Assembly (NCBI RefSeq): GCF_000733945.1
Contig: NZ_JPOL01000002.1
Coordinates: forward strand, 2,729,001-2,793,000
Direction: 5' to 3'
DNA length: 64,000 nucleotides
DNA from: Flavimarina sp. Hel_I_48
GTDB lineage: Bacteria > Bacteroidota > Bacteroidia > Flavobacteriales > Flavobacteriaceae
Shown here: positions 1-64,000 of the stretch, piece after piece
Layout: each line of letters opens with the position of its first letter
Numbering within the stretch: position 1 is the stretch's first letter
Notes under the pieces: model-generated
Database searches by the model: none
The model's input: the letters and a program-made list of their open reading frames with translations, nothing else
Told to the model about the DNA's origin: nothing
Program-made: the position numbers and the translations under genes

Positions 1-606
1 CAGTAAGTTTTTCATTTTGCCGCAAGACCACATTCTCTATATTTTTAGATTGAAAACTTGCTGACCTTTATATAGAATACTGTTCACGCTAATACTAATG
101 TCCTCAATGAGATACTTAAGGTGAAGCCTGTAAATTTGTATTGTCCTTTCCTGATTTTTAGAAATTATAATGCTTTTTCCAGTTTGCGCTGTGCCTTTTG
201 TTTAAGGTATTTTTCAATACTTATAAATTTTAATTCGCGTTCGTTGTGTTCTTTTTAATTTGAACCTGTAGTTTTTGTTAAAAGCTTTTATATAAAATGC
301 ATCGAATTTAAGCATAGCTTGCCAATTTTCTCAGATTTTAATAATACGCGTTATTTTTTGTGACATCCGGGCTTATTGCCTTACTTTTGGCCTTTATTAA
401 CAATTTTTTAAGGGATGTATGAACGAGTGGAATTTAATTTTTTCCAGCTTCTGGATTGCCTTAGAAATGAATTCTACTCCATGCTTTTTGCACCAGGCGC
501 ATTAAGAAGTATTTAAAATGTTAGCGTTTTTCGGACTTACTGATTGTTTTCGACCATTTAACTATCCATGTACCTAGAGTAGAATACTATTTACCAAACC
601 AAATTT
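1..606. other. Left-edge AT-rich non-coding stretch
   Basis: I see no convincing coding region on either strand, and no tRNA or clear terminator. It probably holds the upstream control region of the BCCT transporter gene that starts at 607. Whether it also contains the decayed end of a gene lying outside the window cannot be decided from the sequence here. Confidence 0.5.
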
Positions 607-2607
607 ATGTTCAAAACTACATTGAATAAGGGGATTTTTATACCGAGTATGGTATTTATCCTTCTTGTTTCGATTACCTCGGTAATTTATCCACAAGCCG
701 CAGATGAAATCCTGAATATCATCAAAAGATTCATATTTATCAACCTCAACTGGGTCTATATATGGGCTGTTACCTTTTTTGTGATCTTTTTGATTTTTCT
801 TTTGTTCAGTAAATATGGCGATATCAGATTGGGGAATAATGATAGCAGGCCAGAACATTCTTTTTTCTCCTGGATGTCCATGCTTTTTGCGGCCGGGATG
901 GGAATTGGGCTTATGTACTTTGGCGTAGCCGAATCCATTCAGCATTATTCATCAGAGGTTTTTGGTATGGAGCATTATGTAAACAAGGCAAAGAACGCAC
1001 AGCTCTACACTTTTTTTCATTGGGGTATACATGCCTGGGCAATTTACGCCGTAGTGGGATTATCGCTTTCTTATTTTGCTTACCGCCTCAAACTTCCGTT
1101 ATCGTTACGTAGTTGTTTCTATCCTCTGTTGAAAGATAAGATAAAAGGTAAATGGGGCAATGTAATTGATGTTTTTGCACTTTGCAGTACCTTTTTTGGG
1201 ATTACCACCACTTTAGGCTTTGGTGTGGTGCAAATAAATTCGGGCCTGCAGTTTCTCAACATCGTGCCTGATACCAGTTTCACCTATCAAATTATAATTG
1301 TGGGCGTTTTAGTCTCGCTTGCGATTTTATCAGCACTTACGGGAGTTGACAAAGGGATAAAAATATTGAGTAACATCAATGTGATCCTGGTATTGAGCCT
1401 GCTGCTTTTTGTACTTATTTTAGGTCCTACCGTATTTTTGATAGGAAGTTTTACTGAGGGAATAGGGAATTATATAAACAATTTCTTCAACCTCACCTTT
1501 GGCACCCACGTGTATGATCAGGAAACCCTGCCCTGGTTTTATGACTGGACCATACTTTACTGGGCATGGTGGATCTCCTGGTCTCCATACGTAGGTCTAT
1601 TTATCGCAAAAATTTCTAAGGGAAGGACAATCAGGGAATTTATCGTAGCGGTACTTTTGATCCCTACTATTTTCAATTTTATATGGATGACCGTATTTGG
1701 CAATAGCGCGATATGGTTTGATATCAATGTAGCTGGCGGTGCCCTTAGTAGTCTGGCCAGCAATCCAGATGCGCTGATGTTTAGGTTTCTGGAATATTTG
1801 CCGCTTTCCAGTATAGCGAGTTTTATGACCATAATCATTGTTATCATATTCTTTGTGACTTCGGCAGATTCTGGTATTTTTGTTATGAACAATATAGCTA
1901 CTAAAAATGCCGTAAGGTCCCCTAAATGGCAAACTACCTTATGGGGTTCACTCCTGGCCATTTTATCTTTGTTACTTCTTAATGCCGGGGGGCTCAAAGC
2001 CTTGCAAAGCATGACATTGATCACCGCGCTGCCTTTCTCTGTGATCATGATTTTATTTACCGTGAGCCTGATCAAGGCACTCAGCATTGATCAATCCTAT
2101 TATGATCGTAATTTCTCAAAAACCACTATCCCATGGTCTGGCAGGTTATGGAAAGACAGGCTAAGGCAAATTGTCGAGACTAAAGACAGCAAATCCGTTA
2201 ATGTGTTTATAGATACCGTTGTTAAAAGTGCATTCACGGATTTACAGGCAGAATTTGCCAAAAATGGGGTTACCGCTACCATCAATTATTTTGAAGATGA
2301 TTCAAAAATTGAAATTGAAATAAAATATGATATGGTCAATGACTTTATCTACGGGGTAGCCAGTACTTCTAAGATAGCTTCTAATTATCTCGTTGATGAA
2401 AATAATTTCCCGAAGATTAAAGAGCGGGGCATCTACTTTCCGAAAGCGTATTTTGGAGATACACGGGAGGGATACGATATCCAATACTTTACCAAGACCG
2501 AATTGATATCTGATGTTTTAAAGCATTACGATAGGTTCTTGGATATTATATCTGAAGAACGCAATGAAATGTTCATAAGCAGTGATTCTAATGGTATAGT
2601 TCCTTAA
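607..2607 (+). CDS. BCCT family transporter (betaine/choline/carnitine type)
   Basis: A secondary transporter of the betaine/carnitine/choline family, which imports quaternary-ammonium osmoprotectants across the inner membrane. The 666 residues contain about 12 hydrophobic segments. The glycine-rich signature GMGIGLMYFG lies at residues 97-106, and the tryptophan-rich WTILYWAWW motif near residues 313-321. A hydrophilic C-terminal region of about 150 residues follows the last helix, as in BetT-type members rather than short BetP-like ones; in the family such tails sense osmotic conditions. The ATG at 607 gives a first helix at once. The gene stands alone, with non-coding DNA on both sides. 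The exact substrate cannot be read from the sequence. Confidence 0.93.
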   Translation: MFKTTLNKGIFIPSMVFILLVSITSVIYPQAADEILNIIKRFIFINLNWVYIWAVTFFVIFLIFLLFSKYGDIRLGNNDSRPEHSFFSWMSMLFAAGMGIGLMYFGVAESIQHYSSEVFGMEHYVNKAKNAQLYTFFHWGIHAWAIYAVVGLSLSYFAYRLKLPLSLRSCFYPLLKDKIKGKWGNVIDVFALCSTFFGITTTLGFGVVQINSGLQFLNIVPDTSFTYQIIIVGVLVSLAILSALTGVDKGIKILSNINVILVLSLLLFVLILGPTVFLIGSFTEGIGNYINNFFNLTFGTHVYDQETLPWFYDWTILYWAWWISWSPYVGLFIAKISKGRTIREFIVAVLLIPTIFNFIWMTVFGNSAIWFDINVAGGALSSLASNPDALMFRFLEYLPLSSIASFMTIIIVIIFFVTSADSGIFVMNNIATKNAVRSPKWQTTLWGSLLAILSLLLLNAGGLKALQSMTLITALPFSVIMILFTVSLIKALSIDQSYYDRNFSKTTIPWSGRLWKDRLRQIVETKDSKSVNVFIDTVVKSAFTDLQAEFAKNGVTATINYFEDDSKIEIEIKYDMVNDFIYGVASTSKIASNYLVDENNFPKIKERGIYFPKAYFGDTREGYDIQYFTKTELISDVLKHYDRFLDIISEERNEMFISSDSNGIVP

Positions 2608-2910
2608 ATATTTCAACAGTAGTAATTGATCTTTTGAAGAAAATACCGAAACCTAATTACTTAAAAACTCAAATTCGTGCGATAGTTGATTGATTTTAAG
2701 ACGTATACATATCATTTTTACGTTTTTTTATTCCTTTCAGGATGACTTTACCGCAAAGCCCTTTTTAGTGATATTTTTTAGTGTTTAAAATAGTTTGGTT
2801 TTTTTGCCGCATCAATTGCTCTCAACTTTTCGACACGTTGAATTTTTATTATCAATGCAAAATGTGCCCTATATAATTAAACTAAACTCTTGTAGTAGAG
2901 AGACGATCTT

Positions 2911-4057
2911 ATGAGCAAGTTTTTACCCTATTGCATATTTTTTCTATCTACCTGTTGTGTATGCACAATTGAAGCGCAAGAAAAAGAAGATAAAGATGAA
3001 TCTATTTTTGAGTTTGGCGGAGCCCTTCGTTTCAACTATAATCTGTCTAGCTGGAAAGACCAGCAAAAAGAACGCGGTGGTGATTTTGGTTACGATATGT
3101 TTAGGGTAGGCGCCAAGGGTTCTTACAAGGGCATAGCCTTAAATGTAGAATATAGATTGTATTCAGATAGTTTTGGCGGTGGTTTTTTGAAGCAGGGATG
3201 GTTCGGGTATAAATTCAATGCGCATGATGAATTAAGGGTGGGTTTGACGCAGGTGCCTTTCGGCATACAGGAATATAATTCCCATAATTTCTTTTTCAAC
3301 CTTGGGTATTATGTAGGTCTGGAAGATGACTATGATATGGGGATAAAATTTTTGCATGAAACCCATAGGATTATCTACCAGATCGGCTTTTTCAAAAATG
3401 CGGAAGAACTGAATTTTGGTAATACTACGGAAGTTTCCGCTTCAAGATATTCGTATGATATCGCTGGCAGAAATAAAGAGATCAATCAATTAAATGGCAA
3501 ATTCATCTATAAAATGGGGGGAGGAGAGATCGCATCAGTTGGGAACCTCCTTACAGTATGGGGGAATTTATAACCTTGATACTGAAGAAAGGGGAAATCA
3601 TTCTGCCGTGGCCATTCATTATGAATACACAAAAAACTTATGGAATGTAAAAGCGCAGGCAGCGGTTGTAAAGCATAATCCCATGGTGCCTGATTCGGTA
3701 AATGATAATACAATTGCCATGGCTGCCTATGGAGCCGCGTACAGCGTTGCCTCAGATTTCAAGTTATATACACTGGGCATCAGCAGAAAACTGGAAGTAA
3801 ATCTGGGTCCGGTGTCCCAACTGGAATTCTATAACGACTTCGGTTTCATGGATAAGGATAATGCGGCTTTTACTGATTCCTATTCAAATATCACCGGCGT
3901 ACTGGTTACAGCAGGTCACATTTACACATATATTGATTATGCTACGGGATACAACCACTCCTGGTTGGGCGGTAATTTTGTAAATGACTTTGCGGAAGGT
4001 AATCCTGATGCAAAATGGGAAGCACGGTTCAATATAAACATTGGATATTATTTTTAA
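2911..4057 (+). pseudogene. Porin-like outer-membrane protein, frameshifted at a G6 tract
   Basis: Two overlapping frames together encode one beta-barrel protein of about 381 residues. The first part (2911 to about 3521) has a signal peptide of about 22 residues and then alternating strands typical of OprP/OprO-like porins. The second part continues in the +1 frame to 4057 and ends with INIGYYF, an aromatic C-terminus usual for outer-membrane barrels. The frames meet at six consecutive G bases (3516-3521); removing one G gives FIYKMGEERSHQLGTSLQYG without a break. The cause may be a real mutation, a slippery tract or a sequencing error. As written, the upstream frame stops at 3573 and gives a truncated 220-aa product. 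The substrate is unknown. Confidence 0.75.
3516..3521 (+). repeat. G6 homopolymer at the porin frameshift
   Basis: Six G bases mark the exact junction between the two porin reading frames. Five Gs would restore a single open frame. Confidence 0.8.
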
Positions 4058-4156
4058 GGTCCTGTCCTATCGGAAGTAAATAAGCCATAAAATATACTAT
4101 CCCAAAGAATTGAATAATCATAACTGCCCGAATGTATTGGTAGAGTAATCATCATT

Positions 4157-4816
4157 ATGAAAACACCTTCAAAAAGACCATGGCCTACTAAAGATGCTAT
4201 GATTCAGGTCTATAAAAACAAGCTGTGGGGTAGTGATAATACAGATTTTTATTCTGGGGAGGGATCGCATGATCCAGAAACAGTACAAGGTTATATAGCG
4301 GCTATTGCTACCTTTTTTAAAATATTGAAAAACAGGCCAGTGGTGTGTGATTTGGGTTGTGGTGATTTTAATGTTGGGAAGGAGTTGGTGCAGTATACTG
4401 AAGCCTACAAAGCAGTGGATATTGTACCTGAGTTGATTTCATATAACACCAGGACTTTCCAGAGACAGAATCTGACTTTTGACACCTTGGATATAGCCAA
4501 AGATGAATTGCCTACTGGCGACTGTGTACTCCTGCGACAGGTACTGCAACACCTCTCAAATAATGAAATAAAGGATATCGTAGAAAAATTATACGCGTTT
4601 AAATATGTGATCCTTACCGAACACCTGCCAGATGAGGACTACGAACCAAATAAAGACATTATCTCAGGACAAGGCATCCGCCTTAAAAAGCAAAGTGGCG
4701 TTGACCTACTACTGGCTCCTTTTAACCTCAGGGTAAAGGAAGCGAAACAGTTACTGGTAACTCCGGCTCCTGGGGGTAAAGGACATTTAGTGACGACAGT
4801 GTTTACAATGTTGTAA
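4157..4816 (+). CDS. Class I SAM-dependent methyltransferase
   Basis: A small cytoplasmic protein of 219 residues with a Rossmann-type methyltransferase core. Motif I, VCDLGCGDFNVG, lies at about residues 62-73 and would bind S-adenosylmethionine. A following acidic segment (KAVDIVPELI) and the GDCVLLRQVLQHL stretch match the later strands of the fold. The methyl acceptor is unknown. It starts 99 bases after the porin-like gene on the same strand but is probably transcribed separately. Confidence 0.8.
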   Translation: MKTPSKRPWPTKDAMIQVYKNKLWGSDNTDFYSGEGSHDPETVQGYIAAIATFFKILKNRPVVCDLGCGDFNVGKELVQYTEAYKAVDIVPELISYNTRTFQRQNLTFDTLDIAKDELPTGDCVLLRQVLQHLSNNEIKDIVEKLYAFKYVILTEHLPDEDYEPNKDIISGQGIRLKKQSGVDLLLAPFNLRVKEAKQLLVTPAPGGKGHLVTTVFTML

Positions 4817-5310
4817 TATTTACCTACTTCAATACTCAAAATAATTTTTGAACAAACTCCAAACTTGTTTTGCATCAATCGGATTTATAGAATATAAATA
4901 AATTTGTAAATCATTGATTTCAAACGTAATAAGGGCAAAAAAGTCCACCAGATATCTGATAGGCCTCTTTTCTCCCAATCCATAATTACTTTATGGCTAT
5001 TTATAGAGTCGGGTAGAAGAATACATATTTCATATTCTCAATGTTTTTAAGACTTTGCTGATAGGAATATCTGTAAACATCTAATTAGTGCCTGGTTAGC
5101 AAAGTTCAATGACATCTAGATTTCTGATACCATTTGCAATGAAATATAGTAAATGGATTCAAATCCTGGCATCTTCCAATTTGATCATATTGTTGATCGA
5201 ATGCATCATTTTGTTCTTTTGTATATGGGTTTTAGTGGAGTTTTATTTTAAAGTCATTAATGCTGGTAACATCTACCATTACTGGAAGCAGTCATACGCT
5301 TGCATCTTAG
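4817..5310. other. Mostly non-coding spacer
   Basis: An AT-rich stretch between the methyltransferase and the convergent accessory operon. Apart from one doubtful small reading frame beginning at 5109, I see nothing supportable in it. Confidence 0.45.
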
Positions 5311-5366
5311 TCACTTTTTTGTTTTTCCGGAACACTGTACAGATTGAGATTTTTTGGGAGCGTTAG
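5109..5366 (+). CDS. Doubtful small hydrophobic protein
   Basis: An 85-codon open frame with one long hydrophobic stretch that could form one or two membrane helices. It overlaps the 3' end of the convergent H/Cys protein gene by 56 bases and has no recognisable family. It may be chance coding in AT-rich DNA and is listed only for completeness. Confidence 0.18.
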   Translation: MTSRFLIPFAMKYSKWIQILASSNLIILLIECIILFFCIWVLVEFYFKVINAGNIYHYWKQSYACILVTFLFFRNTVQIEIFWER

Positions 5367-5628
5367 CTTTTAAAGTCAAAATTGTATCATTCGTGGAGTT
5401 GATACTGTTAACTGTATTAGGTTTGCAAACTTTACAGGCTTCATAGCCACTCTCTAACGCTTTTTCTAAAGTGGTCTCAATCTTGGATTCTTTTAGATAG
5501 CGGCATGAGGAAGTATGATATTTTTCTCCAGTTTGGGTGATATATACTTGTTGTACTTGTGACTGACACCTTAATCCTACGACTAGGAATAAGGTGATAA
5601 ATATAAATTTTAAACCTTTGGCCGACAT
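5311..5628 (-). CDS. Secreted H/Cys-motif small protein (last gene of TerB/vWA operon)
   Basis: A 105-residue protein with an N-terminal signal sequence (about 22 residues, ending near RCQSQ). The mature part carries YHTSSCRYL and, after about 20 residues, ACKVCKP. The pattern H-x3-C-x2-L ... C-x2-C resembles small metal-binding modules of the Ada type, so a bound zinc in the envelope is plausible but unproven. The gene begins 31 bases after the vWA-like lipoprotein gene and ends the seven-gene operon. A cytoplasmic protein with the same pattern (9851-10057) lies just upstream of that operon. The exact function is unknown. Confidence 0.7.
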   Translation of the reverse strand: MSAKGLKFIFITLFLVVGLRCQSQVQQVYITQTGEKYHTSSCRYLKESKIETTLEKALESGYEACKVCKPNTVNSINSTNDTILTLKANAPKKSQSVQCSGKTKK

Positions 5629-5659
5629 CCTTAAGCAATTATTATTGAAATAAATGTAA

Positions 5660-6568
5660 TTATTCTTGCAATATAAATCCTTCTATTATTTTTTCCATAT
5701 TTGAAGGGATCAAAGCATTTTTTATTTCGTAGTTCTTAATGCCCATTTCATCAAACCAATCGCTCCAATATTTATAAATCACATCCTCCTCATAAGGATT
5801 TTTAACATCTGGATTGATGCCCAATATCAAAACTTCTAATTTATCCAGATTTTTATTGGCCGGAATAAAGCCATAGTTTTTTTCTTCTATTTTTTCTTTC
5901 CATTTATTTGAATTAAGTCCATTTTGTCTAATGGTTTGGGGTGTAAGATAAGATGTTAAGTTTTCTTCTTTTAATAGTGCGTTTTTATGATATATATAGC
6001 CATCTGTCAAAATCACTAATATATTACGATGATTTTCTGCAATACAGAAATCAGTTATCTTGCTTTTAAAAAACCTCCAGATATCAGAACCGATATAAGC
6101 ATCATCAGTAATTGCCGATTCATAGATCAATCTCGGAACACTATCATATTTTTCGGAGATTGATATTATCTTTTCTTTCGTCGCATTTTCTCTTGAAAAA
6201 GTAAGTTTCAGGGAATTTAGTTTTTTATTCAATTCCTTATCAGCAGGTTCTGGATCAATGTAAAGTTGAATCTTATCGTTTATTTTCAGGGTTCGCTTAT
6301 TCCTCAGATGAATTTCAAATGAATTGGCTACAGTATTAATGTAACCCAGATCTCTTTCATAGAATTCCATTGCTGCATCTGGAAATTTATCAGGATTGAT
6401 ACGGTCTGATAGGTCTAGCAATAAGCTAATATTTAAATCCGGCCTTTCTCCAGATAGTTTTCTTACTGCCTCGATTTTAGAAGTTGGACTTTCAAGAACT
6501 CTGGGCTCTTCTTTACATGCTTGAAAAAATGGCAGTAAAGCAATGATATAGTAGTATGTTTTCCGCAT
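5660..6568 (-). CDS. vWA-like lipoprotein
   Basis: A 302-residue protein with a lipoprotein signal (lipid-anchor Cys18 in FFQAC). It shows the order of a von Willebrand A domain: a hydrophobic strand running into DLSDR at about residues 52-56, resembling the first metal-binding (MIDAS) loop, and later ILVILTDGYIY at about 184-194, a typical second-loop strand. The canonical DxSxS is altered to DLSDR, so metal binding is uncertain. Such domains mediate protein-protein contact and are frequent in Ter-type systems beside TerB. The start overlaps the last base of the preceding membrane-protein gene, which implies translational coupling. Its place in the envelope suggests it faces the periplasm or the surface. 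Confidence 0.72.
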   Translation of the reverse strand: MRKTYYYIIALLPFFQACKEEPRVLESPTSKIEAVRKLSGERPDLNISLLLDLSDRINPDKFPDAAMEFYERDLGYINTVANSFEIHLRNKRTLKINDKIQLYIDPEPADKELNKKLNSLKLTFSRENATKEKIISISEKYDSVPRLIYESAITDDAYIGSDIWRFFKSKITDFCIAENHRNILVILTDGYIYHKNALLKEENLTSYLTPQTIRQNGLNSNKWKEKIEEKNYGFIPANKNLDKLEVLILGINPDVKNPYEEDVIYKYWSDWFDEMGIKNYEIKNALIPSNMEKIIEGFILQE

Positions 6569-7830
6569 TAGTTTACCAGTTTATAGAGGCGACCTTCATA
6601 ATCCTCGTTATCAATATTATACTTTTCCAGATGCAACTGCTGTTGTTCTTCGCAGCTTTTATAAAGTTCATCCCTTCTCTTTAAGCCATCAAAATTATCT
6701 GATATTGCTAAAAACCATCCTTTTACATATTCGGCATGATACGTTAAATAGTGTTTGTTTGAAAAAACAAAGCCATCAATTGTGCGCTGTAGATCAAGTA
6801 TTTTACCTTCTATGCCTGATAACTCCTCTTTAATAGGAGGTAGTTTTTCTTTTATTTTTAAAAGCTCTACTTCCCCATTTTTAATTTCTTCTTTTTTGGA
6901 TCGAATAAAAGATTTAATAAGGTCAAAATTTTCGTACTCTTTCATAATAAAGTCAAATACTAATCCCCAAATAATGTAAACTATGAAACCGGCAAAAATA
7001 ATCCCCCAAAATTCAACAGACGAAAAGGCAATGGATAGATTAAATGGCGGAGAATCTGGTGTTTTATAAAAGTCATATAGCTTTTGTTCAATCAGGTACG
7101 CCAGAATAGCGTCAAAAATGAATGTTATCGCAAAAAGGAGAAGAATTTTGAAATAGGTGAAAAAGTTTTTCTTTTTTTGGAACATATGGATTAGATAACC
7201 GAGTCCCATAAATGCAAACGGAATAGTGGCCACAAATACCCCTTCAAGCCATCCATCAGCAATGGCTTTTGAAAATGCCTCGGCATCAAAAATCGCCTCT
7301 CCAAGCTTATCTGAATTGAAATTTTTGAAAAATGCAGAATAGGATGCGGAAATATAAAATACTAATAGGTAGAGCGTTATGGGTAATAAGACAAACAATC
7401 CTATATAAAACTGGGCTTTTGGCCGTTTGTCCACTTCCAAACCGTATACTTCCGGTTTCCTTCTTACATCAACCATATCCTGCTTGAATGTCCTTATTTT
7501 TTCCTCTACTGAGGCAATGCTTTCTTCGAGAATGCTCAAAGCGGTCTTTCGTTTTTTTAATTCGGTTTCCTGTCTCCCTTTTTCATCCAAATAAGGAGCT
7601 TTGAGCACGTTTTGGAGTTTTTCATTTTCCCGGCATTTGCCTTTATAATCCATATAGACTTCTTCAAGGCAGGTTCTAAAAACCCTGTGATTTCCCTCAG
7701 CCTGTTTTGATGAACCGTAACCACTTTCAAAAAAAGTAAGTTTTACTTTTTGAACATCCTCAACTTCTGGTGTTTTTTCAGAAACAGGCTCTTGCTTTTT
7801 GATGGTAAAAATATTTTTTAAAGTACTCAT
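6568..7830 (-). CDS. Four-helix membrane protein with two coiled coils
   Basis: I do not recognise a named family for this 420-residue protein. A charged N-terminal region with a coiled coil (about residues 55-115) leads to a membrane helix near 133-156. Three more hydrophobic helices follow at about 198-220, 228-250 and 273-300. A second long coiled coil (about 305-360) and a short C-terminal cytoplasmic tail finish the protein. The layout suggests an inner-membrane scaffold with cytoplasmic stalks. It lies between the TerB-like gene (1-base gap) and the vWA-like lipoprotein gene (1-base overlap), so it could join a cytoplasmic TerB component to an envelope vWA component. Confidence 0.7.
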   Translation of the reverse strand: MSTLKNIFTIKKQEPVSEKTPEVEDVQKVKLTFFESGYGSSKQAEGNHRVFRTCLEEVYMDYKGKCRENEKLQNVLKAPYLDEKGRQETELKKRKTALSILEESIASVEEKIRTFKQDMVDVRRKPEVYGLEVDKRPKAQFYIGLFVLLPITLYLLVFYISASYSAFFKNFNSDKLGEAIFDAEAFSKAIADGWLEGVFVATIPFAFMGLGYLIHMFQKKKNFFTYFKILLLFAITFIFDAILAYLIEQKLYDFYKTPDSPPFNLSIAFSSVEFWGIIFAGFIVYIIWGLVFDFIMKEYENFDLIKSFIRSKKEEIKNGEVELLKIKEKLPPIKEELSGIEGKILDLQRTIDGFVFSNKHYLTYHAEYVKGWFLAISDNFDGLKRRDELYKSCEEQQQLHLEKYNIDNEDYEGRLYKLVN

Positions 7831-7831
7831 A

Positions 7832-8224
7832 TCATTCCTGCATTAAGTTTATTAACTGGTCTTTTGGCAAATTGGATTTCGCATTTTCAAGAAGAAAATC
7901 AGTCAGCTTATTAATATTGTCCTTTAGAAATCCAAATTTTAAACAGTACTTTTTAAGTGTTGAAAGTTCATCGGGTTCTACCTTATTATCGGCCCAGATC
8001 ATAATCGCTAAGTCATATAAATAGGAGATTTTTTCTTCAACGGAATCGGGAACCGTAGTTTCGTGAGAAGGATTGAGCAGAATAGCATCAAGTTCTTGTT
8101 TCGTGACACCCCGCTCTTCTGCAAAGTGATAGAGCATTTTCATCTCTAATACGTCAAAATCATCGTCTGAGAACGCCATTTGATAAAGGCGTAAAAAATG
8201 GCTTTTAAGTTCAGTTGAAATCAT
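7832..8224 (-). CDS. TerB-like protein
   Basis: A 130-residue all-helical cytoplasmic protein. Two repeated acidic helix-loop segments, SDDDFDVLEMKMLYHFAEERGV and ADNKVEPDELSTLKKYCLKF, match the duplicated pattern of TerB-like domains, which bind divalent metal and occur in tellurite/stress-response (Ter) systems. It is close to the usual length of a stand-alone TerB. The gene ends one base before the coiled-coil membrane protein gene and starts 12 bases after a small membrane-protein gene. The family link is made from motif spacing by eye, without a profile search. Confidence 0.7.
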   Translation of the reverse strand: MISTELKSHFLRLYQMAFSDDDFDVLEMKMLYHFAEERGVTKQELDAILLNPSHETTVPDSVEEKISYLYDLAIMIWADNKVEPDELSTLKKYCLKFGFLKDNINKLTDFLLENAKSNLPKDQLINLMQE

Positions 8225-8236
8225 GTGGTTGATTGA

Positions 8237-8404
8237 TTAAGTGAGTAGTGTGATTATTTTAATCGCACCTATGAAAGCTATTGTCAAAAATAGTACGCTT
8301 GAACAGCCAAGTTTGGATTTCTTTACCTTTTTGGTTTTCTTTGAAGTATAGTGACCTTGAACGTACGTTCCATCTTTCCGATAATAACCTTTTTTATATC
8401 CCAT
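8237..8404 (-). CDS. Small basic membrane protein with GYYRKDGTYVQGHY motif
   Basis: A 55-residue protein starting at the ATG whose first base is 8404. An upstream ATG in the same frame (8470) would overlap the preceding gene and give a poor N-terminus. The N-terminal motif GYYRKDGTYVQGHYTS recurs in small bacterial proteins of unknown function. A lysine-rich linker follows, then one C-terminal hydrophobic helix. It lies two bases after the DUF4236 gene, inside the seven-gene operon. No function can be assigned. Confidence 0.6.
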   Translation of the reverse strand: MGYKKGYYRKDGTYVQGHYTSKKTKKVKKSKLGCSSVLFLTIAFIGAIKIITLLT

Positions 8405-8406
8405 AT

Positions 8407-8655
8407 TTAAAAGAAAATTAGTAGGGTGGAACCAATAGCGGTAGTAAATATTAATAGTATTGATAGACAACCATTTTTTGAACTATTAAACAAGGATTTT
8501 CTATAGGAGACACCTGGAATTCCAGAACGAACTGTAAATCCCTTTTTATTAATAGATCCTTTTTTTGATCGATAACTTGGTCTAATGCCTGATTTACTTA
8601 CATTCAGTCCAAAGCCTTTGCCCAAGTTTATTCGTTTTTGAAACCCGAAACCCAT
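8407..8655 (-). CDS. DUF4236 domain protein with C-terminal membrane helix
   Basis: An 82-residue protein whose first 55 residues (MGFGFQKRINLGKGFGLNVSK, then SIRPS-like and RSGIPGVSYR-like stretches) match the DUF4236 pattern of glycine and serine turns. One hydrophobic helix closes the protein. DUF4236 is widespread in accessory regions, but its role is unknown. It begins three bases after the stop of the nuclease-like gene, so the two are certainly co-transcribed. Confidence 0.75.
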   Translation of the reverse strand: MGFGFQKRINLGKGFGLNVSKSGIRPSYRSKKGSINKKGFTVRSGIPGVSYRKSLFNSSKNGCLSILLIFTTAIGSTLLIFF

Positions 8656-8658
8656 ATT

Positions 8659-9720
8659 TTAATTTTCTTGCGACATATAATATTCCGCTGTATTCAGTAA
8701 TTCTATATCATAATTATAGATGTCATCAACACAGGTTATAGGTTCACGTTTCTCTATTTTATTCTCATCAAATAGGCCTATATATTTAATTCCTGTATTA
8801 AAATGAAGTCTGCAAATGGGTTTCCTGTTATTATCATCAAGCAAGACGCCAAAATAAGATTGAGTATCTCGGTGCGCAATTCGGTTTATGTCCAGTTTCT
8901 TCCTTAAAATAGCCACGATGATTCTATACGCTTCCAGTTCTTCTTCTGTAGTTATTATTTTACTTTCTGGTATTGGCTCTTCTTCGTTTGTCATATGCTG
9001 CTCTTCAGATTCTTTACTCAAGGCAGAATTTAAGCGATCATTGATCCTTTCACTAATTGTTTGGTTAAAGGCTTTTTGTACAAGCCCAGTAAACTCCTGG
9101 ATTACTTTTTCGGTTAGTCTACCTTCGTAAACCTTCCCTGTAAATAGCCTAACAAGATCGTAAGAAGGCGCGCCTAATTCTTCAACAATACATTTCTTTA
9201 TTTCTTTGGTATATTTTAAAGAACTGGCATTGCTAACAATAGTATCTACATCAAAACTCGATTTCTGAAATTTTGAGATTTCATGAACTTCGCTATCTTT
9301 TAGTTTAGTGATATCAAATTCCAGAAATGGCCTTTCGTCCATTTTGTTGGAGTTTTCCAGATCTGTATAAAACCGGTACTCTATTCCATTTGTCAATAGG
9401 GAAAACCTTGTCTTGGTGGTGTGAAAGTATCTAAATAGCTGCGAATTATGGTTGGTAAGGCTTTCTTTCCAGTTTTTACACTCTATGATCAATATGGGGA
9501 TTCCATTTTGAAATATGGCATAATCAACTTTTTCGCCTTTTTTGAGGCCAATATCTGCCGTGAATTCAGGTACAACCTCAGTGGGATTAAAAGTATCGTA
9601 GCCTAAAATATTGATAAAGGGCAGCACAAAGGCATGTTTGGTAGATTCCTCGGTGCCGATTTTATCCTTTAGGTCTGCAATCTTATCGGCTAGCGCTTTC
9701 AGTTGACTTTTTAGTTCCAT
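8659..9720 (-). CDS. PD-(D/E)XK nuclease-like protein (HsdR N-terminal domain type)
   Basis: First gene of the seven-gene operon. After an N-terminal coiled coil it carries GEKVDYAIF and, 13 residues later, LIIECKNW: the D ... ExK arrangement of the PD-(D/E)XK fold seen in the N-terminal domain of type I restriction R subunits. With the start chosen here these are D66, E80 and K82. There is no helicase or ATPase part; the C-terminal half has no motif I recognise. I chose the ATG at 9720 (353 residues) because the TAGGTTTG promoter element at 9742-9749 would lie inside the coding region if the upstream ATG at 9756 were used. Such stand-alone proteins occur both as nucleases and as inactive sensors. 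Confidence 0.75.
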   Translation of the reverse strand: MELKSQLKALADKIADLKDKIGTEESTKHAFVLPFINILGYDTFNPTEVVPEFTADIGLKKGEKVDYAIFQNGIPILIIECKNWKESLTNHNSQLFRYFHTTKTRFSLLTNGIEYRFYTDLENSNKMDERPFLEFDITKLKDSEVHEISKFQKSSFDVDTIVSNASSLKYTKEIKKCIVEELGAPSYDLVRLFTGKVYEGRLTEKVIQEFTGLVQKAFNQTISERINDRLNSALSKESEEQHMTNEEEPIPESKIITTEEELEAYRIIVAILRKKLDINRIAHRDTQSYFGVLLDDNNRKPICRLHFNTGIKYIGLFDENKIEKREPITCVDDIYNYDIELLNTAEYYMSQEN

Positions 9721-9741
9721 GATCAATTGTTTTTTCAATAA

Positions 9742-9749
9742 CAAACCTA
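9742..9749 (-). promoter_or_regulatory. TAnnTTTG -7 element of the seven-gene operon
   Basis: On the minus strand the sequence is TAGGTTTG, a perfect Bacteroidota -7 element. It lies 21 bases downstream of the palindrome at 9771-9786 and about 20 bases upstream of the ATG at 9720. Confidence 0.6.
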
Positions 9750-9765
9750 AATCCATTAAAAGACA

Positions 9766-9791
9766 AACCCTTACGGTTTTCCGTAAGGGTT
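9766..9791. promoter_or_regulatory. Palindromic operator 1 (core TTACGG-N4-CCGTAA)
   Basis: A perfect inverted repeat with 11-base arms and a 4-base centre; the 16-base core shared with two other sites is 9771-9786. It lies exactly 21 bases upstream of the TAGGTTTG element. The same geometry recurs in front of the 68-aa gene, which favours an activator site over a terminator for the gene upstream. Confidence 0.6.
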
Positions 9792-9850
9792 GAAAAATTT
9801 TAGAGTTTGCCTCTAAAAAAGAATATATTTAGATTTCTTTTCTTGAAAAT

Positions 9851-10057
9851 TTACGAAGTATGGCATTCTACTGAACAGGTTTTACAACCGTTAGATTGTG
9901 GATAAGTTTTTTTCGCTTCTGCAACAGCAGTCTTACAATTGGAATGGAGATTTAAATCTTTTTTACTTGCTATTAACGATAGCCAATAACAGCCTTCTTT
10001 ATGTACTTCATGATCGCCATTTTTTTGTGCACTTCTATTTACATAATACCTTGCCAT
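9851..10057 (-). CDS. Small cytoplasmic H/Cys-motif protein
   Basis: A 68-residue protein without a signal peptide. It carries VHKEGCYWL and later GCKTCSVEC, the same H-x3-C-x2-L ... C-x2-C layout as the secreted protein ending the neighbouring operon, plus extra cysteines. Metal binding is likely, but the role is unknown. It has its own promoter (TAGATTTG at 10085-10092) and palindrome (10114-10129), spaced exactly as at the seven-gene operon, so both transcripts are probably controlled together. Confidence 0.65.
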   Translation of the reverse strand: MARYYVNRSAQKNGDHEVHKEGCYWLSLIASKKDLNLHSNCKTAVAEAKKTYPQSNGCKTCSVECHTS

Positions 10058-10084
10058 AATTAATTTTTAAAAGTTAATAATACC

Positions 10085-10092
10085 CAAATCTA
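10085..10092 (-). promoter_or_regulatory. TAnnTTTG -7 element of the 68-aa gene
   Basis: TAGATTTG on the minus strand, 28 bases before the ATG at 10057 and 21 bases downstream of a TTACGG-type palindrome. Confidence 0.6.
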
Positions 10093-10113
10093 AAACCATT
10101 AAAAATCAAAACC

Positions 10114-10129
10114 TTACGGATTTCCGTAG
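10114..10129. promoter_or_regulatory. Palindromic operator 2 (TTACGG-ATTT-CCGTAG)
   Basis: Near-perfect copy of the palindrome at 9771-9786, one arm ending in G instead of A. The 21-base spacer to the -7 element also keeps the block TTTTTAATGG in a form close to that of site 1. Confidence 0.6.
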
Positions 10130-10154
10130 TGATCAAGTATTTCATTAAATATCA

Positions 10155-10184
10155 CAAAAAAAGGGCGCATCCCTGCGCCCTTTT
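10155..10184 (-). terminator. Intrinsic terminator below the response-regulator gene
   Basis: On the minus strand a GC-rich stem of nine pairs (AAGGGCGCA with TGCGCCCTT, loop of four) is followed by a run of Ts. It would end transcripts from the regulator gene and any short transcript starting near 10217. Confidence 0.8.
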
Positions 10185-10217
10185 CAAAATCCCCTAACAC
10201 GGATTGATCAATCAATC
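10155..10217 (-). ncRNA. Possible short RNA under operator 3
   Basis: The -7-like TAATCTTG at 10223-10230 lies 21 bases downstream of operator 3. A transcript starting about six bases beyond it would be roughly 63 nt: a 5' hairpin (GGATTGAT paired with ATCAATCC, 10201-10218), a short linker and then the strong terminator. No start codon lies between. It could instead simply be the 3' untranslated region of the regulator mRNA. Confidence 0.3.
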
Positions 10218-10251
10218 CAATACAAGATTACCATTATAAAAATACCTTTCC

Positions 10252-10267
10252 TTACGGAAAACCGTAA
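10252..10267. promoter_or_regulatory. Palindromic operator 3 (TTACGG-AAAA-CCGTAA)
   Basis: A perfect copy of the 16-base palindrome, 9 bases beyond the stop of the response-regulator gene. It is 21 bases upstream of TAATCTTG (10223-10230), which matches TAnnTTTG in all but one base. Confidence 0.55.
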
Positions 10268-10276
10268 CAGAATAAC

Positions 10277-10942
10277 TTAAATCAATCCCAGATCTTTTGC
10301 AACTGCGACAAGCTGTACGGCGTTATTAGCTTTAAATTGAATACGCAGCTTATTTAGTCTCTTTTCTATGGAGCTGACCCCACTTGGGTTGATGGATTCC
10401 TTTTTGTATTGATCGCTAATTTCTCTGTTTGAATATCCTTCGGCTAATTTTTTCAGCAACAGTATATCATAGTCATCTATCTCAAGGCTTTGTTGTTTAT
10501 CAAGCGCTGCCGCAACTTGTGAAGAAATATATCGCTCATCTTTTTTAATGCAAACAAAGGCTTCTCTTAGATCTTCTATACTTTTTCTGCTTTTAAAAAC
10601 ATAGGCATCAAGCTGTTGTTCATTAAAAAGAGAGCGTATTCTCTGTAAGCGCTCTTCCATAGAAAAAACGATAATTTTTATATTTGATGGGTGCTTTCGT
10701 ATAGCTGCTATAAGTTCATCGCCGCTTTTAAGCTTTTGCTCTCGATGATCTTCTTTAAAGGATAAATCTGCGATGAGCAGATCAAAAGATTTTTCTTCTT
10801 TAAGTGCTTTGAGATACTTAAGATATGCATCATCGCAATATTCGGTTAGAACGACCTCTTTAACGCCCATAGTAATGAGTTGCTGTTCTATCCTTTTGGT
10901 ATTCCACCCTAAATCCTCTGCAATGAGTACCTTGTTAAACAT
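10277..10942 (-). CDS. NarL/LuxR-type response regulator
   Basis: A 221-residue two-component regulator. The receiver domain (residues 1-125) has the acidic pocket E9/D10, phospho-acceptor D59 in LLIADLSF and K117 in VFKSRK. A LuxR-type helix-turn-helix domain follows at about 150-215 (LAEGYSNREISDQYK through SSIEKRLNKLRIQF). The gene starts directly after the stop of the histidine kinase gene with no gap, so the two form a cognate pair. Three palindromes of the size expected for a dimeric NarL-type protein lie immediately downstream on the same strand, in front of other genes of this module. They are the natural candidates for its binding sites; this is inferred, not shown. Confidence 0.9.
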   Translation of the reverse strand: MFNKVLIAEDLGWNTKRIEQQLITMGVKEVVLTEYCDDAYLKYLKALKEEKSFDLLIADLSFKEDHREQKLKSGDELIAAIRKHPSNIKIIVFSMEERLQRIRSLFNEQQLDAYVFKSRKSIEDLREAFVCIKKDERYISSQVAAALDKQQSLEIDDYDILLLKKLAEGYSNREISDQYKKESINPSGVSSIEKRLNKLRIQFKANNAVQLVAVAKDLGLI

Positions 10943-12601
10943 TCAAATCTGTATTTCAACTTTTAAACCTTTGTTCAATTCTGATTCAAAACTAATGTTT
11001 CCGTTAATGGCACGAATACGGAATTCCATATTCTGCATCCCATTTCCCTTTTTCAATGCTGTTCCTATCCCATTATCCTGATAGACCATTCGCAATTTTT
11101 TGCGGTTTTGTTCAAACGAGATTAACGCTAAGGTTGCCTGGCTATGCTTTTTATTATTGGTCATTAATTCGCCCAATACCATATAGATTGTATCTCTCTT
11201 GATCTTACTGAATGATTCCCATTTAATTTTCTCTACGTTTCGGGTGATTACATTTAAATGGGTTGACCTATAGGAATTTAGCCTGCTGATTAATTGATCT
11301 TCAAAACCAGCACCTTCAATTAGCGGGCTATGGTTTTTTGCAATGTCCCTAGTTTCCTGGTAAATCCTATCTAGTTTTATAAGAATATGTTCTGGTATGT
11401 CCTGTAGGTTTTGTAATTCTGACAGTATTTGAAAAGTATCGTTAGCCAGTCCATCATGGATTTTTTTTGAAATTGAGGTCTCTGTGCGTTGAACCGCTTT
11501 TAACTGCCGTTGCTTACGTTTTTGTAAAATTCCATATATAATTATGACAGAAACCAATAGGATGACAATCGATATGAAAAAATAAAAATTCTTTTTGCTC
11601 TTTTCCTTTTCCTGTTGGACTTTTGCGATGTGGGTGAGTTCTTTTTCTTTATCAACATCGTATTTCATTGCTGCATAATTGTTCTCTTTCAGCCTTCTTG
11701 CATCTTCAAGACTGTCTTTTAAATTTTTAAAGCGAATGATCTTTGGGTCTTCAGTCAAGAGTGCATATTGTCCCAATGAATTTTCAATATATTCTGGAGA
11801 ATTAATTTGTTTGGCGATATCATAGGCTTTTGTAAAATAAGATTTAGCTCTTTCATGATCATCTTTCTCTATAAAATACTCGGTTAAATCATTATAACTA
11901 GAATATTGCCCTATCAAATCTTTTTCCTCAATTCTATTATATAGGGCTTGTTCCATGGTTAAAAGGGCTTCATTGTTTTTCAATTTGAATTGCATATAAC
12001 CAAAATTGGCCAATATACGTGCATATTGACCTTTTTTTTGAACTTTATTTTGAGCTGCTACTTTTAAAGCTTCTTCTAAAATGTCTTTGGATAGATCATA
12101 CCTTTCTAGATCCTTATATATAGTTGCTTTATTATTTAATAAACTTATACTGTCATCTTTGGTATCAATAAAAAGAAGTGCTCTATCATAATAAAATAGT
12201 GCTTTTTGATAATTTTGAATACGTCTATAGATCATTCCCAATTGATTATTGAGTCCTACCATCATAGTTCTTTTAATATCGTTGTCCGATATTACTTCAG
12301 TTAAATTTAAGGCAGTTACTATGGTTTTTTCACTTTCAGCAAATAGGCCGTAAGTCGTCTGGCCGATTGCTATAAGCCTTAAATTCTTAATAGCTTTTAG
12401 GGTATCTTTGTTATTGATCGCATAATTTACGCCTTCCTTATAAAATTTTAGTGCTTTATTAAACTCGTCATAATTACTGGGTTTTAGAATTTTATCATAA
12501 TGATATCGTGCACTATCTATTTCCTTCGTTATTTGAGTATAACCAGCGCATGCAAATATCACGTGTAATAAAAAGAGGAATGAAACTGTAAATGTTTTCA
12601 T
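10943..12601 (-). CDS. TPR-containing sensor histidine kinase
   Basis: A 552-residue membrane kinase. A signal peptide (about 20 residues) leads into a periplasmic region of tetratricopeptide-like helical pairs (about 50-300). One transmembrane helix follows near 330-352, then a coiled-coil linker. The H-box KKIHDGLAND places the phospho-acceptor at His382, as in HisKA_3 kinases that pair with NarL-type regulators. The ATP-binding domain shows an N-box with TNNKKHS and a G-box with DNGIGTALKKGNGMQNM. TPR sensors of this type are common in Bacteroidota; their signals are mostly unknown. It lies between a small lipoprotein gene (29-base gap) and the response-regulator gene. Confidence 0.9.
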   Translation of the reverse strand: MKTFTVSFLFLLHVIFACAGYTQITKEIDSARYHYDKILKPSNYDEFNKALKFYKEGVNYAINNKDTLKAIKNLRLIAIGQTTYGLFAESEKTIVTALNLTEVISDNDIKRTMMVGLNNQLGMIYRRIQNYQKALFYYDRALLFIDTKDDSISLLNNKATIYKDLERYDLSKDILEEALKVAAQNKVQKKGQYARILANFGYMQFKLKNNEALLTMEQALYNRIEEKDLIGQYSSYNDLTEYFIEKDDHERAKSYFTKAYDIAKQINSPEYIENSLGQYALLTEDPKIIRFKNLKDSLEDARRLKENNYAAMKYDVDKEKELTHIAKVQQEKEKSKKNFYFFISIVILLVSVIIIYGILQKRKQRQLKAVQRTETSISKKIHDGLANDTFQILSELQNLQDIPEHILIKLDRIYQETRDIAKNHSPLIEGAGFEDQLISRLNSYRSTHLNVITRNVEKIKWESFSKIKRDTIYMVLGELMTNNKKHSQATLALISFEQNRKKLRMVYQDNGIGTALKKGNGMQNMEFRIRAINGNISFESELNKGLKVEIQI

Positions 12602-12630
12602 TCCTCTAAAATAAGCTTTATTAATTACAT

Positions 12631-12786
12631 TTATTTTTCATCTGGTGGAGGTGGCGGCGGTATGGGTTCATCATCTCCGCAACATGCTTGTGTATTCTGC
12701 AACTCTTCATTTAATTTTTCTGGAGAACACGAAAAAAGTGCCAGATTGAGGAAAACCGTAAGTATTATTAAAATTGATTTTTTCAT
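12631..12786 (-). CDS. Small proline-tailed lipoprotein
   Basis: A 51-residue lipoprotein starting at the ATG with first base 12786. The frame stays open further upstream, but MKKSILIILTVFLNLALFSC is a complete lipoprotein signal. The anchor Cys20 is followed by a short acidic segment with ACCGDDE and a C-terminal run of six prolines before DEK. It lies 29 bases before the histidine kinase gene and is probably co-transcribed with it. It may serve as an envelope partner of the kinase, but this is inferred only from position. Confidence 0.6.
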   Translation of the reverse strand: MKKSILIILTVFLNLALFSCSPEKLNEELQNTQACCGDDEPIPPPPPPDEK

Positions 12787-12847
12787 TTTATATGTTTTAA
12801 AATTGGACATACCGGTGGCTGTCCGAGATTTTTGACTCAGTGATATG

Positions 12848-12863
12848 GAGCGGTTTTCCGCTT
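12848..12863. promoter_or_regulatory. Weaker CGG-TTTT-CCG palindrome upstream of the kinase operon
   Basis: AGCGG-TTTT-CCGCT shares the CGG-N4-CCG centre with the three TTACGG palindromes but not the outer bases. No TAnnTTTG element lies 21 bases away. It may be a divergent autoregulatory site or one hairpin of a structured leader. Confidence 0.3.
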
Positions 12864-12890
12864 TAAGAAAAGAAGAGACGTCTCTCTGTT

Positions 12891-12937
12891 TTTGAGAAGT
12901 ATGGAGTGTAGAAGTAGAGATTTGAATACTTCTCAAA
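12891..12937. repeat. Inverted repeat with perfect 12-base arms
   Basis: TTTGAGAAGTAT at 12891-12902 pairs perfectly with ATACTTCTCAAA at 12926-12937 around a 23-base loop. Confidence 0.7.
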
Positions 12938-13168
12938 TTGTCAAACCCGCAACGACCACAGCTCCATTTTGCAGAAATCTTTTACATCGCAAACCCCTTT
13001 GCATCAGGGACGTAAGTGATTTCTGAAGCAAATGAAGGGAGAATCGAAAAGAGGTTAGGGAAAATAGCTGGAAAGGTTTGGGAAAGTTCTTGGAAACTAA
13101 TTTCCCAAAAATTTCTGCCGATTTTTCCCTTATATTTAAACCGTATTATTTAATCTAAGCTACTTTAT

Positions 13169-13936
13169 ATGAGCCACAAGGCGTTGATAATTCTAGCTTT
13201 CAAAAAAGCGGGACAGAACGAGCTGATAAAAGGGAATAAAGAACCGTCAAAAACGGAAAAGGCAACTGCACTTTCCGTGGCGGTGGCAGAAATTAATAGA
13301 TCTACCATAGGCGAAAAAAGCCTGAGGACATATTATAAAAGGGCCAGCAGCGCAGAAGAAGGAGAGGATATCAAAATCCCACAATGGGAGGTGGTTGAGG
13401 CTTTATTACAGTATTTGGGATTCACGGACTATGCGGACTTTTTGCAATCGCTAGGGGAGGCCAAACAGCTTGGGGATTTAAAAGAAGATCGAACCATTGC
13501 CGAAGAAAAGTTTATGAAACCCTTTTTTATCAAAGGTTGGTTTCTGAGCAACAGGAAAGGATTGATTTTAGGCTTTACAGGAATAACTGTGCTCCTTGTG
13601 TTCTTATTTATAAATCTTAAAGAAGAACAGCGCTGGATGGTCTGGCAAATCGATCATTATAAGGAAGTCGATTTTAATGCACAGCTGGTAGGCCATGGAA
13701 GATTAAAACGCTACAGGGAAGAGCGGGTGGAGGAATTTAAAAAAGTAGAACCTGATTGCAACACCATATTTTTTAACAAAGACGGGAGTGTAAAAATCTG
13801 GTATGGTAAAAACAGTGAAGGGCAGTTGGAATTTTTTACCGCTCTGGGCCTTCACCCAGAAACGGGAAAAACGCTCAAATCAATTACAGAATATATGATT
13901 CTAAAGTATATATGTCCTAAAGAAAGGGATCAGTAA
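13169..13936 (+). CDS. Uncharacterised protein with one membrane helix
   Basis: A 255-residue protein that I do not recognise. The N-terminal 115 residues are hydrophilic and helical, with lysine-rich stretches and a segment resembling a small nucleic-acid- or protein-binding domain (residues 40-100). One transmembrane helix (GLILGFTGITVLLVFLFINL) lies near 130-150. The C-terminal 105 residues are probably extracytoplasmic. The cytoplasmic-domain/helix/outer-domain order resembles one-pass regulators that transmit a signal, but no known domain can be asserted. It is divergent from the lipoprotein/kinase/regulator operon. Confidence 0.6.
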   Translation: MSHKALIILAFKKAGQNELIKGNKEPSKTEKATALSVAVAEINRSTIGEKSLRTYYKRASSAEEGEDIKIPQWEVVEALLQYLGFTDYADFLQSLGEAKQLGDLKEDRTIAEEKFMKPFFIKGWFLSNRKGLILGFTGITVLLVFLFINLKEEQRWMVWQIDHYKEVDFNAQLVGHGRLKRYREERVEEFKKVEPDCNTIFFNKDGSVKIWYGKNSEGQLEFFTALGLHPETGKTLKSITEYMILKYICPKERDQ

Positions 13937-14153
13937 AAATTCTTTATTTTCAACTTCAAGATATTACTCTTTAATCAATCAAAACTTCATATCTGAAATA
14001 TTTCATTTAAAGAACTTGAATAGAATTATTGAAAAGGCGATTGGGGAAATTAATTATGATGAATAATAAAACGATCTTAGAAGTAACCGTCGAAGAGAAT
14101 TTGAAAAAGTAATTTGAATATAGGTCAAAAGGAAGTGATTATTGTTACAATCA

Positions 14154-14190
14154 AAAAAACCCTATAAATCAAATGATTACAGGGTTTTTA
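14154..14190 (-). terminator. Terminator of the tmRNA gene
   Basis: Arms AAAACCCT (14156-14163) and AGGGTTTT (14181-14188) with A/T tracts on both outer sides, so it can work for the minus-strand tmRNA; it lies 23 bases beyond the mature 3' end. Confidence 0.65.
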
Positions 14191-14212
14191 AAGTAGTCTA
14201 AAATGTTAAAAG

Positions 14213-14610
14213 TGGAGTCGGGCGGGTTCGAACCGCCGTCCAAACGGGCAACTCAATAGCTTTCTACGCGCTTAGTCTTCACTTAATTTTCGTGCACCGG
14301 CCGGATGAAAACCTCCAACCATTACCTTATCCTTGATTAAGTTTCGCCTTTTCATCAAGACCCTAAAAAGGCTAGGTATACTTTTTCGGTACCTCACAAT
14401 GAAACGCCGTTTACCAGGGCTTTTCGGAGGTATCATGGTCACGTACCTTGTACGTGATTAGGGTAATCTTACTGTGATTCAGATTACGCAGCCATGGCGT
14501 AGTTATTCTCGCCGTTTAAAAAGTGTGAAAAATGAGATTTACGAGCTGTTTCCCAGCGCTCGGCGTGCTTACTATCCAATTAGACCCGCTGTCTAAACCA
14601 AATCGACCCC
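14213..14610 (-). ncRNA. ssrA: Transfer-messenger RNA (tmRNA)
   Basis: The 5' end GGGGTCG pairs with CGACTCC at the 3' end, followed by discriminator A; CCA is not encoded. The T-arm GCGGGTTCGAACCCGC-type sequence is visible next to the 3' end. The tag frame reads GGC GAG AAT AAC TAC GCC ATG GCT GCG TAA, giving GENNYAMAA. Trans-translation rescues stalled ribosomes and marks the nascent protein for proteolysis. The length of 398 nt is normal, and the pseudoknot region contains several further stems. The tag matches the GENNYA(L)AA style of Bacteroidota with Met in place of the more usual Leu. Confidence 0.95.
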
Positions 14611-14649
14611 GGTGTATTGAATAAATTTTCCATTTTTTAAAATGGAAGG

Positions 14650-14657
14650 CAAATGTA
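14650..14657 (-). promoter_or_regulatory. TAnnTTTG -7 element of ssrA
   Basis: TACATTTG on the minus strand, 40 bases upstream of the mature tmRNA 5' end. The leader between them contains TTCCATTTT/AAAATGGAA, a hairpin that processing would remove. Confidence 0.55.
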
Positions 14658-14705
14658 CAATTATTTTATAAAATAGCGCTTGCATTCTAAGGCTGTGCCA
14701 AACAA

Positions 14706-15533
14706 CTATTTTTTATTTAAAGTGACCTCGTCACTTAGCGTAGTTTCTAGTTTGGCTTTGCCATAACTATTGAGCGTGCTTTTGTCTTTGGCAAAAATGA
14801 CCAACATTTCAGTGGTATGCAGATCTGCTTCGGCTTTGTCACTTAGGGTTATCTGTGCAGATTCTATTATAAAATCTTTAGCATTTAATTCGCTATCATT
14901 TGCAAGGTTAATCGTTGCATTTTCCGCCTCTCCTTCCAGTGTAAGTTCTGTACTTTTCTGTAGATTGATACTGGTTTCTTTCGTTTCAAGCTCTGCCTGA
15001 AGTTCTGAACGGTCATTCATAAAAATATTTAGATTTTCCGTCTTTCCTTCCAGTTCGCCTCTAGCTTTTCCCTGTAACGTGATGCCCAGATCTTTGGATA
15101 ATATGTCTAGCTCAAATTCGCTGTCATCATATGCGCTAATGGTCATATTATCCGTATCAAACAGGCCATCGCTTTTAAGTTCTACATCGTTTTTTAGCTC
15201 AATTTGGTTGATTTCTTCAACATTTAGGTAGATTTCAAGGCGTTTACTACTGGTAATACGCTGTGTAGTCTCGACGTAAAGCGTACTGTCACGAACTACA
15301 AATTTCACAATGTCTACCAGATTTTTATCTGCTGAAAGAATATAGCTGTTGCGGTTGGATTGCTTTATTTTGACTTCAAATTCACCACCTATGCTTATTC
15401 CATTAAAGCGTTGCTCAATGGGGTGGGTAACCGAAATGACATCACGGTCTCCCTCAATTTTTTCCTTTTTCTGAGCCGCACATGATGTAAGCATGCCCGC
15501 GATTACTAAAACAATCAAATTCTTTTTTGTCAT
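14706..15533 (-). CDS. DUF2807 (GIN domain) lipoprotein
   Basis: A 275-residue lipoprotein with anchor Cys18 (GMLTSC). The mature protein begins with the DUF2807 pattern (FNGISIGGEFEVKIKQ, then SADKNLVDIVKFVV and LYVETTQ) and continues as regular short strands of a right-handed beta-helix. Many Bacteroidota encode such proteins, often called adhesin-head-like, with unclear roles in the envelope. It stands alone next to ssrA; its start is divergent from the gene at about 15730. Confidence 0.8.
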   Translation of the reverse strand: MTKKNLIVLVIAGMLTSCAAQKKEKIEGDRDVISVTHPIEQRFNGISIGGEFEVKIKQSNRNSYILSADKNLVDIVKFVVRDSTLYVETTQRITSSKRLEIYLNVEEINQIELKNDVELKSDGLFDTDNMTISAYDDSEFELDILSKDLGITLQGKARGELEGKTENLNIFMNDRSELQAELETKETSINLQKSTELTLEGEAENATINLANDSELNAKDFIIESAQITLSDKAEADLHTTEMLVIFAKDKSTLNSYGKAKLETTLSDEVTLNKK

Positions 15534-15729
15534 AAATACTAAATTTATTATGCTTCCCTAAAAGGCGTTCACTATGCCGAAAATTTTCGGTTAAAATACA
15601 AGGTTTGTACTAATGCTAATCCTAATTTGTAAGAATAACAAGGTACGGCTAATCTATCAGGATGCCAATAGTAGTGCAATAAAAGCCGAAAAAAGTAAAA
15701 CGAATCCTTATAAAATACGTATTTTTCCT

Positions 15730-16968
15730 ATGAATGGAATCAAACCAGTAGTTATGCAACCGATAATTTTTGCTTTAATCAAGGAAAGAAAAGACCCGCC
15801 AGACAGGCGTACTGTTTTTTCACCCACAAAACTGCGCGAGGTACAGGAGCTCTTTCCCGAAGCAAAATTTCTGGTGGAAAGTTCGGCAATACGCGCGTTT
15901 CCAGATGTTGCGTACAAAAACGCTGAATTTACGGTAAGCGAAGATGTCACCGCAGCTGAGGTTTTGATAGGAGTAAAGGAGGTGCCCATAGACTTTTTGA
16001 TATCAGGTAAGAAGTATTTTTTCTTCAGTCATACCATAAAAAAACAGGAATACAACCGCGAACTTTTGCAAGCGGTGCTGTTTAAAAATATAGAACTATA
16101 CGATCACGAGGTCATTACAGATCAAAACGGAAATCGCCTTATTGGTTTTGGCCGTTATGCGGGTCTGGTAGGGGCCTATAATGGTATAAGGGCCTGGGGA
16201 GAACGGCATAAAAGTTGGTTTCTTCCTCCTGCCAGTACGTTAAGTGGACTGAAGGCGATGAAGGCCAAGCTGGATGAAATAAACCTGCCAAATATTAAAA
16301 TCTGCCTAACCGGAGGCGGGAGGGTTGCCGGTGGTGCCAAAGAAATTCTTGATTATTTAAAAATCAGGCAGGTTTATGTTGATGACTTTTTGAATATGGA
16401 ATTTGATGAACCGGTATATTGTAAAATTGATGTACTGGATTACAACAAGCGCATCGACGGAGAACCTGCTACGCAAAAAGAATTTTTTAGGGATCCCACA
16501 ACGTTTGAGTCCAACTTTATGCGCTTTGCAAAAGTAACGCAGTTTCTGATTACGGGGCATTTTTATGGGGACGGTGCGCCGCAATTTTTGACTCAAGAGG
16601 ATGCGAGAAATCCCGACTTTAAAATTGAAGTTGTTGCAGATATTTCCTGTGATCTTAACGGTCCCATAGCTTCTACCATTCGAACCTCTACCTTAGAAGA
16701 TCCTTTTTATGGTTATGATCCCAAAACGCAAAAAGAAACTAATTTTGATGCTCCGGGTGCGATTACGGTAATGGCGGTAGATAACCTGCCATGTGCTTTG
16801 CCCATGGATGCCAGTGAGGGTTTTGGCGATATGTTTTTAAATCATGTTATGCCGGCTTTTTTTAACGATGACAAGGATGGAATCCTGGAACGCGCACGAA
16901 TGACAAAAAATGGTCAACTAACTGATCGTTTTAAATATCTACAGGAATTTGTAGAGGGCAAAGAATAA
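15730..16968 (+). CDS. Saccharopine/alanine dehydrogenase-like NAD(P)-binding enzyme
   Basis: A cytoplasmic protein of 412 residues from the ATG at 15730; the frame is open from 15613, but the added 39 residues look unstructured. The N-terminal part (KERKDPPDRRTVFSPTKL ... AFPDVAY) resembles the N-terminal domain of alanine dehydrogenase/lysine-forming saccharopine dehydrogenases. A Rossmann glycine-rich stretch (CLTGGGRVAGGAKEIL) lies at about residues 193-208. The later part includes ADISCDLNGPIASTIR and DNLPCALPMDAS, typical of this family. It probably reduces or oxidises an amino acid with NAD(P)H, but the exact substrate cannot be read. It is followed by a 250-base gap before guaB. Confidence 0.75.
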   Translation: MNGIKPVVMQPIIFALIKERKDPPDRRTVFSPTKLREVQELFPEAKFLVESSAIRAFPDVAYKNAEFTVSEDVTAAEVLIGVKEVPIDFLISGKKYFFFSHTIKKQEYNRELLQAVLFKNIELYDHEVITDQNGNRLIGFGRYAGLVGAYNGIRAWGERHKSWFLPPASTLSGLKAMKAKLDEINLPNIKICLTGGGRVAGGAKEILDYLKIRQVYVDDFLNMEFDEPVYCKIDVLDYNKRIDGEPATQKEFFRDPTTFESNFMRFAKVTQFLITGHFYGDGAPQFLTQEDARNPDFKIEVVADISCDLNGPIASTIRTSTLEDPFYGYDPKTQKETNFDAPGAITVMAVDNLPCALPMDASEGFGDMFLNHVMPAFFNDDKDGILERARMTKNGQLTDRFKYLQEFVEGKE

Positions 16969-17190
16969 ACCATTTATACCGAAAATTGACGATTTACGGC
17001 TATTTATTGGTCAATTTTGAGCTTTTAAACCTATTTTTCTGTATTTATTAAGCTTATTTAGTCATATATAAATGTCTTGCTTTTTCATTTTTTTGACAGA
17101 AATTATGAATTTTCTGCTTATAAATTTTATATCTTTTATTCTTCTCTTTTCATTTATTTACGGTTTTCCCCTTTTAACAATTATTAAATG

Positions 17191-17198
17191 TATCTTTG
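17191..17198 (+). promoter_or_regulatory. TAnnTTTG -7 element of guaB
   Basis: TATCTTTG, a perfect match, 23 bases before the guaB start codon. Confidence 0.6.
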
Positions 17199-17221
17199 CA
17201 CGCAATTAAATCTTAATTGCA

Positions 17222-18694
17222 ATGAAAGCTCACGATACTAAAATACTGGGAGAAGGTCTTACTTACGACGACGTACTTCTGGTTCCTGCTTTTTCTGAAG
17301 TACTTCCCAGAGAAGTTAATATTCAGTCAAAATTCTCACGAAATATAATCCTTAACGTTCCCATCGTTTCCGCAGCAATGGATACGGTGACCGAATCACG
17401 CATGGCAATTGCTATTGCTCAGGAGGGTGGTATAGGTGTGCTGCATAAGAATATGAGCATTGAGGCGCAGGCTATCAAGGTACGCCGTGTTAAACGTGCC
17501 GAAAGCGGGATGATCATTGATCCGGTTACTTTGCCACTTTCCGCAAAAGTCGGCGATGCAAAACAAAGCATGTCTGAACACGGTATAGGTGGGATTCCCA
17601 TTGTGGATGGCGATGGAAAGCTAAAAGGTATTGTGACCAACAGGGATTTGCGATTTGAAAAAGATGACGAACGACCTATAATCGAAGTCATGACCAGCGA
17701 AAACCTCATTACCACAAGTGAAGGTACTTCTTTGCGCCAGGCGGAAGGTATTTTGCAAGAGCATAAAATCGAAAAACTTCCAGTGGTTACTGATGACCAG
17801 AAGCTCATAGGTCTGATCACCTTCAGGGATATTACAAAACTTACCCAGAAACCCATTGCCAATAAAGATACTTATGGCCGTCTTCGTGTTGCGGCAGCGG
17901 TAGGTGTTACCGCTGATGCGGTAGAACGTGCCAGTGCATTGGTGAATGCCGGTGTTGATGCCGTAGTGATCGATACTGCTCATGGACATACAAAAGGTGT
18001 GGTGGCCGTACTGAAGATGATCAAGGAAAAGTTTCCAGATCTGGATGTGGTCGTAGGAAATATAGCAACCCCAGAAGCGGCAAAATATCTGGTTGATGCA
18101 GGTGCAGATGCCGTAAAAGTAGGTATTGGCCCTGGGTCTATTTGTACCACACGTGTAGTCGCAGGAGTAGGATTTCCACAGTTTAGTGCCGTGTTAGAGG
18201 TTGCTGAAGCCATTAAAGGCAGTGGCGTACCGGTAATTGCCGATGGTGGGATACGCTATACCGGCGATATTCCGAAAGCACTTGCAGCAGGAGCAGATTG
18301 TGTGATGCTGGGATCCCTTCTCGCCGGAACAAAAGAATCGCCCGGTGAAACCATTATTTACGAAGGCCGAAAATTCAAAACGTATAGGGGCATGGGTTCT
18401 GTGGAAGCCATGAAAACCGGCTCAAAAGACCGTTATTTTCAGGATGTGGAAGATGATATTAAAAAACTCGTTCCAGAAGGAATCGTGGGGCGTGTACCTT
18501 ATAAAGGTGATCTTGTGGAAAGCGTACACCAGTTTATAGGCGGTCTTCGGGCGGGTATGGGCTATTGCGGTGCCAAGGATATTCCGGCTTTAAAAGAAGA
18601 TGCACGTTTTATAAAAATCACTTCCAGCGGAATTCATGAAAGTCATCCACATGATGTGATGATTACTAAAGAAGCTCCTAATTATAGCCGCTAA
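17222..18694 (+). CDS. guaB: IMP dehydrogenase
   Basis: Oxidises IMP to XMP with NAD+, the committed step of guanine nucleotide synthesis. The 490 residues have the usual length and order: TIM-barrel start ([20 protein letters not shown]), two CBS domains inserted at about 95-205, then the barrel again. The catalytic loop GPGSICTTR places the active Cys at 308; the flap region has GRVPYKGDL. guaA, the next enzyme of the pathway, is encoded in the same window 12 kb away on the same strand but not in an operon with it. A terminator follows. Confidence 0.98.
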
Positions 18695-18723
18695 GTTTTT
18701 TGAAAACTGTAATTATGGAAATA

Positions 18724-18751
18724 AAAAAAACGGCCAATTCGGCCGTTTTTT
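18724..18751 (+). terminator. Terminator after guaB
   Basis: AACGGCC and GGCCGTT arms around AATTC, with A-run before and T-run after. It can serve guaB and the convergent OmpH gene. Confidence 0.85.
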
Positions 18752-18782
18752 ATGCTCAAAAAGGTATAAAACAGTAAGAAAA

Positions 18783-19289
18783 TTACTGCTTTAAGGTGAT
18801 TTTTAGGTTGTCTGCAACCGCTTGAGTAAGGTCATGCGCGGGATCAAAGTAAGCTACTCCATTTCCTAAAGTCAACACTTGTGTATAACCTTGCTTCTTG
18901 GCAACTGCATCTATCGCGGTACCTATTTTTGTGTATAAAGGACGCATAAGTTCGTCACGGCGTATCTGTATAAGCTGTTGTGAATTTTGACGGAATTTCT
19001 GGATATCCTGCTCAATGCCCACGATAACATCCTGCTTTCCTTTTTTGTCAGCGTCGCTAACGGTATCGCCAAGACCCTGAAATTCTTCAACTTTCACCTG
19101 GTAATTGGCTACCATTTCTTTGAATTGGCTGTCCAGTTCGCCGCCATAGGTTTCAATATTGGTCTGCACTTCGGTAAGTTCTGGCAAGCTGGCCAGGACA
19201 TAGTCACTGTCTACAGTGCCCACTTTGGTTTGTGCAAAAGTTGCAACACTTATAAATAAAAATAGAAGGGATGTTGTTATGCTTTTCAT
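18783..19289 (-). CDS. OmpH/Skp family periplasmic chaperone
   Basis: A 168-residue protein with a signal peptide cleaved after about residue 19 (FAQ). The mature part begins TKVGTVDSDYVLASLPEL, typical of Skp/OmpH, continues as a long charged coiled coil (about 45-120) and ends with the usual short beta segment (TQVLTLGNGVAYFD). Skp-like trimers hold unfolded outer-membrane proteins in the periplasm. This fits the folding-factor genes nearby (20.0-24.2 kb). Confidence 0.88.
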   Translation of the reverse strand: MKSITTSLLFLFISVATFAQTKVGTVDSDYVLASLPELTEVQTNIETYGGELDSQFKEMVANYQVKVEEFQGLGDTVSDADKKGKQDVIVGIEQDIQKFRQNSQQLIQIRRDELMRPLYTKIGTAIDAVAKKQGYTQVLTLGNGVAYFDPAHDLTQAVADNLKITLKQ

Positions 19290-19415
19290 AATGTGATTTT
19301 AGTTCTTGTAAAGCGCGTATAGCGCCTGTTTGAACCGATTTAGTGGTTAATTTAAATATTTAGACAAAGATAAAAAAGCTTGCTTGTTGGCAAAGGGTTT
19401 TGTGATTTATCGTGC

Positions 19416-19661
19416 TCAGTCGTTTTGATTTACAAATTCTCCCCTGTGTGGCTTCAATGCATCGCGTACGGCGATCATATCTGTTTCATCCACAACGATA
19501 AAAGCAATGCTGTGCATTGGGCTAAGGGTTTCTGAATCTATGGGTTTTGTATTTGCCAGGTTTTTTGCGGCGTATTCTTTAAGATGAATCGCGTGATGCG
19601 CAGCAATTTCTTTGGCATCTGCACCTCTAAAGTCCCAGATAAGTTTAATTTCTTTGCTCAT
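19416..19661 (-). CDS. Conserved small protein of unknown function
   Basis: An 81-residue cytoplasmic protein, no signal peptide or membrane helix. It has an N-terminal strand (IKLIWDFRG), a His-rich helix (AAHHAIHLKEYAAK) and a C-terminal alpha-beta segment (SIAFIVVDETDMIAVRDALKPHRGEF), which resembles a small ferredoxin-like fold. I do not recognise a named family; the coding pattern and compact fold make a real gene likely. Confidence 0.6.
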   Translation of the reverse strand: MSKEIKLIWDFRGADAKEIAAHHAIHLKEYAAKNLANTKPIDSETLSPMHSIAFIVVDETDMIAVRDALKPHRGEFVNQND

Positions 19662-20015
19662 TATAAAGTTTTATTCAATTGCTGTGCCAAAAATAAGATT
19701 TGCTTTGGTATTAAATTCAGGACAAACCGGTTTAACCATATTTTAGCCGAAAAAAAGGTCAATAAATTCCGATTTTAGCTTATTTATGACCTTAAATACG
19801 GAGTTTTTTCTGCAAACAATTCAGTTTCTGAAGCCCTTTCTTTTAAAGCTGCTAAAGGTGTTTTCGTGTGTGGAAATCAAGCATCTATGTTTGCCGTTTA
19901 TTCCTTTTCCTCTACTAAAGTAAAACAATAAATTTCATACATATTCGTTCAATGCAACGCGGTCTTTACTGACTTTTAATTTGTAATTTTGCTCACTTTT
20001 ACAGCGGTATTCTTG
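19662..20015. other. Intergenic region before the folding-factor operon
   Basis: AT-rich and non-coding. It holds the TAnnTTTG element at 19984-19991; nothing else can be named. Confidence 0.5.
19984..19991 (+). promoter_or_regulatory. TAnnTTTG -7 element of the PpiC/SurA operon
   Basis: TAATTTTG, 24 bases upstream of the ATG at 20016. It overlaps the TTG codon that would extend the reading frame upstream, so the ATG at 20016 is the better start. Confidence 0.6.
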
Positions 20016-21941
20016 ATGAAATATTTTTTTATTGTTTCGGTTCTTTTTTTGGCGATGCCCATCAGCGCGCAGACCCAGGAAAATGAGGTGCTCATGACTG
20101 TTGACGGTGCTCCGGTTTATGCGTCTGAATTTAAACGTGTGTACGGTAAAAATCTTGACCTTGTTGTTGAAAGCGGGCAGGAAGATATAGATTCTTATTT
20201 GCAGCTGTTCAAAAACTATAAACTGAAACTCGCCGCGGCAGAAGAACTGGGCCTATTAGAACGCGAAGATCTTAAAAAAGAGCTGGAAGGTTATAAAAAC
20301 CAACTTGCGGAAAACCTAATGATGGATTCCCCCGTGACCGAATCGCTTGTGGAGGAAGCCTACGATCATATGCTCCATGAGGTGCAGGCCAGTCATATTA
20401 TGGTCGCGGTAAGCCCATCCAGTAAGCCTAAAGATACCCTTATAGCCTACAATAAAATACGGGAAATACGTCAGAAATTGGTTAATGGTGCAGCCTTTGA
20501 AACGGTTGCGCGCGAAAAAAGCGAAGATCCTTCCGTGGTAAATAATGGAGGGGACCTGGGTTGGTTTAGTGCTTTTAAGATGGTTTATCCTTTTGAAAAA
20601 GCAGCTTATGAAACGCCCGTAGTGGAACTGTCCCCCATTGTGCGTTCCAGTTTTGGCTATCATATTTTAAAAACCACAGATAAGCGCGAATCCCGCGGCG
20701 AAGTTGAAGTTGCGCACATCATGCTTGCGCTCAATAGAAAAGAAGGGGGCAACGATCAGGAGCGTCGCATTTGGGAAATTTATAAAAAACTTCAAAATGG
20801 GGAGTCTTTTGATCTCCTTGCCAGAAAATATAGCGAGGATACTAAAACCGCGCGGCAGGGGGGTAACTTGGCACGTTTCGCGGCAGGTGAACTTAATAGT
20901 ACTGTATTTGAAGATAAAGCGTTTGCTCTTGAAAATACAGGCGATTTCAGTGAACCCTTTAAAACTAAAATGGGCTGGCACATTGTTAAGCTCAATGAAA
21001 AGTTTCCCATAGAACCCCTTGCGGACTTAAGACCGCTTATAGAAAGTAAAATAAAAAGCGACAGCCGGTCGCAACTATTGGAGAGTGCACTTATTGAAAA
21101 ATTGGAGAAGGAGCTAAATCTATGGGAGAATGACGAAGTTTTAGCACAGTTGGGAGAATCTTTTTCTGCTACCGAAAATCAAAAGGATACCACGGTATTG
21201 CTGGCGGTTAAAGAAGACAGCGTATCTGTAAGCGAATTTGCAGATTTTATTGCTGGCGAACGTAGGTTTGCACCTGTACAAAAAACCGATACTTTAGAGC
21301 TAAAATCGGCTTACAGACGCTTTAAATCGAAGAAATTACGGGAATTTTATAAAGAACATTTAGCTGAAACCAATGCGGAATTTGCCCAAATCACCAAAGA
21401 ATACAGGGAGGGAATCCTTCTATTTGCCCTGATGGAAGAAAAAATCTGGAACCCTGCTAAAGAAGATTCCGTGGGGCTTGCCGCTTATTTTGAAAAGCAC
21501 CATGAGGAGTACATGAACCCGCCTGCTTACGATGTTCTGGTTGTTAACGGTACGGAGCTCAGTTCGGTAAAAAAAGCAAGAAAACTGCTAAAAAAAGGAA
21601 AGGAATATCAGGTGGTACAAGACAGCCTCAATAAAAATGAAGAAGTGCATATTTTCCTTACACAGGCAACCGCATCTGCCGGTAACGCACTTTTTCCGGA
21701 AGATTATACATTTAAGTCCGGCGTATCCAGGATTTACAAAGGTGATACGGATTTTACCGTGGTGGATTTGAAAAAAACAATCCCTGCGGAACAAAAGAGC
21801 CTGGATGACGTAAGGGGAGAGGTGATAGGGGATTATCAGCAATACCTTGAAGAGGAATGGATCAAAACCTTAAGCGAGGAGCACGAGGTAGAAATGAACA
21901 CAGCGGTTTTTGAGAGCGTTAAAAAAGAATTGTCACGATAG
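20016..21941 (+). CDS. Periplasmic peptidyl-prolyl isomerase with two parvulin domains
   Basis: A 641-residue exported folding factor. The signal peptide ends near PISAQTQ. A SurA-like N-terminal helical part (about 20-110) is followed by two parvulin domains. The first spans about 118-225 (QASHIMVAV ... NNGGDLGWFSA ... FGYHILK); the second about 228-330 (EVAHIMLAL ... GGNLARFAAGEL ... MGWHIVKL). The C-terminal 300 residues contain a less conserved, possibly third domain. These enzymes isomerise proline bonds and guide outer-membrane proteins. The stop is directly followed by the next gene of the same type. Confidence 0.88.
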   Translation: MKYFFIVSVLFLAMPISAQTQENEVLMTVDGAPVYASEFKRVYGKNLDLVVESGQEDIDSYLQLFKNYKLKLAAAEELGLLEREDLKKELEGYKNQLAENLMMDSPVTESLVEEAYDHMLHEVQASHIMVAVSPSSKPKDTLIAYNKIREIRQKLVNGAAFETVAREKSEDPSVVNNGGDLGWFSAFKMVYPFEKAAYETPVVELSPIVRSSFGYHILKTTDKRESRGEVEVAHIMLALNRKEGGNDQERRIWEIYKKLQNGESFDLLARKYSEDTKTARQGGNLARFAAGELNSTVFEDKAFALENTGDFSEPFKTKMGWHIVKLNEKFPIEPLADLRPLIESKIKSDSRSQLLESALIEKLEKELNLWENDEVLAQLGESFSATENQKDTTVLLAVKEDSVSVSEFADFIAGERRFAPVQKTDTLELKSAYRRFKSKKLREFYKEHLAETNAEFAQITKEYREGILLFALMEEKIWNPAKEDSVGLAAYFEKHHEEYMNPPAYDVLVVNGTELSSVKKARKLLKKGKEYQVVQDSLNKNEEVHIFLTQATASAGNALFPEDYTFKSGVSRIYKGDTDFTVVDLKKTIPAEQKSLDDVRGEVIGDYQQYLEEEWIKTLSEEHEVEMNTAVFESVKKELSR

Positions 21942-22796
21942 ATGAAAAAAACAGTCTTTATTTTAATATTCTGTTCGGTGGCCTTAAAATCATGCGAGCT
22001 GTTCACTAAAAAAACGATGGGCGCGCCGGTCGCCAGGGTGGATGAGGCCTATCTCTACAAAGAGGATATTGAGGCGCTTATCACCCCAGAGATGAGTGCT
22101 GAAGATAGTGTGATCGTAGTAAACCGGTTTGTGAATAGGTGGGCGACCCAGCAATTGCTCATGGAAGGTGCGCGACGCAATATTTCCCTTTCTGAACAAG
22201 AACGACTGGATGGCCTTGTAGATCAGTATAAACTTGACCTGTATTCACAGGCGTATAAAGATGGCCTGGTGGCAAAAACGCTGGATACTGCTATAAGCAA
22301 TACGGAAGCGGAAAAATTTTATGAGCAAAACCCTGCAAATTTCAAGCTGAATGAGGAGCTTTTTAAGTTGCGCTACATTCATATGGGCGAGGGGGATTAT
22401 GATCAACGGGAGATCAAAAGGCGTTTTGTGCGTTTTGATTCCATAGACAAAAAATATTTGGATTCTATTTCCGTACAGTTTAAGGCACATGCTTTGAACG
22501 ATTCTATATGGATAGATAAAACCATGATTATTGCCAAAATAGATCCAATAACGGCTGAAAATGAGGCTAAATACCTAAAAAAAACCGATTTTCTTGAACT
22601 GCGTGATTCATTAGGATTATATTTGATTTCGATCAGGGAGCACCTCAAACGCAATGAAGAAGCACCCCTTGAATATGTGATGCCCACAGTAAAGCAGATC
22701 ATTTTAAACAGGAGAAAACTCGAGCTATTAAAAGAACTGGAAAAGGATATTACTAAAGATGCGATCAAAAACAAACAATTTGAAATATATAACTAA
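21942..22796 (+). CDS. SurA-like folding-factor lipoprotein without clear parvulin motif
   Basis: A 284-residue lipoprotein (anchor Cys18 in ALKSC). It resembles the N-terminal chaperone part of SurA/PrsA-type proteins: helical, with VARVDEAYLYKEDIEAL near the start. I see no HIM...GGDLG parvulin signature in its middle part (ELFKLRYIHMGEGDYD), so catalysis is doubtful. It starts at the base after the preceding stop and overlaps the next gene by 38 bases. The three genes form one translationally coupled operon. Confidence 0.75.
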   Translation: MKKTVFILIFCSVALKSCELFTKKTMGAPVARVDEAYLYKEDIEALITPEMSAEDSVIVVNRFVNRWATQQLLMEGARRNISLSEQERLDGLVDQYKLDLYSQAYKDGLVAKTLDTAISNTEAEKFYEQNPANFKLNEELFKLRYIHMGEGDYDQREIKRRFVRFDSIDKKYLDSISVQFKAHALNDSIWIDKTMIIAKIDPITAENEAKYLKKTDFLELRDSLGLYLISIREHLKRNEEAPLEYVMPTVKQIILNRRKLELLKELEKDITKDAIKNKQFEIYN

Positions 22797-24201
22797 AAAC
22801 ACCTTAATTGCGAGCCTATCATTCATTGGGCTGCATGCAGGTGCACAGGAAATAATAAATACAGAAGATACTGCCAGCGCGGTAGTGGATACCACGGTTG
22901 TAGAACCGGTAAGTTTTAAAGTGGATGGTGTTGCCGCCGTAGTGGGCGAGTACGTGATTCTGGATAGTGACATATCCAAGGCGCGCGCGGGACTTAAAGA
23001 ACAGGATGTAGATGAGAGCGAGACCACGAGCTGTAAGCTTATGGATCGCCTTATGGAAAATGAACTGTATACCCACCAGGCGGTGATAGATAGCGTCCCT
23101 ATTTCTGAACCTCAGATACGTTCTTATGGCAAACAGCAGATAGGTAGTTTCCTTAGGCAATTTGGCGGTGATGAAGAGCGCTTGCTGAAATTTTACAAAA
23201 AAGAGTCAATGGAAGCGCTGGAGGATGAACTTTTTGATATCAACAGGGATCAGGAACTTGCCCGCGCCATGCAGGAAAGGATAGTGGAGACCGTAGAGGT
23301 TACCCCAGAAGAAATAAGGACGTTTTACGGGAACTTTACTAAAGAGGACCTTCCTTATTTTGGGGAAGAAGTAGAAATTTCTAAAATACAAATAGAGCCC
23401 GAAGTACCGGAAGAGGAAAAGCAGAAAGTGATTGATGAGCTTAACGGTTACCGTAAAGATATCATTGAAAACGGAAGCAGTTTTGCTACAAAAGCAGTAC
23501 TCTGGTCAGAGGATGAAGCTTCCCGTGGCGAAGGTGGATTGTATACGGACGTGGACCGTAAATCCCAATTTGTTAAAGAATTTAGGGATGTTGCTTTTAG
23601 CCTTCAGGAAGGTGAAGTAAGCGAGCCTTTTGAAACTGAATTTGGCTATCACATCATAAAAGTGGAAAAGGTAAAAGGCCAGAAAGTTGATTTAAGGCAC
23701 ATTTTGCGTATTCCCAAGATTACATCATCGTCAGAAGCTGATGCCAAAGATTTGATAACCAAGATCAAGAAGCGAATTGAAGATGGCGAAATCACTTTTA
23801 GTGATGCCGCAAAAGAATTTTCGAATGAAAAAGAAACAGCGAGTGACGGGGGGATTCTAATCAATCCGGTAACTCAGGACCGCATGTTTGAATTAACGAA
23901 TTTGCCTCCTGATATTTACCCAAGGGTGCAAAACCTTGACGTAGGAGAGATTTCCCTGGTTTTTAATAATCCTACCCGTACCGGGCGTACCCGATACGAA
24001 ATTTATCAGGTATCCAAAAAAGTGGGTGCTCACGAAGCGGATTTCGCTAAAGATTATGTAAAAATTAAAGATCTTGCCCTGCAGGCAAAACAAATAAAGG
24101 CAATCCAGAAATGGCAACAGGAAAAAATTGCTGAAACCTACATTAAAGTAAACGGGGATTACCGCGACTGTTCATACGACCGTAACTGGTTAAAAAAATA
24201 A
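22759..24201 (+). CDS. surA: SurA-type peptidyl-prolyl isomerase
   Basis: A 480-residue periplasmic chaperone. The signal region ends near HAGAQE. The SurA N-domain begins with VDGVAAVVGEYVILDSDI at about residues 54-71. Two parvulin domains follow: about 195-300 (VEISKIQIEP ... GEGGLYTDVD ... EFGYHIIKVEK) and 303-410 (DLRHILRIP ... SDGGILINPV). The start lies inside the preceding gene (38-base overlap), so the two are co-translated. It is the closest of the three neighbours to classical SurA. Confidence 0.88.
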   Translation: MRSKTNNLKYITKNTLIASLSFIGLHAGAQEIINTEDTASAVVDTTVVEPVSFKVDGVAAVVGEYVILDSDISKARAGLKEQDVDESETTSCKLMDRLMENELYTHQAVIDSVPISEPQIRSYGKQQIGSFLRQFGGDEERLLKFYKKESMEALEDELFDINRDQELARAMQERIVETVEVTPEEIRTFYGNFTKEDLPYFGEEVEISKIQIEPEVPEEEKQKVIDELNGYRKDIIENGSSFATKAVLWSEDEASRGEGGLYTDVDRKSQFVKEFRDVAFSLQEGEVSEPFETEFGYHIIKVEKVKGQKVDLRHILRIPKITSSSEADAKDLITKIKKRIEDGEITFSDAAKEFSNEKETASDGGILINPVTQDRMFELTNLPPDIYPRVQNLDVGEISLVFNNPTRTGRTRYEIYQVSKKVGAHEADFAKDYVKIKDLALQAKQIKAIQKWQQEKIAETYIKVNGDYRDCSYDRNWLKK

Positions 24202-24207
24202 AGGTAC

Positions 24208-25161
24208 ATGTCTGATGTTGCTGCAATAGATGGTCTTGTAGATCGCTATAAAGAACTTAAAAAGGAGATAGGGAAAGTCATTGTAGGGCAGGAAAAAGTG
24301 GTTGACGAGATCATAATCTCTGTTTTTTCCGGTGGTCACGCCCTCCTTATAGGAGTTCCCGGTCTTGCCAAAACGCTTATGGTAAATACCATTGCCACTG
24401 TTTTGGGATTAGATTTTAAGCGCATTCAGTTTACTCCAGATTTAATGCCCAGCGACATTCTGGGTTCGGAAATATTAGATGAAAACAGAAATTTTAAATT
24501 CTTAAAAGGGCCCATATTCTCAAACATCATCCTGGCAGATGAGATCAACCGTACCCCGCCTAAGACACAGGCAGCCCTTCTGGAGGCCATGCAGGAAAAA
24601 TCGGTTACCATTGCAGGGAACCACTACGAACTTTCAAAACCTTATTTTGTACTTGCGACCCAGAATCCTATTGAGCAGGAGGGAACTTATCCCTTGCCCG
24701 AGGCGCAACTGGATCGCTTCATGTTCGCCATAAATCTGGACTATCCTACGCATGAAGAGGAAGTAGCTATTGTTAAAGCGACTACGACAGATCACAAAGT
24801 AACTTTACGATCGCTTTTTTCGGCAAAGGAAATAGAAGACTATCAGCAATTGTTGAGAAGGATTCCCGTAGCAGATAACGTCATTGAATATACGGTTAGC
24901 CTGGTAGGCAAAACACGCCCCAACGCAGATAATATTCCACAAGTGGTAAAAGATTACATAGATTGGGGCGCTGGACCCCGGGCTTCTCAGAATCTTATCC
25001 TGGCGGCCAAAACGCATGCTGCACTTCAGGGAAAATATTCTCCGGATATAGAAAATGTAAAAGCGGTCGCCACCGGAATCTTGAGACACAGGCTCATCAA
25101 AAATTATAAGGCCGATGCAGAAGGACTTACTATTGAAAAAATAATCGCCCAACTTTTATAA
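24208..25161 (+). CDS. MoxR-type AAA+ ATPase
   Basis: A 317-residue cytoplasmic ATPase, the usual MoxR length. Walker A is GVPGLAKT (about 49-56), Walker B LADEINR (about 109-115), with the MoxR feature RTPPKTQAALLEAMQE. MoxR proteins usually act with von Willebrand factor A proteins encoded next to them. Here no DUF58 or vWA gene follows; the next gene is aconitase. It starts 6 bases after surA and is probably co-transcribed with the folding-factor genes. Confidence 0.92.
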   Translation: MSDVAAIDGLVDRYKELKKEIGKVIVGQEKVVDEIIISVFSGGHALLIGVPGLAKTLMVNTIATVLGLDFKRIQFTPDLMPSDILGSEILDENRNFKFLKGPIFSNIILADEINRTPPKTQAALLEAMQEKSVTIAGNHYELSKPYFVLATQNPIEQEGTYPLPEAQLDRFMFAINLDYPTHEEEVAIVKATTTDHKVTLRSLFSAKEIEDYQQLLRRIPVADNVIEYTVSLVGKTRPNADNIPQVVKDYIDWGAGPRASQNLILAAKTHAALQGKYSPDIENVKAVATGILRHRLIKNYKADAEGLTIEKIIAQLL

Positions 25162-25283
25162 ATATTACCCAATAATAACAGCTGCAAGGCAATATACTAT
25201 AAAATCCAACCGATTTTTCGTAGTTTTGTAATCCTTTTAAGGAATTTACAAGACATTAAATATTATCAATAAAACAACTATAT

Positions 25284-27548
25284 ATGGCATTTGACATCGA
25301 TATGATCAAAGGTGTTTACAGTAAAATGGCAGAGCGCGTTGACGCGGCCCGTAAAATTACCGGAACACCTTTGACCCTGGCTGAAAAAATATTGTATTCT
25401 CACTTGTGGGACGGTAAAACTGAAAAAGCACTTGTGCGTGGTAAAGATTACGTGGATTTTGCCCCAGACCGTATCGCGTGTCAGGACGCCACTGCGCAAA
25501 TGGCACTTTTGCAGTTTATGCAAGCTGGTAAAAAGAATGTAGCCGTGCCCACAACGGTACACTGCGACCACCTTATACAGGCGAAGCAGGGCGCAAATAA
25601 AGATTTAAAGCGTGCCAATGAGACCAGTAACGAGGTTTTTGACTTCCTGGAATCGGTCTCTAATAAATACGGCATTGGTTTTTGGAAGCCGGGTGCAGGT
25701 ATTATTCACCAGGTTGTTTTAGAAAACTATGCATTCCCTGGCGGAATGATGATAGGAACAGACAGCCATACGGTTAACGCCGGTGGTCTGGGAATGGTTG
25801 CCATAGGCGTAGGTGGTGCCGATGCGGTAGATGTTATGGCAGGAATGGCCTGGGAGCTTAAATTCCCTAAGCTTATAGGCGTGAAATTGACCGGTGAATT
25901 GAATGGCTGGACAGCTTCTAAAGATGTTATCCTTAAAGTAGCAGGAATCCTTACCGTAAAAGGAGGAACTGGTGCAATCGTAGAATATTTTGGCCCTGGT
26001 GCTAAAAATCTATCCGCTACTGGTAAAGGTACGATCTGTAATATGGGAGCAGAAGTAGGAGCAACAACATCAACATTTGGTTATGACGAGTCTATGGAGC
26101 GTTTTTTACGTGCCACAGACCGCTCTGATGTTGCAGATGCCGCAAATGAAATAAAAGAATATTTAACTGGAGACGACGAGGTTTATGCAAATCCTGAGCA
26201 ATATTTTGATGAGGTTATAGAAATTAACCTTTCGGAATTGCGCCCACACCTTAATGGGCCTTTTACTCCAGATTTAGCTACTCCAGTAGGCGAGCTAGGG
26301 GAGAAAGCGAAGAAAAACGACTGGCCATTAAAGGTTGATTGGGGACTTATAGGTTCATGTACCAACTCTTCTTATGAAGATTTATCCAGAGCTGCTTCAA
26401 TCGCCCAACAGGCAATCGATAAAAAATTAAAACCGAAAAGTGATTTTGGTATCAACCCCGGTTCGGAACAAATTCGGTTTACCGCAGAACGAGACGGTTT
26501 ATTAACTGTTTTTGAAAATTTAGGTGCTACCATTTTCACTAATGCATGTGGGCCTTGTATTGGTCAGTGGGACCGTAGTGACCGTAAGGGTGAAGAGAAG
26601 AACACAATTGTACATTCCTTCAACCGTAACTTTTCAAAGCGCGCAGATGGAAACCCAAATACGCACGCCTTTGTAGGATCGCCCGAAATGGTTGCAGCGA
26701 TAGCCATATCCGGTAAATTGGATTTCGACCCTATGAACGACACCCTTTTGAACGAGGATGGAGAAGAGGTGAAGTTGGATATACCTGTAGGCCTGGAGTT
26801 ACCTCCCAAAGGTTTTGCAGTTGATGAAAACGGATACCTGGCACCCACTGAAGATGGTAGTTCCGTAGAGGTTAAAGTAGCTACAGACAGTGAACGTCTT
26901 GAATTGCTAGAGCCTTTTACACCTATTCAGGATTCTGAATTGAAAGAAGTAAAACTGCTTATCAAAGCTTTCGGTAAATGTACAACAGACCATATATCTA
27001 TGGCTGGGCCGTGGTTGCGTTATAGAGGTCATTTGGATAACATCTCAAACAACTGTTTGATAGGTGCGGTAAATGCATATAATAAACAAACCAATTTTGT
27101 AAAGAACCAACTAACTGGCGAATATGCCGGAGTTCCAGATACCCAGCGGGAGTATAAGGCAAAAGGAATTAAAACCATAGTCGTGGGTGATCACAATTAT
27201 GGAGAAGGTTCCTCACGTGAACATGCCGCAATGGAACCAAGATTTCTTGGAGTTGCAGCCGTACTCGTAAAATCATTTGCGCGTATTCACGAAACAAACC
27301 TTAAAAAACAAGGGATGTTGGGATTGACCTTTAATACAGAAAATGATTACGATCTTATTGAAGAAGATGATACCTTTAGCTTTGTTGATATTGAAGAGTT
27401 TGCACCAGACAAACCATTGACTATTGAAGTTGAGCACAAAGATGGCAGTAAGGACACCATTATAGCAAATCATACCTACAATGATGCGCAGATTAAATGG
27501 TACCGTGAAGGTTCTGCACTTAATCTGATCAAAAAGCAGAACGCTTAA
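25284..27548 (+). CDS. acn: Aconitate hydratase (mitochondrial type)
   Basis: Interconverts citrate and isocitrate in the TCA cycle with a [4Fe-4S] cluster. The 754 residues match the mitochondrial-type (not AcnB) length. Visible signatures are [26 protein letters not shown] with the first cluster cysteine, and [10 protein letters not shown] with the other two. The C-terminal swivel domain has [17 protein letters not shown]. It is separately transcribed, with a strong terminator. Confidence 0.97.
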
Positions 27549-27566
27549 TTTTATAAATTGATATAG

Positions 27567-27602
27567 AAAAAACCAAACCCTCTTTCAGGGTTTGGTTTTT
27601 TT
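27567..27602 (+). terminator. Terminator after aconitase
   Basis: Perfect arms AACCAAACCCT (27571-27581) and AGGGTTTGGTT (27587-27597), followed by Ts. Confidence 0.88.
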
Positions 27603-27663
27603 ATTTTTTATACTGTAAAATTTACGAACCCAAATTACGTTTGAATTAACCTAAACACAAATT

Positions 27664-28542
27664 ATGAAAACTAATAAAGTTTCAATATTTATTGCGATCT
27701 GTGGACTTGTCTTCAGCTCTTGCTCAAGTGATGATGATAGCGCCTCTCTATCAACTGTCAAACTTGAGGTAATAGGCCTTCAGCAACTTGAGAAAAATGT
27801 GGAATATGAAGCATGGATCGTTGTTGATGGCGAGAATAAATCCCTGGGCAGATTCACGGATGTTTCTTTTCCCAAAGAATTTAGGACAAATACAAATGAT
27901 GTAGAAAATGCTACACAGTTCAAATTGAGTATAGAGCCGGGAAATGACTCCAGTCCAGAAATAAGCAAAACGGTATTGCTTAGTGGAAATTTCGCAGGCA
28001 ACGGGGCTCAACTTGATATCAGGGGGACCTTGGGCAACTTTGAGGAGTCCACAGGAGCCTTCATGCTAAAAACACCAACGGATAATGATCCCAACAATGA
28101 GCAAGCAGGTATCTACTGGCAGCGTCCTGATAACAGGGCAGGTCTTCAGCTTCCGGTTCTACCAGAAGGTTGGAAGTATGAAGGATGGGTAACCGTGCCT
28201 ACCCCCAGCGGCGATGTAAATCTTTCTACAGGAACATTTAACGATCCATCAGAACGCGATGATTTTCTACCTTATAGTATGACGGTAAACGCGCCGCCAA
28301 ACTTTCCTGGGGAAGACTTTTTAAACAGCAACCTTCTTTCTAAGAGTGGGGTAAACACAATCCCTGACTTAAGGGGGAAAACGGCTTTTGTATCTATAGA
28401 GCCATTTCCAGATAATGATGGTAATTTGCCTTTTATCCTAAGACCTTTAAGTGGTGTAGCAGGAAATGAGTTGGCTCCCGCACTTAATACAATGAGTCTA
28501 AGAACAGCATCTTTTCCGGTAGGTACAGCATCTAAGGAATAG
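27664..28542 (+). CDS. Surface-type lipoprotein with duplicated anti-sigma-K-like segments
   Basis: A 292-residue lipoprotein. The anchor Cys is in VFSSC and is followed at once by SSDDDS, the acidic pattern linked in Bacteroidota to surface export of lipoproteins. Two copies of a similar segment can be seen: NVEYEAWIVVDGENKSLGRF near residues 44-63 and KYEGWVTVPTPSGDVNLSTG near 172-191, each followed by aromatic/acidic residues. This W-V ... S-G-F pattern resembles the outer domain of RskA-type anti-sigma factors, but there is no sigma-binding part here. The function is unknown. It has a strong terminator. Confidence 0.65.
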   Translation: MKTNKVSIFIAICGLVFSSCSSDDDSASLSTVKLEVIGLQQLEKNVEYEAWIVVDGENKSLGRFTDVSFPKEFRTNTNDVENATQFKLSIEPGNDSSPEISKTVLLSGNFAGNGAQLDIRGTLGNFEESTGAFMLKTPTDNDPNNEQAGIYWQRPDNRAGLQLPVLPEGWKYEGWVTVPTPSGDVNLSTGTFNDPSERDDFLPYSMTVNAPPNFPGEDFLNSNLLSKSGVNTIPDLRGKTAFVSIEPFPDNDGNLPFILRPLSGVAGNELAPALNTMSLRTASFPVGTASKE

Positions 28543-28571
28543 GTTGTAAAACCTTCAAGTGCAATCAATAA

Positions 28572-28607
28572 AAAAGACCCTGAACATTTGTTCAGGGTCT
28601 TTTTTTT
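28572..28607. terminator. Bidirectional terminator
   Basis: Long stem (AAAGACCCTGAAC with GTTCAGGGTCTTT) flanked by A- and T-runs, between two convergent genes. Confidence 0.88.
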
Positions 28608-28653
28608 ATAGGTATTCCTCAAATTAATAATATGAAAATATTACTTAGTATCC

Positions 28654-29385
28654 TTAGAGGCTTTTAAGTTTTTCAAGGATTTGATCTACATCGACTTGCA
28701 TATTATTTACAGAGCGTTCAAACTTTTTAGAAAAAGCCTCACCGTTGAAATCGGGTACATTGAGAGCATTTGTGATTTTGCCTTCCACAATCAAAATTTC
28801 CTCAATATTCTTGAGGGGGTAACTCATATTGTCATACTTGGGATTATCACTAATCAATATGACAGAATTATTATTAAGATCCTTCTTTATCCTTTTAGTT
28901 ATCACAGCCTTTGAGGTGACCACGACAACGAGAGAACCATCCATAATATCAGTAACGTCATTAACTTGCGTTACAATTAGAATATCCCCATTGATTAGAG
29001 TAGGCATCATACTGTCCCCTTCTACCTCAAAAAGCTTTTGATTTTTTTTTGAATCATATCCAGGTATACGGTACATTTTTAAAGAACCAAGCCATTCTTC
29101 ATCCTTGCCATTTTCTACAAAACCTGCATGAGCTTCTACATTGATGAGCGGTATAAATCCATTTTTAGGAGACATGGTAACGGCATGCTGCGAACTTTTT
29201 AAGATTTGATCTGTGGGCACACTATAAAGACGGCTCAATGTTAGTAAATGCTCTGTTGTGATTGAGTTTTGTCCATTTTCAATCAAAGAATAGGCACCTT
29301 GCGTAATCTTGAGTTCAAGTGCTATTTTTTTTTGAGATAGTCTTGCAGTTTCACGTAGTTCTTTTAAACGTTTTGAAATTGACAT
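28654..29385 (-). CDS. LexA-like S24 repressor with XRE helix-turn-helix
   Basis: A 243-residue transcription regulator. The N-terminal HTH_XRE domain (about 7-60) includes LSQKKIALELKITQGAYSLI. The S24 peptidase-like C-terminal domain has VEGDSMMPTL with Ser125 and TKRIKK with Lys164, the catalytic dyad of LexA/CI-type self-cleaving repressors. AHAG at 85-88 is in the position of the Ala-Gly cleavage bond. Regulation by stress-induced self-cleavage is therefore possible. There are no phage genes around. The gene is preceded by a 790-base region with a palindrome at 29463-29480. Confidence 0.88.
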   Translation of the reverse strand: MSISKRLKELRETARLSQKKIALELKITQGAYSLIENGQNSITTEHLLTLSRLYSVPTDQILKSSQHAVTMSPKNGFIPLINVEAHAGFVENGKDEEWLGSLKMYRIPGYDSKKNQKLFEVEGDSMMPTLINGDILIVTQVNDVTDIMDGSLVVVVTSKAVITKRIKKDLNNNSVILISDNPKYDNMSYPLKNIEEILIVEGKITNALNVPDFNGEAFSKKFERSVNNMQVDVDQILEKLKSL

Positions 29386-30176
29386 ATGATATGATCGTTT
29401 TGTTTGATCTAAATTTAATAATACCGTGAGATCGAAACAATTAGTTTTATGAATTGAAGGGTGTAGTTTTCTAGAACTACGCTCGTGATTTGATTCAAAA
29501 CTTTAAGGGATTGTGCTTAACTTTATAAAGTTATTGAGTCGAAAATAATTTTTAAACCTATCAAATAATTTTTAATTAATTCTTCCTGTGTTAATTAAGG
29601 GATACTATTCAATTTTAAAATATCCAGTATGCTTAAAATAAATAGACCCAATATAAGTCTTTGAAATTTTAATTATGGATGCTTAATTGTTGCATGAACA
29701 TGATCAAAAACGAAAGCGATCATTTGAAAATTGTTTAAATCACTACTAGATTTTCAATAGTTGGAATTTAGAATAGTAATAAACGATAAATATTATGGAA
29801 AAAGCAATAAATAATGCCAAAGATGTAAAGAAATATGAATAAAATTAAATATTAAAAACCTATTAAAATAAGATACTGTTTTAAATCTCTCCTAGAATCT
29901 TTTAGCCCAAACCCAAAATGGTGCTAAATTTTGATTAAAAGAGAAAAATTATCTTTTAATAACAAAAATATGCAAAGAAAATGCTCTTGATAACCAATTT
30001 TTTATTTTTTAGAAACAATTTCAGGTAAAATCTAAATAGCAGTTTTTTATATGTTTGAAGGAAGGCAGAAGTATAATTATAGTCTTACATCTTGAACGTA
30101 GTGAAGCTTTTTATAACTCGTCTTGAAAATTTTCTAAATAGGTATGAATAAGTGAAAAGAATAAAACGCGTGTGTT
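29386..30176. other. Long AT-rich region without genes
   Basis: No coding region of credible size on either strand. It holds the palindrome at 29463-29480. The rest is very AT-rich, with only peptides of about 15 codons (for example from the ATG at about 29795). Nothing recognisable as an RNA gene. Confidence 0.5.
29463..29480. promoter_or_regulatory. GTAGTT-N6-AACTAC palindrome upstream of the S24 repressor
   Basis: An 18-base inverted repeat with perfect 6-base arms, 77 bases from the repressor start. It is a candidate operator for the repressor itself. Confidence 0.35.
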
Positions 30177-30902
30177 TTACTCTATTTCGTACTCCAGGCG
30201 CATGGTAATACTAGCGGTTTTATTTTTATCTGAAGTATTGAAAGATCCGCCCCAACTGTAATCTTCGCTACTGTTCTGACCAGTAATCTGAAAAACACCC
30301 ATAGAAGCATTCTTGAGTTCTCCCAATTCACCGCCACTATTTTCTGCAATTTTTTGAGCTCTTATACGAGCATCTGAAGTTGCTTGTGATATCATTTCTA
30401 TTTTAAGGTCGGCCAACTTAGTGTAGTAATAGCGCGGAGGGCTACTTTGCAACTGTACGTCCCTATTCAATAATTCGGTAATTTCGCGGCTTACAAGTTC
30501 GACTTCCTTAACATTTTGAGATTCTATCTTTACGGTTTGCCTCAACTCATAGCCTTTGAAAACGGTGCCGGTAAAATCTCCATTCTGGTAAAGATTTTCG
30601 CGTTGTTCATTCGTACTTACTGCTTCAAAAACGATACGGTCTTCATTGATGCCTTTTTCCAAAAGGTACTGCCTGACAATATTTTTGTCGCGCGCAAGAT
30701 CATTAAAGGCTAGCTGTAAGTTTGGATTTACCCGAACAAAATCTGCTTCCCACACGATGAGATCAGAAACAAAATCACTACTTCCCAGTCCTGTGGTAGC
30801 TATTGTGCCATCTGGGTTTGCCCTGTTCAAGTATGCATCACCCAGTAAATATGTGGCTAGGATTATCGCTATGCTGTAAATTAGAGCATTTAGAACTTTC
30901 AT
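30177..30902 (-). CDS. SIMPL domain (DUF541) protein
   Basis: A 241-residue protein with an N-terminal membrane anchor or signal (residues 5-20) and then the SIMPL/DUF541 fold. Typical are the repeated pattern of the duplicated alpha-beta halves, and the segment ATSDARIRAQKIAENSGGEL at about 175-194. Members of this family occur in periplasm or outer membrane (BP26-type) with unclear roles. It is a single gene; a 790-base non-coding region lies downstream. Confidence 0.82.
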   Translation of the reverse strand: MKVLNALIYSIAIILATYLLGDAYLNRANPDGTIATTGLGSSDFVSDLIVWEADFVRVNPNLQLAFNDLARDKNIVRQYLLEKGINEDRIVFEAVSTNEQRENLYQNGDFTGTVFKGYELRQTVKIESQNVKEVELVSREITELLNRDVQLQSSPPRYYYTKLADLKIEMISQATSDARIRAQKIAENSGGELGELKNASMGVFQITGQNSSEDYSWGGSFNTSDKNKTASITMRLEYEIE

Positions 30903-31057
30903 GAGCTATTGTTTTCAACCCTAAAAGTAAAAAAAAATAGCTGTATGAAGTGTTTCCATAGACAAAAAAGGCACTTTACATAATCCATTTGGTTCCATAG
31001 CATTTAAAACCTTCTTAAATACCGATTGTTGAAGCGGCCTAAAATAATTTTTAATCT

Positions 31058-31065
31058 TATTTTTG
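31058..31065 (+). promoter_or_regulatory. TAnnTTTG -7 element directly before guaA
   Basis: TATTTTTG, ending only 5 bases before the ATG at 31071. If used, the mRNA would have no or nearly no leader. Confidence 0.4.
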
Positions 31066-31070
31066 GCGCT

Positions 31071-32603
31071 ATGATAGATACCGTTTTAATACTGGATTTT
31101 GGATCACAATATACCCAGCTAATCGCCAGGCGGGTTAGGGAGCTTAATATTTATTGTGAAATCGTTCCTTTCAATAAGATTCCCGAAGATTTAAGCGCCT
31201 GTAAGGCAGTTATTCTCTCTGGTTCACCATTTTCTGTACTTGCAGAAAAGGCACCAGTACCTAATTTGGAAACCATTCAGGGGAAATTACCCCTGCTGGG
31301 TGTTTGCTATGGTGCACAATATCTTTCCCATAATTTTGGTGGAGAAGTAGGTCAATCGAATACACGGGAATATGGTCGCGCCAATCTTTCTATGATCAAG
31401 GCAGAGGAACCTTTTTTTAAAGGTGTGGAAGAAGGTAGCCAGGTATGGATGAGCCATAGCGACACGATAAAGGCCCTTCCTGTTAATGCTGTTAGGCTGG
31501 CAAGCACAAAAGACGTTCTGAATGCTGCCTACCGTCTGGATGGGGAAGATACTTACGCAATACAATTTCATCCAGAAGTTTACCATACCACCCACGGTAA
31601 ACAAGTACTGCAGAATTTCCTGGTAGATATCGCAGGGGTTTCACAAGATTGGAGTCCAGATAGTTTTGTGGAAAAGACGGTAGAAGAGCTTCAGGAGAAG
31701 GTAGGGGATGATAAAGTTGTGCTGGGTCTTTCTGGCGGAGTTGATTCCTCTGTTGCGGCCATGTTGCTGCATAAGGCGATAGGAAAAAACCTCTACTGTA
31801 TATTTGTAAATAATGGCTTGCTGCGTAAAAACGAATTTAGTGAGGTGCTTGATCAATATAAAGGGATGGGCCTTAACGTAAAAGGTGTGGATGCGTCCAA
31901 TAGATTTTTAGATGCCCTAAAAGGCCTGACCGATCCAGAGGAAAAGCGAAAAGCTATTGGTCGGGTATTTATAGAAGTATTTGATGACGAGGCGCACCTT
32001 GTTCAGGATGTCAAATGGCTTGCGCAGGGAACAATCTATCCAGATGTGATCGAGTCTGTTTCTGTAACGGGCGGTCCTTCTGCAACCATTAAATCACACC
32101 ATAATGTAGGAGGTTTGCCAGACTTTATGAAATTAAAAGTGGTAGAGCCTTTGCGTATGCTTTTCAAGGACGAAGTACGACGCGTGGGAGCCAGTATGGA
32201 TATGGCAGAAAAACTTCTGGGAAGGCATCCTTTTCCAGGTCCTGGACTTGCCATTCGTATCCTGGGGGATATCACACCAGAAAAAGTAAGGATCCTTCAG
32301 GAAGTAGATGCCATTTTTATCAACGGCCTTCGGGAGTGGGGGCTTTATGATAAGGTTTGGCAAGCGGGGGCAATGCTTTTGCCTATTGATTCCGTAGGGG
32401 TTATGGGCGATGAGCGTACTTATGAGAAATGTGTGGCTTTACGTGCGGTTGAAAGTACAGATGGTATGACCGCGGATTGGGTCAACTTGCCCTATGCCTT
32501 TTTGCAAAAAACATCAAATGATATAATAAACAAAGTTAAGGGCGTTAATAGGGTAGTATATGATATTAGCTCAAAACCGCCCGCAACCATTGAGTGGGAA
32601 TAA
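31071..32603 (+). CDS. guaA: GMP synthase (glutamine-hydrolysing)
   Basis: Converts XMP to GMP using glutamine and ATP. The 510 residues contain the class I amidotransferase domain with nucleophile region [11 protein letters not shown] and the His-Glu of IQFHPEVYH. The ATP-pyrophosphatase P-loop [13 protein letters not shown] follows, then the C-terminal dimerisation domain ending [13 protein letters not shown]. The ATG at 31071 begins the conserved strand [20 protein letters not shown]. An upstream in-frame TTG (31026) would add 15 unrelated residues. The next gene overlaps in a longer frame, but its ATG at 32647 lies beyond the guaA stop. Confidence 0.98.
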
Positions 32604-32646
32604 TTTAGCCCAGATAGAGCTAAACCATAACCTAATACTAGTAAAC

Positions 32647-34620
32647 ATGAAGAATATAGCTGTAGCATTCCTTTTTATTTTTGTGATATGCAGTTGTGCC
32701 AGTCTTGGCCAGCAATCCTATTCTAATCACAAAGTAAGTGAAGGAGAGACCATTTCGGCTATTGCCAATAAATATAACATTACGGTCTACGAACTTTATC
32801 GCTTAAATCCTGAGGCACGTGATGGTCTTTCTACTGGCATGATGCTTTTGTTGCCGGGAAGCAAGGCCGCAATGGCTCAAAAAGAAAAAGAATCCAGGGC
32901 AAACGAACAAGAGTTTGAGATCCATACCGTAGAGAAAGGGGAAACGGTTTATAGTTTGTCAAAAAAGTATGGCATTAGTGAAGCGACCTTAAAAAGATAC
33001 AATGAGCAATTGTATACTTCTGAACTGAGAACAGGGGCAAAAATCAAGATTCCCATTAATAATGGAAAATTGACCTTAGAGACTCAAAAATCGACTGAAA
33101 CCAATAGAAAACATGTGGTCAAACCAAAGGAAACGATCTATGGCCTCGCTAGTATGTACGGTATCACTATCGATGAATTAAAGGCGCTCAATCCAGATAT
33201 GGCTAATAATTTACCAATAGGTACAATTCTCAACGTACCCGATAAAAGCTATACGGAAAATGCCAAAATGGATGAATCAAAATTTGCTTTTTATAAGGTA
33301 AAACAGGGAGATACCTTTTACTCGCTTACTAAGCGCTGGAGCATGACAGATGAGGATCTTATCAAACTCAACCCGGCTTTAGAGGATGGACTTCAACAGG
33401 GAATGATCTTAAAATTACCAAAGGATGGTTTGCCTATTGACGAGCAGTTGGCCACATCTGGAATTCAGGACCTTTCACTGGCATTAACTGATTTTTCTGA
33501 GAAGCACATTGCTATTTTATTGCCTTTTAATAGCAATAGTCCCGCAGATAGCCTTAAAAGTATGTTGAAGAAAAACGGTCTGTCCCGCATCGCACTTGAT
33601 TTTTATAGCGGCGCTCTAATGGCGGTGGATTCCGCTAAATCATTAGGTTTATCTACAAAATTACAAATCTATGACACACAATACGAGCGAGGAAAGGAGA
33701 TGGTAAATGCACAAATGATCAATGAGATTATTGAACAAGATGATTTTTCTCAGGTAGACGCTGTTATAGGGCCCTTATTAGGACAAAATGTAACAGATGT
33801 TAGTGGTAAACTTCGCAGTAAAGGTATTCCCGTAGTATCGCCACTTACACCCCGTCTGGAATTGAATTCCAATTTGTTTCAGTCCCGTCCCAATGATAAT
33901 ATATTAAAGGATTATATGCTGAAATATATTGACGTAAGTGGTAAGGACAAAAATATTATCGTCGTAGCAGATGGTAAAAACCAGGAGGTTAAAAATAAGA
34001 TCCTTGGTCTATATCCTGATGCAAAAATTCTTGATCCACAGTCTGGAGATAACGGTTATTACTTAAATCCAGAAGATATTTTAACCCGATTGGACAAAAA
34101 CCGTGAAAACTGGATCATTTTAGAAACAAATGATATTCCATTAATAAGCAACACGATTACTAAAGCAAGCACGTTGATCTCAGAGCATAAAGTGACCTTG
34201 ATGACCACAAGCAAAGGTGATGCTTATGATAGTGAAGATATAAGCAATATGACACTTATGAGACTAGGATTTCAATTTCCTTCCATAGATAAACAAGGTG
34301 ATCTTGAAGGTGAACTCAAAAATTTTGTAAATAAATACAGAAAAAAATATGGTGTTGCGCCAAATAATTACGCCATACGCGGATTTGATCTTACTTTAGA
34401 TACTTTACTTAGACTGGCAAGCGCAGAAGACTTATACGCCTCGGCAGATAGTGGAGTCGAGACGAAGTACATTGAGAATAAATTTAAATACATTAAAGCC
34501 ACGAAAGACGGCTTTTACAATCAGGCGGTTTATGTGTTGAAATATGGACCCGGACTTATTTTACAGGAAATTGAAGTACCTACCCAAATCATAGAAAAAA
34601 CTGAAAACTTTAAAGATTAG
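32647..34620 (+). CDS. LysM-repeat lipoprotein with periplasmic-binding-like domain
   Basis: A 657-residue exported protein. The signal sequence ends in FVICSCAS, probably a lipoprotein anchor. Four LysM repeats follow (about 20-65, 92-138, 155-200, 215-260; each like KVSEGETISAIANKYNITVY), which bind peptidoglycan. The C-terminal 370 residues resemble a type I periplasmic-binding fold as in LpoA/branched-chain amino acid receptors (IAILLPFNSNSP ... VDAVIGPLLGQNV ... GIPVVSPLTPR). In proteobacteria such proteins regulate peptidoglycan synthases; a similar role here is inferred. It lies 43 bases after guaA and is followed within 2 bases by osmC. Confidence 0.82.
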   Translation: MKNIAVAFLFIFVICSCASLGQQSYSNHKVSEGETISAIANKYNITVYELYRLNPEARDGLSTGMMLLLPGSKAAMAQKEKESRANEQEFEIHTVEKGETVYSLSKKYGISEATLKRYNEQLYTSELRTGAKIKIPINNGKLTLETQKSTETNRKHVVKPKETIYGLASMYGITIDELKALNPDMANNLPIGTILNVPDKSYTENAKMDESKFAFYKVKQGDTFYSLTKRWSMTDEDLIKLNPALEDGLQQGMILKLPKDGLPIDEQLATSGIQDLSLALTDFSEKHIAILLPFNSNSPADSLKSMLKKNGLSRIALDFYSGALMAVDSAKSLGLSTKLQIYDTQYERGKEMVNAQMINEIIEQDDFSQVDAVIGPLLGQNVTDVSGKLRSKGIPVVSPLTPRLELNSNLFQSRPNDNILKDYMLKYIDVSGKDKNIIVVADGKNQEVKNKILGLYPDAKILDPQSGDNGYYLNPEDILTRLDKNRENWIILETNDIPLISNTITKASTLISEHKVTLMTTSKGDAYDSEDISNMTLMRLGFQFPSIDKQGDLEGELKNFVNKYRKKYGVAPNNYAIRGFDLTLDTLLRLASAEDLYASADSGVETKYIENKFKYIKATKDGFYNQAVYVLKYGPGLILQEIEVPTQIIEKTENFKD

Positions 34621-34622
34621 TA

Positions 34623-35027
34623 ATGACAAGTAAAGTAGTTTATCAGGGAAACCTACGCACACAATGTACTCATGAGCAATCAGGAAACACATTCATAACA
34701 GACGCTCCAGTTGACAATAACGGAAAAGGTGAGGCTTTTTCACCTACAGATACCGTAGCAACTGCTTTGGGAAGCTGTATGCTCACTATTATGGGTATCA
34801 AAGCCGCTCAGATGGATATTTCCCTTACAGGAAGCTATGCCGAGGTCTTGAAAACAATGTCTGCAGAGCCCAGACGCATCGCGGGGATAGGCGTAACACA
34901 TCACCTTCCTTCGGAAGTAGGTGAGAAGGACCGCACAATTTTGGAAAGGGTTGCCCTTGCATGTCCTGTGCACGCAAGCCTACATCCCGATATGAATAAG
35001 GATATCAAGTTTCTCTGGGATTTATAA
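34623..35027 (+). CDS. OsmC family peroxiredoxin-like protein
   Basis: A 134-residue cytoplasmic protein with the OsmC/Ohr fold. The two catalytic cysteines lie in ALGSCMLT (about residue 52) and LACPVHASLH (about 117), as in OsmC proteins that reduce organic hydroperoxides. It begins 2 bases after the LysM lipoprotein gene and is probably co-transcribed. Confidence 0.88.
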   Translation: MTSKVVYQGNLRTQCTHEQSGNTFITDAPVDNNGKGEAFSPTDTVATALGSCMLTIMGIKAAQMDISLTGSYAEVLKTMSAEPRRIAGIGVTHHLPSEVGEKDRTILERVALACPVHASLHPDMNKDIKFLWDL

Positions 35028-35047
35028 ATTAGACACAGCTATAATAT

Positions 35048-35081
35048 AAAAAGCCCGAAACGTATCGTTTCGGGCTTTTTT
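35048..35081 (+). terminator. Terminator after osmC-like gene
   Basis: Stem AAGCCCGAAACG with CGTTTCGGGCTT, loop of three, followed by Ts. Confidence 0.88.
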
Positions 35082-35663
35082 AGTACCATAATTCTTTAAA
35101 ATAATCCGATTGGATAAGAAGGCTAATTCAAATAATCACAAACAATTTACAAAATGGAATCTTGGTTATTTTATAGACGATAGAATAATTGATGTGTTGC
35201 AAAAGGAAGCATTAAAACTTTACGTTATCAAATAAAACGACATTAGTCTGACTCGATAAAAAAATCATAAATTATTGAATATGGAGATTAAAAAAAATCA
35301 ACCGAATTAAATAATCCAATCATTAAAAACAATTAAAATTCATTCAAGTTTAAAACTGTTATTTATTCATTTTATAGACCCTTGATTTTGATTTGATTAA
35401 GCTAATTGCCATTATCTCAGTTTTAGTATTTTCATAGATTTAGTAGAATTAGGGCAATCCAAAATAGGAATGATGACAAATTGTGAAATAATCAAATGAG
35501 TATAGGGCTCATTGGTATATTTAGCCCTTTGGTTGCTAAAATAAAATGGATATTTTAATTAGTTTTACGCATATAACTTTGATAAATAGGGCTATTATCA
35601 ATAGGGATTTTTTATAAATGGAAAACCTCCACAAATTATTAATAAATTTGCTTTATCAATACA

Positions 35664-35772
35664 TTTAACAGACTGGGAGAGACAAATGATATTGCAGAAG
35701 TGATTGAACATTTAGAAAGCGGCCATTCTGTCTAGAGCCTAGAATATTCCAGTTACTGGGGAATGGTATAAT
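35664..35772 (+). pseudogene. Possible remnant of a short-chain dehydrogenase 3' end
   Basis: One frame reads FNRLGETNDIAEVIEHLESG, ending HSV before a stop. A neighbouring frame then gives NIPVTGEW. Together these resemble the SDR C-terminal pattern (RLG...DIA.VV.FL.S....VTG). The frame break and missing upstream domain point to a decayed gene. The match is short and made by eye. Confidence 0.3.
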
Positions 35773-36078
35773 TATATAATTTCGGATTACCTGAAGCAAG
35801 TTAGAACAAGTATTCGGTACATTAAATCAATTTATGGGATTTAGAAAAGTCAACATCATAGGCATTAAACAAGCCAATAAATGTATGTAGCTCTCTTTTA
35901 TTACTTACAATTTGAAAAAATATCTGAAATTTCTGGAAATGCACGCTAAAAGTAGAGCGGGAAGCTACAAGATGTCTTTTTTGCTTTAAAATCCTACGGC
36001 ATAATAAAAGCCCTTAAAAGAGCCTTAATCTAGCTTGTCTATATAAAACCAACGGGTTGTACAACGGTTACCACCTTT

Positions 36079-36086
36079 GTTAGCCG
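36079..36086. repeat. GTTAGCCG, left end of 8-bp inverted repeats
   Basis: Perfect inverse partner of CGGCTAAC at 38101-38108. It lies 8 bases beyond the stop of the first GNAT gene, next to CCACC/GGTGG (a small hairpin) and the self-complementary GTTGTACAAC. Confidence 0.45.
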
Positions 36087-36094
36087 GTGGCTTT

Positions 36095-36616
36095 TTAATT
36101 CAAATTTAGTTTCATCATTATATCAGTTTGGTCGTCATTTCCGAGTTTGAAAACGTGTTTGTCAAACGCCACAAATCCATTCTTTTCATAAAATCGAATT
36201 GCTCTAGGGTTTTCTTCCCAAACTCCCAACCAAACATATACCATACTTTTTTCGTTTGACAATTCAATTGCTTTGTCATAAAGAATTTGCCCGACTTTTT
36301 TTCCGTGATATTCTTTTAATACATAAATCCGTTCGATTTCAAGTGCTTTTTCGTCTTTACTCTCGGTTTGGGATTGTCCTACGTTTACTTTTAAATATCC
36401 GATTGCTTTTCCATCAAGCTCCGCAAAGTAAAATTCGGTGTTTTGGTCGATCAGTTCTGCTGCCAGTTTTTCTATTGAAAATCCGTCTTCTAAATATTGT
36501 TTCATATTTGCTTCGCTATTTCCTGAAGAAAACGTTTCGGCAAAAGTCAGTTTACCAATGTTTTGGAGTTCAATGATGTCGGCTGTTGTTATTTTTCTTA
36601 CTATTATTTGTTGCAT
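36095..36616 (-). CDS. GNAT family N-acetyltransferase
   Basis: A 173-residue acetyltransferase. The acetyl-CoA-binding motif is YVLKEYHGKKVGQILYDKAI (about 98-117), with VYVWLGVWEENPRAIRFYEKNGF as the following conserved strand/helix. Such enzymes of about 170 residues acetylate small amines or antibiotics; the substrate is unknown. It is the last gene of a four-gene cluster on the minus strand, 12 bases after the other GNAT gene. Confidence 0.88.
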   Translation of the reverse strand: MQQIIVRKITTADIIELQNIGKLTFAETFSSGNSEANMKQYLEDGFSIEKLAAELIDQNTEFYFAELDGKAIGYLKVNVGQSQTESKDEKALEIERIYVLKEYHGKKVGQILYDKAIELSNEKSMVYVWLGVWEENPRAIRFYEKNGFVAFDKHVFKLGNDDQTDIMMKLNLN

Positions 36617-36628
36617 TTTAATTCTATT

Positions 36629-37090
36629 TTAGTCGTGTAAATTCCATTCATAATTTAGCCAATCCTTGTTTTCTTTGGTTCCCAGTTTATTGTAAAATTT
36701 TATTCCTCCTTCGTTCCAAGGTGCGACAGTCCATTTTATTTGTCCACAATTGTTTTTAACTGCTTCTTCTTTTAGAGCTAACATCAATTTTTTGCCAATT
36801 TTGTGTCCTCTGTAATTTGTGTCGACATAAAGTTCTTTTATGAATATGGCAGGTTTGTTTTGTGCTGTAAATGGTAAATAATAATAAACCAAAATGCCTG
36901 CTATTTTTTGATTGTTCTCTGCAACCAAGCAGTAAAAGTCTGGTGGATTTTTTTTAAATCCGCTTTCTCTTACAATTTCTGGTGTAATAGCAAATGTGTC
37001 AATATATTTTTCAAAAATGGCTAACGCTTTCATCAGTTTCCAAATTCCGTCTGAATCTGATTCTATCGCTTTTCTTATAGTTATATTCAT
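36629..37090 (-). CDS. GNAT family N-acetyltransferase (diamine type)
   Basis: A 153-residue acetyltransferase resembling spermidine/spermine (diamine) N-acetyltransferases. Typical are IFIKELYVDTNYRGHKIGKK (about 82-101) for acetyl-CoA binding, and WTVAPWNEGGIKFYNKLGTK near 120-139. The DxW-like ending NYEWNLHD also fits. It is not related closely enough to the neighbouring GNAT to call a tandem duplicate. Confidence 0.85.
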   Translation of the reverse strand: MNITIRKAIESDSDGIWKLMKALAIFEKYIDTFAITPEIVRESGFKKNPPDFYCLVAENNQKIAGILVYYYLPFTAQNKPAIFIKELYVDTNYRGHKIGKKLMLALKEEAVKNNCGQIKWTVAPWNEGGIKFYNKLGTKENKDWLNYEWNLHD

Positions 37091-37107
37091 TTCTTTTGAA
37101 ATATTAT

Positions 37108-37437
37108 TTAATGTGATGATACCGCTTTTAATCCTACGATTGAGGCAATTAAAGTTGTGAGAAATAGAATACGTAAAAATGTTGCGGGTTCTTTAAAAAC
37201 AAATATGCCGACAAGAACAGTTCCTACAGCTCCAATTCCTGTCCAAATTGCATAGGCAGTGCCTATTGGTAACGATTGAGTAGCTTTAATTAAAAGCCCC
37301 ATACTAATTATGAGTGTGACTAGAAAACCAGAATACCAAAGATACATTTCATTTCCTGAAGTTCCTTTTGCCTTTCCCAAACAAAATGCAAAGGCAACTT
37401 CAAATAAACCTGCAATAACCAAAATTATCCAATTCAT
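37108..37437 (-). CDS. Small multidrug resistance transporter, Gdx (SugE) type
   Basis: A 109-residue protein with four transmembrane helices. The membrane-embedded Glu lies in AGLFEVAFAF (Glu13). The segment SLPIGTAYAIWTGIGAVGTV matches the Gdx/SugE branch, which exports guanidinium ions with proton exchange, rather than EmrE. There is a single SMR gene, so it should act as a homodimer. It lies between the Crp-like regulator and the GNAT genes in the same orientation. Confidence 0.85.
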   Translation of the reverse strand: MNWIILVIAGLFEVAFAFCLGKAKGTSGNEMYLWYSGFLVTLIISMGLLIKATQSLPIGTAYAIWTGIGAVGTVLVGIFVFKEPATFLRILFLTTLIASIVGLKAVSSH

Positions 37438-37509
37438 TAGTTTCTATGTTTTGGACAAAGGTCTTAATTAGGTTTGAAGAAAAATTTATCAAATGATAAA
37501 AAAAGATAC

Positions 37510-38073
37510 TTATGTAATATTTGCTCGTATTCTACTTAAACTTACTTGTGTAATCCCTAAATAGGAAGCAATGAGTCCAAGTGAAACTCTTTGTAATAAA
37601 GTTGGGTGCTTTTTTATGAGTTCTAAATAACGTTCAGTTGCTGTTCCCTGTTGATTTGATATAAACCGTTGTTCGGCTTTTATAAGTTCTTGTTCGGCAA
37701 ATTTTCTGCCCCAATTTGCAATATCATTTTCTGTTGAGAATAAATTTTGAAGTTTTACAGCACTAATTTTATAGAGTTCGCAGTCTTCCAATAATTCTAT
37801 GTTTTCATATCCTTTTTGATTAAGAATGTAGCTTTTTAGTGAAATGATGGTGTCGCCTTCCTCTCCAAAAGCGATGGTAACTTCACCGTCTTCGAAATTT
37901 GAAAAAGTACGCGCTATTACCTTTTTTATAAAATAGATGTTTTTTTCAACCTTGTCCGAACGTATTATGAGGAGATTTTTTGGAAGACTTACTTCCTCAA
38001 AACTTTCAAAAAATTTGAGTTTGGATGAAACTTTAATTGGATGTATTTTGTCCAGAATTTGGTTTATGTTCAT
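37510..38073 (-). CDS. Crp/Fnr family regulator
   Basis: A 187-residue regulator: N-terminal cyclic-nucleotide-binding-like beta-roll (about 20-115; FEDGEVTIAFGEEGDTIISL), a dimerisation helix, and a C-terminal HTH (RVSLGLIASYLGITQVSLSR at about 162-181). Bacteroidota have many such proteins, often without cAMP binding. It is the first gene of the four-gene cluster and likely controls the transporter and acetyltransferase genes behind it. Confidence 0.88.
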   Translation of the reverse strand: MNINQILDKIHPIKVSSKLKFFESFEEVSLPKNLLIIRSDKVEKNIYFIKKVIARTFSNFEDGEVTIAFGEEGDTIISLKSYILNQKGYENIELLEDCELYKISAVKLQNLFSTENDIANWGRKFAEQELIKAEQRFISNQQGTATERYLELIKKHPTLLQRVSLGLIASYLGITQVSLSRIRANIT

Positions 38074-38659
38074 TTTTTGGCAAGCAGTTTTTTTAGCTTG
38101 CGGCTAACGTCGATTTTATATTTAAGTTAAGGTTTTTACCAGCGAATATTTTCCTTCATACAAATAATAGAACAAGTAAATTTGTTTTTGGCGACCTTGC
38201 AAATACAACGAAATTTTTGTTTTAAAAGCAATTTACACTATTTGGTAGCATCAATGAAAACAACCAATCGAGTATATTTAATATTCAACAGAAAAACTTA
38301 AGATATGGAATCCCGAGTAACTGCTTAACCATACTTTAGACTTGCTATAAAAAGCCGTACAATTATTTTAAGACCTACCGAAAGTGTGCTAAATGAAATG
38401 GATAGCTAAAAATGAGGATGGTTTTCTGGGTCATTTTAGGGAAGCACTGCTGCTCAAAATTTAGCTTTTGCAAATGCTAGGAGTGCGCTTATCGAACTCT
38501 ATAAAGTAATAGTCTATTTTGGGCAAATTTTACTCTAACGGAAAATGTTTGTAATAAATAAAATTGTTAATCTTAAGGAGGTTCTTTAACATTGAAAAAG
38601 GAGGGGATACTTTTCTCCGCCCTATCTATTAAGTCAATGAGATTAAAAAGATTGAAAAA
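38074..38659. other. AT-rich intergenic region
   Basis: Contains the inverted-repeat end at 38101-38108 with its local hairpin. I see fragments with coding character around 38390-38540 but cannot assign them to a family. Confidence 0.45.
38101..38108. repeat. CGGCTAAC, right end of 8-bp inverted repeats
   Basis: Perfect inverse partner of 36079-36086, 27 bases upstream of the Crp-like gene start. A local hairpin GCAAGC/GCTTGC lies between. Confidence 0.45.
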
Positions 38660-38677
38660 TGTCACACATCTGAGAAA
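38660..38677. promoter_or_regulatory. TetR operator 1 (TGTCACA-N4-TGAGAAA)
   Basis: Imperfect copy of the palindrome at 39273-39290, with one mismatch per 7-base arm and the same 4-base spacer. It lies just upstream of the -7 element of the tetR-type gene, a position suited to autorepression. Confidence 0.55.
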
Positions 38678-38683
38678 TATTTG

Positions 38684-38691
38684 TAGTTTTG
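38684..38691 (+). promoter_or_regulatory. TAnnTTTG -7 element of the tetR-type gene
   Basis: TAGTTTTG, ending 9 bases before the ATG at 38701; it includes the upstream TTG that would otherwise extend the frame. Confidence 0.55.
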
Positions 38692-38700
38692 TTTTACCGT

Positions 38701-39255
38701 ATGACTAATACAAAAAAACGAATCATAGAATCCGCGATAAATATCTTCAATGAAGACTTATCTGCTCCTTTGCAAAAAGTTGCGAATAATGCAGAAGTTA
38801 CCCGAAGAACATTACATCGTTACTTTAAAGACCGTAATGAACTTGTGGAGGTCTGTAAACAAGCCATCGAGTCAAGTTGTAAAAAAGCAATGATAGCGGC
38901 TATTCAGAGTAGCGAGGATGCACTCATCCAATTAGAACGAATGCTCTACGCCGGAATTGATTGTGGAGCAAAATATTCCGTTTTTTATAAACTGCATCAA
39001 AGTAAAGATCATAAACATACCCACCACAATAAGAATTGTGCGGATTACGATTATATCTATAACCAATTCCAAGGTATTATCATCGAACTACAGAAAGAGG
39101 GTAAAGTAAGTCCAGCAATGTCCCCGGAATGGATACAGGTTTTACATTCAGGAATTATAGAGAGTACGGTCAACGCAAGAGAAACCACAACTAAAAGTTT
39201 TGAAGAAATTAAGGAACTTGCCTGGACTTCCTATATAAAAGCAATAGCACCTTAA
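38701..39255 (+). CDS. TetR family transcriptional regulator
   Basis: A 184-residue regulator starting at the ATG at 38701. The N-terminal HTH domain (TKKRIIESAINIFNEDLSAP through NAEVTRRTLHRYFKDRNELV) is typical of TetR. The C-terminal ligand domain is helical, with a His-rich segment KDHKHTHHNKNC at about residues 98-109 that may bind metal. Palindromes of the TetR-operator size lie upstream of this gene and between it and the flavoprotein gene, so it probably represses both. Confidence 0.88.
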   Translation: MTNTKKRIIESAINIFNEDLSAPLQKVANNAEVTRRTLHRYFKDRNELVEVCKQAIESSCKKAMIAAIQSSEDALIQLERMLYAGIDCGAKYSVFYKLHQSKDHKHTHHNKNCADYDYIYNQFQGIIIELQKEGKVSPAMSPEWIQVLHSGIIESTVNARETTTKSFEEIKELAWTSYIKAIAP

Positions 39256-39272
39256 AAAAATTTACACCAATA

Positions 39273-39290
39273 TGTCTCATTTTTGAGACA
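39273..39290. promoter_or_regulatory. TetR operator 2 (TGTCTCA-TTTT-TGAGACA)
   Basis: Perfect inverted repeat with 7-base arms and a 4-base spacer, 18 bases before the flavoprotein start codon. Confidence 0.6.
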
Positions 39291-39307
39291 ATTTAAATTT
39301 AAAAAAT

Positions 39308-40213
39308 ATGAGAACTAAAAATTTTGAAGTAATTATCATTGGCGGAAGTTATGCCGGTCTTTCTGCAGCAATGGCGTTAGGGCGTTCTTTACGAAAAGTG
39401 CTGATCATGGATAGCGGTCAACCCTGTAATCGGCAGACCCCGTATTCGCATAATTTTATTACGCAGGACGGCGTCCCTCCTGCAGAAATAACGACAATAG
39501 CCAAAGAGCAAGTTCTAAAGTACAATACAATAGATTTTGTTAGTGATCTTGCAGTCAGTGCGAAAAAAAACAAAAATGGTTTCTCTGTTACCACTCAATC
39601 AGGTAATATAGTTACTGCTGAAAAACTCATTATTGCTACTGGGGTAAAAGATATCATTCCCAAAATCACAGGTTTTGAAGAATGTTGGGGAGTTTCGATG
39701 ATTCATTGCCCTTATTGTCACGGTTATGAAGTTCGAAATAAGAGAACAGGTATTTTGGCCAATGGCGAGCGTGCATTTCATCTAGCTTCGCTGGTGAACA
39801 ACCTCACTGATCATTTAACCCTCCTGACGACCGGCAAAGCAGATTTCACATCCGAGCAAATGGAAAAACTGGAAGCCCATCATATTGCTATTATTGAAAC
39901 TGAAGTTTCAGCCCTTGAACATCAGGATGGCTATCTCCAAAAGGTCATCTTCAATACTGGAGAAAAAGAAGGTTTCGATGCGATTTATGCAGGATTTCCA
40001 ACCACCCAACATTCCGATATACCGGTTTCGTTAGGCTGTGAATTGACAGAGCACGGTCATATCAAGGTCAATGAATTTCAACAAACTATCATTTATGGTA
40101 CTTATGCCTGTGGGGACAATTCGACGGTGATGCGTTCCGTTGCCAACGCGGTTGCCAATGGAAACCTCGCCGGCGCAATGGTGAACGCCGAATTAACCAA
40201 AGAACATTTTTAA
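39308..40213 (+). CDS. Thioredoxin-reductase-like NAD(P)/FAD oxidoreductase
   Basis: A 301-residue flavoprotein. FAD binding: VIIIGGSYAGLSAAMALGRS (about residues 9-28) and the C-terminal YGTYACGDNSTVMRSVANAV (about 263-282). The redox centre region is HCPYCHGYEV (CxxC at about 134-137), in the position used by thioredoxin reductases. Enzymes of this short type often act on small disulfides or are partners of TetR-regulated stress genes. It is separated from the TetR gene by a perfect operator and is probably repressed by it. Confidence 0.85.
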   Translation: MRTKNFEVIIIGGSYAGLSAAMALGRSLRKVLIMDSGQPCNRQTPYSHNFITQDGVPPAEITTIAKEQVLKYNTIDFVSDLAVSAKKNKNGFSVTTQSGNIVTAEKLIIATGVKDIIPKITGFEECWGVSMIHCPYCHGYEVRNKRTGILANGERAFHLASLVNNLTDHLTLLTTGKADFTSEQMEKLEAHHIAIIETEVSALEHQDGYLQKVIFNTGEKEGFDAIYAGFPTTQHSDIPVSLGCELTEHGHIKVNEFQQTIIYGTYACGDNSTVMRSVANAVANGNLAGAMVNAELTKEHF

Positions 40214-40226
40214 TTAAATTCAGATA

Positions 40227-40478
40227 ATGATTGAAGTATTCACCACCAATATCCCAAATTAAATGTCGGGAAACTAAATTATAAAAAGCCTTAAAATGTC
40301 TTTTTCAGAGTTGCAGATTGACTTTGATATAGAGACACGCATCGCAAACTATCCTTGCGATCATAGCATTTTACGTGTTGAAGGAGCTACAATTTATGCA
40401 CAGGATATAATTTCTCATTTAAACAAAAAAGGATATCTGTGCCACATTTTAGAAGACAAATATGCACCTAAACAATAA
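40227..40478 (+). pseudogene. Small conserved-type protein gene with two in-frame stops
   Basis: From the ATG at 40227 one continuous frame runs to 40478, broken only by TAA at 40260-40262 and TAA at 40275-40277: MIEVFTTNIPN, stop, MSGN, stop, IIKSLKMSFSELQIDFDIE. The start MIEVFTTN and the end LRVEG resemble a small family of Bacteroidota proteins of about 80 residues that I recall but cannot name. The protein from the inner ATG at 40296 (60 aa) would lack the first strand. The gene lies 5 bases before the interrupted methyltransferase gene. Confidence 0.5.
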
Positions 40479-40483
40479 AAATT

Positions 40484-41116
40484 ATGAAAGAATTTTGGGA
40501 ATCTAATTTTCGAGATAAACAAATGATGTGGGGATTGCGACCTGCGGCTGCCTCTTTGGAGGCGAAAACGTTATTTCAAAAAAACAACATACAAAAAATT
40601 CTAATTCCAGGTTTTGGCTACGGTAGAAACGCAAAAACCTTTATTGATGATGGATTTGATGTAACGGGTATAGAGATTTCAAAAACCGCCATTGACATAG
40701 CTAAAGAACATTTGAAAGGTAACTATAAGCTGTATCCCGGATCTGTTGGCGAAATGACTTTTAATTAGGAAAAGTACATGGGTATTTTTTGCTATGCCTT
40801 AATTCATTTATTGAGTAAAAAAGAGCGTGAAAAACTGATTCAGAATTGCTACGATCAGCTTCAAAATAATGGTATTATAATTTTCATTGCCCTTTCTATA
40901 AATGATGCCCGGTACGGAAAAGGTGAGAAAATCAGCAGGAATACATACCTCACTAAACACGGGGTAGAACTATTCTTTTACGACTTAAAGACATTGGAAA
41001 GGAAATTTGAGGCATATGGCTTGATTGAAACTGAAGAAATAAATGAACCTGTAAAAATTACAAGCGAAAAGCCTTCACAGAAATTTTGGAAAATCATTTG
41101 CAAAAAAGTCTGGTAA
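40484..41116 (+). pseudogene. SAM-dependent methyltransferase gene interrupted by one TAG
   Basis: One frame runs from the ATG at 40484 to the stop at 41116 (210 sense codons) with a single TAG at 40766-40768. The first part has WESNFRDKQMMWGLRPAAAS and motif I ILIPGFGYGRNA (about 38-49). The second part has MGIFCYALIHLLSKKEREKL and the C-terminal strands of a class I methyltransferase of the kind annotated as thiopurine/tellurite-like. There is no frameshift, and the protein on both sides is well preserved. As written it would give a 94-residue N-terminal fragment and possibly a separately started 112-residue piece. Confidence 0.7.
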
Positions 41117-41175
41117 ACATTCAATGGGCATAAAAACATTTTTTTGTAACGTAAAATACTATTTACTTTTTTGGC

Positions 41176-41183
41176 TATATTTG
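41176..41183 (+). promoter_or_regulatory. TAnnTTTG -7 element of hipBA
   Basis: TATATTTG, 18 bases before the hipB start. An imperfect palindrome, GTAAAATACTATTTAC (41151-41166), just upstream may be the HipB operator. Confidence 0.5.
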
Positions 41184-41201
41184 TAAAAAATATTTAACAT
41201 T

Positions 41202-41522
41202 ATGTCTAGAAATAGTATTATATTACTACCTAAAAATAAGAAGCTTTTACAAGCAGTGGGAGAAAATATTAAATTAGCACGCTTACGCAGGAAACTAACT
41301 ATGGATCAGGTTTCAGAGCGAGCAGGGATTTCCCGTCCCACACTTTATTCCTTAGAAAAAGGAAGTCCTTCAATTTCTTTAGGTATTATTCTCCAAGTTT
41401 TATTAGTATTAGGGTTGGAGAAGGATATATTGCTTTTGGCCGACGATGATGTATTGGGCAGAAAAATACAGGATGCCGATCTAACCGTAAAGGAACGCGG
41501 CCCAAAAAACACCAAGAAATAA
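41202..41522 (+). CDS. hipB: HipB-like antitoxin, XRE family
   Basis: A 106-residue DNA-binding protein with an HTH_XRE domain (about 20-75; LARLRRKLTMDQVSERAGIS then RPTLYSLEKGSPSISL). It would neutralise the HipA kinase and repress its own operon. Its TAA stop shares a base with the hipA start (TAATG), a tight translational coupling normal for hipBA. Confidence 0.88.
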   Translation: MSRNSIILLPKNKKLLQAVGENIKLARLRRKLTMDQVSERAGISRPTLYSLEKGSPSISLGIILQVLLVLGLEKDILLLADDDVLGRKIQDADLTVKERGPKNTKK

Positions 41523-42784
41523 TGGCAACGGAACGAAAAGAAATATTTGTATATGCACATTGGGACGGCATTGAAGCTCCATTCTTAATGGGAAGTTTAC
41601 ATGCTACGTCATCCAGAGGGAAAGAAATATTTTCCTTTGAATATGATAAAGGATGGTTACAATCGGATTATGCCCAGATCATAGATCCAGACCTACAATT
41701 ATTCGAAGGAGCTCAGTACCTCAATGATGAGAAATCCAATTTCGGTATTTTCTTGGATTCTTCACCTGATCGATGGGGACGGGTTTTAATGATGCGTAAG
41801 GAAGCAGCTAAAGCCAGAAAAGAAGATCGACGTCCCAAAACTTTAATGGAGTCGGATTATCTACTTGGGGTTTACGATACTAACCGAATGGGAGGGCTTC
41901 GTTTTAAAACAGCAAAGGATGGTACTTTTTTAGACGATAATGAAGCTATGGCTACACCACCTTTCGCTGCACTTAGAGATCTTGAATTTGCCAGCTTACA
42001 GCTAGAGAAAGAAGATGCCCCAGATAATCCAGAATACCTAAAATGGATCAATATGCTAATGGCACCAGGATCCTCCTTAGGAGGTGCAAGACCTAAAGCA
42101 AATATACAGGACACAGATGGTAGTTTGTGGATTGCTAAATTTCCAAGTCAAAATGACCAGCAGGATATGGGTGCTTGGGAAATGCTGGCGTATCGACTTG
42201 CCGTTCAATCGGGCATTGAAATGGCTTCTTCAAAAATCCAAAAATTTTCGCATCAGCAACATACATTTTTGACACAACGCTTTGATAGGAAAATCGATGG
42301 TACTCGTATCCATTTTGCCTCTGCAATGACCTTATTGGGATATACTGACGGAACGGACTATCAAGATGGGGTCAGTTATTTAGAGCTTGTGGAATTTTTA
42401 ATGCAGAATGGTGCTAATGTTGATAATGATCTCAAGAAGTTATGGAAACGTATTGCTTTCAACGTTTGTATTTCCAATACGGATGATCACCTTCGCAATC
42501 ACGGATTTCTGTTAACGGATTCCGGTTGGATGCTTTCACCCGCCTATGATATCAATCCAACCCCGAACGGTACAGGTTTAAAACTTAATATTTCAGAAAA
42601 TGACAATGCTTTGGACTTAGACCTAGTACGGGAAGTAGCTCCTTATTTTCGTTTAAAAGAAAAAGAGGCCGATGCTATTATCAATACAATCCAACAGAAT
42701 ATAGCTCAATGGGAACAATTATCGAGGGATCTAGGTATTCCAAGAAATGAAATGGAATTAATGAAAAATGCATTTAAGTATTAA
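41522..42784 (+). CDS. hipA: HipA-type serine/threonine kinase toxin
   Basis: A 420-residue toxin of the HipA family. The N-terminal subdomain contains a WDG...GSL stretch. The P-loop-like autophosphorylation segment APGSSLGGARPKA lies at about 181-193, the catalytic loop with NTDDHLRNHGF (D321, D322) and the metal-binding PAYDINP further on. All key residues appear intact, so it should be active. In known cases HipA phosphorylates glutamyl-tRNA synthetase and stops growth; the target here is unknown. Confidence 0.92.
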   Translation: MATERKEIFVYAHWDGIEAPFLMGSLHATSSRGKEIFSFEYDKGWLQSDYAQIIDPDLQLFEGAQYLNDEKSNFGIFLDSSPDRWGRVLMMRKEAAKARKEDRRPKTLMESDYLLGVYDTNRMGGLRFKTAKDGTFLDDNEAMATPPFAALRDLEFASLQLEKEDAPDNPEYLKWINMLMAPGSSLGGARPKANIQDTDGSLWIAKFPSQNDQQDMGAWEMLAYRLAVQSGIEMASSKIQKFSHQQHTFLTQRFDRKIDGTRIHFASAMTLLGYTDGTDYQDGVSYLELVEFLMQNGANVDNDLKKLWKRIAFNVCISNTDDHLRNHGFLLTDSGWMLSPAYDINPTPNGTGLKLNISENDNALDLDLVREVAPYFRLKEKEADAIINTIQQNIAQWEQLSRDLGIPRNEMELMKNAFKY

Positions 42785-42880
42785 AATAGTTCATCAATAC
42801 TATTCCTTGCTACAAAATAATATCATTTGAAATCAAGGTAAATGTCAAATTGAAAATGTGGTGATTCTGTACCCATCGTA

Positions 42881-42912
42881 AAAAAAAAAGGCTTCACATT
42901 TCTGTGAAGCCT
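42881..42912 (-). terminator. Terminator of the tRNA gene
   Basis: Stem AGGCTTCACA with TGTGAAGCCT (42889-42912), loop TTTC, followed on the minus strand by a run of Ts. It may also end hipA transcripts. Confidence 0.8.
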
Positions 42913-42924
42913 TGATTATTCTAG

Positions 42925-42997
<73 letters not shown>

Positions 42998-43120
42998 ATT
43001 TTGGACGACAAAGATAGGACAAACTTTGAGATGGTACAAGAAATTTTTAAAAAGAAATCATGACTTAAAAATTTTCTTTTAAAAAAGCCACATATTCAAA
43101 GACTTGAGTATATTAGACTG

Positions 43121-44671
43121 ATGAAAAAATTTCTTATCGCTTTAGTGGTTCTAGGAGTAGCTATAGCAATTATCGTTATAGGACTTAATCAATTCTTTAA
43201 AAATAAGATTGTTTACTTTCTTGACAATGCGCTGGCTAACAACATTACTTTACACTATGATAAGGTAAGCGTTGATACCTGGGGAGGAGGTGTGACATTG
43301 AAGGATGCTTATCTCAAAATAGCAAAACGCGGGGACACACTTGTGAATACTAAGATCAAAACCGAAATTATAAGTATTTCTGGCGTTAGCTACTGGGAAT
43401 ACTTTATTGAAAACACCGTTCATATTGAAGAAATAAAGGTTGATAACAATGCTATCTGGTTTTTGAATGATAGAAGTGTCAGCAAACCAGAAGAGGTCAG
43501 TGGACCAATAAATTTAGGAAAGAAAATCAAAATTGATAGGATTGATATTGGCGACACATCCTTAAAAATACTTAAACCTGGCGAAGCATTACCATTTTTA
43601 AAAGTTCCTCGTGCCTCCTTCAGCATAGAAGACATTACAATAGACCGTGATCTTGTAAAACGTAAAATTCCACTTAGCTACAGTGGTATGTTACTGGAGG
43701 CAGACTCTATCTTTTTAAATGTTAGTAAGTATGATAATTTGACCATTGGGTCTATGAAACTACAAAAAGAAGATATTGTACTTCAAAATACCCAAATTAA
43801 AACGGCATATTCTAAAACCGAACTATCACGTAAAATTAAAATAGAGCGCGACCATATTGATCTTCAAATTCCAGAATTCCGTATAGGTAAAATTGTCTGG
43901 GGCTTTGCTCAGGATACATTGTTCACAAAAGCAGGTACCATGCATTTGAACAAACCTACGCTGGAGATCTACAGGGACAAACTTGTCGCAGACGATAAGA
44001 CAACCAAGCCTTTGTATAGCAAACTATTGCGCAGTATACCTTTTGACATTATGCTTGATTCTTTGACTATTGAGGATGCAACTATCGTTTACAGGGAAAA
44101 AGTTAAGGAAGACAGGCCTGCCGGGGAAATAAATTTTTCTAAACTGGATGTAAAAGCCTCAGATCTTGGCAACACGTATAAAAGAGGTTCTGATACAACG
44201 AAACTGGCTATAAACGGATTTTTTTTAGATACCGCTCCGCTCAGTATAGACTGGTCGTTTGATGTACAAGATCCAAATGATACATTTAATATAAAAGGCT
44301 TTATGGGGCAGATGCCCGCTGCAAGCATCAATAGTTTTACAGAATCAAATCTTAGGGCTAAAATGGTGGGACAGGTAGAACGCGTATATTTTAATATTAA
44401 TGGTAATGATGATCAGTCAACTATTGACATACGCATGAAATATGATGATTTTAAGATAGAAATATTAAATAAAGAATCTAAAAAGAACAAATTCTTCTCT
44501 GCGATCGCTAACTTATTTGTCCCTAAAGATAGCAAAGGTAAAAATGAAGAAGGATATCGTGCCGGAAGGGGAAATACGGAGCGTGACAAAACAAAATCCT
44601 TCTTTAATTATCTCTGGTTAAACCTGAAAGATGGTTTAGTGGAAGTTTTGCTGGGTGATGGTAGGAAATAG
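43121..44671 (+). CDS. AsmA-like / DUF748-type envelope protein
   Basis: A 516-residue protein with one N-terminal membrane helix (FLIALVVLGVAIAIIVIGLN). The rest is beta-rich, with repeated patterns such as IDRIDIGDTSLKI, typical of the AsmA/DUF748 superfamily that forms bridges for lipid transport between membranes. It is a single gene. The family assignment rests on pattern and layout only. Confidence 0.6.
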   Translation: MKKFLIALVVLGVAIAIIVIGLNQFFKNKIVYFLDNALANNITLHYDKVSVDTWGGGVTLKDAYLKIAKRGDTLVNTKIKTEIISISGVSYWEYFIENTVHIEEIKVDNNAIWFLNDRSVSKPEEVSGPINLGKKIKIDRIDIGDTSLKILKPGEALPFLKVPRASFSIEDITIDRDLVKRKIPLSYSGMLLEADSIFLNVSKYDNLTIGSMKLQKEDIVLQNTQIKTAYSKTELSRKIKIERDHIDLQIPEFRIGKIVWGFAQDTLFTKAGTMHLNKPTLEIYRDKLVADDKTTKPLYSKLLRSIPFDIMLDSLTIEDATIVYREKVKEDRPAGEINFSKLDVKASDLGNTYKRGSDTTKLAINGFFLDTAPLSIDWSFDVQDPNDTFNIKGFMGQMPAASINSFTESNLRAKMVGQVERVYFNINGNDDQSTIDIRMKYDDFKIEILNKESKKNKFFSAIANLFVPKDSKGKNEEGYRAGRGNTERDKTKSFFNYLWLNLKDGLVEVLLGDGRK

Positions 44672-44764
44672 TTCACATGTAAACGAACCACTCAATCAAC
44701 TCCTGTCTAGTTTCTTTTACTTTCTATGTAATGCATGTTACGTGAGACATCAAATCTTATGTGA

Positions 44765-47680
44765 TTAATTGATGATGCTCTCCTGTATTGCACGTTGAAT
44801 ATCTGTACGTAGATTTGATGTGATCAGCTTTCTATTCTCTGCGGTGGGAAATGTTCTGTTGGATAGAAATACAAACAGGATTTCACTCTCTGGGTCTGCC
44901 CATGTATACGTTCCCGTAAAACCGGAGTGGCCAAAACTGCTCTTAGAAACACAGCCGCAGGTGGGGCCGCCCTGATGAAGTTGCGGTTTGTCAAAACCCA
45001 CCCCCCTGCGTACATCATCCGCACAATAATAACAAGTGTTGAACGCGTTCATAGTCTCTTTTGAAAAAAAGCGAACACCACCGTAATAACCATTCTGCAG
45101 ATACATTTGCATGATTTTTGCCACCCCATTTGCATTGCTGAAAAGACCGGCATGACCTCCCATATTATCCTCCATTGCAGCGCCCATATCATGGACGTAG
45201 CCCTGAATCTGTTGTCTGCGGTAATACGTGTCATTTTCCGAAGGTATTATTGTTGCCTTCTTGAATTTTTCAATAGCCCTATAACCGGTCCTGTATGCAC
45301 CAAGACGTTCGTAAAAATGCCTTTGCGTTAAATTGTCCATGTCTGTACCATAGTATCCCACCAGGTATTCCTTAAATAGATAATAGGGTAGGTCGCTGTA
45401 GAGGTAGCGCTTCGTGCTCAGTAGATCTGTTTCTTTGATAATCTTTACCATTGTATCTTCATAATCTGACCGTAAAAACAGTTCATCAGCCACTTTAAGG
45501 TCAAATTCGGGCGATTTTGTGGTTCTATAATAGGTTTTTGAAGGTTGTTTGGATTCAGGGTCCAGCGTGCTTATGTAAAAGGGAATCCAGGGCTTAAACC
45601 CTCCGTAATGCGACAAAACCTCTTTCACTTTAATATTCTCCTTATTAGATCCTTCAAGAACCGGTAAAAGGTCCCCTAATGTATCGTCTAGATCAAGTTG
45701 ATCCTTGCTATGGAGTTCCATTATTAATGGCAGCGTTGCTAGTACTTTTGTCAACGAAGCTAAATCGTATACGTCCTTTTCTTCTACTTTGTCTGTTTTG
45801 TTATAGGTGTGATAGCCAAAGTTTTTATTGTAAATAACTTTACCTCGACGGGCAACAAGCACCTGTGCCCCTGGAAACATTACCTGATCCAGGCCTGTTT
45901 GCACCAAGGAATCTATTTTGTTTAATTTTTTTGGGTCCATATCAACTTCTTCCGGTAAGCCATATTGAAGCCGTCGTAATGTTCCGGTTTGATAACTGGT
46001 GTGAATGGGAAAATCCGAACCCAGGGAAACGGGTGTGCTGCCCTGAGCGCTTATGGCACCAAAGAGGAGTTGAGCGCTAAGCTCCTGCGCTACTTTGCTG
46101 TTCTGGTAGGATAAAATGATGCCTTCCAGATTACTTTTATTTGTGATGTCAAGTAGTGCGTACGGACTAACGAACAGGTCAAGCACTGTAGGGTAATCTT
46201 TAGCAATTGCACCCAGCCATTGTTGTTCCTTTGCGGAAAATTTATAAGATTTCCAAGGGTTTTCCGTAGACTTATGGAAACCTACAACCACGTAATTGTA
46301 ATCGCGTAGACGTTCTAAAAGTTGCGGGAGTGTAGGTGCGGTTACCTTATCTACCTTTGCATAAAGGTTCATGTGCTCATAAAAAGCAGAGTTATCACCA
46401 TCGCCAAGTGTAACATAGGCTATTTTTTTATCTTCAAGCTCTTTTACGGGTAAAATGGCACCTTCGTTACGTAAAACGGTAAGGGAGGCTGCGATCGCTT
46501 TTCGGGAAGTAAGTTCAAAAGAAGTTGCATTTAAATCTTTAATCAGGTTTTTTTCGGCTACGGGCTTATATGTATTAAGGCCTACTAAATATTTAGCGTA
46601 CAATATTTTCTTTACGGAACGCGCCAATCTATCCTTAGTGATCTGCCCTTCATTGTAGGCATCTTTTATCTTTTGAACCGCCTTTGGGATATCTTCACTA
46701 ATAAGTAAAATATCATTACCGGCCTGAAAAGCAGCCAGGTCTATTTCTCCTGGCGAATCATAATTGGCAGCGCCTTTCATATTAAGGGCATCTGTAAAGA
46801 TAAGGCCATTAAAACCTAGACTATCCTGCAATAAAGATGTAACCACATTTTTGGAAAGGGAAGTAGGATAATTGGCTCTCGATTCTAACGCGGGAACATT
46901 CAAATGTCCTACCATTACACTGGCAACACCTGCTTCAATAACACGTTTATAGGGATATAGTTCTACAGAATCAAGTCGTTCTCTGGTGAAATTTAGTGTT
47001 GGAAGTGTTTTATGGGAGTCTTGATCAGTATCTCCATGACCCGGAAAATGCTTTGCGCTCCCCAGAACTCCAGCACGCTGCATCCCCTTTAGGAAAGCAA
47101 TCGATTTCTGAGTGACATTTTCCCGGTTTTCACCAAAGGAACGGTTACCAATTATAGGGTTTTTTGGATTAACGTTGATATCTACGACCGGTGCAAAATT
47201 TATATGTACACCCAGCCGTTTATTCTGCAGACCTATCTGCCGGCCTACCTCCTCAACGATTTTATTGTCGTTTATGGCTCCTAATGCCATATTATAGGGG
47301 AAGGCGTATGTGGAATCAAGGCGCATATCAAGCCCCCATTCTGCGTCCATACCTATGAGTAGAGGTACATCGCTGAGTGACTGGAGTTCATTATTTAGCC
47401 TTGCTTGCCGTACGGGCCCACCTTTTGAAAATATAACACCGCCTATATGGTGCTTTTCTATTAAATTTTTTAGGGCATCCACCTTTGACTTAGGATCACT
47501 TGAAAATATATCAGCCATAAATAACTGACCTATTTTTTCTTCTAGCGACATTTTAGTGTAGATACTATCTACCCAGGTACGTTGTGGTCCAACGTTTTTT
47601 GCGATCAAAGGATTTTTCTGCTGGGCATTTAATTGAATTCCAAAAAAAATGGTAAAAAACAGTAGGTTAATTCTAAACAT
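44765..47680 (-). CDS. Fused beta-N-acetylglucosaminidase (GH3, NagZ type) and beta-lactamase-like serine hydrolase
   Basis: A 971-residue exported enzyme (signal peptide near residue 19). The first part (about 30-380) is a glycoside hydrolase family 3 domain with the NagZ signature KHFPGHGDTDQDSH, which removes GlcNAc from muropeptides. The middle resembles the GH3 C-terminal alpha/beta domain. The last part (about 600-960) is a class C-type serine hydrolase with the nucleophile motif SLTK (S642, K645), a YSD motif and HSGFTG. It would process peptidoglycan turnover products in the periplasm. This domain fusion is known in Bacteroidota. Confidence 0.9.
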   Translation of the reverse strand: MFRINLLFFTIFFGIQLNAQQKNPLIAKNVGPQRTWVDSIYTKMSLEEKIGQLFMADIFSSDPKSKVDALKNLIEKHHIGGVIFSKGGPVRQARLNNELQSLSDVPLLIGMDAEWGLDMRLDSTYAFPYNMALGAINDNKIVEEVGRQIGLQNKRLGVHINFAPVVDINVNPKNPIIGNRSFGENRENVTQKSIAFLKGMQRAGVLGSAKHFPGHGDTDQDSHKTLPTLNFTRERLDSVELYPYKRVIEAGVASVMVGHLNVPALESRANYPTSLSKNVVTSLLQDSLGFNGLIFTDALNMKGAANYDSPGEIDLAAFQAGNDILLISEDIPKAVQKIKDAYNEGQITKDRLARSVKKILYAKYLVGLNTYKPVAEKNLIKDLNATSFELTSRKAIAASLTVLRNEGAILPVKELEDKKIAYVTLGDGDNSAFYEHMNLYAKVDKVTAPTLPQLLERLRDYNYVVVGFHKSTENPWKSYKFSAKEQQWLGAIAKDYPTVLDLFVSPYALLDITNKSNLEGIILSYQNSKVAQELSAQLLFGAISAQGSTPVSLGSDFPIHTSYQTGTLRRLQYGLPEEVDMDPKKLNKIDSLVQTGLDQVMFPGAQVLVARRGKVIYNKNFGYHTYNKTDKVEEKDVYDLASLTKVLATLPLIMELHSKDQLDLDDTLGDLLPVLEGSNKENIKVKEVLSHYGGFKPWIPFYISTLDPESKQPSKTYYRTTKSPEFDLKVADELFLRSDYEDTMVKIIKETDLLSTKRYLYSDLPYYLFKEYLVGYYGTDMDNLTQRHFYERLGAYRTGYRAIEKFKKATIIPSENDTYYRRQQIQGYVHDMGAAMEDNMGGHAGLFSNANGVAKIMQMYLQNGYYGGVRFFSKETMNAFNTCYYCADDVRRGVGFDKPQLHQGGPTCGCVSKSSFGHSGFTGTYTWADPESEILFVFLSNRTFPTAENRKLITSNLRTDIQRAIQESIIN

Positions 47681-47902
47681 GGGGGTGTGTGTTCTAAATA
47701 TCTGAAATAAACATTTGCCCAGATTTGGGACCTGACAAATGCTCTTCTCTTCAATTACTCTAATATAACGTAAAAATCGGAAGTTTTATTGGATTTTGTT
47801 GACGTTATGATGCGATTTAGGCTAATTTCATTTTAATACTAGTAAAAATTGGGATAGAGCCTATTTTAATTAATATGAAACCAAAAGCATAATACAGTAT
47901 GA

Positions 47903-48391
47903 TTATTTTTTAAAAAAACGGCTGTGCCAGCTTTCTATTGCTGGGACTTCCCAGGATTCAAGGTACTCTTCTTTAGTATTGACAAGGTTATTAAATACAA
48001 CAGTACTTTTTCCAACCGCGCCTTCCTTGACCATTTTTTTAAAATCCAAGAGTGCTTTATGATGTACGCGGTCATTCTGAATATAGGTTACGTTCATTTT
48101 ATCCAGTAATTCCACATCCAGTTGTTTTTCTAATTGCTGTATGAAATGAACCTGCGCATCAATAGAACAGCCACTTGCTGCATTCTTGATTTGATCAAGT
48201 CCTATGACGATAAAATAATTGTATTTAATTTCTCCACCAGCTTGAAGGTTTGCTCCGTGTGCCGTCCACTGTTTTAAGAAATCATCTAGTTTGGATTGAA
48301 GCTCAACAACTTCTTCGTCAGTGAATTTACGGTTGCTTTGGTAGATCCAGATCCTTGAATCGTCTGGTAGGTCAGTAAAAGGTATTAACAT
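47903..48391 (-). CDS. Conserved protein of unknown function
   Basis: A 162-residue cytoplasmic protein that is often annotated in flavobacteria as an ABC transporter ATPase, although I see no Walker motifs. It begins MLIPFTDLPDDSRIWIYQSN and has GCSIDAQVHFIQQLEKQL in the middle. The gene lies 44 bases downstream of the Fe-S protein gene on the same strand, possibly one operon. The real function is unknown. Confidence 0.65.
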   Translation of the reverse strand: MLIPFTDLPDDSRIWIYQSNRKFTDEEVVELQSKLDDFLKQWTAHGANLQAGGEIKYNYFIVIGLDQIKNAASGCSIDAQVHFIQQLEKQLDVELLDKMNVTYIQNDRVHHKALLDFKKMVKEGAVGKSTVVFNNLVNTKEEYLESWEVPAIESWHSRFFKK

Positions 48392-48435
48392 AATAGGTTT
48401 GGGTTCGGGTTTTTATTTTTAAAAGGTATAGGTTC

Positions 48436-49227
48436 TTACAAATCTTCAGCCTCGGCGATCATTTCGGCAACGTCCATCACAGCAATTTCATTTGACTTTC
48501 CTTCATGATTTACACCATCTGTCATCATGGTATTGCAAAATGGGCATCCTGCAGCTATGACATCGGGTTTGGTTTCTAGGGCTTCTTCAGTGCGTTCTAT
48601 ATTGACTTCTTTTCTACCGGGCTCCGCTTCTTTGAACATTTGGGCACCGCCGGCACCACAACAGAAACCGCGTGTTTTGCATCGCTTCATCTCAATAAGC
48701 TCAACTTCAAGTTTTTTTAGAAGTTCCCGGGGAGCTTCATAAACTTTATTGGCACGCGCGAGATAGCATGGATCGTGAAATGTAATTCGTTTCCCTTTGA
48801 ACTTACCGCCTTCAACAGTGAGTTTTCCCTCGTCAATAAGGGTTTTTAGAAATTGGGTGTGATGCATGACTTCATAGTTACCACCCAGACCGGGATATTC
48901 ATTTTTAATCGTGTTGAAACAATGTGGGCAAGTGGTAACGATTTTCTTGATTCCGTAGCCATTGAGTACATCTATATTAGTAACCGCCTGCATCTGAAAT
49001 AAAAATTCATTGCCTGCACGCTTTGCGGGATCACCGGTACAACTTTCTTCTGTGCCCAAAACCGCAAAATCAACATTGGCCTTGTTGAGTAACTTGGCAA
49101 AGGCCTTGGTAATTTTTTTCGCACGGTCATCAAAACTGCCAGCACATCCCACCCAAAAGAGCACTTCAGGAGTATTACCCTGTGCGGTATATTCTGCCAT
49201 GGTTGGAACTTTCAAAGCTTCTGCCAT
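48436..49227 (-). CDS. Cysteine-rich (CCG domain) Fe-S oxidoreductase subunit
   Basis: A 263-residue cytoplasmic protein with two CCG-type motifs: GCAG ... TTCPHCFNTIKNEYP and DPCYLARANK ... RGFCCGAGGAQMF ... AGCPFCNTMM. These bind unusual iron-sulfur clusters in HdrB/GlpC/LutA-like proteins. With the membrane ferredoxin-type protein at 49837-51177 it probably forms a quinone-linked reductase. The electron donor is unknown. Confidence 0.88.
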   Translation of the reverse strand: MAEALKVPTMAEYTAQGNTPEVLFWVGCAGSFDDRAKKITKAFAKLLNKANVDFAVLGTEESCTGDPAKRAGNEFLFQMQAVTNIDVLNGYGIKKIVTTCPHCFNTIKNEYPGLGGNYEVMHHTQFLKTLIDEGKLTVEGGKFKGKRITFHDPCYLARANKVYEAPRELLKKLEVELIEMKRCKTRGFCCGAGGAQMFKEAEPGRKEVNIERTEEALETKPDVIAAGCPFCNTMMTDGVNHEGKSNEIAVMDVAEMIAEAEDL

Positions 49228-49368
49228 CTTACTATTGTTATTGGAAATACGATTATGATTAAACTATAACGCTAACTATTTCCTTAATATTTGCTGAAAT
49301 CAATTTTTATGTGGGTGTATAATTTAGGCATAAAGCCTAAATACCAGGGATCTTTAAGTAGGGCTTTA

Positions 49369-49803
49369 CTATTCCTTAAACACTTCAATGGTCACATCCT
49401 TCTCCACTAAATCTGTGAATTTTCCTTTGTAGCGGGTAGCGCGTACCAGATGATTGTCAATCCAGTGATAATTGCCTCCACGTGGTTTGCCCATTAAAAG
49501 ACTGTGGTATTTAAAATTGTGCTTCTTTAGCCAGTTTTCTGTCACTTCGCGGTGTGTTTCTGTCCTGGAAGTGAAGAAGCATATGATATGGCCTTGATCA
49601 TACCATTTGTTCAGCGTTTTTAAGGCATCAGGAAAAGGTTCGCAAGTTTCCATACGTTCCGGTTCTTCGTTGGGAACATCTTCTGTGATGGTACCGTCTA
49701 TATCAATTAGATAATTTTTAACTCCTTCTGGTAAGACCGGGCTAACATGCTCCCCAGATTCTAGTTTCTCGTTTAATAACTTATCTACTTCTTCCCTTTG
49801 CAT
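49369..49803 (-). CDS. HAD-superfamily phosphatase-like protein
   Basis: A 144-residue protein with the HAD motif I DIDGTI (D34, D36) and FFTSRTETHREVTENWLKKH as motif II. The Lys and third acidic motif are less clear (MGKPRGGNYHWIDN). Related flavobacterial genes lie in the same place between the two Fe-S protein genes, but the substrate is unknown. Confidence 0.75.
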   Translation of the reverse strand: MQREEVDKLLNEKLESGEHVSPVLPEGVKNYLIDIDGTITEDVPNEEPERMETCEPFPDALKTLNKWYDQGHIICFFTSRTETHREVTENWLKKHNFKYHSLLMGKPRGGNYHWIDNHLVRATRYKGKFTDLVEKDVTIEVFKE

Positions 49804-49836
49804 TATGCTAAAATTTATAGTTACGTTTAGGTTTTA

Positions 49837-51177
49837 CTACTCGTTGATCCAGTTTGCCCTGTCCATCTGATTAAAAGGCCATGGTGCTGCGTTATTTTCA
49901 ATATTGGTCATGGCGTTGTTAAGTTCTGCAGGTGCGGCACTTTGTTCCATAACAAGATATTGTCTCATATCCATAATGATAGACAATGGATTGATGCTCA
50001 CAGGGCAAGCTTCTACACAGGCATTGCACGTCGTACAGGCCCACAACTCTTCTGGTGTAATGTAATCGTTGAGCAATTGCTTGCCGTCATCCTTAAAGAT
50101 ACCCTTATTATCATCAATATTCTTACCTATTTCCTCGATCCTGTCACGGGTATCCATCATGATTTTTCGGGGAGATAGTTTTTTGCCCGTTTGATTTGCG
50201 GGACATTCACTGGTACAGCGGCCACATTCTGTACAGGTATAAGCGCTTAATAGTTGTACCCAGTTTAAATCTGTTGCATCGCTCGCTCCAAATTTTGCCG
50301 GGACCTCCAGATCGTCCTCTCCTTCTGGGGTAGCATAGGGGTCAGCATCTGGATCCATCATTAATTTGACTTCATCCGTGACGCTTTGCAGGTTGTCAAA
50401 TTGACCTTGTGGCCTTACCCTGCCAAAATAAGTGTTAGGAAACGCAAGCAGTATGTGTAAATGCTTGGAATAATACAAATAGTTTAGAAAAAATAAAATC
50501 CCAAGAATATGAAGCCACCAGGCTGTGCGTTCAAGAATAATAAGACTTGAAATGTCCATATTCTCAAAAAAAGGTGCAATAAACTGGCTTATAGGAAAGG
50601 ATCCCGTGATGCCGGCACTTGAAGAATAATGTTCTGCGCCTTGAAGCTGTAATTGCAAATCTGCCGCGTTCATAGTCAGAAAAAGGCACATGATTACCAT
50701 TTCAAAATAAAGAATAAGATTGGCATCCAGTTTGGGCCAGCCATTCAATTCTTTATGCCAAAAGCGTTTGATGCGTATAATGTTTCGGCGAAGCCAAAAT
50801 AAAATAACCCCAACAAGCACCAAAAAACCAAAAACTTCGAAAGATGCAATTAGAAAATCGTAAAAGCCCCCCATGAATGAAAAAATGCGGTGGGTACCAA
50901 AAAGGCCATCTATAATGATTTCAAGGACTTCAATATTGATAATCACAAAACCCAGATAAACCAGAACATGTATAATACCGCTCACGGGACGTCGTACCAT
51001 TTTGTACTGCCCCAGGGCAATTTTTGCCATGTTTTTCCAGCGTTGAGGCTTGTGATCGCTTACATCAACATCCCGTCCCATTTTTATGTTGCGCACTAGT
51101 TTGCGCACATTGAACGCAAAGAAACCTATACCGGCCAGAAGCGCAATTAAAAACAGGATGTTAGGGAGGTACTGCAT
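49837..51177 (-). CDS. Membrane Fe-S protein with two [4Fe-4S] ferredoxin motifs
   Basis: A 446-residue protein: about six membrane helices in the first 270 residues (HdrE/NarI-like), then a ferredoxin domain with CTECGRCTSECPANQ and CTTCNACVEACPVSINP. It resembles GlpC/HdrD-E type subunits that pass electrons between quinone and a CCG-domain protein. Together with the gene at 48436-49227 this suggests one complex, although a HAD gene lies between them. It starts 1 base after the MCE gene's stop. Confidence 0.85.
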   Translation of the reverse strand: MQYLPNILFLIALLAGIGFFAFNVRKLVRNIKMGRDVDVSDHKPQRWKNMAKIALGQYKMVRRPVSGIIHVLVYLGFVIINIEVLEIIIDGLFGTHRIFSFMGGFYDFLIASFEVFGFLVLVGVILFWLRRNIIRIKRFWHKELNGWPKLDANLILYFEMVIMCLFLTMNAADLQLQLQGAEHYSSSAGITGSFPISQFIAPFFENMDISSLIILERTAWWLHILGILFFLNYLYYSKHLHILLAFPNTYFGRVRPQGQFDNLQSVTDEVKLMMDPDADPYATPEGEDDLEVPAKFGASDATDLNWVQLLSAYTCTECGRCTSECPANQTGKKLSPRKIMMDTRDRIEEIGKNIDDNKGIFKDDGKQLLNDYITPEELWACTTCNACVEACPVSINPLSIIMDMRQYLVMEQSAAPAELNNAMTNIENNAAPWPFNQMDRANWINE

Positions 51178-51178
51178 A

Positions 51179-52129
51179 TTATTTCAGGGAATCTTCTGGT
51201 TTTTCGTAAGGACCAGGATTTTTGCCAAATACAGAGAAATGTACGTAACGTTTTGGGTTTAGTTTGATATCCTGCATTAATTCCTGCATTTGTTTAGTCG
51301 CAAGTTCCAGATTATTATACAATTGATCGTCATTGATCAATTTACCGGCAGTTCCTTCCGTACTGTTCAATTTTGAAGAAACCTGCTCAAAATCAGCAAT
51401 TACTTTCTGCATATTGTTTGTAAGCTGCCCTATCTCTAATTGAGAAACACTATCACTTATGCTTTTGAAGTTGGCAGACATTTGATCCAGATTGGTAAAA
51501 GTCCGGTTAAGTTTAGAACGGTTATCGGTAAGAAGGCCATTCAATGATTGAGAAGCGCTACTGAAAGTTGCCGCAGTTTGGGTTAGGCTTGCAATTGCAT
51601 TACGCAGATTCTCCCGTGTATCTGTGTCAAGGACGTCATTAACGGAAACAAGTACAGAATCCGTTTGACCGATTACTGATTCAACCTTTTTCTGTAATGG
51701 GCTTAATCTGTCATTTACAAGTTCAAAGATCCCTTCATCTATCGTACCTTTCAAAGTGTCTCCTGATTTTGCCAACTCGCCATTGTCGTATTTAGGTATA
51801 ATAGCCAGTGATTTACCGCCTATGAGACCACCACCATAAATTTCCGCATTGCTATTTCTTGAAAATGGAAAATCATTCTTAAGATTAAAGGTAACCAGCA
51901 GATTGCCAGAATTTCCTGCAAAATTTATTGATATAACCTTGCCTACTTCGAGTCCATTAATGGTAACATTTGAAGATGGTGCAAGCCCTTCTACATCATC
52001 ATAAATAGCATAAAAGGTTCGGTCCTCGCTAAATAGGTTTTCCCCTTTTAGAAAACTATAACCAAAAATAAGCAGGGCAATGGCAACTATGGCTAACAAG
52101 CCCGTTTTTACTTCTTTAGATAACTTCAA
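51179..52129 (-). CDS. MlaD/MCE-domain protein
   Basis: A 316-residue protein with an N-terminal membrane anchor (LLAIVAIALLIFGYSFLKGE) and one MCE domain (about 38-115; TFYAIYDDVEGLAPSSNVTI then NGLEVGKVISI). The following 200 residues are helical. MlaD hexamers carry phospholipids between membranes; the permease and ATPase genes are not in this window. Downstream lies the Fe-S gene with a one-base gap. Confidence 0.87.
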   Translation of the reverse strand: MKLSKEVKTGLLAIVAIALLIFGYSFLKGENLFSEDRTFYAIYDDVEGLAPSSNVTINGLEVGKVISINFAGNSGNLLVTFNLKNDFPFSRNSNAEIYGGGLIGGKSLAIIPKYDNGELAKSGDTLKGTIDEGIFELVNDRLSPLQKKVESVIGQTDSVLVSVNDVLDTDTRENLRNAIASLTQTAATFSSASQSLNGLLTDNRSKLNRTFTNLDQMSANFKSISDSVSQLEIGQLTNNMQKVIADFEQVSSKLNSTEGTAGKLINDDQLYNNLELATKQMQELMQDIKLNPKRYVHFSVFGKNPGPYEKPEDSLK

Positions 52130-52194
52130 AGTAGATGATTTAGGATTAAAGACAAAAATAGGAATAAAATTGGTTTGTGCTCAATCCCATGTAT

Positions 52195-53286
52195 TTAATT
52201 TAAGATATCCTCCACGGGAGTTTTTATACCATTTTTAAAACATACAATATAAGCGGTAGAAAAACCCTTTTCTTTCGCTTTTGTGAGCTTATTATTGATC
52301 TCTGTATAATTTGAGGTAGCGCCATAATAATATTTGTAGAGCCTCCCTTCTTTATTTTTGGTAACCTCTTCCAGGCCCTTAAAATTATATGCTCTTGTGG
52401 CAATATTGTTGCCACTGGCGGCAAGTTGTACTTTAAAGGTAACATCTTTGTAAATGACATCGCTTACTTCTGCAACGGGTTCGGTAGAAGAGATTCCCAG
52501 CAGTTCATTGACGCCTACATGTTCCTCGTAATCTACAACGGCATCAGCAATAGCATTTGCAATGGCACTTTGACCACTTGAAGTGCTCAAGAATTTTCCT
52601 TCGGAAGTATTGGTGATAAAACCCGTTTCTATGAGCACACTTGGCATTATGGTCTGGTGCAAAACGATAAAACCGGCTTGCTTTACACTGCGGTCCTGTC
52701 TTTTTAGCTTTTGGCGAAAATTATCCTGAACAAGACCTGCCAGATAAATACTCTGTTCCAGGTATTCTTCCTGCATAAGGGTGAGTCCTATTACAGATTC
52801 TGGGGAATTCACATCGTACTGGGAATACTTTTCCTCATAATTGGATTCTAAAAAGATAACCGAGTTCTCTGATTTAGCCACTTCAAAGTTGGTCTGGTTC
52901 CTGTGTAGTCCCAGCACATAGGTTTCTGCGCCGCTTGCTTGTGAGGAATGCGCATTGCAATGAATGGATACAAAAAGATCTGCCTTTGCACGGTTCGCAA
53001 TAGCGCCACGTTCTTCAAGATCAATAAATTCATCTTTTTTGCGCGTGTATATTACTTCAATGGCACTGTTTTTCTCCAGTTCGCGACCCACATCAAGGGT
53101 AATCTTAAGGGCTATATCTTTTTCACGCAGCCCTGATCTCGTTTGTTTACCGGGATCATGACCACCGTGGCCAGCATCAAGCACCACTATAAATTTATCT
53201 TTTGGTGGAACTGGCACGTGCGTAAAAGAACTTGCAAAAACCAGGTAGGTTAAAAATACTAGAATGTAGGTAGACTTCGTTCTCAT
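52195..53286 (-). CDS. N-acetylmuramoyl-L-alanine amidase (Amidase_3)
   Basis: A 363-residue exported peptidoglycan amidase. A signal sequence is followed by the Amidase_3 domain (about 30-260). Zinc ligands are in VLDAGHGGHDPG (His), SIHCNAH and VLIETGFITN (Glu). The C-terminal part resembles a SPOR-like segment (FKVQLAASGNNIATRAYNFK). It separates daughter cells and acts in cell-wall turnover. It is divergent from lptD with about 90 bases between them. Confidence 0.92.
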   Translation of the reverse strand: MRTKSTYILVFLTYLVFASSFTHVPVPPKDKFIVVLDAGHGGHDPGKQTRSGLREKDIALKITLDVGRELEKNSAIEVIYTRKKDEFIDLEERGAIANRAKADLFVSIHCNAHSSQASGAETYVLGLHRNQTNFEVAKSENSVIFLESNYEEKYSQYDVNSPESVIGLTLMQEEYLEQSIYLAGLVQDNFRQKLKRQDRSVKQAGFIVLHQTIMPSVLIETGFITNTSEGKFLSTSSGQSAIANAIADAVVDYEEHVGVNELLGISSTEPVAEVSDVIYKDVTFKVQLAASGNNIATRAYNFKGLEEVTKNKEGRLYKYYYGATSNYTEINNKLTKAKEKGFSTAYIVCFKNGIKTPVEDILN

Positions 53287-53370
53287 ATAAAGGTCAACGC
53301 CAATAGGTGGAGGTTATTTTAAGATTTCATATTTAATCCCTTTGTAAGAAGGGTATAAAAAAAATAACTG

Positions 53371-53378
53371 TAATTTTG
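53371..53378 (+). promoter_or_regulatory. TAnnTTTG -7 element of lptD
   Basis: TAATTTTG; it overlaps the first possible TTG start of the open frame (53376), so translation should start further downstream. Confidence 0.5.
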
Positions 53379-56147
53379 GCAATTCATTTATTGCCAGATA
53401 TAATTACAAAAATAGTATTAATCGCATTGCAAACAAATTACTTAACCGTTCTGTTTATACTGGTATTTGGACTGTTCTGTTCGCCTGTTTTAAGCGCTCA
53501 AGATCTTCCGCAGTCCGAATCCAATACGATTAAGCCTGTAGATACGGTAATTACACCACAAAGACCAATAATTGCGCCACTTTTTGTGCCTGCTGGTCAA
53601 AAAAAGCCCCTGGCTGCTCAGGATAGTGTCAAAACAGATAGTATTAAAGAGCCGCTTTCTGCTATCGTAGATTATAAAGCCGCAGATTATGCGCGTTTTA
53701 ATAGAAAGACAAATAAATTGTATCTCTACAACAATGCTGAGGTAAATTACACAAACGTAAACATAACTGCGGGTGAGATCGTGGTTGATAATACGACTAA
53801 TACCGTTTTTGCAAAAGGTATAATTGATAGTTCTGGGGCTTATACCCAGGGTCCCGTTTTTGTACAGGCCAATAGTACCGTAGAGCCAGATTCCATTGTA
53901 TTCAATTTTAAAACGGAAAAAGCCAGGGTTTTCGGTTCGCGTACACAACAGGGAGAGTTCTATGTGATCAATGAATTGAGCAAGCGGGTGAATGACTCGG
54001 TCGTATTTATGAAAAACGTGAAGTTCACCACAAGTAAAAATCTTGAAGATCCTGAATATTACTTCTATGCGCGGCGCGTAAAATTTGTGCCGGGCAAAAA
54101 AATCGTTACCGGGCTGGTTAACATGTTTATTGCAGATGTGCCTACGCCGTTGGGTGTTCCTTTTGCGTATTTTCCTATGGAACAAGAGACCAGCGTTTCA
54201 GGATTTATTTTGCCTTCTCCCGGTGAGGACAGTAACAGGGGCTATTTTTTACAGAACGGAGGTTATTATTTCGCGTTAAGCGATTATTTTGACCTTACCA
54301 TGCAAGGGGATTACTATACTAATGGAAGTTATGGTTTACGCGGGACCACAACCTATAGAAAGCGTTACAGTTTCAATGGGAATTTGCGTGTGACCTTTGA
54401 TAAATTAGTAAATAGTGAGCGTGGGCTGCCAGATTATAGCGTTGCCAATAATTACAATATTGCCTGGAGTCACAGTCAAGATGCAAAAGCCAGTCCCAAC
54501 TCCAGGTTTTCTGCCTCTGTAAACCTGGGGAGCAGTGATTTCTATCGCCAGTCCATAAATATCAACAACATAGGAAACCGGCTACAAAATACCTTAAGCT
54601 CTTCTATATCATATTCCAGGACCTTTCAGAGCGTGCCTCAGGTAAACCTCTCTCTTACTGCTAATCATTCGCAAAGTACTTCTACCGGCGTCATTAATAT
54701 GACCTTGCCCACATTGCAGGTAAACGTAGACCGTATTTATCCCTTTGCCCCTTCTTCCGGAAGCAAAAAAGGGATTATCCAAAATATAAACCTGAACTAC
54801 TCAGGAACGGGAGCCAATAGGTTCACGACCACCGATGACGAATTTTTTACGGCAAAAATGTTCAAAGAGGCAGAAACCGGCATTCGGCATAATATTCCTA
54901 TTACGACCAACTTTAAACTTTTTAATTATTTTAGTGTTTCGGCAAGTTCAAATTTTCAGGAATCCTGGGTTTTTGAGACCGTTGAGCGGAGTTATGATGA
55001 GGTGGCCCGCGAGGTTGTGGAAGATACCATAAGTGGTTTTGATGCCTTTAGGACTTACAATTTTAGCACAAGTATGGGAACGACTGTTTATGGGCAGTTC
55101 AACTTTGGCGATGATAAAAAAATCCAGGCCATACGACATACCATAAAACCCAGCGTATCCTTTAGCTACAACCCGGCTTTTGATCAGTATTACGAAACCT
55201 ATCTTGCGCCAGAAGCGAATGATCCCGATGGAGCGCTTACCCGTGAGGTCGAATATTCCCGTTTTGACGGTGGTTTTTACGGGGCGCCCAGTAATTTTCG
55301 CTCCAGCGGCTTGAGTTTTTCGGTAAATAATAATATTGAAGCTAAGGTACGGGATAAGGACAGCACTGCGCTGGAGCCGAAAAAAATAACGTTGCTCAAC
55401 AACCTTTCGGTTTCTGCAAATTATAATTTTCTTGCAGATAGTTTAAAATTAAGTCCGTTGCGGGTAAGCGGTACGATCCCTATTATTGAAAGCAAGTTGA
55501 GCGTAAACTTCAACATGACCTTAGACCCCTACGCACTCAACAACAATAACCAGCGTGTTGATAAGCTCAACATCGAAAACGGTGGAAGCCTTTTTAGGCT
55601 TACGAATGCAAGTGCGAATTTTGGCTACGCATTTTCCAGTAAAAATTTCACCAAAAAGACCGAAAACGAAAACCGGGATGAAAACGAAACGTTTAGAAAC
55701 GGGGGGAGACCAGATGCGCTTTTCGGAAAAAGTATAGATAATATCAATGGTGAGTTTTATGAAGATGAAGAGCCAGAACCTGATGAAGATGAAGAGCAGG
55801 AACTTTATAATTACACGCTACCGTGGAATTTGCGAGTAAATTACAATGTGAATTATGGTAATTTGACCAGGCAAAACATGATTACTTCCCATGCCATGAA
55901 CTTTAGTGGCGATGTGGAGTTAGGGGAGCGGTGGTTTATAGGGGCATCTTCGGGAATTGACCTTACTGATGGTAGATTTACACCTACGCAGTTGCGTTTT
56001 CGCCGGGACCTGGAGAGTTTTAATATGACTTTTAGCTGGACGCCTTTCGGTACCTATAAATCTTACAACTTCTTTATAGGTATAAAATCAAGTGCATTGA
56101 GCGATCTTAAATATGAGCAACGCAGGCCCCCAGATCGCCAATTATAG
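53376..56147 (+). CDS. lptD: LPS-assembly outer-membrane protein LptD
   Basis: A beta-barrel protein of up to 923 residues that inserts lipopolysaccharide into the outer membrane. After the signal (cleavage near VLSAQD) comes an OstA-like domain (about 95-240; LYLYNNAEVNYTNVNITAGE) and then a long barrel. Inserted acidic segments (EDEEPEPDEDEEQE) are typical of the Bacteroidota type. No ATG is available. The first TTG (53376) lies inside the promoter element, so the TTG at 53394 or 53427 is more likely; coordinates show the outer limit. It is divergent from the amidase gene. Confidence 0.88.
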   Translation: MAIHLLPDIITKIVLIALQTNYLTVLFILVFGLFCSPVLSAQDLPQSESNTIKPVDTVITPQRPIIAPLFVPAGQKKPLAAQDSVKTDSIKEPLSAIVDYKAADYARFNRKTNKLYLYNNAEVNYTNVNITAGEIVVDNTTNTVFAKGIIDSSGAYTQGPVFVQANSTVEPDSIVFNFKTEKARVFGSRTQQGEFYVINELSKRVNDSVVFMKNVKFTTSKNLEDPEYYFYARRVKFVPGKKIVTGLVNMFIADVPTPLGVPFAYFPMEQETSVSGFILPSPGEDSNRGYFLQNGGYYFALSDYFDLTMQGDYYTNGSYGLRGTTTYRKRYSFNGNLRVTFDKLVNSERGLPDYSVANNYNIAWSHSQDAKASPNSRFSASVNLGSSDFYRQSININNIGNRLQNTLSSSISYSRTFQSVPQVNLSLTANHSQSTSTGVINMTLPTLQVNVDRIYPFAPSSGSKKGIIQNINLNYSGTGANRFTTTDDEFFTAKMFKEAETGIRHNIPITTNFKLFNYFSVSASSNFQESWVFETVERSYDEVAREVVEDTISGFDAFRTYNFSTSMGTTVYGQFNFGDDKKIQAIRHTIKPSVSFSYNPAFDQYYETYLAPEANDPDGALTREVEYSRFDGGFYGAPSNFRSSGLSFSVNNNIEAKVRDKDSTALEPKKITLLNNLSVSANYNFLADSLKLSPLRVSGTIPIIESKLSVNFNMTLDPYALNNNNQRVDKLNIENGGSLFRLTNASANFGYAFSSKNFTKKTENENRDENETFRNGGRPDALFGKSIDNINGEFYEDEEPEPDEDEEQELYNYTLPWNLRVNYNVNYGNLTRQNMITSHAMNFSGDVELGERWFIGASSGIDLTDGRFTPTQLRFRRDLESFNMTFSWTPFGTYKSYNFFIGIKSSALSDLKYEQRRPPDRQL

Positions 56148-56210
56148 CGTAAAAAGACCAATTTTTAGCCTTAAAAAGCCGATTTTAAAACAAATAAACA
56201 ACATTTTCTT

Positions 56211-56594
56211 ATGAAAAAAATAATTACCACAAAGAACGCTCCTGCTCCCATAGGACCTTATAATCAGGCAATTTTATCAGAAAACACGCTATATATCAGT
56301 GGACAAATTCCCGTTGATCCTGCAACAGGTGAACTTGTGAGCGGCGATATTGCAAAAGAAACAGATCAAGTGATGCTTAATCTAAAAGCAATTCTTGAAG
56401 AGGCAAATATGGATTTTGAAAATGTGGTAAAAAGCTCTATTTTCTTGAGTGATATGGCCAATTTTGGGGCTGTAAACACCGTTTATGCCACCTATTTTAA
56501 TGAAAAAACCGCTCCTGCTAGAGAAACGGTTGAAGTATCAAATTTGCCAAAATACGTAAATGTTGAAATATCTATGATAGCCGTGGCTTTTTGA
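56211..56594 (+). CDS. ridA: RidA family reactive-intermediate deaminase
   Basis: A 127-residue protein (RidA/YjgF), which hydrolyses 2-aminoacrylate and related enamines to protect PLP enzymes. Signatures: NAPAPIGPYNQAIL at the start, the key Arg in APARETVEVSNLPK (about residue 105) and the C-terminal VEISMIAVA. It lies 63 bases after lptD in the same direction. Confidence 0.95.
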   Translation: MKKIITTKNAPAPIGPYNQAILSENTLYISGQIPVDPATGELVSGDIAKETDQVMLNLKAILEEANMDFENVVKSSIFLSDMANFGAVNTVYATYFNEKTAPARETVEVSNLPKYVNVEISMIAVAF

Positions 56595-56624
56595 TATTTC
56601 CTGGTAATCATGCCTTAGAAGTAT

Positions 56625-57488
56625 TTATTTAACCATCATGTAACTCTTGTGATATTTCACAAGACCTTCAATAGGGCGCTTAAGTACTTTTCCTATTTGC
56701 AGATCGTACTCTTTAAGAAGTTGTTTAAGTTCTTCCTGAAGATAAAAAGCGATTGAACCTACAAAATGTACAGGTACCTTATGCGCATTATCAAACTGTA
56801 AAATCTGGTGTTCAATAAATAATTTCAACCCTTTTCTTATAAGCTTTTGACAGTATTCGTGTTCTTTATTCGTGATAAGGAACTTCGCAAACTGAGCAAG
56901 ATAAGTATTAGGGTTTGGCATTTTATACAAATGCGTTTTTATGCTCTCAGCGGTAAGATCAAATTCTTTGGCAAATTCATAAGCCAAATCTTTTGGTATT
57001 TTGTTGAAGTGAAAATCCCTCAATAGCTGGCGGCCGTAATAGTTGCCACTACCGTCATCCATTAAAATGTAACCCAGTGACGTTACTTTTTGTTCAATGT
57101 TCTCCCCGTTGAACATACTGCAATTAGATCCTGTGCCTATGATACAGACAATGCTGGGTTCTTCCCTTTGCGTAGTCGCGTAAAGCGCTGCATAGGTATC
57201 TTCCATGATCTCAGGCTTATTCACTTTATCAAAGAAATCCTTGAATACCTCACGTAAGGATTCTTTAGGCTTTTCAGTACCACAACCAGCACCATAAAAG
57301 TAAAGTTGTGTTACTTCATGCCTGTGCTTGTAGAGTTCATAATTATTGATGATACGTTCTGTGAGAATTTCGTTGGAAAGTACCTGGGGGTTGAGTCCAA
57401 AGGTTTGTGTCTGGAAAATTTGTTCCCCATCCTCACTAAGCGCGATCCAGTCTGTCTTTGTGGAGCCACTATCAACTACTAAAATCAT
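56625..57488 (-). CDS. BadF/BadG-type ATPase, N-acetylglucosamine kinase-like
   Basis: A 287-residue ASKHA-fold kinase. The phosphate-binding motifs VVDSGSTKTDWI (about residues 4-15) and CIIGTGSNCSMF (about 112-123) and the later GSIAFYLQEEL match N-acetylglucosamine kinases of the BadF family. It would recycle amino sugars, fitting the NagZ-type enzyme in this window. It lies 71 bases downstream of gap on the same strand. Confidence 0.85.
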   Translation of the reverse strand: MILVVDSGSTKTDWIALSEDGEQIFQTQTFGLNPQVLSNEILTERIINNYELYKHRHEVTQLYFYGAGCGTEKPKESLREVFKDFFDKVNKPEIMEDTYAALYATTQREEPSIVCIIGTGSNCSMFNGENIEQKVTSLGYILMDDGSGNYYGRQLLRDFHFNKIPKDLAYEFAKEFDLTAESIKTHLYKMPNPNTYLAQFAKFLITNKEHEYCQKLIRKGLKLFIEHQILQFDNAHKVPVHFVGSIAFYLQEELKQLLKEYDLQIGKVLKRPIEGLVKYHKSYMMVK

Positions 57489-57559
57489 AAGAATAAATTA
57501 TATTAGAAAATAAACCCTCTTTAGCAAGCTAAAAAGGGTTTTAAAATATTGCCGTGATC

Positions 57560-58573
<1,014 letters not shown>

Positions 58574-58587
58574 TTAAATTAATTATA

Positions 58588-59574
58588 TTAAGTGGTCATT
58601 ATTTCAGACACACGTATCAATTCTTGGTTAATATCAGAACCGCTTTTTATAGCCTGTTCCAGTGGGTAAAGTACCATCTTATCGTGCTGGGTGCCCACCA
58701 TATAGCTGCTTTTGCCTTCCATAAGGGATTCTACGGCTTTCACGCCCATACGGCTCGCCAGTACACGGTCATAACAACTTGGTGAACCACCGCGTTGTAG
58801 GTGACCTAAAACGGCAACACGTACATCATAGCCTTCCAGATTATTGTCTACATAATCTTTAAGTTCAAAAACACTTTTACCTGTTTTATCACCTTCTGCA
58901 ACCACGACAAGACTTGAGGTTTTGCCACTTGCACCACTACGGGTAAGTGATTCAACCAGGCGTTCTATGCCCATATTTGCTTCTGGGATCAGTATTTCTT
59001 CCGCACCGCCACCTACACCGGCGTTGAGTGCAATATGACCCACATCGCGTCCCATAACTTCTATAAAGAAAAGGCGGTTATGCGAGCTTGCGGTATCCCG
59101 AATCTTATCTATAGCTTCTACAGCCGTATTGAGTGCCGTATCATAACCTAAAGTTCGGTCTGTTCCACGTATGTCGTTGTCTATGGTTCCCGGAATACCA
59201 ATGCAGGGAAAATTAAATTCTTCCTCGAAGATTAATCCACCTGTAAAAGTACCGTCGCCTCCTATGAGCACCATAGCATCTATCTCGTGCTTGATGAGGT
59301 TATCATAGGCTTTCTGGCGTCCTTCTTTTGTCCTGAATTCTTTTGAACGGGCAGACTTTAAAATGGTGCCGCCGCGATTTATGATATCCCGAACACTACG
59401 GGCATTCATAGGTTCAAAAGCGCCTTCTATCAGCCCTTCATAACCTCTATAAATCCCAACACATTCTAATTTATGATAGGCGCAGGTACGCACTACAGAT
59501 CGCACGGCAGCATTCATTCCTGGAGAATCACCTCCGGAAGTCATCACTCCGATTTTTTTAATTTTTTTGCTCAT
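58588..59574 (-). CDS. pfkA: ATP-dependent 6-phosphofructokinase
   Basis: Phosphorylates fructose-6-phosphate. The 328 residues have the bacterial PfkA layout: GVMTSGGDSPGMNAAVR, MVLIGGDGTFTGG, the catalytic GIPGTIDNDIRGTDRTLGYD, and RGGSPSCYDRVLASRMG. GGDGT (not GGDDT) indicates use of ATP rather than pyrophosphate. It is the first gene of a pfkA-gap unit. Confidence 0.98.
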   Translation of the reverse strand: MSKKIKKIGVMTSGGDSPGMNAAVRSVVRTCAYHKLECVGIYRGYEGLIEGAFEPMNARSVRDIINRGGTILKSARSKEFRTKEGRQKAYDNLIKHEIDAMVLIGGDGTFTGGLIFEEEFNFPCIGIPGTIDNDIRGTDRTLGYDTALNTAVEAIDKIRDTASSHNRLFFIEVMGRDVGHIALNAGVGGGAEEILIPEANMGIERLVESLTRSGASGKTSSLVVVAEGDKTGKSVFELKDYVDNNLEGYDVRVAVLGHLQRGGSPSCYDRVLASRMGVKAVESLMEGKSSYMVGTQHDKMVLYPLEQAIKSGSDINQELIRVSEIMTT

Positions 59575-59782
59575 TTATTATCAACTGAAACACAAAAATA
59601 GCAATAGAATTGAATTATTAGAGTAGAATGCGAATGAATTTCTGCTATTCAATAAAATCAATCGTTTTCGTTAACAAGTTATTTTTCAAAAGCTTTTATT
59701 TTATGAAATTTTGAAGTTGAAGGTGGTATTTTGAGGTATGCAAAATGAAAGGGGCGTTAAATTATCAAATCACAAATGCAAC

Positions 59783-62700
59783 TCAATAATTCTCTTCGAC
59801 ACCTTCGTATGGGATTTCAGAATCTGCAGGCACGATTTCAAGGCCTTCTTCCGTATTCTCAGTAGTTGATTTTCCTTCCAGGATTTTTCTGAAAAGTTCG
59901 CGCACGGTATTAAAATCCACGGAGTAATTAATACCTATTCCCTGGGTATATCCTTCCCGCTGTCCAAAAAACTGAATATCGTCCTGTCGGTTAAAAACCG
60001 TTGCCCTTAACGTACCATCCTCGTTGAGCAAAAAGTCTACTTCAACATCGCCTACAACTACAGATTCACTAAGGCCGCCCACGGGAACCCCTACTTTGCC
60101 ATTGATTAGTATCGTTTTTGAAATCTGTGTTGATACCGTAAAGCCAAACCGTCCAGATGTCTGAAGGTTAGGGGTGCGGTCTGCCTGAACATAATCAAGG
60201 CCTACCGTGAATTTGCCATCATCGTCAGAAAGTATGCTGTTAAAAATACCCGAGGCAGTTTCTATTAGGTTTCCATAGGCCACGGTTTGTGCATCTATAC
60301 CGCTCTGGCTGTAGAACGAACCTTGGGTCACTAAAGAGAAGGCCTGCAGCTCCCTGGTTGCACGGTCATCCAGTCTGTATTCCAGTTCAGAGGTTACGAT
60401 AGAGGTCGTACTGGGAAATTGGAAGTCAAAAGTAATATCTGGCTGTACCAGCTGACCATCCAGATTAATGATCACATTTACCGGAATTTTTCGGTTTATG
60501 GAAGGATTTTCCAGTAAAATTGAGGGGTTTGCCTGTGTTTTGTAGGCTGCGCTAATATCGAGCAGCGCACGCTCTGGGCTGCCGTCCCAACTTATTTTTC
60601 CTTCGGGGAGAATGTCAAATTGTTTTTGTACCACCCCACTGTACCTAAAGTTGTAAACACCTTCGTAAGGCGTAAAATCGCCAAACATGTTGAATTTTCC
60701 GTTGGTATTTATTTGTATCAACAAGTAGCCGGCACCGCGACCACGCAGCGTACTTCCGTTTACTTTATCCACAACAATTTCGACTTCGGCATCGCGGGTA
60801 ACTTCCAGGTCAAAATTGAGTTCCAGCCCCTTAATTTCCTGCAATACAATCTCCTCGCCGCCGGCACGCGCTTTCTTTTCTGCCGGGCTCAAAAAATAAA
60901 TGATACTATTGTCACCAAAAGATTCTGTATCGCTCAGCGGAATTTTAAAAGTAGTGCCGGCTTCTGTCTTTGCGGTTACATCTATGACGAGTTCATCTGT
61001 AGGCCCCGCGATAGAAGCATTGCCACTTATAAATGCAGTACCATAATATAAAGAAAAGTCGTCTGGCTGCGTGTCCAGGACCAGCATGCGATCTGTGGTG
61101 ATATTGAGGTCCATATTCCAGGTTTTGAAAAAACTATGGCTAATAGTTCCGTTCAATACACCTTTAGTATCAAATTTAGTATCCTGTAAGTTCACATTAA
61201 AAAACCGGAATTGCTGACCGCTCATATTTACGCGCGCCGTACCCATAAAGGCGTAATCAGTATTTAGGTAAGGCACCTTTAACCCTGCTTCTCGCAAAAG
61301 CAGTTCGCCATTTATTTCTGGATTCTTATAATTTCCCACTACGCGTGCGCGGCCACTCGCTAAACCTCTAATATTGCTCAGCACCTCACCTCCCAAAGGA
61401 CTAAAAGCGGAAAGGTTCAACTTATTGAGCTGAGCATCCAGATCAATATACGGGCTTTCCTGATCTACATTGATCATTCCTTTTGCAGTCAGGCTTTCCA
61501 GGCCTTCTTTTACTAACCGGGCATTGATGTCATAATTTGTGAGGCTCTCGTTACCTTCAATATTCAGGTTGAGATTGCCCAGTAAAATGTTGTTGACCTT
61601 AAAGGTGTCTATACGAATGTTACTTTCAGGCAAATAGGCGCCATTTTTTTTGAGCAAATTGAGGTTGCCATTTACGAGGCCCTTGAGGTCCAGACTGTCT
61701 ATATAGGGCGCGATATGTGATAATCTCACATTATTAAAGGTCGTCCTGATGTCTATGGCTGTAGAATCTTTGATTCTTCCGCCAAGGCTTATACGCTCTT
61801 CCTGGTGGGACATCACAAGTTCTTCTATATCAATTTTCTGAAAATTATCAGCAAAGACGATACGGTTTGCAGTATTGTTTTCAGCATTGATAAACCATTC
61901 GTTGTTTTTAAAATTTATACCTGACCTGTTAAAACCTATCACAGAGTTATTGTCTGCATTTATCGTATGAAAAAAGTTCAGGTTAAAGCTATCCTCGCTT
62001 TTGGGGCCACCTTTGAATTCGCTGCGAATAAAAAGGGTGTCCTTAAGGGTTGCATTGATAAGGTTGAAATCAGAAACACCGTAGATACTGCTTCCTATGC
62101 TGTCTGCCTCAATAAACGTGTTGAATAGCGGATTTTTATTGTCCACGCGCATATTTATACCTTCTACCAGAAAGCCAAACGCTTTAATCTGTGGGGAACG
62201 GAAGGTGAGTTTAAAATCTGCGTCATTGGATACCACACTGCCGCGTATCACCGTTTCTGGTTCTAGTTCAATCTGTGGCACAAAAACTTCAACGATCTTA
62301 CTGTTTATCTGAAAGTTGAAATCCATAAATTGATCCTGGGTTACCGTAGAGGGTTCATAATTGGTATATAAACTTCCTATGGCATTACGAAATAACGGTA
62401 CGACGTCATCAACCCTAAAATTACCGGATACTTCCCCTGAAATTATATCTGGGGAATCCATTGCAATCGTCCTGATATTACCCTCAAAAGAAGATGAAAT
62501 CACAAAATCATTAAAATCATAAAGCGCATTCGCATTTTGAAAACTGGCATTGCTAAAATTAATACTGCCAATCACATTATCAACTGTAGTCCCTGTCATA
62601 TCCATTTTTACGCGACCTTTCAAAATCGCGATGGAATCCGTAAGGAAATTGAGTTTTGCAAGGTTAATATGGTCAATATCTGCAGTAAAATCGTAATTAT

Positions 62701-64000
62701 TTACCGCTTTTGTGACATCTACCAGTCCATCAAAAGATAACTGGGCATTTTCATCATTGATCTGCAGCTGCCCATTGAAAACGGGGTTCTGCAGGTTTCC
62801 GGAGACGGTGATATCTTTATAGTTGTAACCATTGTAGGCCACGCGGTTTATTGTTCCGCGTATGCGCGTATTTAATTTTTCCTGACTAAAGCCAGCGCCT
62901 CCCACATTAAAATTAAAACTGATACGCCCCAGTTTTTCAACATCTAGCAAACGTCCCAGATGAAAGTCCTTTGCCTTGATATCGCCTACATAGGCTGCAT
63001 CTTCTATATTCTGGGTATTGGTGAGTTCCAAATCAGTTTCTATTGCGCCCAGCCCGGTGGTGCCCTGTGTTTTTGCGTAAACCGAATTATTCGTGATAAT
63101 CGTACGTCCATTAAGGTTCACATTGCCCAGGCGCATCATTTCCTTAGGCAAGGTTTTCCCTAGGGTCTGGGGTAGCAGTCCCGTAAGGTCATAGTAATTG
63201 CTCTGCAATTGCTCTAAAGTAGCATCGATCCTAAAATTTGTTTCTGGGCTAAAAAGTTGCTGAAAATGTAGATTTCCATTTATTTTACTGTTGCCCAGAC
63301 CCTGCATATCAATATTATTGAGATAGAGGTCGTTGAGCGTTCCCTTCATTGTTCCCGTAAAATTTATTCGCCTATTTTTACCAAAATCGGCATAAAAAGC
63401 TTTTAAATCTGTTGTGGAAAGTGATGCTTCGGTAAATTGAAAGTTGAGGTTGGCTTTGTTGATAAAATCAGAAAAAGCGTTGTTGCGCGTATCAATGGCG
63501 ATGCTTCCTGCGATATTTGAATTTTCAGTCTCCAGGTCAAGATCATCAATGAGTATCGCCTCTGGGCTATAGTTTAATTTTCCGCTTAAGCCCCTGATGT
63601 GGTATCCCCTTGCTGCATCAAAATATAGATTCTTTATTTGGGCGCTTATATCAAGGTCATCAAGCTTAAAATCTTTTGCATGTAGCGCAAGGTTTTTATA
63701 ATTCACGAGCTCCTGACTGCCTTCTTCCAGATCCTGATTTGTAAACTTGAAATGACCGTGGGTAAAGGTTACATCCCCTGCGGTCATATGAAAGGGTTCG
63801 CCAGATTTTTTACCGGTTTTAAATTTCTCTGAAAAAATATTTAAATTGTCTTTTTCTTCGCCCGCGTATTTTGTGATGTAGAATTTAGTATGATCAAGAG
63901 AAACTTCACCCACGTTCATGGTGTTGTCAAGAATAAGGCGTGTAATGCTCAAGAGGCTGGTTTCAGCAAGCTGGGAAAATATCAGGGTATCTTGATGATG
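59783..64000 (-). CDS. tamB: TamB-type translocation and assembly module protein (partial)
   Basis: The frame is open to the right edge of the window, so the true start lies outside. A TTG at 63952 is only an internal codon; the codons from there to the edge read HHQDTLIFSQLAETSLLS without a stop. At least 1,405 residues are visible, mostly regular beta-strands with repeated patterns (for example LNGRTIITNN, VKLNGE-like), ending in the DUF490/TamB C-terminal domain (EYRLDDRATRELQAFSLVTQ at about 60,310-60,370, then VEVDFLLNEDG and a Glu-rich tail). TamB bridges the membranes and carries lipids or helps barrel assembly. Confidence 0.9.
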   Translation of the reverse strand, partial: HHQDTLIFSQLAETSLLSITRLILDNTMNVGEVSLDHTKFYITKYAGEEKDNLNIFSEKFKTGKKSGEPFHMTAGDVTFTHGHFKFTNQDLEEGSQELVNYKNLALHAKDFKLDDLDISAQIKNLYFDAARGYHIRGLSGKLNYSPEAILIDDLDLETENSNIAGSIAIDTRNNAFSDFINKANLNFQFTEASLSTTDLKAFYADFGKNRRINFTGTMKGTLNDLYLNNIDMQGLGNSKINGNLHFQQLFSPETNFRIDATLEQLQSNYYDLTGLLPQTLGKTLPKEMMRLGNVNLNGRTIITNNSVYAKTQGTTGLGAIETDLELTNTQNIEDAAYVGDIKAKDFHLGRLLDVEKLGRISFNFNVGGAGFSQEKLNTRIRGTINRVAYNGYNYKDITVSGNLQNPVFNGQLQINDENAQLSFDGLVDVTKAVNNYDFTADIDHINLAKLNFLTDSIAILKGRVKMDMTGTTVDNVIGSINFSNASFQNANALYDFNDFVISSSFEGNIRTIAMDSPDIISGEVSGNFRVDDVVPLFRNAIGSLYTNYEPSTVTQDQFMDFNFQINSKIVEVFVPQIELEPETVIRGSVVSNDADFKLTFRSPQIKAFGFLVEGINMRVDNKNPLFNTFIEADSIGSSIYGVSDFNLINATLKDTLFIRSEFKGGPKSEDSFNLNFFHTINADNNSVIGFNRSGINFKNNEWFINAENNTANRIVFADNFQKIDIEELVMSHQEERISLGGRIKDSTAIDIRTTFNNVRLSHIAPYIDSLDLKGLVNGNLNLLKKNGAYLPESNIRIDTFKVNNILLGNLNLNIEGNESLTNYDINARLVKEGLESLTAKGMINVDQESPYIDLDAQLNKLNLSAFSPLGGEVLSNIRGLASGRARVVGNYKNPEINGELLLREAGLKVPYLNTDYAFMGTARVNMSGQQFRFFNVNLQDTKFDTKGVLNGTISHSFFKTWNMDLNITTDRMLVLDTQPDDFSLYYGTAFISGNASIAGPTDELVIDVTAKTEAGTTFKIPLSDTESFGDNSIIYFLSPAEKKARAGGEEIVLQEIKGLELNFDLEVTRDAEVEIVVDKVNGSTLRGRGAGYLLIQINTNGKFNMFGDFTPYEGVYNFRYSGVVQKQFDILPEGKISWDGSPERALLDISAAYKTQANPSILLENPSINRKIPVNVIINLDGQLVQPDITFDFQFPSTTSIVTSELEYRLDDRATRELQAFSLVTQGSFYSQSGIDAQTVAYGNLIETASGIFNSILSDDDGKFTVGLDYVQADRTPNLQTSGRFGFTVSTQISKTILINGKVGVPVGGLSESVVVGDVEVDFLLNEDGTLRATVFNRQDDIQFFGQREGYTQGIGINYSVDFNTVRELFRKILEGKSTTENTEEGLEIVPADSEIPYEGVEENY

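Follow-up and report, generated by a model that had tools for sequence, protein, structure and literature searches.

The window analysed here, a stretch of 64,000 nucleotides from Flavimarina sp. Hel_I_48, harbors seven minus-strand genes that form one operon, as a preliminary description had proposed; the operon stands behind one promoter. The first gene encodes a PD-(D/E)XK protein with a Pfam HSDR_N domain (8659..9720), followed by a DUF4236 protein (8407..8655, assigned by Pfam), a small GYYRKDGTYV protein with a C-terminal hydrophobic stretch (8237..8404), a TerB-like protein (7832..8224), a membrane protein, MEMB (6568..7830), a lipoprotein with a vWA fold, VWAL (5660..6568), and a secreted H/Cys protein (5311..5628). 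The natural unit is not this operon but a larger island, of which the seven genes are the tail and which many relatives of the bacterium also carry. Directly upstream lies a controller, consisting of a membrane protein encoded by a divergent gene (C6, 13169..13936, plus strand) and, on the minus strand, a 51-residue lipoprotein (C7, 12631..12786), a tetratricopeptide (TPR) sensor histidine kinase (HK, 10943..12601) and a response regulator (RR, 10277..10942).

The controller and its operator-promoter modules

Relatives of the island were surveyed in 56 loci selected by MEMB only, which are not independent because L011 and L013 represent two Cellulophaga baltica strains and L023 and L033 appear alike; a weak fragment with stops (L075, E 3e-4) is retained among them, and the labels of L032 (Bacillota) and L036 (Campbellbacteria) may be binning errors. 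A further set, L082-L101, comprises loci chosen by the promoter module described below; these 20 regions account for 25 of 98 perfect sites and were picked by eye, nearest to the consensus first.

The order C6-C7-HK-RR-cargo-TerB-MEMB-VWAL recurs across loci. RR lies upstream in 45 of the 56; where 6 kb or more of upstream sequence is available (46 loci), the figure is 43. The C6 cluster (41/56 loci, 54 members aligned) has no Pfam match; the protein combines an N-terminal helical region, one transmembrane (TM) helix and a C-terminal domain ending in GLHPxTGKTLxxIT. C7, the first gene before the kinase, belongs to a cluster found in 26/56 loci (40 members listed) and carries a CC pair and a proline-rich tail. 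The HK and RR genes abut in the window and have the sequence characteristics of a two-component system: HK matches TPR_12 and, weakly, HATPase in Pfam, and its H382 (in H382-D383), N-box and G-box residues are shared by at least 90% of 47 members, while RR joins a receiver to a DUF5932/LuxR-type C-terminus, with D10, D59 and K117 present in 90% or more of 47 regulators. Flanks recur within some groups, as with the gyrase-like genes after the Tenacibaculum loci, the cluster labels gyrase and YidD being by-eye readings of the sequences.

The operator-promoter module is 45 bp long and consists of the palindrome TTACRG-N4-CYGTAA, exactly 21 nt, and then TAnnTTTG, which is the published -7 consensus (as given in PMC7366714 and PMC2483708). 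It occurs in 45/56 loci, repeatedly with cargo behind it. Palindromes with up to two mismatches number 168 in 46 loci against 12 expected, in a search built on the window's own palindromes. The spacing is fixed: the 5-44 nt following a palindrome contain 91 exact TAnnTTTG boxes, 81 of them at a distance of exactly 21 nt, as counted in the 56 MEMB-selected loci only, since L082-L101 were chosen by the module; an alternative count of 108 boxes at 21 nt includes L082-L101 and is therefore biased. An ATG of an ORF of at least 35 codons follows 20-109 nt downstream of 80/118 palindromes, the first such ATG being at 50-59 nt in 56 of these cases (manual recount).

Three modules lie on the minus strand of the window. 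Module 3 (9742..9786) is perfect and drives the seven-gene operon, its palindrome ending 50 nt before the ATG at 9720. Module 2 (10085..10129, one mismatch) drives a gene for a 68-aa H/Cys-rich cargo protein, SML (9851..10057), with the palindrome end 56 nt before the ATG. Module 1 (10223..10267, one mismatch) has its palindrome at 10252-10267, followed after 21 nt by TAATCTTG; no ORF was found behind it. The region 10141-10216 has a minimum free energy of -24.3 kcal/mol (z -3.25), and a candidate small RNA from module 1 (10150..10216, minus strand) would end in a strong terminator hairpin. Stretches of a similar kind, recognised by eye, follow the regulator in L007-L010.

Regulator and module also co-occur. 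An RR orthologue is present in 88 of 199 genomes of the family (82 of 185 genera), namely in 64 of 66 genomes with a perfect module vs. 24 of 133 without (p=3e-29), leaving two genomes with the module and no RR and 24 with the reverse. All 20 clear MEMB genomes contain RR. MEMB itself has no match in 48 of the 66 module genomes, and 44 of the 98 perfect sites fall outside the 6 kb that follow an RR gene on its strand. In one locus, L034, kinase and regulator are present and no palindrome is found at up to two mismatches. The regulatory architecture of the island is strongly supported.

A conserved trio among optional cargo

The TerB-like protein, the four-TM coiled-coil protein and the vWA lipoprotein constitute a conserved trio. 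Its recurrence with conserved neighbours, which had been set as a test beforehand, is borne out in 49/56 loci by a strict adjacency rule. L015 and L022 contain all three genes and fail the rule, the causes being an over-extended ORF and a split one; counting the trio by profile search yields an underestimate, a divergent trio in L094 having been missed. TerB is absent from the distant loci L037 and L072-L074. Of the domain calls in the preliminary description, vWA holds by the fold and TerB is probable. The window TerB-like protein, probably cytoplasmic as it has no signal, scores 19.4 bits vs. the PF05099 gathering cut-off of 24.4; all 20 relatives match PF05099 at E<=1 (best 2.9e-7), and one divergent relative reaches 35.1 bits.

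MEMB has four TM helices between two coiled-coil arms (predicted structure with pLDDT 79.7 and pTM 0.50) and 1640 homologues at E<=0.001. Among its 272 Foldseek matches in the PDB at E<=10 none reaches E<=0.001, and those ranked highest are for the most part long coiled coils. The possibility that MEMB is cargo of mobile elements was rejected: no phage or viral-contig relative was found, in a pattern-based scan of the viral contigs, and plasmids gave one weak partial match. This distribution is unlike that of many mobile defence systems and counts against a defence role.

VWAL has 1914 homologues at E<=0.001 and no lead from Pfam or NCBIfam; its family profile finds two matches among PDB sequences (best E 0.4). 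The canonical MIDAS motif DxSxS...T...D is not seen in an alignment of 52 sequences, where the first loop reads DLSDR (part of the invariant motif DLSDRI) and the third DG (part of the likewise invariant DGY), both invariant, with the T in at least 90%. The top Foldseek match is the pilus adhesin SpaC (E 2.7e-4). This match would suit a reading in which the trio works as a machine for secretion or surface assembly, with MEMB energising or scaffolding a surface vWA adhesin under a FimS/FimR-like switch. Like FimS-FimR of Porphyromonas gingivalis, described as controlling fimbriae (PMC11053733), the controller pairs a TPR sensor kinase with its cognate transcriptional regulator. In contrast to FimS, HK scores 36 bits, a weak likeness compared with the NCBIfam FimS equivalog cut-off of 600, which places it outside that family, and its presumed targets are cargo cassettes rather than fimbriae. 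The residue at +2 from the lipobox Cys is Lys in 129/167 scored VWAL proteins (the pattern dropped 7 of 174 sequences and picked the wrong Cys in a few rows), which is reminiscent of surface-export signals; the fit is poor, because the optimum is given as C-X-K-(D/E)2 with Lys mainly at +3 (PMC5080379). Furthermore, no fimbrial or secretion component appears among the neighbour families scanned with Pfam, which cover part of the neighbour clusters, and TerB and the nucleases have no clear place in such a machine. This explanation is very improbable.

The four remaining genes of the operon are optional cargo. Across the 56 loci HSDR_N is detected in 17, DUF4236 in 32, the GYYRK protein in 28 and the secreted H/Cys family in 35 (the SML family in 7), and in L087 HSDR_N lies behind the same promoter module without the trio. 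The claim that the seven genes form one conserved system therefore had to be abandoned; the single operon and promoter in the Flavimarina genome favor a dedicated system in which envelope stress is coupled directly to the nuclease-like protein, an idea that the rarity of HSDR_N and its independence in L087 make extremely doubtful. The HSDR_N domain itself is clear (69.1 bits, cut-off 25.1), and the catalytic residues E64, D78 and E92-x-K94, numbered from the 9756 ORF, are retained by at least 90% of 14 members. The protein thus resembles the type I restriction subunit HsdR in its N-terminal PD-(D/E)XK domain; membership of HsdR was rejected, as the protein has ~353 aa, no helicase match and 18.2 bits to hsdR vs. 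284.55. The secreted H/Cys protein weakly resembles the Ada zinc domain (Ada_Zn_binding, 18.1 bits, cut-off 23). Neither SML nor the GYYRKDGTYV protein has a Pfam match, and for some small proteins of the window Pfam and NCBIfam together gave nothing. PADLOC returned no strong match for eight window proteins (best E 0.0023).

Exchangeable cargo and known defence genes

Loci without a detected trio hold other cargo, such as HNH nucleases or the TerY-PP2C-kinase triad. The latter, TerY-P, is a known anti-phage type comprising a vWA protein (TerY), a PP2C phosphatase and a Ser/Thr kinase. In L085 a perfect module precedes TerY (5.3e-54), PP2C (1.4e-26) and two STK_OB kinases (1.2e-54 and 9.7e-50), whose OB fold is unsupported because the matches span only the kinase part of the model. 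The same locus contains, behind the same operator module, a vWA protein with a membrane DUF4407 partner. The window shares with TerY-P this pairing of a vWA protein with a membrane partner, the module and a Ter-type logic. Unlike in TerY-P, the operon proteins have no kinase or phosphatase match, the eight proteins searched with PADLOC give no match to the triad, and the vWA protein is a lipoprotein with DLSDR instead of the DxSxS motif given in PMC11090510. With the tellurite-resistance cluster terZABCDE the window shares a TerB-like protein; in contrast to that cluster, no other ter gene is matched among the seven genes or the scanned neighbour families.

Further known defence genes occur at similar islands. 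In the trio locus L031 the module before PD-Lambda-1 (5.1e-106) is a variant whose palindrome has two mismatches, the spacing being 21 and the box good; PDC-S71 (2.6e-217) follows the trio and DUF4236 in L024, and an OLD/GajA-like gene (OLD/Gabija type) is found in L025, whereas none of the eight window proteins tested matches these entries. The cargo proteins in this comparison were picked by eye, and the PADLOC control was not clean: one of ten flank genes also matched strongly, in this case to RmuC, a housekeeping type whose model is filed under DRT. Other nuclease-type cargo domains are HNH, SNase and T5orf172-type GIY-YIG; an EEP nuclease gene was not counted as cargo because it lies beside the trio mostly on the opposite strand.

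Cargo without an obvious defence role is also present, including an ion channel, an M48 peptidase, an ABC transporter and CsgG. Together with the PEGA and DUF6567 lipoproteins, the ion channel, M48 and CsgG would suit the same regulatory island serving an envelope or metal stress response, in which the trio would have a stabilising or remodelling effect on the envelope, with repair or scavenging as the task of the nucleases and zinc proteins. The recurring flanks in groups such as Tenacibaculum point the same way, as does the description of Ter genes in published work as tellurite and oxidative-stress genes. The TerY-P, PD-Lambda-1, PDC-S71 and OLD-like cargo argues against a stress response, as do four unrelated types of cargo nuclease (HSDR_N, HNH, GIY-YIG and SNase). 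This explanation is rather unlikely.

A probable two-component-controlled payload island

The locus is probably a payload island under two-component control, whose most likely role is to defend the cell at its envelope, when induced, against phage or foreign DNA. Taken on its own, the defence role suggested by gene content has about an even chance of being correct. C6, the lipoprotein C7 and the TPR kinase would watch the cell envelope and activate RR. Phosphorylated RR would bind the TTACRG-N4-CYGTAA palindromes, centred ~43 bp before the putative transcription start, at the position of the -33 element, and could thereby act as a class-II-type activator that turns on TAnnTTTG promoters. Any gene behind the 45-bp module would join the response, and payloads would therefore be exchangeable between lineages. 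In Flavimarina the payload may comprise SML, the products of the seven-gene operon and possibly a small RNA. The core of the operon would be a trans-envelope complex of TerB, the four-TM coiled-coil protein and VWAL, with the PD-(D/E)XK protein alongside. A Ter-type network joining envelope and cytoplasm is plausible. The preliminary description raised the possibility of a membrane scaffold in a link between envelope and nucleic acids; a transcriptional link through the upstream two-component system, which that description left out, is more likely.

In the open-access literature, judged from titles and the starts of abstracts, no description of the locus was found among the papers listed. Six operator sequences and the combination of TPR kinase, LuxR, Flavobacterium and lipoprotein gave no match there, and DUF4236 no relevant paper.

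For many bacterial defence islands the mechanism of induction is not known. In the present case a single sensor-regulator pair and a single recognisable 45-bp promoter module connect payloads of very different kinds. Genomes can be screened for the module itself, and every gene behind it thus becomes a candidate for a function in defence or envelope stress. One candidate regulon also unites families without known function, among them DUF4236, DUF1508, DUF6804, DUF2188 and the H/Cys proteins. The trio is a concrete candidate for a trans-envelope Ter-like complex and, if this is true, the complex of TerB, four-TM coiled-coil protein and vWA lipoprotein would be previously undescribed. Tentatively, and with slightly less than even confidence, the island may represent a plug-in inducible immune platform of Bacteroidota, combining a lipoprotein-plus-TPR envelope sensor, a standardised module, unrelated and interchangeable defence payloads, the trio as a frequent effector and, in some genomes, a small RNA.

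A conserved trio and its probable upstream controller

In the window, the seven-gene operon (5311..9720) lies directly downstream of genes for a response regulator (10277-10942) and a TPR histidine kinase (10943-12601), which are themselves preceded by C7, a 51-aa lipoprotein, and C6, a divergent membrane protein (13169-13936). The preliminary description took the operon as its unit and overlooked these controller genes. Kinase and regulator both keep their predicted phospho-acceptor residues across relatives, and the C7 proteins (40 members listed) have in common a lipobox and a segment that is acidic or contains CC; many also have a proline tail. A tmRNA gene (14210-14610, minus strand; tag GENNYAMAA) is located near the island, and elsewhere in the window an HTH_3 gene directly followed by a HipA_C gene forms a HipBA-like toxin-antitoxin pair (41202-42784, plus strand).

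The trio consists of a TerB-like protein, the four-TM coiled-coil membrane protein (MEMB) and a vWA-fold lipoprotein (VWAL). It was followed through 56 loci: 37 from titled genome records, 18 whole-genome stretches and the window. MEMB is immediately followed by VWAL in 55 of them and immediately preceded by TerB in 49, both holding in 49/56; L015 and L022 carry all three genes yet fail the adjacency rule, and TerB is missing at L037 and L072-L075. Upstream of the trio, the regulator is present at 45/56 loci, and at 43 of the 46 whose upstream sequence extends for 6 kb or more. Members of the C6 cluster occur at 41 of the 56 loci and those of C7, a short gene easily overlooked, at 26. MEMB itself is sparse (20/392 genomes across the phylum and 21/199 within the family, each count including one weak fragment match), with no match in the phage or viral collections searched and a single weak one in the plasmid collection. 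In 129 of the 167 VWAL N-termini that were scored (174 examined), position +2 is Lys, which resembles surface-export signals, although Lys stands at +3 in the published optimum (PMC5080379).

A promoter module with fixed spacing

Palindromes of the type TTACGG-N4-CCGTAA occur in the window at 9771, 10114 (one mismatch) and 10252. Across the 46 kinase-bearing loci, 168 copies with at most 2 mismatches were observed vs 12 expected under a first-order model; L034 has none at this threshold. An ATG starting an ORF of at least 35 codons follows 20-109 nt downstream of 80/118 palindromes, the first such ATG falling at 50-59 nt in 56 of these 80. Alignment of the palindromes brought out a second element, TAnnTTTG, 21 nt downstream. 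In the MEMB-selected loci alone, 81 of the 91 exact boxes within 5-44 nt have exactly this spacing, which is seen in 45/56 loci. For Bacteroides and Flavobacterium, TAnnTTTG has been published as the -7 consensus (PMC7366714, PMC2483708). Transcription would start ~6-7 nt past the box, placing the palindrome centre near -43, a putative class-II activator position overlapping the expected site of the -33 element.

Just 3' of the regulator gene (L001, L011, L031 and others), the palindrome appears by eye to be lengthened on both sides by several bases, and this inverted repeat could double as the regulator's terminator. The minus strand of the window (10141-10216) has a promoter of the regulator type for which no downstream ORF was found. 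The ~65 nt that follow it have a strong terminator hairpin at their 3' end (z -3.25) and make up a candidate regulated small RNA; comparable stretches were noted by eye after the regulator at L007-L010.

Co-occurrence of module and regulator

Module, regulator and MEMB were counted in one set of 199 family genomes. Of these, 66 contain a perfect module (98 sites in all; the reversed control pattern gave 7, counted from the table) and 88 the regulator orthologue. The regulator is present in 64/66 genomes with a perfect module vs 24/133 without (Fisher p=3e-29); among clear MEMB genomes, 20/20 have the regulator and 18/20 the perfect module (p=4e-8). This co-occurrence ties the module to the regulator, with the trio as one among its predicted targets. 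For 54/98 perfect sites, a regulator gene on the same strand lies no more than 3 kb upstream. The other 44 have none within 6 kb in that arrangement: either the regulon includes remote members, as is suggested by two sites in the genome of the window itself, or some of the 44 are chance occurrences or belong to something else. At C2:1944702 of that genome, remote from the island, a perfect palindrome is followed at the 21-nt spacing by a -7 box that deviates in one base, ahead of DUF6567 and PEGA lipoproteins, both families that recur as cargo elsewhere. Also in that genome, C2:771206 (L098) is a perfect module ahead of an insertion-sequence transposase ORF, perhaps a cargo position struck by insertion.

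Exchangeable cargo and possible function

At trio loci, exchangeable genes sit between regulator and trio and also beyond the trio. They include HSDR_N, DUF4236, H/Cys proteins, DUF1508, DUF2188, DUF6804, DUF6567, PEGA, HNH, bacterial PH-SHOCT, TM2, SNase and an ion channel, with weaker matches to DUF4177 and GIY-YIG. PD-Lambda-1, which has been experimentally validated, stands behind a variant module at L031, PDC-S71 after the trio at L024, and an OLD/GajA-like gene at L025.

Twenty further regions around perfect modules, picked by eye, were read, with 18 coming from 17 genomes in which MEMB had no match; kinase and regulator are present in all except L088 and L098. Their cargo includes a divergent trio behind a perfect module (L094), a vWA lipoprotein (L096), an HNH protein (L083), HSDR_N (L087), M48, ABC, WG-repeat and CsgG proteins (L101), and TerY, PP2C, two kinases and DUF4407 (L085). 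Reported stand-alone anti-phage systems include TerY-P-like modules that have an OB-fold kinase (PMC11090510); at L085 the kinase part alone of the STK_OB model was matched. Behind the perfect module of L086 (9979-16833) lie a lipoprotein and tubulin-like and FtsA-like proteins (Pfam, below cut-offs), an unfamiliar, cytoskeleton-like payload.

The main rival for the island's function is a response to envelope or metal stress. Inducible defence is favoured because the cargo holds recognised defence genes and four unrelated nuclease types. PADLOC matched 7/28 tested proteins, partly picked by eye, at E <1e-20 across four loci; the control is imperfect, 1/10 flank genes also matching strongly (RmuC model). 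Among the matches listed in the literature searched, trio, module and island have no description. Two-component systems and vWA, TerB and nuclease domains are all known kinds of component; what is new, to our knowledge, is a single regulator, a standardised promoter and interchangeable payloads in one arrangement.
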